NCBI GenBank assembly: GCA_018901655.1
Contig: JAHIEG010000006.1
Coordinates: 1-35,286 of the forward strand
Source: Nanobdellota archaeon
GTDB lineage: Archaea; Aenigmatarchaeota; Aenigmatarchaeia; Aenigmatarchaeales; Aenigmatarchaeaceae
Direction: 5' to 3'
DNA: 35,286 nucleotides
Shown here: positions 1 through 35,286 of the stretch, piece after piece
How the letters are laid out: the number at the start of each line of letters is the position of its first letter
Numbering within the stretch: the first letter of the stretch is position 1
The notes under the pieces: generated by a model
Databases searched by the model: none
What the model saw: the letters and a program-made list of their open reading frames with translations, nothing else
What the model was told of the DNA's origin: nothing
Program-made: the position numbers and the translations under genes

Positions 1-267
1 ATTCCTTTTACTGGGTATTTCAAACCCAGACTTATATCCTTTGCTCAACCCACCTATAGCAAATCCTAATAATAACTCATCCTTTGCATCATCAATACCA
101 CCAAGAAACGCCTTGTAAGATCCATCAGCAAATAAGAATGTTGAAGCTAAGTACCCCAGTGTAGAAATATAATGATATTTAACATAATCGGAGATTTTCT
201 TACCTATAGTCTTTCTTATTTCTCTATCATCTCCTCCTTCTTTTAAAATATATCCTTTTTTTCTCAT
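1..267 (-). CDS. Hypothetical protein, N-terminal part only (runs off left edge)
   Basis: An open frame runs from the start codon to the window edge for 89 codons without a stop. The N-terminus is basic (MRKKGYILKEGGDDREIRK) and is followed by a mixed segment with YHYISTLGYLASTFLFADG and a Gly-rich stretch (GFAIGGLSKGYKSGF). I do not recognise the family and no catalytic motif is visible. Two in-frame ATGs exist (positions 273 and 267). The ribosome-binding site AGAGGAG abuts the first and lies six bases before the second, so I prefer 267. A TATA-like CTTTAAAT lies about 35 bases upstream on this strand. The gene is divergent from the methylthiotransferase fragment at 347. Confidence 0.6.
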   Translation of the reverse strand, partial: MRKKGYILKEGGDDREIRKTIGKKISDYVKYHYISTLGYLASTFLFADGSYKAFLGGIDDAKDELLLGFAIGGLSKGYKSGFEIPSKRN

Positions 268-302
268 ATTCATCTCCTCTAATTAATAATTGAATAGGAA
301 AA

Positions 303-325
303 GATTTAAAGTGAATTATATATAC
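303..325. promoter_or_regulatory. Divergent TATA boxes
   Basis: ATTATATATA (315-324) lies 23-32 bases before the ATG at 347, the spacing of an archaeal leaderless promoter on the plus strand. The minus-strand CTTTAAAT at about 303-310 is placed to serve the leftward gene that starts at 267. Transcription starts are inferred from spacing only. Confidence 0.5.
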
Positions 326-346
326 GTCAAAAAGCTAAATTAATTT

Positions 347-421
347 ATGCATGTCTATGTTGAAACATATGGTTGTAGCGCAAATATAAGCGAATCTGAA
401 ATAATTGCTGGACTTCTGTGA
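347..421 (+). pseudogene. 5' fragment of a MiaB/CDKAL1-type tRNA methylthiotransferase
   Basis: From ATG 347 the frame reads 24 codons and stops at TGA 419-421. It contains TYGCSAN and SESEIIAGLL, the hallmark N-terminus of methylthiotransferases, whose Cys binds the auxiliary iron-sulfur cluster. It matches the start of the full-length gene at 3423 at about 14 of 24 residues, but the DNA differs at most third positions, so it is a diverged homologue and not a recent duplicate. A possible frameshift (KKPTYK in another frame just past the stop) hints that decayed homology runs about 40 bases further. It has its own leaderless promoter. The remaining ~400 codons are absent; a lipoprotein gene follows. 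It is probably the stump of the original gene, although expression of a 24-residue peptide cannot be excluded. Confidence 0.75.
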
Positions 422-486
422 AAAAGCCTACTTATAAATTCTACTATATCGTGTATAAATGAATCTGGGTTTATATTCATATTTCT

Positions 487-530
487 CACTTGAACTTATT
501 CTCAGCGTTTACTCACGCTATTGAGAAGTG
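487..530. other. Bulged stem-loop in the interval between gene fragment and lipoprotein
   Basis: AGCGT (504-508) pairs with ACGCT (515-519) around a six-base loop. TTCTC (499-503) pairs with GAGAA (523-527) after a three-base bulge. CACT (487-490) can pair with AGTG (527-530) across an eight-base left bulge. The stem is well formed for such AT-rich DNA. The rest of 422-614 holds no gene that I can support, only TATA-like stretches near 541-550 and 586-595. Confidence 0.35.
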
Positions 531-585
531 GAATTTGGTGGGTTTATAAAAATTTAATTGTTAGTCTATTTGAAAGATTTAGTTA

Positions 586-604
586 AATTTATAAAGGGGG
601 GGGG
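586..604 (+). promoter_or_regulatory. TATA box and nine-G tract before the lipoprotein gene
   Basis: AATTTATAAA (586-595) is a TATA box about 20-25 bases before ATG 615, so the mRNA would be leaderless or nearly so. It is followed at once by nine consecutive G residues (596-604), which lie between TATA box and start codon. In this AT-rich sequence such a run is conspicuous. It could act as a ribosome-binding site or as a length-variable spacer. Confidence 0.5.
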
Positions 605-614
605 AATTATAGTT

Positions 615-2048
615 ATGAAAATAAAACAGTTTGCGATATTATTTACATTAATTGCAATTGTGATTGTTTCTGGATGCGTAGCAGATCTTTCTCCAAGAGA
701 AATAGCAAAAGCTACTGATGTTGGTCAGGCATTTTTCAGAGCATACCCAAACGCTGAATTAAATGCTGGAAAATATCCTATTGCTTTTATGAGACCATTT
801 ATAGAAGATCTTCAAAAATCATGCCCAGATATTGAATTAAAAGAGTATTGGCGTATAAGTGCTTATGATTTAGATTCTGATTTATCAGCTGTGATATGGA
901 TTGATGCAGAGTCAATGGAACCTACATGTTTCCTAAAATCTTCAGATATAAGATTACCAGAAAGAAATTATAATATTACAATAGCAGATTTACCTAAGAA
1001 TTCAATACTGTTGTCTCCTTTAAATTTAGCAATGGTTGTTGTTTCAGACCCTTGGATTCAAACCGTTGGAAACGATGTAAAACTTGAGGCAAGAGTCTTT
1101 AATCTTGGAGATGTTTCTACAGGACCATTTCTAACTGAATTTAGATATGACGGTTCTATTATCTATGCTGAAACAGTTAGTGATTTGAAGCCAGCAACAG
1201 GAGTAGGTCCTAATGATGAACCAAAACCAGCTGCAATTATTCAAACAGATTGGAGTAATTCAGAAGCAGGTTATCATGATATAACAGTTCAGTCTGGAGA
1301 TTATGTCTCTGCTATGAGATCATTATATTTATACGATGATGGTATAGATCTTGCTTTAATGGGAGATGTAATTTATGATTATGGTAATTATTTATATGAT
1401 AAAGCAATTGAGCAGGAAATAATTTCATTTAAAGCAGGTATACCTTTAATGAATTTGGGTAGTACTGATTCTGAAAGTTTTGATTTTGAAATTAGAGATC
1501 CTGATATAGGAGAGGTTATTTATACTTCATCTTCTCCTGGAATAGAAGGTGGAAGAGATTCAAGAGTTAATACTAACTATTTTACATTGAATATATCACT
1601 TAGAGAAAATACATCATATTATCTAAAGAATCTAGTTTTAAATATTGATCCAGAAAATAAAATAACAGAAGTAGATGAAACAAACAATATGAAAGAATTT
1701 ACTGTAGTTATACCTAAGAAGGCTGATTTAGTTACACAAAATAGTATAGGTGTTAAACCGGGTGCACGTCTAACTTTAAGTGTATATGTAAAAAATAAAG
1801 GTACTGTAGGAACAAATGATTTTATTGTTCAGCTTTGGTCTAACGGATTAATAGATGAAAAGATTGTGAATCTTGAACCAACTCAAGATATATTTGTTGA
1901 TTTTGTATGGGACGGTGCAACTGTAGGTGAGCATAATTTTAAAATAGTTGTGGATTCTGATGATGATGTTGAAGAAGCAGATGAAACAAACAATGTAGCA
2001 TTTGTATATAATCAGCGAATTAGTCAAACTGATTTTTCTGGAAGATAA
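615..2048 (+). CDS. Secreted lipoprotein with CARDB-type repeats
   Basis: The 477-residue product starts MKIKQFAILFTLIAIVIVSGC: a charged N-terminus, a hydrophobic core and a lipobox ending at Cys21, so it is probably lipid-anchored outside the membrane. Residues ~140-460 contain at least two or three immunoglobulin-like CARDB modules. The last two end in the typical VDETNN and EADETNN turns, and LEARVFNLGD, VYVKNKGTVG and VDFVWDG are typical strands. CARDB proteins are adhesive or structural surface proteins; no enzyme motif is seen. An in-frame ATG exists 57 bases upstream (558), but the lipobox and TATA spacing favour 615. It stands between the methylthiotransferase stump and a virus-like relic, in a stretch that looks acquired. 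The specific ligand is unknown. Confidence 0.8.
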   Translation: MKIKQFAILFTLIAIVIVSGCVADLSPREIAKATDVGQAFFRAYPNAELNAGKYPIAFMRPFIEDLQKSCPDIELKEYWRISAYDLDSDLSAVIWIDAESMEPTCFLKSSDIRLPERNYNITIADLPKNSILLSPLNLAMVVVSDPWIQTVGNDVKLEARVFNLGDVSTGPFLTEFRYDGSIIYAETVSDLKPATGVGPNDEPKPAAIIQTDWSNSEAGYHDITVQSGDYVSAMRSLYLYDDGIDLALMGDVIYDYGNYLYDKAIEQEIISFKAGIPLMNLGSTDSESFDFEIRDPDIGEVIYTSSSPGIEGGRDSRVNTNYFTLNISLRENTSYYLKNLVLNIDPENKITEVDETNNMKEFTVVIPKKADLVTQNSIGVKPGARLTLSVYVKNKGTVGTNDFIVQLWSNGLIDEKIVNLEPTQDIFVDFVWDGATVGEHNFKIVVDSDDDVEEADETNNVAFVYNQRISQTDFSGR

Positions 2049-2054
2049 TTGGAT

Positions 2055-2171
2055 TTATTTTTCTAATTTCTTTCTAATCTTCTCCCCAATTCTAGGAGCA
2101 TGTATATAGAAAGCTGGCCTGAAGTGAGGTCTTGGACTCATCTTTATTGTACCAAATTCTAAAAATATCAC
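2055..2171 (-). pseudogene. C-terminal relic resembling an HK97-gp10-type virus head-tail protein
   Basis: On the minus strand a short frame reads VIFLEFGTIK followed by MSPRPHFRPA and ends GEKIRKKLEK-stop. Alternative starts are GTG 2171 and ATG 2141. The pattern EFGT-x-KM-x-x-RPxxRPA is the C-terminal signature I associate with the HK97-gp10 family of phage and archaeal virus tail-completion proteins, which are normally ~120-150 residues. Only the last ~39 codons are present; a stop lies just upstream and there is no neighbouring virus structural gene. This suggests a decayed provirus fragment. The identification rests on motif recall over a short segment. Confidence 0.45.
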
Positions 2172-2205
2172 AGTTAACAATTAATATAACCTCCTAACCA
2201 CATAT

Positions 2206-2217
2206 TCACTATAGTGA
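2206..2217. repeat. Perfect 12-bp palindrome before the LAGLIDADG gene
   Basis: TCACTATAGTGA is its own reverse complement and ends four bases before the start codon at 2222. It could be an operator for the endonuclease gene or a dyad recognition site; nothing in the window decides which. Confidence 0.4.
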
Positions 2218-2221
2218 TAAA

Positions 2222-3421
2222 ATGCCTACAACCAAATCTTTAGATCAACATTTAGAAACAATTAAAAATATTCAAATAAAAAATAAGAATTATTCTGAAG
2301 CTCTACACAGATTGTGTAAAATAAGAAGAAAGTTTCAAAAACAAAATAATCTTGATAAAGAATTAAACAAAATAAAAAAAATAAGAGAAAAGATTAAAAA
2401 TCTCAGATATAATGAAAGAATAAAAAATGAAAAGATTAGCTTCTTCAGAGAGTGCCCAAACTCAATAAGAAAAGATATTTCATTAACTGCTAAAAAAATA
2501 AGAAGAGATGGATACTCTTTCGGGGAAATAGACAAACTGATATTTCGAAAATATAAAGTAAAATTTACATCACACCTCTGGAAAAATGTAAAGTATGTTA
2601 AAATGACAGAATCTGGATTAAAAAGATATCAAAAAAAGATATATAATAATAGAATAAAAGCAAGTAGTATCTCTGGTAAAATAAACAGAGATTCGGGACA
2701 TTTGAAAAAAATGAGAAAAGTGGCATTAGAAGCCTGTGTAAAAAAAGCAAGGGAACGAATACCGCAATCTTCAAAGGAAATGACTAAAGAAAAAGTAAGA
2801 ATATTAGGCCATTGTCTATTTGATGGTGGTTTATCTTATAAGAAAAAAGGATATAATGCTATATTTTACTCAAATAACTCTAATAAATTAATAAATCAAT
2901 TTAAAAATGATATGAAATCTGTTTATGGTTTAAAACCAACAGATATAAGAGAAAGAGAAGATGGAAATAAACAGATTAGATATTGCTGTATTGCTGCAGT
3001 TGAAGATTTATATCAAATCATAGGAAAAACTAATTCCAAAAAGTTACCTGATTTCATATTTAGTTTGCCTAAATCGTGGAAAATATTATTTTTAAAAACA
3101 TTCTGGGACGATGAAGGATGTGTATGTTACAATGATTTTATAGATTCTAAAAATCGAAAGCATATTAATAGGGCTGTAGAAGCCTTTGTCGCAGATGATA
3201 TAATAAGAGCAAAATTAAATAAGCTACATAATGATATTGGTATAGAAACTAGGATATGGAGAGAGAAAATAATTGTATCTAGGATAGAAAATTTAAGAAA
3301 ATTCTCTAAGCTTATTAATTTCTCATCCGGTATCAGAGTAAGTTATCCTAAAAGTAAATGGGATGGTATGGAAAAAAGGAGAGTACTTGAAATGGCTTTG
3401 GGTACAATGAGGGTGTCTTAA
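2222..3421 (+). CDS. LAGLIDADG homing-endonuclease-like protein
   Basis: The 399-residue product has two LAGLIDADG-type motifs: ILGHCLFDGGL (acidic residue D201) and FLKTFWDDEGCV (D296/D297). Each is followed by the usual alpha/beta DNA-binding saddle (NAIFYSNNSNKLINQFK after the first). The two motifs in one chain point to a monomeric enzyme that cuts a long asymmetric site. The N-terminal ~180 residues are very Lys/Arg-rich and contain a helix-turn-helix-like stretch (IRRDGYSFGEIDKLIFRKY), probably an extra DNA-binding region. It is not inside an intein or an obvious intron: the stop codon lies one base before the next gene's ATG, so it is free-standing and probably cotranscribed with it. 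Such enzymes copy themselves and flanking DNA into uncut alleles, which could explain the doubled methylthiotransferase 5' end. Confidence 0.8.
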   Translation: MPTTKSLDQHLETIKNIQIKNKNYSEALHRLCKIRRKFQKQNNLDKELNKIKKIREKIKNLRYNERIKNEKISFFRECPNSIRKDISLTAKKIRRDGYSFGEIDKLIFRKYKVKFTSHLWKNVKYVKMTESGLKRYQKKIYNNRIKASSISGKINRDSGHLKKMRKVALEACVKKARERIPQSSKEMTKEKVRILGHCLFDGGLSYKKKGYNAIFYSNNSNKLINQFKNDMKSVYGLKPTDIREREDGNKQIRYCCIAAVEDLYQIIGKTNSKKLPDFIFSLPKSWKILFLKTFWDDEGCVCYNDFIDSKNRKHINRAVEAFVADDIIRAKLNKLHNDIGIETRIWREKIIVSRIENLRKFSKLINFSSGIRVSYPKSKWDGMEKRRVLEMALGTMRVS

Positions 3422-3422
3422 G

Positions 3423-4715
3423 ATGAATATTTATATACATACATTTGGTTGTTCAGCAAACCAGGCCTTATCTGAGATGATGGCTGGCTTATTACAGAAA
3501 TCTGGATATGAAATTGTAAATAATATTAACAATTCGGATTTAATTATCGTTTCTGGATGTTGGGTCAAAGGCACCACAGAACAACGCTTATTATATTATC
3601 TAAAAGATGTTCAAGAAAAATATCCTAATAAGAAATTAATAATAAGTGGGTGTGCTCCTGAAGTTGGATATAGAAAACTAACAGATATTGCCCCAGATGT
3701 TTCCTTAGTAAGTGCCCATCATATCAAAAAAATCGCACAAGCTGTTAAGAAAACATTGGAGGGGAAAAGAATTGAACTTTTAGGAGAATCAAATGAGATC
3801 GAGCTTTGTCTACCAAGGATTAGGAAGAATCCTGTTATAGGGATAACTGTAATCAGCAGTGGTTATAATGGAAATTGTACATATTGCGCAACAAAAATAG
3901 CAAAAGGGTCGCTATATTCTTATCCAAAAACAAAGATAATAAATGAAATAACATTATCTCTCAAAGAAGGCTGTAAAGAAATATGGATTACTTCTCAAGA
4001 TACAGGAGCATTTGGAATAGATAAATACAATGAATCAAGACTACCCCAACTATTAAATGAAATTTCAAGAATTCCTGGAAATTTTATCACAAGAGTTGGA
4101 ATGATGAATCCAAATAACATTTCACCCATTCTTTCAGAACTAATTGAAGCTTTTAATTCAAAAAAAATCTATAAATTTATTCACATCCCTGTTCAATCTG
4201 GAAATAATGAAATTCTTAAAAAAATGAACAGATTCTATACAATAAAAGAATATGAAGAAATAGTTAAATCGTTTAGAGATGCTTTCAGATGTACTGTTTG
4301 GACAGATATTATTGTAGGCTATCCTGGAGAAACAGATGAACAGTTTAAAGACAGTCTTAATATGATTAAAAGATTAGAACCCGATTGGGTTAATATTTCA
4401 AGATTTGCAAAACGAGAAGGTACCCCAGCTGCTAAATTAAAACAGTTGGATACAGAAGAAATGAAAAGACGAACAAATACAATAACAAATCTAGTTAATA
4501 ATATCGCTCTAAAAAGAAACGAAAAATGGAAAGACTGGATTGGAGAAATACTTATAACAGAAAAAGGTAAAAAAGACGGTCAGTGGATTGGAAGAAATTT
4601 TGCATACAAACCTATTTTAATTAATAAGTCTGGGAATCTTTTAGGAAAGAAATTTAAAGTAAAAATAATTAATGCTACACCTTCAATTTTAGTTGGATGG
4701 CCAATTAAGCCCTAA
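3423..4715 (+). CDS. tRNA t6A37 methylthiotransferase (CDKAL1/e-MtaB type), first radical-SAM Cys replaced by Tyr
   Basis: The family is radical-SAM enzymes that convert t6A37 to ms2t6A37 in ANN-decoding tRNAs. Domain order is complete for 430 residues: an N-terminal UPF0004 domain with cluster ligands Cys10 (TFGCSAN), Cys46 (SGCWVKGTTE) and Cys77 (SGCAPE); a radical-SAM barrel; and a C-terminal TRAM RNA-binding domain (about 370-428). The radical-SAM motif should be CxxxCxxC, but it reads Y148-NGN-C152-TY-C155. The codon is TAT (3864-3866) where one base change would give TGT. Without the third cluster ligand, activity is doubtful. GGGTG before the ATG serves as ribosome-binding site and overlaps the end of the endonuclease gene. 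It is homologous to the fragment at 347. Alternatives are a sequencing error, an inactivating mutation, or an atypical ligand. Confidence 0.9.
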   Translation: MNIYIHTFGCSANQALSEMMAGLLQKSGYEIVNNINNSDLIIVSGCWVKGTTEQRLLYYLKDVQEKYPNKKLIISGCAPEVGYRKLTDIAPDVSLVSAHHIKKIAQAVKKTLEGKRIELLGESNEIELCLPRIRKNPVIGITVISSGYNGNCTYCATKIAKGSLYSYPKTKIINEITLSLKEGCKEIWITSQDTGAFGIDKYNESRLPQLLNEISRIPGNFITRVGMMNPNNISPILSELIEAFNSKKIYKFIHIPVQSGNNEILKKMNRFYTIKEYEEIVKSFRDAFRCTVWTDIIVGYPGETDEQFKDSLNMIKRLEPDWVNISRFAKREGTPAAKLKQLDTEEMKRRTNTITNLVNNIALKRNEKWKDWIGEILITEKGKKDGQWIGRNFAYKPILINKSGNLLGKKFKVKIINATPSILVGWPIKP

Positions 4716-4854
4716 CTGTATTTTTACAATAACCAGTTACTATTTTCTCTCCAACCTCCTCTCCATATATCTTTAATGGAGAATTAAAATCCTGCCGATT
4801 ATCACAATCATCAGTACTATTACACAGTGTCTCAAAACAAAGATTATTACACAT
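4705..4854 (-). CDS. Cys-rich 49-residue microprotein, unrecognised
   Basis: The frame begins MCNNLCFETLCN, has cysteines at 2, 6, 11, 17 and 43, and ends GEKIVTGYCKNTVRA. The composition (balanced charges, DFNSPLKIYGEEVGEK) looks like real protein. Cys spacing suggests metal binding or disulfides, but I do not know the family. GGTG lies about nine bases before the ATG. Its start overlaps the end of the 22-codon frame upstream by eight bases, so the two are translationally coupled or are halves of one frameshifted gene. Its stop lies inside the 3' end of the convergent methylthiotransferase. Confidence 0.5.
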   Translation of the reverse strand: MCNNLCFETLCNSTDDCDNRQDFNSPLKIYGEEVGEKIVTGYCKNTVRA

Positions 4855-4915
4855 CTTTCTTTGCACCAATTACCGTATCTACTAATACACCAAATCCATA
4901 TGTTTTATTTTTCAT
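4847..4915 (-). CDS. 22-residue upstream micro-ORF
   Basis: MKNKTYGFGVLVDTVIGAKK is followed by DV and a stop. GGTG sits six bases before the ATG, a good archaeal ribosome-binding site, and a TATA box (GTTTATATAC, 4966-4975 on this strand) stands upstream. The stop overlaps the start of the Cys-rich microprotein. It may be a leader peptide, or the N-terminus of that protein separated by a one-base shift. Confidence 0.4.
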   Translation of the reverse strand: MKNKTYGFGVLVDTVIGAKKDV

Positions 4916-4965
4916 TTTTTACACCAAAGGAATCGGAGGAATTCCTATATTTAACTTACCAAAGA

Positions 4966-4975
4966 GTATATAAAC
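4966..4975 (-). promoter_or_regulatory. TATA box for the two micro-ORFs
   Basis: GTTTATATAC on the minus strand, about 50 bases before ATG 4915. A 10-bp palindrome AGGAATTCCT (4937-4946) lies at the predicted transcription start and could bind a regulator. Confidence 0.4.
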
Positions 4976-5045
4976 CCTTTATGAAGATTTAGTCTAGACC
5001 CATGATTCAGTAAAGATTTATTAATGGAAAATACAAATTAGTTTT

Positions 5046-5684
5046 ATGATATTGATACCCGAATGGTTCTTTGGACCACATTCATTTGTTTATATAATAT
5101 GTGCAATGATTGGTTTCTTAGTAAGCTTTTATTCTTATAGAAGTTATCAACTAGCAAAAGGAAAAGATCATCTCTATCTTTATCTTGGCTTTGCTTCATT
5201 AAGCATGGCATTTCTAATTTTAGGAATAACCGAACTATATTCATATCTTAGTATTTCAAGTGGTGTAACTAATATGTTCGAAGCATATTCATCGTTTAGA
5301 GATTTTGGAATATGGATATATTATGCTGGTTCAGTAATTGCATATGCACTGTTTGCATTAGTTTATTTACCTAAAGAGTATAGAATTCTTCCTCTATTTT
5401 TACCAATGTGGTGGAAAGGCTTCCCATACTTCCATTCAATTGCATTATTATTATTATCATTCACTATATTCAGATCAACTGGTAATTGGTTTATAAAAAG
5501 AACTAAAAACTCAATGCTTGTATTTATTTCATTTTTACTAATCGGCTTTTATCACCTATTACTTTACTTTGCAGCATTTAGCGAACTTTTGTTTGTTTTA
5601 GCACATGTGTCACTAATACTCGGATTCCTTTCATTCTTCTATATGATATTTAGAGTGAGTAGGAACAAGGGTCGAAGAAAATGA
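5046..5684 (+). CDS. Polytopic membrane protein, unknown function
   Basis: The 212-residue product has about six hydrophobic segments (roughly residues 13-33, 43-66, 91-109, 128-143, 154-176 and 180-203) separated by short charged loops such as YRSYQLAKGKDH and RSTGNWFIKRTKNS, and ends in a basic tail (RVSRNKGRRK). No catalytic motif is visible. A TATA-like GATTTATTA about 25 bases before the ATG suggests a leaderless mRNA. Its stop overlaps the start of the winged-helix gene by four bases (ATGA), so the two are cotranscribed. A membrane component paired with a DNA-binding partner suggests sensing, but that is inference from position. Confidence 0.75.
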   Translation: MILIPEWFFGPHSFVYIICAMIGFLVSFYSYRSYQLAKGKDHLYLYLGFASLSMAFLILGITELYSYLSISSGVTNMFEAYSSFRDFGIWIYYAGSVIAYALFALVYLPKEYRILPLFLPMWWKGFPYFHSIALLLLSFTIFRSTGNWFIKRTKNSMLVFISFLLIGFYHLLLYFAAFSELLFVLAHVSLILGFLSFFYMIFRVSRNKGRRK

Positions 5685-5959
5685 AAGAAAGACGTTCAAA
5701 AGTTCAAATACTGGTAGATATATTACGAGTTGTACAGAGAAAAGGTGGTAGAGCAAAATCAACTCATATTCTGTATGGAGCTAATCTTTCACATAAAAGA
5801 CTTAAACAACACTTAGATCAACTTTTAGAAAACGAATTTTTAGAAATGGTCAGTCTAAGTGGAAGACCGTATTACAAAATAACTCCAAAAGGTGTTAAAT
5901 TCATAGTTGAGTTCAAAAAAATCGAAGAGATAACAGATGCATTTGGTATATCTATTTAA
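5681..5959 (+). CDS. Winged-helix DNA-binding protein (HTH_45-like)
   Basis: The 92-residue product is a single small winged helix: an N-terminal helix (KVQILVDILRVVQRKGG), a helix-turn-helix (AKSTHILYGANLSHKRLKQHLDQLLENEFLE) and a wing with YYKITPKGVKFI. This layout is the archaeal HTH_45 type of regulator, often found in viruses and as a partner of membrane proteins. It overlaps the upstream membrane-protein gene by four bases. The last codons overlap the TATA box of tRNA-Gly. The target operator is unknown. Confidence 0.8.
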   Translation: MKERRSKVQILVDILRVVQRKGGRAKSTHILYGANLSHKRLKQHLDQLLENEFLEMVSLSGRPYYKITPKGVKFIVEFKKIEEITDAFGISI

Positions 5960-5985
5960 ATAATCAAACTCAAATTCTTTAGTAT

Positions 5986-6081
5986 GCGCCATTAGTATAG
6001 TGGCTAGTATGCTAGCTTGCCAAGAAACTTCGGTTTCGCAATCAGCTAGTGACAGGGGTTCAAATCCCCTATGGCGCACCA
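5986..6081 (+). tRNA. tRNA-Gly (GCC) with a 21-nt intron at the canonical 37/38 site
   Basis: Acceptor GCGCCAT pairs with ATGGCGC, the T-arm is AGGGG-TTCAAAT-CCCCT, and CCA is encoded (6079-6081). After removal of 6023-6043 the anticodon arm is CTAGC-TTGCCAA-GCTAG, giving anticodon GCC. The intron junctions form a canonical bulge-helix-bulge: TTGC pairs with GCAA between bulges CA|A and TC|A, capped by GAAAC-TTCG-GTTTC. TTTAAAT at 5955-5961 is the promoter. Confidence 0.95.
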
Positions 6082-6127
6082 AATGATTTAAATAGTAAGA
6101 AAATTGAATAGATTAAAAGGTGAAAAC

Positions 6128-6589
6128 ATGTTTGGATTTGGAAAAAAGAAAAAAGATGATATACAAGAAGTTAAAGATATAGTAGAACCAGCTAGACCTA
6201 TAATGCCAAGACAAACAGAAATAGCAATTAATAGAATAGATATACCATCTAGTTCTGAACCAAAAAGCTTTGCACCACTATTTATTAAAATAGACAAGTA
6301 TAAAGAAGTTCTTCAAAAAGTTCAAAAAATGAAAAGTATTGTAAATAACCTAAACAGACTAATAGTTTTACAAGATTCTATTGAAAAAGCAAGAGCTGAC
6401 TCATTAGACGCAATGAAAAAAAACATACAAGACTTTCAATCAACAATTCAAACATTAGATCAGGAACTTGTAAGACCACAACAAATGGAACCATTTATAA
6501 GAGATACACAAACACAGAAAATAGATACTTACACAAATCAACTTGAAGATGAGATAGGAAAATTAAAAGAACAACTTAACAAATTTTAA
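6128..6589 (+). CDS. Coiled-coil protein, unknown function
   Basis: The 153-residue product has a short basic N-terminus (MFGFGKKKKDD), a proline-containing linker and a segment FAPLFIKIDKYKEVLQKVQKMK that opens a long amphipathic helix. From about residue 60 to the end the sequence is almost entirely predicted helix or coiled coil, without membrane segments or cysteines. It is a likely cytoplasmic oligomeric or scaffold protein; I cannot name a function. I chose ATG 6128 rather than the in-frame codon 24 bases upstream because AAAGGTGA lies just before it, and GATTTAAATAG at about 6087-6097 is its TATA box. Confidence 0.75.
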   Translation: MFGFGKKKKDDIQEVKDIVEPARPIMPRQTEIAINRIDIPSSSEPKSFAPLFIKIDKYKEVLQKVQKMKSIVNNLNRLIVLQDSIEKARADSLDAMKKNIQDFQSTIQTLDQELVRPQQMEPFIRDTQTQKIDTYTNQLEDEIGKLKEQLNKF

Positions 6590-6634
6590 TTCTTTATAAA
6601 CTTTTTAAATCTAGATAATCATACTAATTACTAT

Positions 6635-6754
6635 GCGGGAGTTGCCAAGCCTGGTCTAAGGCGCTGGACAAAAATAAATTAGTTTATTTTTGGGCGATGC
6701 TTAGGACCCAGTCTCTTAGTGAGTTCGCAGGTTCGAATCCTGCCTCCCGCACCA
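6635..6754 (+). tRNA. tRNA-Leu (UAG) with a 31-nt intron at non-canonical position 30/31
   Basis: Acceptor GCGGGAG pairs with CTCCCGC, the T-arm is GCAGG-TTCGAAT-CCTGC, there is a long variable arm typical of Leu, and CCA is encoded (6752-6754). Removing 6668-6698 gives a perfect anticodon arm CTGGG-CTTAGGA-CCCAG, anticodon UAG. The junctions fit a bulge-helix-bulge: CGCT pairs with GGCG between bulges GG|A and AT|G, followed by the intron stem CAAAAATAAA/TTTATTTTTG. The intron therefore lies within the anticodon stem. A TATA-like CTTTTTAAATC lies 25-35 bases upstream. Confidence 0.92.
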
Positions 6755-6764
6755 ATGTGATTTA

Positions 6765-7451
6765 ATGAATGAAGGAATACATATTGCAATAATACCAGAT
6801 GGAAACAGACGTTGGGCTAAAAAGAAAAGAAAGCCTACCATATATGGACACCAAAAAGGTGCTGAAACACTTGAAAATGTTCTAAAGTGGTCAGCAGAAT
6901 ATCCTGAAATAAAAATGATTAGTATATATGCACTTTCTACTGAAAATCTTAATCGTACTAAAAAAGAACTTATGGGTTTATGGAATGTCTACAAATCAAA
7001 TCTTGAAAAAATATTAAGTTCTGAAGAAATAAAAAAGAATCAAATAAGAGTCAAAATACTTGGTGATTACAAACTGTGGGATTCCGACACTAAAAAAGTA
7101 GCTAAAGAAGTTATGACAAATACAAAAAATTATGGTAAAAGTGTTTTAAACATATTACTTGCATATGGCGGAAAATTTGAAATAATGAATTCTATTAATA
7201 GTTTACTTAGAAATAAATCAAAAAAAATACCAGTTGCTGGTAAAATTTTTGAAGATTTTCTAATGGTCAAAAAACCAGTTGATCTTGTAATAAGAACAGG
7301 TGGACAGCATAGATTATCTAACTTCTTATTATACCAAGCAGCTTATTCTGAAATATATTTTACAGACACCTTATGGCCTGATTTTGATAAAAGAGAATTT
7401 AATAAAATAATGAAATGGTATCATAAACAGCAAAAAAAACTTGGAAAATAA
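6765..7451 (+). CDS. uppS: (Z)-polyprenyl diphosphate synthase (undecaprenyl-type cis-prenyltransferase)
   Basis: It adds isopentenyl diphosphate units in cis to make the long lipid carrier used for glycan assembly at the membrane. The 228-residue length is normal. Visible family motifs: IPDGNRRWAKK with catalytic Asp12, YALSTENLNR, and RTGGQHRLSNFLLYQAAYSEIYF followed by WPDF. Gln replaces the usual Glu in RTGGE. The start codon lies only 10 bases after the encoded CCA of tRNA-Leu, with GTGATTTA as ribosome-binding site, and there is no room for a separate promoter. The mRNA is therefore probably cotranscribed with the tRNA and released by 3' tRNA processing. It converges with lysS, leaving two bases between stops. 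Confidence 0.95.
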   Translation: MNEGIHIAIIPDGNRRWAKKKRKPTIYGHQKGAETLENVLKWSAEYPEIKMISIYALSTENLNRTKKELMGLWNVYKSNLEKILSSEEIKKNQIRVKILGDYKLWDSDTKKVAKEVMTNTKNYGKSVLNILLAYGGKFEIMNSINSLLRNKSKKIPVAGKIFEDFLMVKKPVDLVIRTGGQHRLSNFLLYQAAYSEIYFTDTLWPDFDKREFNKIMKWYHKQQKKLGK

Positions 7452-7453
7452 AT

Positions 7454-8986
7454 CTAAACTTTAGACAATATACTAATAATTTTTTCCTTCTCAGCTGCTT
7501 CTATAAATTGTGCAAGTCTTGGCCCCTTTTCTCTATTAAATAAAACCAAATAAACTATTTTAAAGAATTCTTTAATTGAAATATCATTATCTTTAGATAT
7601 GTCTGAAAATGCTTTTATCAGATCTTCTTTTGTATATTCAGTTCTAAGAAACGTAACAAGCTCTTCTATAACCCTTTTCTGCTTATCATCCAATTTAACT
7701 TTTGGACTATCTAATAAAATAAACATATGTTCTTGGCCATATTTCTCCATCCAGTTTTCCGCGCATTTTAATATTTGCAAATATCTCCTTCTATCCCCTT
7801 CTTCTATAATATTCAGTGATTTTAATGCATTTTCAGGTGTTCTGTAAATATTAATCAATTCTATACAATGTGTAAAATTTGGCTGTACAGGGATTTGTTT
7901 TGGAGGACTTATTGACATTTCATATACTCTTGACCAGTGTGCCTTATTTCTCTCAGAAGCCTTTTCTAGACCAAAATATATTCTTTCTGCTAAATAAAAA
8001 TCATCATAAGTCTTAATTATGTCATCATCAAGAGGTAGACTGAATTCTTTATTAGGTTTTGTTCCAGCATAAAGATACATAAAAATTTCTGGCAAATAAA
8101 TATCTAACATGTCTTTTACTGTTAAAACGTTTCCAAGAGAACTTGACATTTTAACACCTTGCCCCTTTAATTTAATCTGATTATATGCAACAAATTCTGG
8201 AGGAATACAAGGAAATACCACTTTAGCAATTTCTTTTGCTGTATCAAATGATCCACCTGGAGAAATATGATCTTTACCCCATGGTTCAAAAACTATATCA
8301 TAATACCTCCACTTCATTGGAACTTCAATTCTCCACTTTAATTTTATAATTCCAGTTTTAGAAAAATCAAAAGTATTTTCATAACCACATTCGCACTTAT
8401 ATTTTATTGTGTATTCTCCATTATATTCAACTATTTCAGTAAAATCCTTTTTACATCTTTCACAATAAATTTCAGCTGGTGACCAATTATTATCAAGCGG
8501 TTCTTTTCTAAACTTATTTAATATTTCAATTAATTCTTTCCTACTATTTAACGCAATTTTAATCTCTTCTTTATATTTCAATTCCTTATAATTTTTGGTC
8601 TCAGAATGATATTCCGGCTTAATTCCAAGAAAAGATACATCATTCATAAATTGTTTTGAAAAGTGTTCAGAATAATTATCATGACAACCCCACGGATCTG
8701 GGATCTCACTTAATGGCATTCCAATATACTTTTCCCACTCAGCTGGCACATTTTCTGGAACCTTTCTAAACCTATCATAATCATCAAAATAACAAATAAA
8801 TCTTACTTTCTTACCAAGTTTCTCAAACGCCCTATTAACTAAATAAACAGTTGCAAGTTCTCTAAATTTACCAACATGAATAATACCACTACTAGCTAAA
8901 CCTGCTCTAATAGCATATTCTTTCTTATTTGGATTCCTTTCCACTATCCTTTTTACTATCTGGTCTGCCCAAAACATCTCTTCCAT
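7454..8986 (-). CDS. lysS: Class I lysyl-tRNA synthetase
   Basis: It charges tRNA-Lys in the cytoplasm. The product of ~510 residues is class I (archaeal/spirochaete type), shown by the HIGH-like motif SSGIIHVG near residue 33 and the KMSKS-like GVKMSSSLGNV in the middle, with LysRS-typical FICYFDDYDRFRKVP and WRYYDIVFEPWGKDH. A Cys4 zinc site is visible (CERC ... CECGYENTF). The C-terminal half is helical, as in the family. I chose ATG 8986 because AGGTGA lies six bases ahead; an in-frame codon 42 bases further upstream lacks such a site. It is divergent from the site-2 protease gene with little space between, and converges on uppS. tRNA-Lys is encoded elsewhere in the window (21985-22087). 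Confidence 0.95.
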   Translation of the reverse strand: MEEMFWADQIVKRIVERNPNKKEYAIRAGLASSGIIHVGKFRELATVYLVNRAFEKLGKKVRFICYFDDYDRFRKVPENVPAEWEKYIGMPLSEIPDPWGCHDNYSEHFSKQFMNDVSFLGIKPEYHSETKNYKELKYKEEIKIALNSRKELIEILNKFRKEPLDNNWSPAEIYCERCKKDFTEIVEYNGEYTIKYKCECGYENTFDFSKTGIIKLKWRIEVPMKWRYYDIVFEPWGKDHISPGGSFDTAKEIAKVVFPCIPPEFVAYNQIKLKGQGVKMSSSLGNVLTVKDMLDIYLPEIFMYLYAGTKPNKEFSLPLDDDIIKTYDDFYLAERIYFGLEKASERNKAHWSRVYEMSISPPKQIPVQPNFTHCIELINIYRTPENALKSLNIIEEGDRRRYLQILKCAENWMEKYGQEHMFILLDSPKVKLDDKQKRVIEELVTFLRTEYTKEDLIKAFSDISKDNDISIKEFFKIVYLVLFNREKGPRLAQFIEAAEKEKIISILSKV

Positions 8987-9030
8987 GGTTTCACCTAACT
9001 TATTTATATGACTCAATGTTATAAACATTT

Positions 9031-10311
9031 ATGCTTGACCTATATTTCGTATCAGTTATTGCATTTTTTATCATACTAGGACTAGTCATATTTGCTGATC
9101 GAAAGAAAATTGAAATTAAATCATATGTAATCTTTATGAGAAGAACAAAAAGATTTAGAATTTTAATAGATGAAATAGCACAATTTTGGCCTGGATTTTG
9201 GAAAACAATAGGAACATTTGGAATAATAGTATGCTTTCTATACATGTTGCTTGGAACTGGATTTTTAATTAATAGTTCATACAACATAGCAGCGGGATTA
9301 GTTGACAAACCAACTATATCTTTAGTACTTCCAACGCCATTTTCTCAAGCATCTATAGGACCAGGATATATGAGTTTCCCATTCTGGTCGTGGTTCTTAA
9401 TTATACTAATGATACTAATTCCACACGAACTATCTCATGGAATATTATCTAGAACAGAAAAAATTAAATTAAAATCAGTTGGATTGCTATTACTTGTCCT
9501 ATCTCCAATAGCATTATTCATTACTGGACTATATGGTCTAATCGCTGGTGCCTTAACACTTGAAAGTCTTATGGTAGCACTATTCTTAATACTTCCTGGA
9601 GCATTTGTAGAACCAGATGAAAAACAACTAAAAAAGGCTAAAACAATAACAAGGCTTAGAGTATTTGCAGGAGGTTCTGCTGCTAACATATTTGTTGGAC
9701 TTACCGTGTTTATGATTACTGCTTTCATTTTATGGCCAGCTATGATTAGTCCAGGTGTTGATATTTTCTATGTAAACCAATCAAGCCCAGCATCTAATGC
9801 AGGTTTAACAAATGGTACAATTATAACACATATTAATAATATTCCGGTCTCAGTAAGTTATTGTGAATATAATAATGGTGGAATAAATGCATTCCTTCCA
9901 TACATGTGTAAATCAGGTTCTGGATATTTTGTAGAAGAAATTGGACAAGCTAAAATAGGAGATAATATACAAATGAGATCAGATGAAAAAACTTATGACA
10001 TATTAGTAAAAGCAGTTGAAGTTGATGGAATTGAATATCCTTTTGTTGGAATACTTTACAAACCAATTATTAAAAACGGCGATCCCGGATTCCTATTTAG
10101 TCTAATAAGCTTTATGAGTTTACTTTGGATATTTTCATTTGCAGTTGCTATATTCAATATATTACCAATCTACCCTCTAGATGGTGGGTTAATGGTTGAA
10201 ACTATTATTGAAAGGTTTAATAAGAAAAGCGCAAAAAAAATAGCTAGAGCAATAAGCTTAATTGTATTATTAATACTTTTGTATAACTTCTTTGGACCAC
10301 TACTAATGTAA
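9031..10311 (+). CDS. Site-2 protease family (M50) intramembrane metallopeptidase
   Basis: The 426-residue multi-pass membrane protein carries the zinc motif HELSH at 132-136 inside a hydrophobic helix and the second-ligand motif NILPIYPLDGG near residue 380, the two hallmarks of M50 proteases. Between them lies an extracytoplasmic PDZ-like insert (about 245-330; VNQSSPASNAGLTNGTIITHINNIPV), which in this family controls substrate access. Such enzymes cut transmembrane regulators within the bilayer; no partner is visible nearby. It has one N-terminal transmembrane segment, then a cluster of segments around the active site. The start lies just inside the divergent lysS promoter region, and a leaderless mRNA is likely. 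Its stop codon overlaps the first copy of the intergenic repeat. Confidence 0.9.
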   Translation: MLDLYFVSVIAFFIILGLVIFADRKKIEIKSYVIFMRRTKRFRILIDEIAQFWPGFWKTIGTFGIIVCFLYMLLGTGFLINSSYNIAAGLVDKPTISLVLPTPFSQASIGPGYMSFPFWSWFLIILMILIPHELSHGILSRTEKIKLKSVGLLLLVLSPIALFITGLYGLIAGALTLESLMVALFLILPGAFVEPDEKQLKKAKTITRLRVFAGGSAANIFVGLTVFMITAFILWPAMISPGVDIFYVNQSSPASNAGLTNGTIITHINNIPVSVSYCEYNNGGINAFLPYMCKSGSGYFVEEIGQAKIGDNIQMRSDEKTYDILVKAVEVDGIEYPFVGILYKPIIKNGDPGFLFSLISFMSLLWIFSFAVAIFNILPIYPLDGGLMVETIIERFNKKSAKKIARAISLIVLLILLYNFFGPLLM

Positions 10312-10348
10312 GTCCGCCACCCAAAAGATAACATTAGCTAGAACCCAT
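10310..10348 (+). repeat. Intergenic repeat copy R1 (divergent)
   Basis: Begins AAGTCCGCCACCC and later reads AACATTAGCTAGAACCCA, a weak match to the AAGTCCACCACACC ... AACATTACCCAGAGTCCA consensus seen in R2. It starts at the stop codon of the site-2 protease gene and precedes the TATA box TATTTATAAAG (10370-10380) of the JAMM gene. Confidence 0.45.
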
Positions 10349-10413
10349 GTTAACTACCTTAAAGTGATGTATTTATAAAGATTATCTTCTAACCATTTAC
10401 TATAGGGATTACT

Positions 10414-11007
10414 ATGAAAAGTAAATTATTTCAAAAAAACACAAGTGAAAATGTCAGAATAGAGATAATTCAATCACCGTTTGGAGATGATGGAATAGAG
10501 ATAATTGGTGAGCCATCTCGATTTTATAATAATTATATATTGAATATACCGGAAAAAATATTATCTGTACAAAAAACTCTGGGAATAGAGGAATGTATAT
10601 GGTTTGGAGCTCGAAAAATTACCGATAAAGAATATATTTTAGAAGATTTTTACATACCAAAAAAACAAGAAATCGGTTCTGTAACAGGTAAAATAAGCGC
10701 AGAAGAAAATTGTAAAACATTGAAGTATTTTGATCATAGTGGATTGAGAGCAATGATGCTTGGTCATAAACATCCAACAGATTATATTTCCCCTTCTAAT
10801 TTAGATATTAAAGAAATGGAAAGCCGACCAGGAATAATTTTTTCTATTATATCTGAATATAATGATAAAATTGGATTTTATTGTTTAAAAGAAACTTGGC
10901 GTGGAGAAAAACAAAATATTTCTGTAGAATTACCATCATCTGCAAAATTAATAGAAAGAGACAGAAATTCAAGTATTTTTGGATTATATGAAATTTATCA
11001 AATCTAA
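10414..11007 (+). CDS. JAMM/MPN+ metalloprotease-domain protein
   Basis: The 197-residue product has the complete JAMM signature H118-K-H120-P-x6-S128-x-x-D131 (HxH, ten residues, Asp), in GHKHPTDYISPSNLD. These ligands hold a zinc that hydrolyses isopeptide or peptide bonds in deubiquitinase-like enzymes. A candidate activating Glu lies in the strands around residues 59-78. The first ~45 residues look like a variable beta region. Archaeal homologues process ubiquitin-like SAMP conjugates or sulfur-carrier proteins; none is visible here, so the substrate is unknown. The gene is a single cistron between repeat copies R1 and R2, with a TATA box about 35-45 bases upstream. Confidence 0.8.
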   Translation: MKSKLFQKNTSENVRIEIIQSPFGDDGIEIIGEPSRFYNNYILNIPEKILSVQKTLGIEECIWFGARKITDKEYILEDFYIPKKQEIGSVTGKISAEENCKTLKYFDHSGLRAMMLGHKHPTDYISPSNLDIKEMESRPGIIFSIISEYNDKIGFYCLKETWRGEKQNISVELPSSAKLIERDRNSSIFGLYEIYQI

Positions 11008-11014
11008 ACAGTAG

Positions 11015-11057
11015 AAGTCCACCACACCATTTAGTAACATTACCCAGAGTCCACCAA
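11015..11057 (+). repeat. Intergenic repeat copy R2
   Basis: Reads AAGTCCACCACACC, then ATTTAGTAACATTACCCAGAG, then TCCACCAA. Its 11020-11054 segment is identical over 35 bases to 13335-13369 (copy R5). It lies between the JAMM stop and the promoter of the HELGH gene. Confidence 0.85.
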
Positions 11058-11068
11058 AAATCAAGATT

Positions 11069-11112
11069 TATTTAAACTGTTTCTACAATATATTTAAACT
11101 GTTTCTACAATA
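11069..11112 (+). repeat. Tandem 22-bp duplication carrying two TATA boxes
   Basis: Units 11069-11090 and 11091-11112 are identical. Each starts TATTTAAACTG and ends TTTCTACAATA, so the TATA box (TTTAAA) is present twice, 22 bp apart, upstream of the gene at 11133. The second copy is correctly placed for a short leader that includes AGGTGA. Confidence 0.85.
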
Positions 11113-11132
11113 TATTTACTAGGTGAATAATA

Positions 11133-11585
11133 GTGGTAACAAAAAAAGAAGTTGATAAATTCATAAAAAATCAGAAAAGCATTCATTTGTATAAAAAAGT
11201 TCAGAAAGCATTAAGAGATGTTTTGTTAGCCATGTCTGATGAAGATTATAGGAAAGTAACAAAAAATCTTATTTTAATGGTTGTTCATGAAACTTCATAT
11301 GGACAACTTATGTATCATTCACCAGTTAAATCAAAATTTAAAATATTACAATTGTCTGTAGCCAAAGATATTGACATTAATATTCTTAGATGGATTATTG
11401 CACATGAACTTGGTCATGCAACACAAGGAAGAAACTGGAGAAGAGGAGACGATGAAAAATTAGAAAAAGATGCAGATAAAAAAGCAGAAAAGTGGGGGTT
11501 TAAAAAAACAAAGGCAATACAGAAATATGGAGATAAAGAATATACAGGAATAAAAAAATTATATAAAAGAATAAATAAAAAATAA
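11133..11585 (+). CDS. Small HELGH zinc metallopeptidase (ImmA/SprT-like), GTG start
   Basis: The 150-residue product has the zinc-peptidase motif IIAHELGHATQG with H91, E92 and H95, followed by a likely third ligand in EKDADKKAEKWGF (E111-x-x-A-D), an arrangement seen in ImmA/IrrE and related minimal gluzincins. There is no signal peptide and both ends are very Lys-rich, so a cytoplasmic, possibly nucleic-acid-associated protein is likely. Known relatives cleave repressors or protein-DNA crosslinks; the target here is unknown. The start codon is GTG, supported by AGGTGA six bases ahead; no ATG occurs nearby. The promoter TATA box is duplicated in tandem. The gene sits between repeat copies R2 and R3 as a single-gene unit. 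Confidence 0.75.
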   Translation: MVTKKEVDKFIKNQKSIHLYKKVQKALRDVLLAMSDEDYRKVTKNLILMVVHETSYGQLMYHSPVKSKFKILQLSVAKDIDINILRWIIAHELGHATQGRNWRRGDDEKLEKDADKKAEKWGFKKTKAIQKYGDKEYTGIKKLYKRINKK

Positions 11586-11621
11586 AGCAAATCTACACTG
11601 TGATGTGCTTATATTCTAATT

Positions 11622-11664
11622 AAGCCCATTTCATCATTTAGTCACATTACCCAGAGCCTACCAA
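11622..11664 (+). repeat. Intergenic repeat copy R3
   Basis: Matches R2 at about 35 of 43 positions, with the core ACATTACCCAGAG intact. It precedes the promoter CTTTTATATTC (about 11677-11687) of the nucleotidyltransferase gene. Confidence 0.75.
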
Positions 11665-11706
11665 AATTAAGAAAGGCTTTTATATTCTATTTATTAATAA
11701 CTTAAT

Positions 11707-12519
11707 ATGGGTAATAAAGAATTAACTAAAACTGCAAAAGAGGTTTCTAAACTTTTACAAAAACTTCCAGAAGTTAAAGCAATTGCTATTTATGGTTCTG
11801 TTGCAAAAGGAGTTTTTGATGAACATTCTGATATTGACATTATTTGTTTGTCTACAAAGGTACCTAAAATTACAGCAGTTAAAACACTTTTAAAAGAAAA
11901 TAAAATCGGAATTGGTGAAATAAAACGAACAGGTGGTCTGAATGACCATGCAATGTATGTTGCACATTTCAAGAATAGAGAAATCCAAATTTTGTTTTTC
12001 TCGCTATATGTAATTGAAAATAACATAAAAGAAATTAAAAGAAGAGGTTACATATTTAAAGGTGAATCACATGTGGTAGATAAATCTTTTTATAATATTA
12101 TACTATGGGACCCGAATAAAATATTTAAACGATTCAAAACACGATTAAAGAAACATACCGATAGTAAACCTTATGTTAAAAATATTTTATGGGCAGGAGT
12201 GAAGAAATTTGCAAAAGGTACCGAAGTATTTATAGCATTAAAAAGAGGAGGATATATTTGGATAAATAGCATGATAAATAGTAAATTAAATGATTATTTA
12301 GATTGTCTTTATACGATAAATGGTCGTTTTTTTCATGCTGGAGAACCAAAATGGGCATTTAAACAGATTCCAGCTTTTAAATATAAGCCAAAAAACTGTG
12401 TTAAACGTTTAGAGCAAATATCTTTACTTGGAAATGGTCCAAAAGATTTGAAGAAAAAAATGAGAATATTCAAAACCCTGATAAAAGATACAGAACCATT
12501 AATAAGAAAGGGGAAATAA
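11707..12519 (+). CDS. Nucleotidyltransferase-fold protein (pol-beta superfamily)
   Basis: The N-terminal domain of this 270-residue protein has the superfamily motif IYGSVAKG (GS at 30-31) followed by HSDIDI (D42 and D44 as metal ligands), and a third acidic position is likely in REIQILFF. The C-terminal ~140 residues are helical and basic (KTRLKKHTDSKPYVKNILWAGVKKFAKGTEVFIALKRGG in pieces), as in DUF4037-like and antibiotic adenylyltransferase relatives. It would transfer an NMP to a small molecule, protein or RNA; the substrate cannot be read from sequence. A TATA box about 25 bases before the ATG suggests a leaderless mRNA. The M23-like gene follows with no gap, so the two form an operon within one repeat-bounded unit. 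Confidence 0.8.
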   Translation: MGNKELTKTAKEVSKLLQKLPEVKAIAIYGSVAKGVFDEHSDIDIICLSTKVPKITAVKTLLKENKIGIGEIKRTGGLNDHAMYVAHFKNREIQILFFSLYVIENNIKEIKRRGYIFKGESHVVDKSFYNIILWDPNKIFKRFKTRLKKHTDSKPYVKNILWAGVKKFAKGTEVFIALKRGGYIWINSMINSKLNDYLDCLYTINGRFFHAGEPKWAFKQIPAFKYKPKNCVKRLEQISLLGNGPKDLKKKMRIFKTLIKDTEPLIRKGK

Positions 12520-13026
12520 ATGAAAACAAAAAACATCTATTCATATCCAATAAATAAAAAGAATATTCAAAATGTAATAACAAAAGAATCTCCAGGCCAT
12601 ATATTATATCATAATGAAAAAACTGGATTTAAGTTTGATTTAAGAAATGCTACTGATTTTCTATGTGATGAGGGAACTTCTGTAATAGCAGCTTTAGATG
12701 GTGAAGTTATTGCTGTAATTGATAATGTAACAAAGAATTATGATGGAATGAATCCACCAATAGAAGATATTCTTTCTGAAAATGAACAAGTTGATAATGA
12801 AATAGTAATTAAGCATACTAATGGTGAATTTACAGACTATTGTCATTTGAAGCACAAAGGAGTTTTAGTAAAACCTGGTCAAAAAGTTAAAGCTGGTGAT
12901 ACTATTGGTTATAGTGGGGATACTGGGTGGTCAATTAAACCACATCTTCATTTTGTAGTATTCAGATTTTTGAAAGAAAAACCAGTAAAAGAATTAGAAA
13001 GTTTAAAAATACAGTTTAAAGAATAA
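12520..13026 (+). CDS. M23/LytM-fold peptidase-like protein lacking signal peptide and first His ligand
   Basis: The 168-residue product has the duplicated-hybrid-like M23 fold: TDFLCDEGTSVIAALDGEVI, DYCHLKHKGVLVKPGQKV and PHLHFVVF. D46, H109, H142 and H144 match ligand or catalytic positions, but the usual first His of HxxxD is Arg42, so catalysis is uncertain. M23 enzymes normally cut peptidoglycan crosslinks outside the cell; archaea lack that wall and no signal peptide is present, so this probably acts inside the cell or is a repurposed fold. The start codon follows the nucleotidyltransferase stop directly and they are surely cotranscribed. Repeat copy R4 starts just after the stop. Confidence 0.75.
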   Translation: MKTKNIYSYPINKKNIQNVITKESPGHILYHNEKTGFKFDLRNATDFLCDEGTSVIAALDGEVIAVIDNVTKNYDGMNPPIEDILSENEQVDNEIVIKHTNGEFTDYCHLKHKGVLVKPGQKVKAGDTIGYSGDTGWSIKPHLHFVVFRFLKEKPVKELESLKIQFKE

Positions 13027-13032
13027 CACTTT

Positions 13033-13065
13033 AAGCCCACCACACACTTTAGTCACATTGAACCC
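13033..13065 (+). repeat. Intergenic repeat copy R4
   Basis: AAGCCCACCACACACTTTAG then TCACATT matches R2 over its first ~28 bases with about five differences, then diverges. It precedes the TATA-like GAATTTAAATC (about 13092-13102) of the 42-residue ORF. Confidence 0.65.
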
Positions 13066-13123
13066 TTTAGAAAAGTGTTCATCCAAAACGCGAATTTAAA
13101 TCCTTTTCTATCTTAGTATAATT

Positions 13124-13252
13124 ATGTATATAATACAAACCTCAAGTAATACTCCTGCATTGATTATACCTAAATCGTATCTTAGGGACCATTTAGTAAG
13201 AATCGATGACAGTACTTATGAAAAATTAACAGATTTTGTTAAAATTGATTAG
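13124..13252 (+). CDS. 42-residue microprotein, antitoxin-like fragment
   Basis: The ORF starts MYIIQTSSNTPALIIPKSYL, continues RDHLVRIDDSTYEKLTDFVK and ends ID. IIPKSYLRDHL resembles the strand-turn of AbrB/SpoVT-type swapped-hairpin antitoxins, and VRIDDSTYEKLTDF resembles the opening of ribbon-helix-helix antitoxins; neither domain is complete. A TATA box about 25 bases before the ATG supports transcription as a leaderless mRNA. It is the fourth repeat-promoter-gene unit. No toxin gene follows. Confidence 0.45.
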   Translation: MYIIQTSSNTPALIIPKSYLRDHLVRIDDSTYEKLTDFVKID

Positions 13253-13334
13253 AAATAATTAACCATTTTATTTAATTTGGTCAGCATAAAAATCAAAAGT
13301 ATTAGCAATTAACTCAAAATATTCTAAAAAGGGA

Positions 13335-13369
13335 CACCACACCATTTAGTAACATTACCCAGAGTCCAC
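13335..13369 (+). repeat. Intergenic repeat copy R5 (35 bp identical to R2)
   Basis: CACCACACCATTTAG then TAACATTACCCAGAGTCCAC, identical to 11020-11054. No plus-strand gene follows. Instead an inverted partner of its first 15 bases (AAATGTGGTGTG, 13393-13404) starts a perfect hairpin. The bases 13253-13334 hold nothing I can identify. Confidence 0.85.
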
Positions 13370-13396
13370 TCTTATAAATTTTATAATAAAAGAAAT

Positions 13397-13416
13397 GTGG
13401 TGTGTTTCCACACCAC
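13397..13416. terminator. Perfect 8-bp hairpin, probable terminator for the micro-ORF pair
   Basis: GTGGTGTG-TTTC-CACACCAC. On the minus strand it lies 35 bases after the stop of the acidic micro-ORF and is followed by T-rich sequence (TTTCTTTTATT), so it may end that transcript. Its left arm can instead pair with the start of R5 (ACACCACACC), which gives two alternative structures. Confidence 0.5.
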
Positions 13417-13451
13417 TAAATTATTATTAAAACATTTTAATTGAAATGTAT

Positions 13452-13508
13452 TTAATCTTCTTCGTCTTCATCATCGTCGAAATCATCGTCGTCGTCATCC
13501 CATTTCAT
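13452..13508 (-). CDS. Acidic 18-residue micro-ORF
   Basis: MKWDDDDDDFDDDEDEED: 15 of 18 residues are Asp or Glu. GTGATT lies a few bases before the ATG. It is downstream of the Lys-rich micro-ORF on the same strand and followed by the hairpin at 13397-13416. No homologue is known to me. It might bind a basic partner electrostatically. Confidence 0.5.
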   Translation of the reverse strand: MKWDDDDDDFDDDEDEED

Positions 13509-13553
13509 TTTTAATCACTTCTTTTTATTTAACTAAAAATTCTTTAACTTAAT

Positions 13554-13586
13554 TTATTTTTTTTCTGCTTTTTTCTTTTTTGCCAT
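13554..13586 (-). CDS. Lys-rich 10-residue micro-ORF with very strong ribosome-binding site
   Basis: MAKKKKAEKK. The upstream AAAGGAGGTG, ten bases before the ATG, is among the best Shine-Dalgarno matches in the window. A TATA-like TTAAATTATAGA (about 13625-13636) stands further upstream. The signals argue for translation even though the product is tiny; alternatively the ribosome-binding site serves as a leader for the acidic frame 45 bases downstream. Confidence 0.5.
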   Translation of the reverse strand: MAKKKKAEKK

Positions 13587-13719
13587 ATTTACTACACCTC
13601 CTTTTACTAGTGTACAATACGTCTATAATTTAATAAGGAATCGAACCTGTATTTAAAGAAGTTGAAGTATTTTGTCAAAATTATGCATTATATAGCATAT
13701 TATTTTTTCATGTTTATTT

Positions 13720-14118
13720 CTAAACAACTTTTAATTCTTTAACATCAGAATTTCTAGAAAGAAGTTCTCGAATAATTTTAATATTAGATCCACCTTTACC
13801 AAATACCGCTCCTCTATCTTTAGCAAGTAAAGTAACCTGAGCTTTACCACTGTTTAAAACTATTGTCTGAGCTTGTGGAATCATATTTTTAATAAACGCT
13901 TTATCCTCTTCATTCCATTCAAAGAGTTTAATTTGTTTTTTCAAAGCACGTTCTGCTTTCTTAATTGTCTCCCCACCTTTTCCAATAGCTATAGCAGCTT
14001 TCCCAGAATTAACTAAGAAATATATAACATCATTTGAAATACAATCCCTTACCTCTGTTTTAGTCATTGTTTCAAATGCTGAAATTAGACCTATCATCTC
14101 TGTATCAAATTCTCTCAT
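13720..14118 (-). CDS. nusA: NusA-like KH-domain transcription factor
   Basis: The archaeal NusA homologue, ~132 residues, lacks the bacterial N- and S1 domains and consists of two KH RNA-binding domains. The GxxG loops are visible as AIGKGGETIKKAE and VFGKGGSNIKIIRE. It is thought to act in elongation or termination with RNA polymerase, in line with its place as last gene of the polymerase operon. ATG 14118 is chosen because AAGTGA lies just ahead; its TGA is also the stop codon of rpl30e. A codon earlier, TTG is in frame but lacks support. Confidence 0.93.
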   Translation of the reverse strand: MREFDTEMIGLISAFETMTKTEVRDCISNDVIYFLVNSGKAAIAIGKGGETIKKAERALKKQIKLFEWNEEDKAFIKNMIPQAQTIVLNSGKAQVTLLAKDRGAVFGKGGSNIKIIRELLSRNSDVKELKVV

Positions 14119-14122
14119 CAAA

Positions 14123-14395
14123 TCACTTTATTGATAACACTGCAACTGGGAATGGCTTACCACACATAATACCCAATTCCTTTGCTGTTCCATCAAAATC
14201 CTCTATCTTTGTCTCAGAAAGTTCAGAATATTTCACAATATCTTTTCTAACACTGTCTTGAACATTGTTTGCAATTATAACCAGTTTAACTTTTTTCAAT
14301 TTAAGATTCTTTGTAGTTTCCTTAGTACCCATAATAACACTATTATTACCAAGGGCTTCTTTCAATTTATTCATCATTTCTCTCTGTTCAACCAT
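14123..14395 (-). CDS. rpl30e: Ribosomal protein L30e
   Basis: The 90-residue product of the L7Ae/L30e superfamily has KEALGNNSVIMGTKETTK, VKLVIIANNVQ and the C-terminal CGKPFPVAVLSIK. It binds a kink-turn in 23S rRNA of the large subunit. Position between rpoA2 and nusA is the conserved archaeal order and distinguishes it from L7Ae itself. The start lies seven bases after the rpoA2 stop, and no strong ribosome-binding site is visible, so translation is probably coupled. Confidence 0.93.
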   Translation of the reverse strand: MVEQREMMNKLKEALGNNSVIMGTKETTKNLKLKKVKLVIIANNVQDSVRKDIVKYSELSETKIEDFDGTAKELGIMCGKPFPVAVLSIK

Positions 14396-14402
14396 AACAA
14401 TC

Positions 14403-15536
14403 TTACTCTTTCTTAGGTTTAAATACTAAATCAAACATGCCTGTTCCAACAGGTACAACCTGATTTATCATTACATTTTCAACTATACTTTCCAACATAT
14501 CAATTTCAGCAGTTGCTGCTGCTTTTGTTAAGTGTTTTATAGTTTCTTCAAAATTAGCTCTAGCTAATACTGAACCCTTTGCACCAGCTACTCCATATCG
14601 TCCAATTGCTTTAATTACACCATCTGATGTCATTGTATCTGCAACTAACAATATATGTCTAACATCAACATCAAGTCCTTGCTCATCCATTGCACCATGT
14701 GCTTCTCTATATATAATATTTCTAGCTGCTTCAACTCCTAAAACTTTTAAAACTTCATGAATATGATTTGTTGTCGTATATCTTCCATCAACTTCTGGCA
14801 TCTCAAGAACCTTTGCAAGATTTGTACCCATAGTTGATAATATCCAACCACTGTCTTCTTGACTTACAATAACTTGTTTTATACTCTTAATTCCATTAAC
14901 ATGAACTTTCATAAGTTTTGCTTTTAATTTTTGCAAGGCAGCAACTGTAACTTCTTTCTTTGGTTTAATAGCAATACTATCCTTTCTTACCTTAACACTA
15001 ACATCTGTTTTAATTAATTCTTTTATCACATCTGGTAAACTTTCCAAATTTACTTTTCTTTCTTTAACAATATCCATGTCAAACATAAATTCAAGCTGAG
15101 CATTTAACAGATCAATACTTGGTCTATATGTAATATGTTCTAAAAGTGTTTCTTGTATTTTTGCTGCAACTTTAGCAGCACCTTCTTTCGTATTAAATTG
15201 TTTCTTCAAATATATTCTCATATTAGGTGTTTTTGGAACTCTTCTTGCATCGAATATTTCTATTAATCTTGGAAGTCCCTGAGTTGTCAAAATCTGAGCA
15301 GCACCTGCTACGTGATAGGTACGCATCGTCATTTGTGTTGCTGGTTCTGAAATACTTTGTGCTGTTACAACACCAACTGCTTCTCCAGGTTCATAACAAC
15401 TTTTATGATAAAGATCAATTATTAATTTTAGAGCTTTTTCTTTCTGTGAAGCAGTTAATTTGTATTCTTTAAATGATTCCTTTACATCATTTAATATTTT
15501 TGGCGGTAATATTTTTTCTGCATCTTTCATATCCAT
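14403..15536 (-). CDS. rpoA2: DNA-directed RNA polymerase subunit A'' (C-terminal part of the largest subunit)
   Basis: The 377 residues match the usual length. [20 protein letters not shown] and [10 protein letters not shown] (bridge-helix/trigger-loop region) are diagnostic, followed by [18 protein letters not shown], and the C-terminal [17 protein letters not shown] and [11 protein letters not shown]-like jaw region. It assembles with A' to form the largest subunit; archaea split this polypeptide. The rpoA1 stop codon TGA is contained in the ribosome-binding site GGTGA of this gene, eight bases before the ATG. Confidence 0.97.
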
Positions 15537-15541
15537 TTAAA

Positions 15542-17989
15542 TCACCCTAATACAGATTGAATAATTGATTTAACATCAAGTACTCCCCAATCTGATTTTG
15601 CTGGATCTATTTTATCTTCACCTGGTGTGAATTGTATAATAACTTTTCTATTATCTCTTACAGTATAATCATATTCAACCTTTAAATCTTGTAATGCATT
15701 CATTAATCTTCTTTCAAGATAACCACTGTGTCTAGTTCTCAAAGATTTATCCATCAATGAACCTCTACCAGCCATTGCGTCAAAGAAAAATTCATATGGA
15801 TTTAAACCTGATTTAAAACTACTTGCAATAAATCCATGTGGCATTGCTGACATGTCTCCAACATTAAAGAGTGATAATGTTCTATTACCCAAATTATATC
15901 CCCTATGTATTCTTTCACCAAGTGATCTTGCCTGACCAACATTTGCTGTTAATTGAACAATATGTGTCATAGAACCCCTTGATCCAGACTTTGCCATCTT
16001 AATAATACAATTGGTTTTATCAACTGATTCTTCTACAACTTTACCAATATCTTCATTAATTACCGTTACAGCATTTAGTATTTGTGCTTCAAGACTTTCT
16101 TTTGCTGTTTTTCCAGGAAATATATCTATCTTTCCCTGCTTAAACTTTTCAATTAAATCATAAACATTATTTTGTGCACCTTCAATTATCTTATTAACTT
16201 TCATTTCTGCTTTTTGACCAATTTCAATATCACTTGGTCCAACTGTAAATCCTGTTTTATCAATATATCTAATACCAAGTGCAGCAACTTTATCTATGAA
16301 AATATGTGCTTCATCTATTCCATATTCCTTTTCAATAATATCAATTAGTTTTCCTGCTTCTCGTCCAATGGCTTTTACATCAATTGTTCCTTTAATCAAT
16401 TGTCCACCCTTAACAACTGCTTCTTCACCATCTTTCATCTTAAATGTTAAATTAAGTCCCTTTGGAAGAATCATACTAAATACTTCCTTTCCTGTAAATG
16501 TTTTCTTTTTTGGAAGTTCAACTATATGTCCAATATCTGATAGTATTCTAAATACTTCTTCTCTTGTCAATACAACTCCGTCTTCTGTTAATGTATAAAT
16601 TCCTGAAACATGATCCTGTTCACAACCAATAATTGGCCCACCAAATCTTGGCGATCTAATATGTCTTTGAACTTCCATTAATAATTCTGCTTCTGATCTA
16701 GCTTCTTCTGTTTGAAGGACATGAAGATTCATTTCATCTCCATCGAAATCAGCATTATATGGTGCGCATACACAAGTATTCAGTGTAAATGTTCTCCAAG
16801 GAGTTATTCGAACCCTGTGAGCCATTATTGACATTCTATGTAATGAAGGCTGTCTATTGAACAAAACAATATCTCCATTTTGTAAATGTCTTTCAATTGT
16901 ATAACCTGGTTCAATTTCTGATATAATTTCTTCTTTAAATTCATCTGTTATTTTTTTCTTTCTTCCATCTGGTCTTATTACATAATTTGCAGAAGGCCAA
17001 TTCGGAGAATTCATAACTAATTCTTTCATCACGTCAACATTATTTTCATTTACACTTACTGGTATTGTAAGCTCTTTTGCAATAGATAAAGGTACACCAA
17101 CTTCGTTTATACTTAAACATGGATCTGGTGAAATTACTGTTCGTGCAGAAAAATTAACTCTTTTACCAGAAAGATTTTGTCTAAATCTACCTTCTTTTGA
17201 TTTTAATCTATCTGCTAATGTCTTAAGCGGTCTTCCTGATCTATGTCTTGCTGCTGGAATTCCTGCTAAAGCATTATCAAAGAATGTTGAAACATGATAT
17301 TGTAATAATTCCCAAAGATCTTCAATAATAAAATCAGGTGCTCCTATTTCAATATTTTCCTTAAGTCTCTGATTTATTCTAATTATATCTACTAACTTAT
17401 GTGTCAAATCATCTTCAGATCTATTTCCAGTTTCCAATGTAATTGATGGTCGCATAATAACTGGTGGCACTGGCAACAGTGTTAATATAAGCCATTCTGG
17501 CCGTCCTCCTTTGAATTCAATTGCTTCAAGGTCCTCGTCTATCATCTTTTCAAGTCTTTCTCTTATCTGAAGTTGTGTCAATGTCGCTTCTCCTTCCAAA
17601 AAAGAATATGGTTTTTGGAAAGTTATTTTTTGTTGTTCTTCACTACAATGTGGACAATTCTTTATTGTCGTTGTTGATGAAGTTGATATTAATCTTCCAC
17701 AAGACCGACAACTAATTTTCAATAATTTATAAATTAATTTAGCATAAAGTACATGTACAATAGGTCGAACTAATTCAATATGACCAAAGTGCCCTGAACA
17801 TAATCCCATTGGTTTTCCACAAGTTCTACATCTCAAACCAGGATCAATAACACCCAACTTTGGATCCATTACTCCACCCTCTAATGGAAAGCCGTCATTA
17901 TCGTATAATTCCGGTTTTAATACCTCCATAGCTGACAGTTTCTTCACCATTTGTGGTGACAATAAGCTAAATTGAATTGATTCTAACAT
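15542..17989 (-). CDS. rpoA1: DNA-directed RNA polymerase subunit A' (N-terminal part of the largest subunit)
   Basis: The 815-residue product carries the catalytic NADFDGDEMNLHV loop that binds the active-site Mg, two N-terminal zinc sites (LRCRTCGKPMGLCSGHFGH and CRSCGRLI...CPHC), and the clamp/lid region with RFRQNLSGKRVNFSARTVISPDP. It is somewhat shorter than typical euryarchaeal A' (~870-900), consistent with a compact genome. Start ATG 17989 lies one base after the rpoB stop. Confidence 0.97.
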   Translation of the reverse strand: MLESIQFSLLSPQMVKKLSAMEVLKPELYDNDGFPLEGGVMDPKLGVIDPGLRCRTCGKPMGLCSGHFGHIELVRPIVHVLYAKLIYKLLKISCRSCGRLISTSSTTTIKNCPHCSEEQQKITFQKPYSFLEGEATLTQLQIRERLEKMIDEDLEAIEFKGGRPEWLILTLLPVPPVIMRPSITLETGNRSEDDLTHKLVDIIRINQRLKENIEIGAPDFIIEDLWELLQYHVSTFFDNALAGIPAARHRSGRPLKTLADRLKSKEGRFRQNLSGKRVNFSARTVISPDPCLSINEVGVPLSIAKELTIPVSVNENNVDVMKELVMNSPNWPSANYVIRPDGRKKKITDEFKEEIISEIEPGYTIERHLQNGDIVLFNRQPSLHRMSIMAHRVRITPWRTFTLNTCVCAPYNADFDGDEMNLHVLQTEEARSEAELLMEVQRHIRSPRFGGPIIGCEQDHVSGIYTLTEDGVVLTREEVFRILSDIGHIVELPKKKTFTGKEVFSMILPKGLNLTFKMKDGEEAVVKGGQLIKGTIDVKAIGREAGKLIDIIEKEYGIDEAHIFIDKVAALGIRYIDKTGFTVGPSDIEIGQKAEMKVNKIIEGAQNNVYDLIEKFKQGKIDIFPGKTAKESLEAQILNAVTVINEDIGKVVEESVDKTNCIIKMAKSGSRGSMTHIVQLTANVGQARSLGERIHRGYNLGNRTLSLFNVGDMSAMPHGFIASSFKSGLNPYEFFFDAMAGRGSLMDKSLRTRHSGYLERRLMNALQDLKVEYDYTVRDNRKVIIQFTPGEDKIDPAKSDWGVLDVKSIIQSVLG

Positions 17990-17990
17990 T

Positions 17991-20900
17991 TTAACCGCTC
18001 ACATTTAATTTTGGATATATCATCATTGCTTTTAATTCATCCAATAATAATTTGAATGCATATGACATCTCTGTGTCAACAACATCAGTATCTTTACAAA
18101 CAGGACAAATATATTTGTCTTTTGTTCTATCCCATAATGCTACTAAACCACATGCCTTGCAAATTGGTATTATAATTTTATCTGAATCGAATCTTTCTTT
18201 TAATGTTAATACTGCACCATGTGCAATCAAACAATCCTTTTCCATTTCTCCTAATCTTAGACCACCTTCTTTTGCCTTACCTTCTGTTGGCTGTCTTGTT
18301 AGCAGTGTTACTGGTCCTCTTGATCTTGATTGTATCTTATTTGCAACCATATGATCAAGTTTCTGATAAAACACAAGTCCGGTAAAAATTTCAACATCAT
18401 ACTTTTCTCCAGTAATTCCATTATACATTACTTCTTTACCATCACTTCTAAATCCTAAACTTCTTAATAGGTTTTTAATATTATCTTCAGTCTCTCCTGT
18501 AAATGCTGAACCATCAATGCTATTTGCATTCAATGCAGCTGTTTTACTTGAAAGTATTTCTAATAACTGTCCAAATGTTTGTCTAGATGGTATTGAGTGA
18601 GGATTAACTATAATGTCTGGTGTTAAACCAGTTGAAGTAAATGGCATATTTTCTTCAAATTCAATTAAACCAATTACAGATTTCTGTCCATGTCTTGAAG
18701 CAAATTTATCTCCAAGTTCTGGAATTCTTAAATCTCTAACAGAAACTTTTGCAAGTTTTGCACCATTTCCAGTTGAAGTTAAAAATACTCTATCAACAAT
18801 TCCATTTTCTCCATGTCTAACTGCAACAGAATTTTCTCTCATATTAGCAATTCCTGACATCAACTCATTTGCTGATAAGAATCTCAATGGTGACATCCGT
18901 CCAACTAAAACATCATCACTCTTTACTACTAATTCTGGTGATATTACACCATCTTCTGCTAATTTCAAATAATCATCTTCAGTTCTATATCCTCTTACAT
19001 CTTTATCCGGAACTCCAATTTGGTCTTCTTGACCTCCCCAATATCTTTTCTGATCACCTGAATAAATTCTATAAAAAAATGAGCGAAATAAACCTCTGTC
19101 AATTGATGCCTTGTTAAACACAACAGCATCCTCCATATTATATCCATGATAACTTGAAACCGCAACAATTACATTTTGTCCTGCTGGATGATGTGTTAAA
19201 CCAGCAATTTCTGTTGTATCTGTATTTGTTAATGGTCTTTGTGGATACAATAATACGTTTGCCTTCGTATCAGTTCTAAGCATAAAATTATTTTGATAAA
19301 CACCAATAGCCTGTCCAACCATTTTAGCACCAAAGTTTACTCGGTCTCCTCTATTGTGTTCTGGGAATGTTACTAAACTTGCCGATAAGCCCAATATTGA
19401 AATCGGAACCAATTCTAAATGTGTATGATCAACTGTTATATCTTTTTCATAAAGCGCTGATAAAATAGAATCTTCTTCTTCTGCATCTATCATTTCAAAA
19501 ATACTCATCTTAATTAAATCAGACCATCTTATTTCTCCTTCTTCTAATTTTCTTAAATGTTCTTCTGTTAATCTTGGTATCTTATTTTCTACAACTATTA
19601 GCGGTCTTCTTACTCTTCCTATATCTGTATTAATTCTTACCTCTTTAGTATCAGGATAAAAAGAAAAATTAACTTCACTCGTAATCTTTCCTGTTCTTCT
19701 TTTATCTCTTAAATTATCAACAAATTCTTTTCCATTTAACACACTTCCAATTGGAACTCCATCTAAAAATACCTCAACATCTCCTTCTTTATCAAATTTC
19801 ATATACGTTTTTAATTTAACCATTTCTTCTTCACTTGCACCTTTTGTAATTTCAGCAAACATTGAAAGATGTTTTCTCAAACCAATTGTAGGTCCTTCTG
19901 GTGTTTCTGCTGGACAAAATCTACCCCAATGTGTTGCATGTAACTCTCTTGCTTCAAAGTGTTCTTGAGTTGTTGTAAGTGGTGATAATGCTAATCTTAA
20001 ATGTGATAATGAATGAACATAATTTTTTCTTTCTAATCTTTGAGAAACTCCTGTTCGTCCACCTACCCATGCTCCTGTTGCCATTGCAGATGCTAATTGA
20101 TTTGTAACAACATTTGATTCAACAATAGTTTGAATTGGTGGTAATTTTCCTCTCTTTGCCATCTTCTGATAATTATATTTTATTCTTGCTACAAGCCCCC
20201 ATTTACCAACAAGAATTGATCTAAACAATAATTCCAATAAATCTCCAGATAATTTTATTCTTTTATTTCCATAATGATCTAAATCGTCTTCTGGTATTTT
20301 ATCAAGTGCAAGATTTGTTAATCTCTTAACTGCTTTCAAAAGATATCTTGCTTTTTCCATTCTATTTTTTGGTTCTTGGCCTAAATGTGGTAAAAGATAC
20401 TTATCAATCAGTGTTTCAACTCTCTGTTTCTGATATTCTTTTTGTATAATTTTCAAATGACCCGCAATATAAGTTATTGCTTGCCCAGGAGTTTGAACTT
20501 CGGTTTGATATAAATTACCATAAAATTCACTCATTACGTCTTCATCAGCAAGTTCATCTACAATATCTTTATCCTTCATCATACCAAGAATTTTAATTAA
20601 AACTACAATTGGTAATCTTCTAACATTTGCAAATGAAATATAAATCGAACCATCATTTTTTCGTTCAATAGAATGTCGTTGAACATATCCATTATGTTCT
20701 GAATTAACTCTTAACATCTCTGTAAAGTTCCCAATATTTTGCTTTTGGAGAATCATACGATTAGGTGCTATTTCTTCTATTAAAACTAAGGTTCTTTCTG
20801 TTCCATTCATTATAAAATATGCTCCTGGATCTTGACAATCTTCTCCATTTTCTATTAATTCTTCATCACTCATTTTGCTTAATGGACACAAATCTGATCT

Positions 20901-21257
20901 AAGCATAACTGGTATTTCACCAAATTGAACATTAACTGTTTCCTGTTCAGTTTTATTTATCTTAGGAATAAGCTCTACATAAACCGGAGCTGTATAAGAA
21001 AAATCTCTTAATCTTGCCTCCATTGGTAATATTTTTCTAACAGAACCTTCTGCTTCTTTAACTGAAGGTGCTCCAACAGTTACTTTACCTAAACCGATAA
21101 CAAGTTCGCCTATTTCTGGAACTTCTGGCCTTATCTCTTTAATCTCATTGACTATGCTTTGTAATCTATTTTTAACAAAATTATTATAACTTTGAATCTG
21201 AAAATCTACAAACCCGACATCCCTATCAAATGAATTTAATAATGCTTTACTGCTCAT
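17991..21257 (-). CDS. rpoB: DNA-directed RNA polymerase subunit B (unsplit)
   Basis: The second-largest subunit as a single ~1088-residue chain, not split into B' and B''. Visible: AETPEGPTIGLRKHLS, SYHGYNMEDAVVFN, FASRHGQKSVIG, MPFTSTGLTPDIIVNPHSIP, GEMEKDCLIAHGA, and the C-terminal zinc ribbon CKACGLVALWD...CPVC. ATG 21257 is chosen over the longer frame (21278), because the latter would start inside rpoH, and AAGTGA, which contains the rpoH stop, lies just ahead. Confidence 0.97.
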   Translation of the reverse strand: MSSKALLNSFDRDVGFVDFQIQSYNNFVKNRLQSIVNEIKEIRPEVPEIGELVIGLGKVTVGAPSVKEAEGSVRKILPMEARLRDFSYTAPVYVELIPKINKTEQETVNVQFGEIPVMLRSDLCPLSKMSDEELIENGEDCQDPGAYFIMNGTERTLVLIEEIAPNRMILQKQNIGNFTEMLRVNSEHNGYVQRHSIERKNDGSIYISFANVRRLPIVVLIKILGMMKDKDIVDELADEDVMSEFYGNLYQTEVQTPGQAITYIAGHLKIIQKEYQKQRVETLIDKYLLPHLGQEPKNRMEKARYLLKAVKRLTNLALDKIPEDDLDHYGNKRIKLSGDLLELLFRSILVGKWGLVARIKYNYQKMAKRGKLPPIQTIVESNVVTNQLASAMATGAWVGGRTGVSQRLERKNYVHSLSHLRLALSPLTTTQEHFEARELHATHWGRFCPAETPEGPTIGLRKHLSMFAEITKGASEEEMVKLKTYMKFDKEGDVEVFLDGVPIGSVLNGKEFVDNLRDKRRTGKITSEVNFSFYPDTKEVRINTDIGRVRRPLIVVENKIPRLTEEHLRKLEEGEIRWSDLIKMSIFEMIDAEEEDSILSALYEKDITVDHTHLELVPISILGLSASLVTFPEHNRGDRVNFGAKMVGQAIGVYQNNFMLRTDTKANVLLYPQRPLTNTDTTEIAGLTHHPAGQNVIVAVSSYHGYNMEDAVVFNKASIDRGLFRSFFYRIYSGDQKRYWGGQEDQIGVPDKDVRGYRTEDDYLKLAEDGVISPELVVKSDDVLVGRMSPLRFLSANELMSGIANMRENSVAVRHGENGIVDRVFLTSTGNGAKLAKVSVRDLRIPELGDKFASRHGQKSVIGLIEFEENMPFTSTGLTPDIIVNPHSIPSRQTFGQLLEILSSKTAALNANSIDGSAFTGETEDNIKNLLRSLGFRSDGKEVMYNGITGEKYDVEIFTGLVFYQKLDHMVANKIQSRSRGPVTLLTRQPTEGKAKEGGLRLGEMEKDCLIAHGAVLTLKERFDSDKIIIPICKACGLVALWDRTKDKYICPVCKDTDVVDTEMSYAFKLLLDELKAMMIYPKLNVSG

Positions 21258-21261
21258 GATA

Positions 21262-21507
21262 TCACTTCTTGACAACAAATCTGTAATATAGGGCTATTCC
21301 TGCTGTCGGGGAATCCCTAACTATTTTTAAAATATCTCCTTCTTCTGCTTCTATAGCCTTAACCGCAGGATCAGTTTTTAGAATTTTTGGTAACTGTTCT
21401 GCTATTATGTTAAATTTGTCTAGAAGTTCTTTTCTTTCTGCTTCACCAATAACGATATGTTCTGGTACTAATTCATGTGTCAGAACGTTAAATTCGTTAT
21501 CAGTCAA
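21262..21507 (-). CDS. rpoH: DNA-directed RNA polymerase subunit H, TTG start
   Basis: The 81-residue archaeal equivalent of eukaryotic RPB5 C-terminal domain: VLTHELVPEHIVIGEAERKE, then PKILKTDPAVKAI and the C-terminal IVRDSPTAGIALYYRFVV typical of subunit H. It is the first gene of the operon, the standard archaeal order. No ATG is in a suitable place; TTG 21507 follows GGTGATATA, so the start codon is TTG. Confidence 0.95.
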   Translation of the reverse strand: MTDNEFNVLTHELVPEHIVIGEAERKELLDKFNIIAEQLPKILKTDPAVKAIEAEEGDILKIVRDSPTAGIALYYRFVVKK

Positions 21508-21580
21508 TATATCACCAGGAAGAGCACTTAGTCTCTTTGTATGAACGACGAAAATGCTGTTGACTTTATAGGTTTATTAA

Positions 21581-21590
21581 GTTTATAAAG
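21581..21590 (-). promoter_or_regulatory. TATA box of the RNA polymerase operon
   Basis: CTTTATAAAC on the minus strand, preceded by an A-rich BRE-like CCGAAAA. Predicted start near 21556 would give a leader of about 50 bases before rpoH. Confidence 0.6.
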
Positions 21591-21618
21591 TTTTCGGTTT
21601 TTGACGTACATGTAAAAA

Positions 21619-21882
21619 TTAGCTTTTTCTTTGTCTTTTCTTCTTTTTTGTCTTTAATGTTTTCTTTTTTCTAGTTCTTACTTTTTCACTTACAACTATT
21701 TTAACAGGAGTTTGTGGTTCTGGAAAAGTTATTCTAATTATAAGATTTATTATACCTAAAGAAATTACAAGCATTCCAATCCAAACAAAAAATTCTATTA
21801 TCATTGTTGTTCCAAGAATAACTAGTGCTATTCCAAACATAACTGATATCACAAACAATCCAATTGCAACCGGGTTTCTCAT
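21619..21882 (-). CDS. Small two-TM membrane protein with Lys/Arg-rich tail
   Basis: The 87-residue product has two hydrophobic helices (residues ~5-26 and ~30-51), then about 35 residues rich in Lys and Arg (TRKKKTLKTKKKKRQRKS). The tail would lie in the cytoplasm and could contact nucleic acid or ribosomes. No family is recognised. It is a single gene between the RNA polymerase operon promoter and tRNA-Lys. Confidence 0.7.
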   Translation of the reverse strand: MRNPVAIGLFVISVMFGIALVILGTTMIIEFFVWIGMLVISLGIINLIIRITFPEPQTPVKIVVSEKVRTRKKKTLKTKKKKRQRKS

Positions 21883-21981
21883 AACAATTATTTCATCTGT
21901 CTATTTAAAAAACTTCGCTTTGTCATATTCATGTTTACACATATTTCTAAAACACAATATTGTTCATATTTAAAAAATAAA

Positions 21982-22087
21982 TGGCGGGCCTAACGGGATT
22001 CGAACCCGCGACCCCTTGATTAAGAGTCAAGTGCTTTTGGCTTAAAGATGTCACCATCTAAAATCTGCCAGACTGAGCTATAGGCCC
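21982..22087 (-). tRNA. tRNA-Lys (CUU) with a 29-nt intron inside the D-stem
   Basis: Acceptor GGGCCTA pairs with TAGGCCC, the anticodon arm CTTGA-CTCTTAA-TCAAG gives CUU, the T-arm is GCGGG-TTCGAAT-CCCGT, and CCA is encoded (21982-21984). The D-stem GCTC has its partner GAGC interrupted. Removing 22036-22064 restores GCTC-AGTCTGGCA-GAGC. Junctions fit a bulge-helix-bulge: TGGC pairs with GCCA between bulges AG|A and AA|A, with an AGATG-GTGA-CATCT intron hairpin. The intron therefore sits at about position 22/23, far from the canonical 37/38. Confidence 0.92.
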
Positions 22088-22122
22088 CATAGAACTATAG
22101 ATAATAGTAAGATTATTTAAAT

Positions 22123-22308
22123 TTACTTCTTTCTAAGTCGTGTTAAAACGTTTTTCCAATTCCATCTATATTTTTTAACTCTTGATCTTGGATATCCACA
22201 CTTTGCACACTTCTTCTTTCTAACATGATAAGCTGCTTTACCACATCTCCTACATGGAATGTGTGTAATCTTATTACGTTTACCTTGTGAAGGTGTTCCT
22301 TTACTCAT
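22123..22308 (-). CDS. rpl37e: Ribosomal protein L37e
   Basis: The 61-residue zinc-ribbon protein of the large subunit: [35 protein letters not shown] with four Cys ligands, then [13 protein letters not shown]. It is directly downstream of the Sm-like gene, an order conserved in archaea. The ribosome-binding site AGTGA contains the stop codon of that gene. Confidence 0.96.
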
Positions 22309-22313
22309 TTAAA

Positions 22314-22535
22314 TCACTCTGCAGGTGAAACAAGAATTATTGTGTCTCCTCTAACCAAAGCTGAACCAAGCGTGATTTCTGAACCGTCTTTTCTTTCTAT
22401 TGATTCTTCTAACCAAATGTTCAAATGTAAATCAAATGCTTGTAAAACTCCAGTTATTTCTGATCCATTCTTGAGTTTTAAAATTACTCTCTTTCCTTTT
22501 GCTTTATCCAATACATCTAATGGTCTTGATGTCAT
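22314..22535 (-). CDS. Sm-like archaeal RNA-binding protein
   Basis: The 73-residue SmAP/LSm protein: Sm1 motif RVILKLKNGSEITGVLQAFDLHLNIWLEE in pieces, and Sm2 motif ALVRGDTIILVSP. It should form a seven-membered ring that binds U-rich RNA. ATG 22535 is preferred over the GTG nine bases upstream, which belongs to the ribosome-binding site AAGTGA. It forms an operon with rpl37e. Confidence 0.94.
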   Translation of the reverse strand: MTSRPLDVLDKAKGKRVILKLKNGSEITGVLQAFDLHLNIWLEESIERKDGSEITLGSALVRGDTIILVSPAE

Positions 22536-22587
22536 GTTATTCACTTAGTTATTCTGTATTATGTAAATATATAAAGGTTTTGTTTTA

Positions 22588-22920
22588 CTATGGTAAGTAT
22601 TCTAGCTGTTTATTATACTTAGAAAATAAATGTTCTTGATTATATTCAACATCAGCTAAAGATTTCATATAATTAAATAAAGCAACCGGGACAGTTGTTC
22701 CAATATAAATAATAGCTCCTGGTATTTCAAGTCCGTCAACTGTTGTCATGTATAGGCCCGCTGTTCTTATTGCTCCTGAAGCCATACCTAGAACAATTTC
22801 TTCTTCGTCACATTCCCACTCAGTTGGACATGCATCACCTAAGAATGGAATAAGTGGAACTGCTCCTCCTCTTACATAATAGTACATTTCTTTTAACTTA
22901 TCTTTTGTACTTTCTTTCAT
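22588..22920 (-). CDS. Hypothetical protein, possibly membrane-associated
   Basis: The 110-residue product has KESTKDKLKEMYYYVRGGAV, then ACPTEWECDEEEIVLGMASG with two cysteines five apart, and moderately hydrophobic stretches (GAIIYIGTTVPVALFNYM). I recognise no family. I prefer ATG 22920: TATTTAAG lies about 25-30 bases ahead, which fits a leaderless mRNA, while the longer frame (22974) would run into the permease gene. Confidence 0.65.
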   Translation of the reverse strand: MKESTKDKLKEMYYYVRGGAVPLIPFLGDACPTEWECDEEEIVLGMASGAIRTAGLYMTTVDGLEIPGAIIYIGTTVPVALFNYMKSLADVEYNQEHLFSKYNKQLEYLP

Positions 22921-22951
22921 AACAATTAATAAAACACAAAAACTTAAATAT

Positions 22952-24145
22952 CTATTCATATCGTAGTGCATCAACTGGATTCATTTTAGCTGCTTTTCTT
23001 GCAGGCCATACTCCAGATATTATTCCAGCTAAAACTGAAAATGATAAAGCAAAAATTGCTAACCCAAGACTAACGCTTGTATTAATCGGAATAAAAAATG
23101 AACTTCCATAAAATGAAATACCAGCTGACATTAGTGCTCCAACTATTACTCCAATTAGTCCGCCAAAGAATCCTAACATTCCAGATTCAATTAAAAATAT
23201 TTCCATAATTTGATAATCAGTTGCACCAATTGCTTTCATGATTCCAATCTCTCTTGTTCGTTCCATTACAGACATAAGCATTGTATTTGCAATACCTACT
23301 CCTGCTACTACTAGTGATATTGATGCAATACCTGCAAGAACTAAAGATATAATATCAAATATCCCTGCAATTTGATCAGCAAGCTGTTCAGTTGTAATTG
23401 CAGAAAATACATCTTCACCATATTTATCATCTAGCTTTTCTTCTATTTTTTCTGCAACCCGGTCAACATTATCTACATTACTTGCTGAAGCATAAATCAT
23501 AGTTAACTCTTCTGTCTTTCCAAACAAATCTCTATAATCACCAACAGACATCATTATCATATTATCATCTTGTGGACTTCCTGTTGATTTTAAAACACCA
23601 ACAACTTTGAATTTAGAACCTTTAATTTCAATCGTATCTCCTACATCAATATCTCTATCAAATTTTGTTTTAACAATAGAACCAATAACTACTGCTCTCG
23701 TTTCACCTTTTTTATAATATCTTCCACTCTCAAATTCAAAAGATGCAATATCTTCAAAAAATTCTCTTGCATCATCTGATTCTAAACCAGAAACATAAAC
23801 AGTAGCAAAATCTCCACGATATTCAATGGGGTATTGGCTATATACCATTCCAGTTGCACTAGCTACTCCAGAAATCTTTTCTATTAATTTAATATCATCA
23901 TCTTCTAAAGAAACTTCACCACCCATACCAGTTGCAGGTCCTTGAAATCCTCCAGCCATAACTATTATTTTATCTGCACCAAAATCTTCAAATGCATCTT
24001 CAATAGAAGCTTGCATTCCGTCTCCAACAGAAATTAATGCAACAATTGCTGCAATTCCAATTATTATTCCTAATACATTTAGAAGAAACATAAATCGCTT
24101 ACGCTTTATACTATACAAAGATATTTTCAAACTCTCTTTAAACAA
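22952..24145 (-). CDS. MacB/FtsX-type ABC transporter permease, TTG start
   Basis: The 397-residue product has one transmembrane helix near residues 19-42 (MFLLNVLGIIIGIAAIVALISVG), a large extracytoplasmic MacB core domain (~45-260) and three C-terminal helices (~265-290, ~315-345, ~360-385) with the signature MSVMERTREIGIMKAIGAT and the terminal WPARKAAKMNPVDALRYE. This is the mechanotransmission class (MacB, LolCDE), which extrudes lipoproteins, peptides or other envelope substrates without transport through the membrane pore. The start codon is TTG 24145, after AAGTGA that contains the stop of the upstream gene. It is the last gene of the three-gene exporter operon. Confidence 0.92.
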   Translation of the reverse strand: MFKESLKISLYSIKRKRFMFLLNVLGIIIGIAAIVALISVGDGMQASIEDAFEDFGADKIIVMAGGFQGPATGMGGEVSLEDDDIKLIEKISGVASATGMVYSQYPIEYRGDFATVYVSGLESDDAREFFEDIASFEFESGRYYKKGETRAVVIGSIVKTKFDRDIDVGDTIEIKGSKFKVVGVLKSTGSPQDDNMIMMSVGDYRDLFGKTEELTMIYASASNVDNVDRVAEKIEEKLDDKYGEDVFSAITTEQLADQIAGIFDIISLVLAGIASISLVVAGVGIANTMLMSVMERTREIGIMKAIGATDYQIMEIFLIESGMLGFFGGLIGVIVGALMSAGISFYGSSFFIPINTSVSLGLAIFALSFSVLAGIISGVWPARKAAKMNPVDALRYE

Positions 24146-24150
24146 TTAAA

Positions 24151-25260
24151 TCACTTTTTCTTTTTTTTCTTCTTGAAATACCAATAAGAAGCAGCAATTA
24201 TTATTATCAGTAATAATACAAAACCATAATTAATTCCAAATGAAGGTCTTACTGTAACTATTTTGTCTTCAGAATATTCATTATTGAAAAGGTCTTTATA
24301 ATCAAGATTTAATGTTAATTCATATTCTCCTACTGATCTTGGTTGAGGAATTTCTATTGTTTCTGAATCATCTGAATCTAAAGTTCCAATATAAAATTCT
24401 TTACTAACTTTATCAGCTGTTGCTGTTACTGTAAGATATTCTGCAGAACCTGTTCCTCTATTAGAAATAGTTACTAACGATGTTCCACCAATTGCACTAT
24501 CAACAGTTACAACAAAATCAATTTTTCCTGCAACAGTTAATCCAATATATTTTGTTTCAGAATATTGATTAACTCTTGTCTCATCATAATATCCAAGTGT
24601 AATAGGTACTGAATTAATTCCAATATCTGCATCTGGATCAATTGTTATCATAAATCCCAAATCTGTTGTTTTTCCACCACCTAATTCGTCTATAACAATT
24701 TCGCCTGCTGATTCTGGTATTGTAAATACATCACTCTGATTCAAAGTAACTACTAAATCTTTTGCCGGTCCTTGTCCTGAATTTTTAACATCAAAAGTAA
24801 GCCATATTGTTTTACCAGGAGATATTGTATCATTATATTTTACATTAACTATTTGTAAAATTGGTGCTCTCTTAATTGTAATTGGAATAGTAAATGTTTT
24901 AGAATATTGTGAAGTTCCAGTATAATAATCAACAATTAGATTAACATAAGATGTTCTTGAAATTGCATCTTCATCTGCCTTAACTGTAATAGATCCTTGA
25001 GCTGTTCCTGATGCTAATAGGCCACCAAGTTCTATTTGCCCAGAAGTTACACTTAAATCTGGTCCTCCTGATGATTTAATAACAACATTTGTTAAAGATG
25101 TTGTTCCTGTATTTGAAATCACAAGATCAATAGTTGTTGCCGCACCTGGTCTTAATGTACTAACTGCTGTTGACCATGAAACATCTAAAGATACACTAGC
25201 TAAAACTGCGCTTGAAAGCAAAATCATACAAACCATTGAAATTAAAATCATTTGTTTCAT
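24151..25260 (-). CDS. Anchored extracytoplasmic CARDB/S-layer-like protein of the ABC exporter operon
   Basis: The 369-residue product has a signal peptide (MKQMILISMVCMILLSSAVLA), three immunoglobulin-like domains of the archaeal COG1361/CARDB type (VISNTGTTSLTNVVI, WLTFDVKNSGQGPAKDLVV, VTISNRGTGSAEYLTV), and a C-terminal membrane helix (YGFVLLLIIIIAASYWYF) closed by seven lysines. Its place between ATPase and permease, with one and five bases of spacing, suggests a periplasmic-like adaptor that works with the permease, comparable in position to MacA, though of a different fold. It shares the domain type with the lipoprotein at 615. Confidence 0.85.
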   Translation of the reverse strand: MKQMILISMVCMILLSSAVLASVSLDVSWSTAVSTLRPGAATTIDLVISNTGTTSLTNVVIKSSGGPDLSVTSGQIELGGLLASGTAQGSITVKADEDAISRTSYVNLIVDYYTGTSQYSKTFTIPITIKRAPILQIVNVKYNDTISPGKTIWLTFDVKNSGQGPAKDLVVTLNQSDVFTIPESAGEIVIDELGGGKTTDLGFMITIDPDADIGINSVPITLGYYDETRVNQYSETKYIGLTVAGKIDFVVTVDSAIGGTSLVTISNRGTGSAEYLTVTATADKVSKEFYIGTLDSDDSETIEIPQPRSVGEYELTLNLDYKDLFNNEYSEDKIVTVRPSFGINYGFVLLLIIIIAASYWYFKKKKKKK

Positions 25261-25261
25261 A

Positions 25262-25930
25262 TTATCTCCCTTTTATTATCTGTCCATCTTTTAAATAAAT
25301 TTTTCGTTTAATGTTTTTAGCTATTGAGGTATCGTGAGTAATTACTATTAAAGATATCTTTTTTTTATTTAATCCATAAAGTATATCCATAATCTGCTTT
25401 CCTGACTTTGAATCTAAATTACCAGTTGGTTCATCAGCTAATATAATCTCTGGCTCATTGATTAGTGCTCTAGCAATAGCAACCCTCTGTCTTTCTCCAC
25501 CAGATAACTGTCCTGGATAATGATGCATTCTTTTCTCAAGACCAACCTGTTTTAATAACTCTTCACCCCTACCGACATTTCTTTTTTTATTAAACATCAT
25601 TGGAAGTTCTACATTCTCCAAAGCTGTCAAATTAGGTAATAAATAAAAAAACTGAAATACAAAACCAATTTTATTTCTTCTTACTTCAGCCTGTTCACTA
25701 GTATTCATTTTTGAAACATCTTTACCATCAATTAAAACATGACCAATTGTTGGCGTATCTAGTATCCCTATCATGTTTAACATGGTCGTTTTACCAGAAC
25801 CAGAAGCCCCAATAATGGCCAAATCTTCACCTTTCTTAAGACTAAGACTAATTCCCTTTAAAACATCTAACTTGACTTCTCCAATCGTATATGTTTTTCC
25901 AACATTTTTCAATTCTATAACATTGCCCAT
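25262..25930 (-). CDS. ABC transporter ATPase (LolD/MacB type)
   Basis: The 222-residue product contains all core motifs: Walker A GASGSGKTT, Q-loop region GFVFQFFYLLPNLTALENVELP, signature LSGGERQRVAIARAL, Walker B IILADEPTGNLD and the switch His in LIVITHD. The LLPNLTALENVELPM and PTGNLDS wording is typical of the LolD/MacB/FtsE branch. It energises the permease encoded two genes downstream. The promoter lies in the 72-base divergent interval shared with rps8e. Confidence 0.95.
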   Translation of the reverse strand: MGNVIELKNVGKTYTIGEVKLDVLKGISLSLKKGEDLAIIGASGSGKTTMLNMIGILDTPTIGHVLIDGKDVSKMNTSEQAEVRRNKIGFVFQFFYLLPNLTALENVELPMMFNKKRNVGRGEELLKQVGLEKRMHHYPGQLSGGERQRVAIARALINEPEIILADEPTGNLDSKSGKQIMDILYGLNKKKISLIVITHDTSIAKNIKRKIYLKDGQIIKGR

Positions 25931-26002
25931 AAATATATTTAATCTGAAAGAATTAATAAAGCTTATAAAGGTTATTAATAACTATATTTATACGGTGAAT
26001 TT

Positions 26003-26377
26003 ATGGCAATATCACATTTAAGAAGTGGAATAAAACCAACTGGTGGAAAGCTAAATAAATCTAGAAAGAAAAAGAAAAGAGATTTTGGTAGTGATTTCAT
26101 TGCTATTAAAATCGGAACTGAAAGAAGAAAGGTTTTACAAACTCTAGGAGATAATTATAAATCGAGAATTTTAGAAGTAGAAAGCGTTAATGTTATTAAA
26201 GATGGTAAAACTTATAGAACTAAAATACTTGAAGTACTTGAAAATAAAGCTAACCCAAATTTTGTACGTATGAACATCATAACAAAGGGTTGCATTATAA
26301 ATACAGAACTGGGGAAAGCTAAAATAACATCTCGTCCTGGTCAACATGGAATTATGAATGGCGTTTTAATTAAATAA
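26003..26377 (+). CDS. rps8e: Ribosomal protein S8e
   Basis: The 124-residue small-subunit protein: HLRSGIKPTGGKLNKSRKKKK at the N-terminus (usual S8e SGRRPTGGR-like motif), VLENKANPNFVRMNIITKG and the C-terminal ITSRPGQHGIMNGVLI. GGTGAATTT precedes the ATG; TATA-like CTTATAAAG and TATATTTATAC lie in the divergent interval. It converges on and overlaps the endonuclease IV-like gene by eight bases. Confidence 0.96.
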   Translation: MAISHLRSGIKPTGGKLNKSRKKKKRDFGSDFIAIKIGTERRKVLQTLGDNYKSRILEVESVNVIKDGKTYRTKILEVLENKANPNFVRMNIITKGCIINTELGKAKITSRPGQHGIMNGVLIK

Positions 26378-27167
26378 ATTTATATCCTAATTTCTTAAAA
26401 ATTTTCTTCATCTTTAATGCATCTTTTTCTATAACAGGACTTTCAGAAATAATAGTTACATCTAATTTCCTTTTCAAAATTTCCTTTGCTAACGGCTCAA
26501 AAGGAGGAGCATTTCCAATCGGTAAATGAATGTCACTATAACCACCTTTTTGATTTCTTTTCATGTTTGAAAAATGACAATGAAGATGTTTCATAGATTT
26601 GAATTTATCTAATATTTTCACATAATCAATTGATGATTCTCGCGCAAACAAATGAGCAAAATCTATAACTGGTGCGCATCCTTTAACTGATTTACATAAC
26701 ACAAGTATTTCATCAGTTGAACCAAATGCTGCACGTTTAGCAGTTGTCTCTAATCCAAGAAGAACTTTACCATCATGTTTATCTAAAATATCTTGACACT
26801 GTTCTTTAATTATACTATAACATTTCTCGGCAGAATACTCACCATAATAACCTGGATGAATAACAACAATCTTTGCATCCATTGCTTCACCGCGTTCCAT
26901 AGAATCTAATATTCTTTTCTTAGATTGTTCAATTTTTATTTTTTCTTTACTTGCAAGATTAATATAATACGGAGCATGGATAGAAAGTTCAATATCATTT
27001 TCCTTTGCTACTATTCCTAACACTTTAGCTGTATCCAAACCCATATGAACTCCTCTAACAAATTCAATTTCCATTGCCTGAAGACCAAGTTTTTTCACAA
27101 ACGGAATTGCTTCAACAGAACTTCCATTAAATGACATTGGTATCCCAGCAGGACCTAATCTAATCAT
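26370..27167 (-). CDS. Endonuclease IV-like TIM-barrel protein (AP endonuclease family 2)
   Basis: The 265-residue product has the metal ligands of the family in order: His in LSIHAPYYINL, His in VIHPGYYGEYS, Glu in GLETTAKRAAFGS, Asp and His in VIDFAHLFAR, His in HLHCHFSN and Glu in ISESPVIE. These coordinate three zinc ions that cleave the DNA backbone at abasic sites in true Nfo enzymes. The general sugar-isomerase fold is also possible, but the GLET and DFAH motifs fit Nfo best. The gene overlaps RNase Z by four bases (ATGA), so they are cotranscribed. Confidence 0.85.
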   Translation of the reverse strand: MIRLGPAGIPMSFNGSSVEAIPFVKKLGLQAMEIEFVRGVHMGLDTAKVLGIVAKENDIELSIHAPYYINLASKEKIKIEQSKKRILDSMERGEAMDAKIVVIHPGYYGEYSAEKCYSIIKEQCQDILDKHDGKVLLGLETTAKRAAFGSTDEILVLCKSVKGCAPVIDFAHLFARESSIDYVKILDKFKSMKHLHCHFSNMKRNQKGGYSDIHLPIGNAPPFEPLAKEILKRKLDVTIISESPVIEKDALKMKKIFKKLGYKFI

Positions 27168-28051
27168 ACTCTTACCTTCATCAAATCTTCAGCAATAATT
27201 GTATTTTTGAATATTTTTTGAACAGGTCTTAATATTTCTCCAGATGTTTTATACCTTCTACTAAAATGAGTAAGTGCTAATTTCTTTACTTTGTATTTTT
27301 TTGACCATCTGGCAACATCTTTAGCTGAAGCATGTGATTTAAACTCTTGTTCATCAAGATGTGTTCCATCATGAATTAAAAGATCAATTTCTTTTGCAGC
27401 TTTGAAAAGATCCTTTGATATCATCGTATCTCCAGAATAAATTACCCTTCTTCCAGGTGTTAATTTAGAAATATCTTTTAATTTAACAATTTTACTTCCA
27501 ATTTTTATTTTTCCACTTTCTTTAATTTCCTTCAAATCTTTTCCTTTTAATCCAAATTTATTTGCTTTCTTTATATCAATATGAATATGATCTTTTTCCT
27601 TGAAACAATAACCAACAGATGGAACCGAATGTATTGTTTTAACAGTTGTTATCTCAAATAATTCATTTTCAAACACTTTTTGATTTGGCTCAACATCTTT
27701 AGCAATTATATCAAATCCAATCCCCCAGTAACTTAATTCAGTTATAGCATCAATAAATCTAGAAGCATTTGGTCCATATACTTCCAATGCTTCTTTTCTC
27801 TTCTCAAGATGTAAAGTTTCAATCAGGGGTATTAATCCTGCAAAATGATCAGCATGCCAATGGCTAATGAATATTTTAGATATTTTTAATGGTGAAACCT
27901 TAGCTTTTTGTAATTGAACTTGAGTTCCTTCACCACAGTCAAATAAAATATACTCTCCAGAATAGTGCAATAAAACAGCTGAATGGTTTCTCTTTGGAGT
28001 TGGAACTGCTGCACCTGTTCCCAAAAACGTGATTTCTATTGGTTGTGGCAT
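27164..28051 (-). CDS. rnz: Ribonuclease Z (tRNA 3'-processing endonuclease)
   Basis: It cuts precursor tRNAs 3' of the discriminator base. The 295-residue short-form protein has LGTGAAVPTPKRNHS, the phosphodiesterase metal motif SHWHADHFAGL (HxHxDH), the exosite region, VIYSGDT with metal Asp, and LIHDGTHLDE and ALTHFSRRY. All tRNAs in this window carry encoded CCA, and two stand directly before coding genes, so 3' cleavage matters for mRNA release as well. The promoter lies in an 85-base divergent interval shared with the regulator at 28137. Confidence 0.95.
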   Translation of the reverse strand: MPQPIEITFLGTGAAVPTPKRNHSAVLLHYSGEYILFDCGEGTQVQLQKAKVSPLKISKIFISHWHADHFAGLIPLIETLHLEKRKEALEVYGPNASRFIDAITELSYWGIGFDIIAKDVEPNQKVFENELFEITTVKTIHSVPSVGYCFKEKDHIHIDIKKANKFGLKGKDLKEIKESGKIKIGSKIVKLKDISKLTPGRRVIYSGDTMISKDLFKAAKEIDLLIHDGTHLDEQEFKSHASAKDVARWSKKYKVKKLALTHFSRRYKTSGEILRPVQKIFKNTIIAEDLMKVRV

Positions 28052-28095
28052 AAAAGTAATTGGTTCTCTTTATTAATAATTTCGTTAAACCGATA

Positions 28096-28118
28096 GATTT
28101 ATATACTACCTAGTAGTA
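28096..28118 (+). promoter_or_regulatory. TATA box overlapping an inverted repeat (candidate operator)
   Basis: GATTTATATA (28096-28105) is followed by TACTAC-CTA-GTAGTA (28104-28118), a six-base inverted repeat that overlaps the TATA box end. A protein bound here would block TBP or the start site. The first gene downstream is a winged-helix regulator, so autoregulation is the simplest reading. Confidence 0.5.
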
Positions 28119-28136
28119 AGTATTATTAGGTGATTT

Positions 28137-28397
28137 ATGATGATTGAAAGACTTAAGCCTGTAATGAAACAAACACATGTAAAAATATTAGAAGCATTAG
28201 ACGGAGAAGGAAATATGGATTTAGGAACATTATATGAATTATCCGGTAGTAAAGGACACCCTTTGAATGTAATAACACCACTATATGAAAATAACCTTAT
28301 AGAACAATTGGGAGACAATTACGGCATAACAGAAGACGGTAAAAAAGCACTTAAAGAACATAAAAAAACCGGACAATATATTTTAGGTGATTTATGA
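28137..28397 (+). CDS. Small winged-helix regulator
   Basis: The ~86-residue product reads as one winged helix: VMKQTHVKILEALDGEGNM (helix 1), DLGTLYELSGSKGHPLNVITPLYENNLIE (helix-turn-helix) and a wing ending YGITEDGKKALKEH, typical of archaeal MarR/ArsR-like small regulators. AGGTGA precedes tandem ATG codons. It leads a three-gene operon and overlaps the next start by four bases. The dyad upstream is its likely site. Confidence 0.75.
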   Translation: MMIERLKPVMKQTHVKILEALDGEGNMDLGTLYELSGSKGHPLNVITPLYENNLIEQLGDNYGITEDGKKALKEHKKTGQYILGDL

Positions 28398-28732
28398 TGA
28401 AAAAATATAATCAAGATGAATTCCCAATAGAACTAATTAATTGGTCAGAAGATTATGCAATTTTGGTAAATAAACCGTCTGGGTCACATGAAATACAACA
28501 ACCAATGGCACCATATTTTACTATTAAAGCACAAGTTGGACCCAGATTTATTGCAGATAATGCAAACAAAAAATATAATTCAGATAAACCAAAAACACCA
28601 AGACAAGAGATTTTACTTGCTACTCCGCCCCCACAACCAAAAAAATCTTCATTAGACGTTTATGAAATTGAAGTTTCATTACAATATACCCCACCTCCAA
28701 TGCCTGTTAAAAAGAGAAAAGATGATTTATGA
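28394..28732 (+). CDS. Hypothetical protein with proline-rich C-terminal part
   Basis: The 112-residue product is not recognised. Residues ~5-60 could form a small fold (ELINWSEDYAILVNKPSG); the second half has proline clusters (ATPPPQPKK, YTPPPMPVKKRKDDL) and looks disordered. There is no signal peptide. It overlaps both neighbours by four bases, which implies coupled translation with the regulator and the phosphoesterase. Confidence 0.65.
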   Translation: MMKKYNQDEFPIELINWSEDYAILVNKPSGSHEIQQPMAPYFTIKAQVGPRFIADNANKKYNSDKPKTPRQEILLATPPPQPKKSSLDVYEIEVSLQYTPPPMPVKKRKDDL

Positions 28733-29421
28733 TGAAAAAATATATTATTTTCAGTGATTTACATGGAGCAGATATAACTCCGATTGAAGAAATGTTTCAA
28801 TCCAGAAAAGTAGACGCTGGAATATGTTTAGGTGACTTTGATAGAGTCGCTACAGCTAAACAAGTTGAAGCATTGCAAGACTATGAAATGCACGTTGTTC
28901 CTGGAAATCATGATTATTCTCATATTAATAAAGTAGCGATTAATTCTGGCACAATGAGTAGACAGAGTATAAATTCTTATTCAATGTGGGAAGAATGGGA
29001 AAATGATGAGGGAGCAAGAAATTATATGGAAAACTTATTAAAAAATCCAACAATTGAACTTGATATTTCTGGTAATAAGACATTAGCAATACACGGTGGT
29101 TTAGGTGGAAATTATCAAACAGAACCATCATATTTATGGAATAGAATTTATTCAGAACAAGACTATATAGATAATTTTAATAAAATGAAAGAAAACGATA
29201 TCAAAATAATGTTAAGAGGTCATGACCATAAACCACAGTTTGCAAGAATAGATCCAGATTCCGGATTTAAAGAATATGATGCTGCAGGACACGGTTATAA
29301 CATGTTTAACAATAGAATGCACATAGTAAATCCTGGCGCATTTTTCGAAGGAAATTATGCTATAATTACAACAGACATGCCAGATAGAGAGAACCCAACA
29401 ATTGAATTCTGCAAGTTGTAA
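28729..29421 (+). CDS. Calcineurin-like metallophosphoesterase
   Basis: The 230-residue product has the full dimetal motif set: FSDLHG, CLGDFDR, VPGNHDY, AIHGGLGG and RGHDHKPQ, followed by HIVNPGAF. The order and the NPGA ending match the YfcE/MJ0936-like branch of small phosphodiesterases. The substrate is unknown. It is the last gene of the regulator-led operon, and its tandem-ATG start repeats the sequence of the preceding junction. Confidence 0.88.
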   Translation: MMKKYIIFSDLHGADITPIEEMFQSRKVDAGICLGDFDRVATAKQVEALQDYEMHVVPGNHDYSHINKVAINSGTMSRQSINSYSMWEEWENDEGARNYMENLLKNPTIELDISGNKTLAIHGGLGGNYQTEPSYLWNRIYSEQDYIDNFNKMKENDIKIMLRGHDHKPQFARIDPDSGFKEYDAAGHGYNMFNNRMHIVNPGAFFEGNYAIITTDMPDRENPTIEFCKL

Positions 29422-29452
29422 TCTTTTTATACAATACAAGGATATCATTCTT

Positions 29453-29839
29453 ATGGCAAAAGCTTGTCTATACACAAATAAAGCATTAGAATATTTTAAA
29501 CACCCAAAACACGCAGGAGAGATAAAAAATCCTGATGCAGTTGCTACCGCGGGTAATCCACGCTGTGGAGATGTTTTAAAGTTTTTCTTGAAAATTAAAA
29601 ACAATAAGATAGTTGACATTAGATTCAAAACATATGGTTGCTTAGCTGCTATAGCTTCATCTGAAGCATTGGCTAGAATGGCTAAAGGTAAAACATTAAG
29701 CCAGGCGCTTAAAATCAAAGATTCTGACATTGTTAAACACTTAGGTGGATTACCAACTATAAAATTCCACTGTTCTGTACTAGGTTCTACTGTTCTAAAA
29801 AAGGCTATAGAAAGCTATAAAAAGACTAAAACTAAGTAA
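29453..29839 (+). CDS. iscU: IscU/NifU-type iron-sulfur scaffold protein
   Basis: The 128-residue scaffold on which Fe-S clusters are assembled has all three ligand cysteines: GNPRCGD, KTYGCLAAIASSEALARM and FHCSVLG. ATG 29453 is chosen because TTTTTATAC lies about 25 bases ahead (leaderless mRNA) and the family starts here; the longer frame overlaps the phosphoesterase gene. No cysteine desulfurase is nearby. A ferredoxin and a glutaredoxin follow on the same strand. Confidence 0.92.
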   Translation: MAKACLYTNKALEYFKHPKHAGEIKNPDAVATAGNPRCGDVLKFFLKIKNNKIVDIRFKTYGCLAAIASSEALARMAKGKTLSQALKIKDSDIVKHLGGLPTIKFHCSVLGSTVLKKAIESYKKTKTK

Positions 29840-29855
29840 AAGTAGGTGATTTTAA

Positions 29856-30020
29856 ATGATGAAAGTAGATAAAGAAAAATGTATTGGTTGTGGAGCTTGT
29901 GTTTCACTTTGTCCAAATACATTTGATATGAAAGATGGAAAATCAGTTGTTATATCTGACACCGATTGTGATGAAGCATTAACTGCTTGTCCAGTAGGAG
30001 CAATAGTTCAGGTTGAGTAA
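29856..30020 (+). CDS. Small [4Fe-4S] ferredoxin
   Basis: The 54-residue product reads MMKVDKEKCIGCGACVSLCP and ends CPVGAIVQVE. C9, C12, C15 and C45 fit ligands of one [4Fe-4S] cluster; C19 and C38 match the pair that can form a disulfide in single-cluster thermophile ferredoxins. AGGTGA lies six bases before the first of two ATGs. It sits 16 bases after iscU and one base before the glutaredoxin start, so it is part of one operon. It probably supplies electrons for cluster assembly or repair. Confidence 0.92.
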   Translation: MMKVDKEKCIGCGACVSLCPNTFDMKDGKSVVISDTDCDEALTACPVGAIVQVE

Positions 30021-30021
30021 G

Positions 30022-30255
30022 ATGAGAATTAAGGTTTATTCCACAAATAGCTGTCCTTGGTGTGTAAGAGTTAAAGAGTGGTTAAACGAGCATAATATAA
30101 AATTTGAAGAAATCAATGTTGAAAGAGATCAAAAAGCTGCTCAAGAAATGATCATTAGATCAGGACAAGAAGGTGTTCCAGTTATAGATGTAGATGGAGA
30201 AATAATAATTGGATTTGATATTAACAAACTTAAAAAACTTCTAAAAATAGAATAA
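30022..30255 (+). CDS. Glutaredoxin-like thiol oxidoreductase
   Basis: The 77-residue thioredoxin-fold protein has active-site CPWC (residues ~11-14 of MRIKVYSTNSCPWCVRVKEW), the cis-Pro loop GVPVIDVDG and the C-terminal IIGFDINKLKKLL, typical of NrdH/archaeal glutaredoxins. I chose ATG 30022 over the TTG nine bases upstream that overlaps the ferredoxin end. It probably reduces disulfides or delivers electrons in the same iron-sulfur set. Confidence 0.92.
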   Translation: MRIKVYSTNSCPWCVRVKEWLNEHNIKFEEINVERDQKAAQEMIIRSGQEGVPVIDVDGEIIIGFDINKLKKLLKIE

Positions 30256-30279
30256 TTTTATTTTTTATTTAAACTAGCT

Positions 30280-31269
30280 TTAGCCACACTGTGGCTCTGA
30301 TGTATCAGTTGTTGTTCCACCACCAAATCCTGGTGCTGGCTGTGCTGAAGATAAAACTGTATTACATTCAGAAGGTGCTTTATTAAATGCAGCACATACT
30401 GCGCTTAATAGGCTTGCTGAATCTCTTCCAGCTGAAGACTGAGCACTATTTATAATAAGTGTTGGACTTCCACCAACTTGATATTTTTCATTAAGAGCTT
30501 TGTCAATATTAAATAATGGGAATCTTCCACTTAGATAAGCTGATTGATCATTAACATTACCAATTAAATTAAATTCTTTATCTACTTTATCAAAACAAGT
30601 CTTAAGTTTTGTTTGGTCTATTTTAGCCTTAGTTAAACATGAAACTGAATCTCCTGCTTCTAAATAACAAGTTAAATAATCTAAAAATTTATCATTTTGT
30701 TCTTTTTGTATACAATATTGATTTGCTTGTTCAACAACTTCTTTTTCACCATGCATTACATAATAAACAAATCTTAAATTAAAATCAATTTTATCTCCAA
30801 GTGTATCTAAAACTGGTATAATACCTTTCTCAATCTGAGTACCATATGGACATTCGCTCATAATAAATAATTCAACAACAGGCTTATCTGATTTAGGAAC
30901 ACTTGCTTGCTGTGTTTGAGTTTGTTGCGTCTGTGCTTCTGGTGCTTCATCTAAATTAAATACTTGTGGAAACATCAATGTTCCGTCTTTTGTCATATAT
31001 AGTGCATATGGACTATCTTGTATCATCATTCGTATATTATATACGCCATTTGATTGAGCAATTCCAACAACTTCTGCCTTTACTCCAACTACGTTAGTAA
31101 GATAATCAACTGCTTTTTGACTAGCATCGTCTTCACTTATTACTGCTCCAGTTATTCCAGAACCAAATATTAAACTAGCTCCTAAAAGTACTATAAGAAC
31201 AAAAGATGCTATCATCCAATTATTTTTTGGTAATATAAATTTTGGTTTCTTTGGAGTAATGTCTTCCAT
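30280..31269 (-). CDS. Membrane-anchored thioredoxin-fold protein (GILT/DsbA-like)
   Basis: The 329-residue product has a basic N-terminus, one membrane helix (about 18-45, MIASFVLIVLLGASLIFG), a small domain to ~105, a Gln-rich linker (TQQTQTQQ), then a thioredoxin-like domain that starts VVELFIMSECPYGTQIEKG. The active site CPYG has a single Cys rather than CxxC, as in GILT-like thiol oxidoreductases. Additional cysteines (QYC, LTCYL, VSCL, KTCF) resemble the GILT disulfide set, and VGGSPTLIIN holds the cis-Pro. It ends in a Cys-containing tail (EPQCG). It would act outside the membrane in disulfide chemistry. Confidence 0.85.
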   Translation of the reverse strand: MEDITPKKPKFILPKNNWMIASFVLIVLLGASLIFGSGITGAVISEDDASQKAVDYLTNVVGVKAEVVGIAQSNGVYNIRMMIQDSPYALYMTKDGTLMFPQVFNLDEAPEAQTQQTQTQQASVPKSDKPVVELFIMSECPYGTQIEKGIIPVLDTLGDKIDFNLRFVYYVMHGEKEVVEQANQYCIQKEQNDKFLDYLTCYLEAGDSVSCLTKAKIDQTKLKTCFDKVDKEFNLIGNVNDQSAYLSGRFPLFNIDKALNEKYQVGGSPTLIINSAQSSAGRDSASLLSAVCAAFNKAPSECNTVLSSAQPAPGFGGGTTTDTSEPQCG

Positions 31270-31302
31270 GTCATTTAGTAGATTATTAAACTATTTAAAT
31301 GT

Positions 31303-31935
31303 TTATATTAACTTTTTTAGAAGACTTTTTGATGGTTTATCATAAATAACCTTCTTCATAGCTTTCTTAATATCATCTTCTAATTCTAAATCTTCAAATA
31401 TCATTTCAGCTTCTTCTATTTCAGCTCTAGTTACGGGTCTAATTGGAGTAACAGTACAACATCCAGTATGTATTTCTCTATATATTCCAAACTTTTTTGA
31501 AAGAGTAATTATCTCTTCTTTATCCATAGATAGTAATGGATGTAATACTGGTATTTTTAATCCGTACGTAGTTGCTGCCATATTTTTTAAAGTTTGAGAC
31601 GCCTTTTGGGCCAAAGATTCACCTGTAATAATAGCTTCTGCTCCATATTTTTCAGCTAGAATTTCAGCTGCTTTAAACATCGATTTTCTACACATTATAC
31701 ATTGGTAAAACTTCTCTTCTTTAGCTATAGATCCAAGAATTTTACCAAATGGAAATAAGATAACTTTTTTGAATCCTAAACTTTTCATAGTTTCAACAGC
31801 AATATCAAAAGAACCCTTACAGTAAAAAGGATGTAATACAAAATGAACAGGTATTACTTCATACTCCTCCATCATTATCTTTGCAGCAAGAGGACTATCG
31901 ATACCTCCTGATATCATAACTATTGCTTTCTTCAT
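31303..31935 (-). CDS. Stand-alone PP-loop domain of the ThiI family (tRNA 4-thiouridine synthesis)
   Basis: The 210-residue product covers only the ATP-pyrophosphatase domain: MISGGIDSPLAA (PP-loop), CIMCRKSMFKAAEIL, AIITGESLAQKASQT and IHTGCCTVTPIRP. These match the AANH domain of ThiI, which adenylates U8 of tRNA before sulfur transfer. The N-terminal ferredoxin-like and THUMP RNA-binding domains are absent, so a separate THUMP protein or direct recognition is needed. The CxxC and the CC pair could act in sulfur transfer. It is divergent from tRNA-Cys and followed on its strand by the thioredoxin-fold gene. Confidence 0.88.
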   Translation of the reverse strand: MKKAIVMISGGIDSPLAAKIMMEEYEVIPVHFVLHPFYCKGSFDIAVETMKSLGFKKVILFPFGKILGSIAKEEKFYQCIMCRKSMFKAAEILAEKYGAEAIITGESLAQKASQTLKNMAATTYGLKIPVLHPLLSMDKEEIITLSKKFGIYREIHTGCCTVTPIRPVTRAEIEEAEMIFEDLELEDDIKKAMKKVIYDKPSKSLLKKLI

Positions 31936-31978
31936 GATTTAGATTAATATTTAAATTATAAAAAGCAACAAGGAATAT

Positions 31979-32052
31979 GGCGAAGTAGCAAAACGGCCAT
32001 GCAGCGGTCTGCAAAACCGCTTAACCGAGTTCAACTCTCGGCTTCGCCTCCA
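31979..32052 (+). tRNA. tRNA-Cys (GCA), no intron
   Basis: Acceptor GGCGAAG pairs with CTTCGCC, D-arm GCA/TGC, anticodon arm GCGGT-CTGCAAA-ACCGC with GCA, T-arm CCGAG-TTCAACT-CTCGG, discriminator U, CCA encoded (32050-32052). ATATTTAAAT about 25-30 bases upstream is the TATA box. cysS starts 10 bases after the CCA. Confidence 0.97.
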
Positions 32053-32062
32053 TTGTGATTAT

Positions 32063-33484
32063 ATGAAATTGTTCAACACGTTAACCAGAAAAAAAGAAGA
32101 ATTCAAACCACTAAAGGAAGGAATAGTTACAATGTACAACTGTGGTCCTACTGTTTATTGGTATGCTCATATAGGTAATTTTAGAGCGTATATCTTCGCT
32201 GATGTTCTTAGACGTTATCTTGAATACAAAGATTACAAAGTTAATCAAGTTATGAATATAACAGATGTTGGTCACATGACTTCTAATGCAGATGAAGGAG
32301 AAGATAAGATGGAAGTAGCTGCTAAAAAAGAAGGCAAGACTCCTAAAGAAATAGCAGAATTTTATACAAACGCATTTATTGAAGATTGGAAAATATTAAA
32401 TCTTGAAGAACCAATAAAAAGACCAAAAGCAAGCGAACACATTAAAGATATGTTAAACACTGTTCAAATTTTATTAGACAAAGGTTATGCGTACGAAGCA
32501 AATGGTTCTGTTTATTTTGAAATTTCTAAATTTCCCGAATATGGAAAATTATCTCATAACACGATGAAAGATTTGAAAGTTGGAGCTGGTGGAAGAGTAG
32601 AAAAAAACTCAGATAAAAAAAATCAATTAGATTTTGCTTTATGGATAAACGATGATAAACATTTAATGAATTGGAAAAGCCCTTGGTCTGAAAAAGGATA
32701 CCCTGGTTGGCATCTAGAATGTTCTGTAATGGCTAATAAATATCTTGGTAAAACAATTGATATCAAAACAGGTGGAGTAGACAATATATTTCCTCACCAT
32801 GAATGTGAAATTGCTCAATCAGAAGCAGCAAATGATGTTCCTTATTCAAAATATTATATACACACTCGACATCTTATTATTGATGGAAAGAAAATGTCTA
32901 AATCTGTTGGTAATTTTTACACAATAAAAGATTTAATAAAAAGGGGTCGAAGCCCAAAAGCTATAAGATATCTTTTATTATCTGCACATTATAGATCACA
33001 ATTAAATTTAACAGAAGAATCATTAGACAGTGCTGAAAAGACAGTTACTAATTTATTAAATTTCATTGGTAGAATTCAAGAAACAAAAATTGAAGAAAGA
33101 TACAATGACGATCTTAAAGAAAAAATTAATGAAGTTAAATTAAGATTTGAAAACTCAATGGATGATGATCTAAATGTTCCAGAAGCATTATCTGCTATAT
33201 TTGATTTAATTTCTGAAACAAACAAGGCAATTGATGAAAAGAAAATTAACAAAAATAATCTTGATGAAGTATATGAAGCCATGATGAAGTTTGATAAAGT
33301 TCTTGGAATTCTAGAACATAAAAAAGAAAAGATTCCTAAAGTGGTTTTAGATCTTGCAAATAAAAGAGAAGAAGCAAGACAAAATAAAAATTGGAAAGAA
33401 GCAGACAAAATCAGAGACGAGATTAAAACCTTAGGTTATATAATAGATGATTCTTCTTCTGGTCCAAGATTAAAGAAGGTTTAA
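32063..33484 (+). CDS. cysS: Cysteinyl-tRNA synthetase
   Basis: The 473-residue class Ia enzyme charges tRNA-Cys. Visible: MYNCGPTVYWYAHIGNFRAY with the zinc-ligand Cys and HIGH-like HIGN, WHLECSVMANKYLG (second zinc Cys), FPHHECEIAQSEA (zinc His/Glu), and IDGKKMSKSVGNF (KMSKS). The C-terminal helix bundle ends with WKEADKIRDEIKTLGYIIDD. It stands directly behind tRNA-Cys with GTGATT before the ATG and no room for a promoter, so enzyme and tRNA probably come from one transcript. Confidence 0.97.
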   Translation: MKLFNTLTRKKEEFKPLKEGIVTMYNCGPTVYWYAHIGNFRAYIFADVLRRYLEYKDYKVNQVMNITDVGHMTSNADEGEDKMEVAAKKEGKTPKEIAEFYTNAFIEDWKILNLEEPIKRPKASEHIKDMLNTVQILLDKGYAYEANGSVYFEISKFPEYGKLSHNTMKDLKVGAGGRVEKNSDKKNQLDFALWINDDKHLMNWKSPWSEKGYPGWHLECSVMANKYLGKTIDIKTGGVDNIFPHHECEIAQSEAANDVPYSKYYIHTRHLIIDGKKMSKSVGNFYTIKDLIKRGRSPKAIRYLLLSAHYRSQLNLTEESLDSAEKTVTNLLNFIGRIQETKIEERYNDDLKEKINEVKLRFENSMDDDLNVPEALSAIFDLISETNKAIDEKKINKNNLDEVYEAMMKFDKVLGILEHKKEKIPKVVLDLANKREEARQNKNWKEADKIRDEIKTLGYIIDDSSSGPRLKKV

Positions 33485-33510
33485 ATCCTTTTCCATTCAA
33501 AGTATACTTT

Positions 33511-34440
33511 ATGAAATTTAATGATAGGGCTGCATTAGAATTAGCAAATACTATTGTACCACTCTATGAAGCAAAAAAGTCTCCTTTTGACGTACAATCA
33601 TGCGAAACCATTTTACCTGAAGGAATGAAACCCAAATCAAAAGAACATGCATTGTATTTATTCTATGCTGCTATAGGAAACTTTGCCGTAGATGCTGAAA
33701 TATTTTATGGAAGTACAAGAAAATTTTATAAAACAAATTCTCAATATTTTAAACCACAAATTATAATAGAAGAATTTAATGAAGAAGCAGATGATTTCAG
33801 TGAGATAATAAGAATTGTAAATGAAGAAAAGGTAACAGTAAGTCCTGAACTTATTTCTGTGGTCAAAGAAAATCTAGGAGGAAGATGGTGGGAAATTGGA
33901 AAAAGATGGTGGAATAATTCTATTGAATTGGAAAAATATGATAATGATCCAAGAAATATCTTTGAAGAAGATGATACAATAGATTCTGTTTTCAAAAAAT
34001 TAGATGGAAAAAGACATCCTAAAACAAAAATACAAAATGGTTTTAGAGGAATGAAACAAAAAATCGGAAACATGTTTATTAATCAATATATAGACGCAGG
34101 CATTGCTAAAGTAAAAGATCCTGAAAATGCTAAAGTACCAATTGACTATCATGTTATTAATTTAACTATAGCACGAGGAATTTTAACTGATTTTGAAAAT
34201 GGTATTAGAGATGCTAAAATAACCGATTATTTAGAAAAAGAATATCCAAGATTCTATAAAGAATATGATATTAGTGCATTAAATTTCGGAAAAGCAATAT
34301 GGCAACTTGGAAAATATTCATGCTCTTACAACAATTCTAATGATGCATGTCCTATAGAAAAATGTGAAAAAATTATAGACAGTTCAACATATTTCACTTC
34401 TGGAAAAATAGTAATAATTGATAATCCTAGAGGTTGTTAA
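33511..34440 (+). CDS. Hypothetical protein with C-terminal Cys cluster (possible HhH-type DNA glycosylase relative)
   Basis: The 309-residue product begins MKFNDRAALELANTIVPLYE, then KEHALYLFYAAIGNFAVDAE and a region rich in Trp (GGRWWEIGKRWWNN). The C-terminus has NFGKAIWQLGKYSCSYNN and DACPIEKC, four Cys overall including a terminal GC. A hydrophobic helix followed by a C-x8-C-x4-C cluster recalls the Fe-S loop at the end of HhH-GPD glycosylases, but spacing differs from the Endo III pattern, so this is only a suggestion. GTTTAAAT, overlapping the cysS stop, lies about 27 bases before the ATG and fits a leaderless mRNA. The 3' end overlaps the convergent enolase gene by 14 bases. Confidence 0.65.
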   Translation: MKFNDRAALELANTIVPLYEAKKSPFDVQSCETILPEGMKPKSKEHALYLFYAAIGNFAVDAEIFYGSTRKFYKTNSQYFKPQIIIEEFNEEADDFSEIIRIVNEEKVTVSPELISVVKENLGGRWWEIGKRWWNNSIELEKYDNDPRNIFEEDDTIDSVFKKLDGKRHPKTKIQNGFRGMKQKIGNMFINQYIDAGIAKVKDPENAKVPIDYHVINLTIARGILTDFENGIRDAKITDYLEKEYPRFYKEYDISALNFGKAIWQLGKYSCSYNNSNDACPIEKCEKIIDSSTYFTSGKIVIIDNPRGC

Positions 34441-35286
34441 ATTTAGATCCACGTTTCCAAAGCCCAATTAATCTTTTTATTTTAGCTTCTCTTTCTTTTC
34501 CAAATATTCCACATTTTAATAATGAACTTCGTGTTGCAATTGCAAAGTCTGTAATAAATGGATCCATTGTTTCAGCAGAACGGTGAGAAATAATTGTTTT
34601 AATATTATTTTCTTTTGCAATCTTAATTGTTTCTAATGCTTTAGAAATCGTTCCAATCTGATTTACTTTAATTATAATTCCATTAATAGAATTCTTTGCC
34701 CTAATAAGTCGTTGTGGATTTGTTGTAGTTAAATCGTCTCCAACAATTAAACATTTTGTTTTTCTTTTAAGTTGTCCAAATGATTTAAAATCATTTTCAT
34801 GAAATGGATCTTCAACATAAAATAATTTATAAGTTTTAATTAAATCTAAAATAAAATCTAAATGTTCAACTTCTTTGAACTTATAAAATGAATAATTATA
34901 TTTTTTATTTTTATAAAATTCTGAAGCAGCAACATCAACTCCAACTCTTGCTCCATAATCTTCTGCAACTTTTGATAAAATATCTAATGTAAGAAATTCA
35001 TCATGCTTTGCTTTCCAAGCACCTTCATAATTTTTCTTAGTTTTCAAGGCTTTCCCAACCTCTGCATGAATTTTCTTATTAATATCAACAGCTTCTTTCA
35101 TCGTCTTTGCCTTAGTTGGACAAACTAAAAACTCTTGTATAGAAGTCTTACCACCGTGTGCTCCACCACCAATAACATTACCAAGTGGATATGGAAATAT
35201 ATTAGAATATTTAACATTTGCTTTCCAAGCAGCTATTGAAAGCGGAGTAGAAATATTTGCTGGTAATTTAGAAATTATCTGATCAA
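34427..35286 (-). CDS. eno: Enolase, C-terminal part (start lies beyond the right edge)
   Basis: The frame is open to the window end, about 286 codons. It includes NVIGGGAHGG and SIQEFLVCP (family: N-G-G-x-H-x-x-N, QEF), FYVEDPFHENDF and VGDDLTTTNPQRL (metal Asp/Glu), IIKVNQIGTISKALET (catalytic Lys) and SHRSAET (usually SHRSGET). It interconverts 2-phosphoglycerate and phosphoenolpyruvate in glycolysis. The 5' portion upstream of 35286 is missing; the first internal ATG at 35101 is not the start, because homology continues beyond it. Confidence 0.95.
   Translation of the reverse strand, partial: DQIISKLPANISTPLSIAAWKANVKYSNIFPYPLGNVIGGGAHGGKTSIQEFLVCPTKAKTMKEAVDINKKIHAEVGKALKTKKNYEGAWKAKHDEFLTLDILSKVAEDYGARVGVDVAASEFYKNKKYNYSFYKFKEVEHLDFILDLIKTYKLFYVEDPFHENDFKSFGQLKRKTKCLIVGDDLTTTNPQRLIRAKNSINGIIIKVNQIGTISKALETIKIAKENNIKTIISHRSAETMDPFITDFAIATRSSLLKCGIFGKEREAKIKRLIGLWKRGSKFNNL

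Follow-up and report, generated by a model that had tools for sequence, protein, structure and literature searches.

A free-standing LAGLIDADG endonuclease gene between a methylthiotransferase gene and a remnant of its 5′ end: a probable gene-end-replacing homing element in Aenigmatarchaeota

Why should an archaeal genome carry the first 24 codons of a methylthiotransferase (MTTase) gene, with their own upstream region, and about 3 kb further on a full-length copy of the same gene preceded by an endonuclease gene? The arrangement occupies the left end of a 35,286-bp stretch of DNA (the window), which is the whole of contig C7 of a 665-kb Aenigmatarchaeota MAG; all genomes with which it was compared are likewise MAGs. 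The first-pass annotation had proposed that a mobile element entered or replaced the 5′ part of the native gene. We have followed up this proposal by comparison with relatives and with loci of the same kind in related genomes.

The stranded 5′ end and the empty site

The stump comprises MTTase codons 1–24 and a TGA (347–421, plus strand, with the TGA at 419–421), and its homology to the MTTase continues to about codon 27 (~427). Its 25 codons match PF00919 (E = 3e-4) and the class MTTase profile (E = 2.8e-14), and it aligns with the MTTase of the related genome G001 at 70% over 27 aa, so that the 24-codon stump of the first-pass annotation stands. The homology stops near 427–431; past ~431, frameshift-aware alignment to the MTTase scores 26.5, no better than shuffled sequence (24.6 ± 4.3). 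A longer stump of ~60 codons, seen in a tblastn alignment over 347–526, was dropped because the stretch past the stop scores like shuffles.

The 73 bases upstream of the stump (274–346, plus strand) align with the region that precedes the sole, intact MTTase gene of the relatives (G007, z = 9.5; G001, z = 6.4). The stretch in front of the intact MTTase of the window, which is endonuclease coding sequence, scores z = −0.5 and −0.9, respectively, against the same promoters. The promoter proposed for the stump is thus confirmed by conservation. Because the upstream DNA of the stump matches the MTTase promoters of relatives, unlike that of the intact copy, the stump is the native 5′ end of the MTTase gene. 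At the DNA level the stump shares 53/72 positions with the MTTase start of G001, against 44/72 for the new end of the window gene, and over 24 codons it is just modestly nearer to the relatives (a mean of 15.8 identities versus 14.2 for the new end). Stump and new end are identical at 45/72 positions, with no exact core; a shared GCTGG, noted earlier as a short core at the two ends, is simply MTTase coding sequence common to both copies.

In both G001 and G007 one intact MTTase lies in the same neighbourhood, under a promoter whose homologue in the window stands before the stump. A small Cys-rich ORF (4705–4869, minus strand) is conserved directly downstream of the MTTase in G001 (alignment score 68; shuffled mean 24, sd 5), and the DUF7521-like and winged-HTH genes that follow (5046–5959, plus strand) are 61–78% identical to genes downstream of the MTTase in G001 and are found in G007 too. 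Given the promoter homology and these conserved downstream neighbours, the locus in G007 and G001 is an empty site, and among the relatives in the class none carries a pair of full-length MTTase genes arranged as in the window. This is the outcome by which the first-pass annotation had expected insertion with replacement of the native 5′ part to be recognised, and that proposal is supported by the comparison. The interval from ~430 to at least 3422 is accordingly an insertion, ending in the new 5′ end of the MTTase. A divergent ORF of 91 aa (1–273, minus strand; ORF list), truncated at the contig end, holds the same position upstream of the MTTase as in G001 and G007; no sequence similarity to its counterparts there is detectable, and it was dropped as a conserved neighbour.

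The endonuclease and the intact methylthiotransferase

The homing endonuclease gene (HEG; 2222–3421, plus strand) is a single 399-aa ORF with its own start and stop and lies in neither an intron nor an intein; the locus has no Rfam intron match and the MTTase ORF is uninterrupted. Its profile matches PI-PkoII, PI-PfuI (1dq3), I-DmoI and an intein endonuclease, and a Foldseek search with its AF2 model (mean pLDDT 84.8) retrieves I-Tsp061I, PI-PfuI and I-DmoI with E-values of 1e-6 to 1e-7. Two LAGLIDADG-type motifs are present, with invariant DG and DEG, and a predicted nuclease activity is plausible because both motifs retain their acidic residues. The call of a LAGLIDADG endonuclease here is therefore sound on profile, fold and motifs. 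The N-terminal ~180 residues are helical in the AF2 prediction, and relatives such as the L103 endonuclease carry recognised HTH domains at this end. What had been taken for a virus-protein-like relic is this helical N-terminus: the stretch has no PHROG or Pfam match and belongs to the 399-aa ORF. The viral contigs searched hold no relatives of the window HEG, and 13 other archaeal genomes hold few free-standing members of its group. Between the remnant and the HEG lies, as annotated, a lipoprotein gene with CARDB repeats (615–2048, plus strand; PF07705, E = 6.9e-21), which matches relatives at domain level only.

The intact t6A tRNA MTTase (3423–4715, plus strand; TIGR01578, 411 bits) is full-length and its ATG lies one base past the HEG stop, in agreement with the first reading of the locus. 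Since the promoter stays with the relic and the gene begins at this distance from the HEG, expression of the MTTase probably relies on the HEG transcript. Trees of both halves place the gene with its own family, without conflict, and lend no support to a wholly foreign copy; either the donor was closely related, therefore, or only a short tract was replaced. Of the earlier suggestion that the element supplied a new MTTase, the new 5′ end remains, and a 5′ stretch contributed by a near relation fits better than a wholly foreign copy.

Recurrence at other genes

Loci around HEGs of the window's profile in the class were compared with themselves for gene remnants. Eleven HEG elements, in nine genomes, stand between an intact gene and an old piece of that same gene. 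The 5′ end is affected at the MTTase of the window and at aTGT (archaeosine transglycosylase; L145) in the same genome, and the 3′ end at DPH6 (L033), ThrRS (L103), TopoVI-A (L168), Tes (L169), a radical SAM protein (L191), a HerA/DUF87 ATPase (L173), HtpX (L196) and THEP1 (L108), while at nth (L156) the native gene is split in two. Remnants flank 8/66 HEGs and 1/322 other ORFs of the same loci (p = 4e-6), which excludes chance; these counts take in two ORFs missed by the HEG profile, that of L168, with a LAGLIDADG_3 match just below the cut-off, and the intervening ORF of L033, which is HEG-like by eye only and without a match in Pfam or NCBIfam. Within 300 bp, 6/62 HEG–gene pairs reach z > 5, compared with 0/383 controls. 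The arrangement is also polar: 33 genes lie ≤30 bp from a HEG 3′ end and 4 from a 5′ end, compared with 160 and 114 for other ORFs (p = 2e-4). Several inserts consist of the HEG alone, with the remnant 2–44 bp from the HEG start. At HEG loci outside the Aenigmatarchaeota, mostly from candidate-phyla-radiation (CPR) bacteria, there are almost no gene-end remnants across the HEG, the exceptions being two loci, of which the first is again the ThrRS case and the second a doubtful short-ORF case.

The parallel loci bear on which end is native. At the aTGT element of the window's genome (L145, 2119–6654, contig C5), the second found there, a lipoprotein gene again lies between HEG and remnant. The remnant shares 20–22/30 residues with the family relatives G001, G002, G006 and G007, compared with 11–14/30 for the new end, and adjoins the methyltransferase gene that in G006 is the divergent neighbour of aTGT. 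In the trees, residues 1–330 of the intact aTGT fall with G010, which belongs to another family (UFBoot 100), and residues 360–560 with the gene's own family, so that the gene is clearly a chimera with a foreign 5′ part and a native 3′ part. In G077 (L156, 1982–5167, contig C13), the native nth is split into N- and C-terminal pieces by a segment that carries a HEG and, in the opposite orientation, a whole nth gene of foreign origin. Both pieces are 80–82% identical to the congener G078, whereas for the intact nth the values are 50% with G078 and 64% with G089; the native nth is thus broken, and the foreign one came with the HEG. In G001, 3 bp separate the end of the DPH6 remnant from the stop of the gene beside it, and in the congener G007, where the site is empty, the intact DPH6 ends at the corresponding place, overlapping that neighbour by 4 bp, so that the remnant occupies the native 3′ position. 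The HtpX comparison does not discriminate native from donated end. In the window (by promoter homology), at aTGT and at nth, the remnant is what was formerly part of the recipient's own gene.

Other arrangements were met in the same survey. In G063 (L108, 1894–4720, contig C44) the THEP1 NTPase gene lies between two HEGs whose 3′ ends both overlap it. In G001 (L034, 375–3425, contig C20) a HEG lies between two adjacent RFC-like genes and overlaps the start of the downstream one, with no remnant found; a reading of the two as gene and remnant was dropped, as they are paralogues, and the pair was taken out of the remnant counts. In G009 (L007, 526–1600, contig C21) the MTTase 5′ end is duplicated over 99 bp, 88 bp of it identical, with a ~875-bp insert of small ORFs and no HEG between the copies, and in G044 (L203, 5383–8077, contig C6) a cytidylate-kinase-like gene and a C-terminal remnant stand across two PEP-synthase-like genes, again with no HEG between them. 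These two cases show that a duplicated end may come about, or be retained, with no HEG present, either by HEG loss or by another route.

Mechanism, alternatives and known homing systems

Very probably, the window holds a gene-end-replacing homing element of the kind represented by yeast WHO elements and fungal mobile ORFs (mORFs). The remnant with its native promoter, the empty sites, the recurrence at housekeeping genes and the chimeric or foreign targets in two parallel cases are shown above. The free-standing endonuclease would cut the resident MTTase near codon 27, at what is now the remnant boundary, and repair would take in donor DNA in which the HEG is joined to a different, presumably cleavage-resistant, MTTase 5′ end. 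On the gene side the repair may be recombinational, with an irregular join on the side of the remnant, and the lipoprotein gene upstream of the HEG would come with the donor DNA, probably dragged in when the irregular join was made. The old 5′ end and its promoter would thereby be pushed to the far side as a decaying remnant, leaving an intact MTTase that begins right behind the HEG.

An unlikely alternative is homology-facilitated illegitimate recombination, in which foreign DNA that is homologous at one end only, where the gene lies, integrates, the old end is left opposite and the HEG is mere cargo. The HEG-less end duplications at the G009 MTTase and the G044 cytidylate kinase would suit such a process, as would the lipoprotein gene in the window insert, yet it accounts poorly for the concentration of remnants at HEGs, for the fixed polarity of gene–HEG abutment (33 to 4) and for the inserts that consist of a HEG only. 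Tandem duplication of the MTTase, with decay of the left copy and insertion of unrelated genes between, is disfavoured and highly improbable: stump and gene are indeed homologous and co-directional, but the promoter region of the relatives is found at the stump only, no relative within the class has both copies in full in such an order, and the aTGT chimera and the foreign nth point elsewhere.

The first-pass annotation had likened the locus to integrating elements that reconstitute their target. For an integrase-type element that targets the 5′ end of a gene and restores it from a carried attachment site, the restored end and the stump would look like attL and attR, and the 88-bp identical repeat at both ends of the G009 insert is of this form. 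The window insert, however, has no integrase ORF (432–3421), its two ends lack an exact core, and the HEG-linked structure recurs at 10 other loci; endonuclease homing is therefore to be preferred, and we regard integration of this type as extremely improbable. The same can be said of an assembly artefact, for which MAG data and a window that is a whole contig give some occasion, since the same anatomy is found in nine genomes, once on a 150-kb contig, and the window has conserved neighbours downstream and a conserved promoter region upstream.

In T4-type intronless homing, a free-standing HEG lies near its target and flanking DNA is co-converted, and the window element is similar in this respect; to our knowledge, replacement of a gene end with the old end left as a remnant has not been described for it. 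Such replacement has so far been described mainly in fungi, and no archaeal or bacterial report was found in the open-access papers searched. It was in 2020 that gene-end-replacing homing elements were proposed to form a third structural class, mainly on the evidence of a single yeast gene (PMC7282813). In the WHO model a sensitive allele is cut near the gene end, and the donor's endonuclease gene and resistant end are copied in (PMC7282813). The archaeal elements resemble the WHO elements at FBA1 of Torulaspora and Lachancea (PMC7282813, eLife 2020) in having a free-standing LAGLIDADG-type endonuclease beside the host gene, a replaced gene end with the old end kept as a far-side fragment and, here at aTGT, a chimeric host gene with discordant trees. 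They differ in that WHO proteins are HO-related intein/zinc-finger proteins that, in a meiotic eukaryote, replace the 3′ end of what is essentially a single gene (PMC7282813), whereas the archaeal ones are LAGLIDADG proteins with helical or HTH N-termini that affect many genes, at both 3′ and 5′ ends and in one case a whole gene. The window HEG itself falls outside the WHO protein family, as it has no intein-splicing or zinc-finger domain (Pfam) and its N-terminal part is predicted to be all-helical. The mORFs of fungal mitochondria (Allomyces atp6; Glomus atp6, atp9, cox2 and nad3) likewise place a LAGLIDADG ORF between a gene and its displaced native end, fuse a foreign carboxy-terminus to the host gene and leave a native C-terminus that still matches a close relative (PMC3630166). 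Unlike the archaeal chromosomal elements, with a 5′ end and promoter in the window, they are confined to organelle genomes and C-termini (PMC3630166).

The same anatomy at eleven archaeal chromosomal genes, at both ends, offers empty sites, chimeric genes and relics for comparison. It also suggests a mechanism by which chimeric housekeeping genes (tRNA-modification genes, an aminoacyl-tRNA synthetase) that can mislead phylogenies may arise, and by which genes may be transferred horizontally in organisms with tiny genomes. For each element the prediction is that the remnant boundary marks the site at which its endonuclease cuts the allele of the congener. A broader reading, which we put forward tentatively and at somewhat less than even chances, is that the DPANN archaea possess a large homing-element class of their own, in which gene ends are replaced at housekeeping loci for tRNA modification, translation, topoisomerase, lipid and repair functions. 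Were this so, 5′ forms would leave the promoter behind and make the host gene dependent on the endonuclease transcript, so that the element could not simply be deleted, and some forms would break a gene and bring a complete foreign substitute.

Two further observations concern the window. The intact MTTase is the sole PF00919 MTTase gene found in the host genome, and at position 148 it has Tyr (TAT, 3864–3866), where all 31 other MTTase sequences compared have the leading Cys of the radical-SAM motif CX3CX2C; because this cluster cysteine is otherwise invariant, the protein may be inactive, or the TAT may be a base error. At 5986–6078 the Rfam scan finds a tRNA gene of 93 bases, with a long variable arm or an intron.

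Follow-up and report, generated by a model that had tools for sequence, protein, structure and literature searches.

What does a sequence of about 40 bases do when it recurs between unrelated accessory genes in the chromosome of a tiny, symbiont-type archaeon? The window, a stretch of 35,286 nucleotides corresponding to contig C7 of a MAG of 664,824 bases (23 contigs, 84% complete), carries an array of such repeats. The first-pass annotation offered two readings of this array: exchangeable gene cassettes with a common joining sequence, or a set of promoters under one upstream-binding regulator.

The repeat and its copies

The five repeats of the window are real, starting at positions 10310 (R1), 11015 (R2), 11622 (R3), 13033 (R4) and about 13330 (R5), and R2 and R5 are identical over 35 bases as announced; R1 is degenerate and R4 partial. 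The consensus reads AAGTCCACCACACC-WTTTAGTMACATT-MCCCWGAGTCCACC. Three exact occurrences of the 20-mer TTTAGTNACATTACCCAGAG are found in the window (11030, 11637 and 13345), where 0.02 matches with up to three mismatches are expected. At the same tolerance the whole MAG yields eight matches, and the reversed-pattern control yields none. We built a profile and searched the whole MAG with it, retrieving nine clear copies: R2 to R5 and five more on three other contigs, namely C14:32671, C14:30998 and C14:27419 (all on the minus strand), C2:16470 and C5:9999. Full copies R2, R3 and R5 score between E ~1e-10 and 1e-13, R4 between 4e-4 and 9e-4. The profile search missed R1 at E<=10; by gapped alignment, the R1 intergenic region ranks 9th among 934 intergenic strands, right behind the eight regions with clear copies. 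The next-best intergenic matches in that ranking include both edges of an insertion on contig C2 and the end of the tRNA-Ala gene, to which we return below.

Looking for the repeat beyond this genome, a class-wide pattern search covering 156 genomes found it in one relative only, G001, a sister-genus Nanoarchaeota MAG (JAHIDZ01, KR11_0.1) with one clear copy. Weak 20-mer matches in G019, G032 and G036 appeared chance-like on inspection, and a match at C7:19377 is coding sequence within the large ORF 17991-21278. Exact pattern scans of viral contigs gave no match, and Rfam has no repeat family in the repeat-bearing regions.

The array of the window lies between two conserved flanks, an M50 (site-2-type) protease gene (9031..10311, plus strand; Pfam PF02163, E=1.3e-21) and a convergent NusA-like KH gene (13720..14121, minus strand). 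All five repeats and the genes between them are on the plus strand. R1 (10310..10348) begins on the M50 stop codon and is followed by a JAMM-like ORF (10414..11007), with an HxHP...SxxD motif read from the sequence and no Pfam family. R2 (11015..11057; AAGTCCACCACACC-ATTTAGTAACATT-ACCCAGAGTCCACC; nhmmer E ~1e-12 to 1e-13) precedes a HELGH zinc-peptidase-like gene (11133..11585), whose matches are weak (M60, PF13402, E=5.8e-5, under the cut-off; Lit, E=2.9e-6). R3 (11622..11664; E ~3e-10) precedes a nucleotidyltransferase gene (11707..12519; PF01909, E=7.8e-9) and an M23 peptidase gene (12520..13026; PF01551, E=7.3e-20). R4 (13033..13089) is a hybrid according to profile search and folding: it agrees with the 5' two thirds of the consensus, up to TTTAGTCACATT, and thereafter reads GAACCCTTTAGAAAAGTGTTC, a hairpin. 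This right half recurs at C4:5976 of G001 and, weakly, at our C10:5840. A 42-aa microprotein gene (13124..13252; ORF only) separates R4 from R5 (13330..13369; E ~1e-11). The annotated position, behind one gene and before the TATA box of the next, therefore describes R1 to R4 and fails for R5, which has no same-strand gene after it.

The JAMM-like, HELGH and M23 genes have no homologue in G001. The nucleotidyltransferase gene is present there at a different locus, split over two contig ends, with 88-93% identical DNA, while the flanking nusA and rpo genes have 66-76% protein identity between the two genomes.

Several side observations concern these intergenic regions. The TATA region before the HELGH gene is duplicated in tandem (22 bp, window 11066-11109), and this promoter is nearly repeated before C2:11746. 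Very short Lys-rich and Asp-rich ORFs lie on the minus strand between nusA and R5 (13446-13640). Position C10:5840 (minus strand) may be a further joint, with AAGTCCACAACACTAATA followed by the hairpin GAACCCTTTCAAAAAGGTTTC, 1 nt past a stop codon. Many other intergenic motifs common across the MAG turned out to be promoter families, not joints. Near-identical promoter regions precede unrelated genes at, for example, C8:35692, C10:1591, C10:1956 and C10:3148, another family joins window 28032-28156 with C14:53749, C14:55746 and C17:8166, and one family has a CTACTAGGTAGTA-type palindrome over the TATA box.

Position of the repeats relative to genes

The repeats are anchored to the gene behind them. 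The upstream stop codon lies at most 12 nt from the repeat start in nine of the 11 measurable cases (p ~2e-5 against uniform placement), whereas the gap before the following start codon ranges over 72-129 nt. Three of ten copies (R5, C14:32671 and C14:30998) lack a same-strand gene downstream. Within one array all repeats point one way, even where genes are reversed.

Could the repeat act in RNA, as a 3'-UTR or terminator-like signal, C-rich and unstructured, that accompanies accessory genes without recombining? Its start 0-12 nt past stop codons would fit, as would the little or no single-strand structure of full copies. However, such a signal would leave unexplained the identity of the repeat with the tRNA-Ala 3' end, the start of an array at tRNA-Ala, and the core-like sequences that bound the C2 insertion on either side (see below). 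We regard this explanation as rather improbable.

The common-regulator reading would make the repeat an operator or activator site, with two AGTCCACC boxes about 32 bp (three helical turns) apart controlling accessory-gene promoters. The direct repeat of AGTCCACC is indeed found in full copies, R1 to R4 and the C2, C5 and C14:27419 copies do stand upstream of a start codon, and TATA-like boxes follow R2 and R3. However, a regulatory site should keep a set distance upstream of the promoter, and the geometry described above disfavours it: start distances vary, three copies have no gene to control on their strand, and position is set by the upstream stop codon. In addition, repeat orientation goes with the array and not with the gene. 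This half of the initial proposal is thus improbable.

The tRNA-Ala gene and the 3' part of the repeat

The 3' part of the repeat corresponds to the 3' end of the tRNA-Ala(TGC) gene (T-stem, acceptor and CCA). The C14:27419 and C2:16470 copies end in CCCCTGAGTCCACCATA, with 17 nt identical to the G001 tRNA-Ala(TGC) end. In our own genome, the tRNA-Ala end and the next repeat in the array, C14:32671, have the 15 nt CCCTGAGTCCACTTA in common. Window copies have CAGAG where the tRNA-type end has CTGAG. The W base of the core is A in the C7 and C5 arrays and T elsewhere (C14, C2); this constancy within arrays may mean that the right half of the core remains at the target, but local duplication would lead to it equally.

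The tRNA-Ala(TGC) gene (C14:33610-33483, minus strand) starts the C14 array. It contains two intron-like insertions, one in the anticodon loop and one in the T-loop, the latter directly preceding the 3' exon. Once both are taken out, the remainder folds into a cloverleaf and ARAGORN calls tRNA-Ala(tgc); the gene as it stands is missed by ARAGORN, and CCA is not encoded. From tRNA-Ala onwards, one gene precedes repeat 32671; a reversed pair of genes then leads to repeat 30998, and a reversed ArsR-like gene plus two further genes lead to repeat 27419. The interval between tRNA-Ala and the 16S rRNA gene contains different genes in G001. The 16S rRNA gene itself spans about 2.8 kb (C14:22342-25159) and therefore probably contains introns.

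It has been proposed that tRNA introns shield att sites (PMC3293823). The T-loop insertion directly 5' of the core bears on this proposal; here, the core is wholly 3' of the insertion.

Is the repeat then a passive tRNA-end derivative, MITE- or SINE-like, or a scattered 3' half of a split tRNA? The match to tRNA-Ala positions 60-76 and the T-loop insertion adjoining that very junction would suit such an origin. However, the acceptor stem is broken in several copies (CAGAG, CAGAGCC), the most conserved part of the repeat, TTTAGTMACATT, is not tRNA, and copies stand at insertion boundaries. As the tRNA-Ala gene is contiguous, we did not retain the split-tRNA version. Altogether we hold a passive origin to be no likelier than a regulon.

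Insertion sites and the repeat as a probable cassette joint

Comparison with relatives supports the cassette half of the initial proposal. In seven relatives (G001, G002, G003, G004, G006, G009 and G012) the M50 and nusA genes are adjacent, with a gap of a few to about 100 bases. EF1A and rpsJ, which are 2 nt apart in G001, are separated in our genome by a clean insertion of 1,685 bp (C2:15916-17600) that includes the C2 repeat, and an AGTCCAC or AGTCTACC core lies within about 12 nt of each edge of the insertion. With the exchanged genes between tRNA-Ala and 16S rRNA, we thus find inserts absent from relatives, different genes at one site, and junctions at or within about 12 nt of a repeat or core. 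G005 and G007 have other genes between M50 and nusA, with no recognisable repeat, and the empty G001 sites matching the window, C2 and C5 arrays show no obvious core. In G001, the repeat does not accompany the homologues of the nucleotidyltransferase, the C14 gene pair and a 65-aa C5 gene. We therefore do not claim that homologous cassettes have common ends between genera, and the nucleotidyltransferase and the C14 pair can also move otherwise. Our own assembly shows neither circular cassettes nor a polymorphic array.

An element with its own integrase is found at tRNA-Ala in G001. Within tRNA-Ala, three contigs of that assembly, C2, C1 and C4, share overlaps of 141 bp; C1 at its end reads through ACCCTGAGTCCACCATA and on into the beginning of C4. 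The assembly contains the tRNA-Ala site both occupied and empty, with a 16-bp core, CCCTGAGTCCACCATA. On the simplest reading of this contig graph, C1 would be a 25.5-kb integrative element present in part of the population. Its tyrosine recombinase, of 417 aa, is encoded on the same strand as the tRNA by a gene that begins 56 bp after the core, and its cargo includes a DISARM/BREX-like helicase and methyltransferase. The empty-side flank, GCTAAACTAGTG, is also found behind tRNA-Ala in G006, and this pairing of occupied and empty states joins that of the EF1A-rpsJ insertion. Further along G001 C4 lie a core (5003), a Fic gene, an R4-like repeat (5976), a 46-aa gene, a full repeat (6245) and a small gene. 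An integrase beside the rebuilt tRNA and on its strand is thus present in G001 C1, while no tRNA-Ala integrase was found for the arrays of our genome: among its three clear tyrosine recombinases (MAG 84% complete), none is close to the G001 enzyme (best ~28% identity). Separately, one tyrosine recombinase gene lies directly behind a tRNA-Arg(TCG) gene without CCA (C10:19165-20613), which probably marks a second tRNA-integrated element.

The insertion sites and the geometry fit cassette joints and not a promoter regulon, and we consider it fairly probable that the repeat is an att-type joint of small integrative units. That its 3' half is a tRNA-Ala 3' end, a point absent from the first-pass annotation, supplies the likely mechanism. 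Each unit would bring one or two accessory genes and a promoter for them, closed directly after the last stop codon by the conserved right end AAGTCCACCACACC-WTTTAGTMACATT, and then by the core MCCCWGAGTCCAC, a copy of the tRNA-Ala(TGC) 3' end. A tRNA-Ala-targeting tyrosine recombinase of the kind carried by the G001 25.5-kb element would join core to core, so that units would accumulate beside tRNA-Ala and, more rarely, at core-like positions in other places (M50-nusA, EF1A-rpsJ). We infer that the short units themselves were moved by core recombination and that an integrase acts in trans on integrase-less units; arrays away from tRNA-Ala would presumably have arisen through such core-like sites. 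Several facts speak against the att reading: the window, C2 and C5 arrays do not lie at tRNA-Ala, and the empty G001 sites there have no obvious core; no integrase close to the G001 enzyme was found in our MAG (84% complete); cassette genes occur in G001 without the repeat; the W base of the core differs between arrays; and our assembly shows no circular or polymorphic forms.

CIMEs are att-flanked segments without an integrase. Tandem accretion of att-flanked elements likewise piles integrase-less segments at one tRNA site (PMC5704250), but here units may hold a single gene, an extended conserved right end is fixed to the stop codon, and arrays lie inside ribosomal-protein and polymerase gene neighbourhoods. 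Archaeal integrative elements of the pNOB8 type also have a core equal to the tRNA 3' end (PMC8371274, PMC3293823); in contrast, our units of 0.3-6 kb hold 1-4 genes but lack an integrase, and several arrays lie away from tRNA genes. The cryptic integrated elements of Thaumarchaeota are likewise archaeal and att-flanked, with unknown cargo and often in tRNA genes, but they have an integrase by definition and measure 2.6-98 kb (PMC6563490), and our units differ from them in this.

The layout is also that of archaeal integrons and CALINs (PMC9668308), in which a gene plus a recombination site is repeated and genes are accessory. Integrons do exist in archaea and are defined there by attC structure (PMC9668308); the repeats are very improbable attC sites, since RYYYAAC and GTTRRRY boxes are absent from ten of ten copies, DNA folding energy is at or above that of shuffled sequences in most (R4 alone has a clear hairpin), and TIGR02249 matches lie far under the cut-off in the five recombinases scanned (one in part; MAG 84% complete). 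Moreover, the repeat is a double-stranded, tRNA-end-like sequence and its units have their own TATA-like promoters.

A broader and more tentative possibility is that DPANN archaea have an integron-like system of independent origin. Promoter-bearing cassettes of one or two genes, with a double-stranded, tRNA-Ala-derived att site and moved by a tyrosine recombinase, might stack at tRNA-Ala and spill into core operon regions, among them the rpo/nusA region and the str operon.

DPANN archaea with reduced genomes are believed to acquire genes from hosts and neighbours, by local machinery of which little is known. The repeats look more like part of a gene-swapping system that uses a tRNA-type landing site than like a gene switch, with small packets of accessory genes set in otherwise conserved stretches of the chromosome. 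With a marked joint sequence, captured genes could be counted, and the process tested, wherever a related MAG is available.
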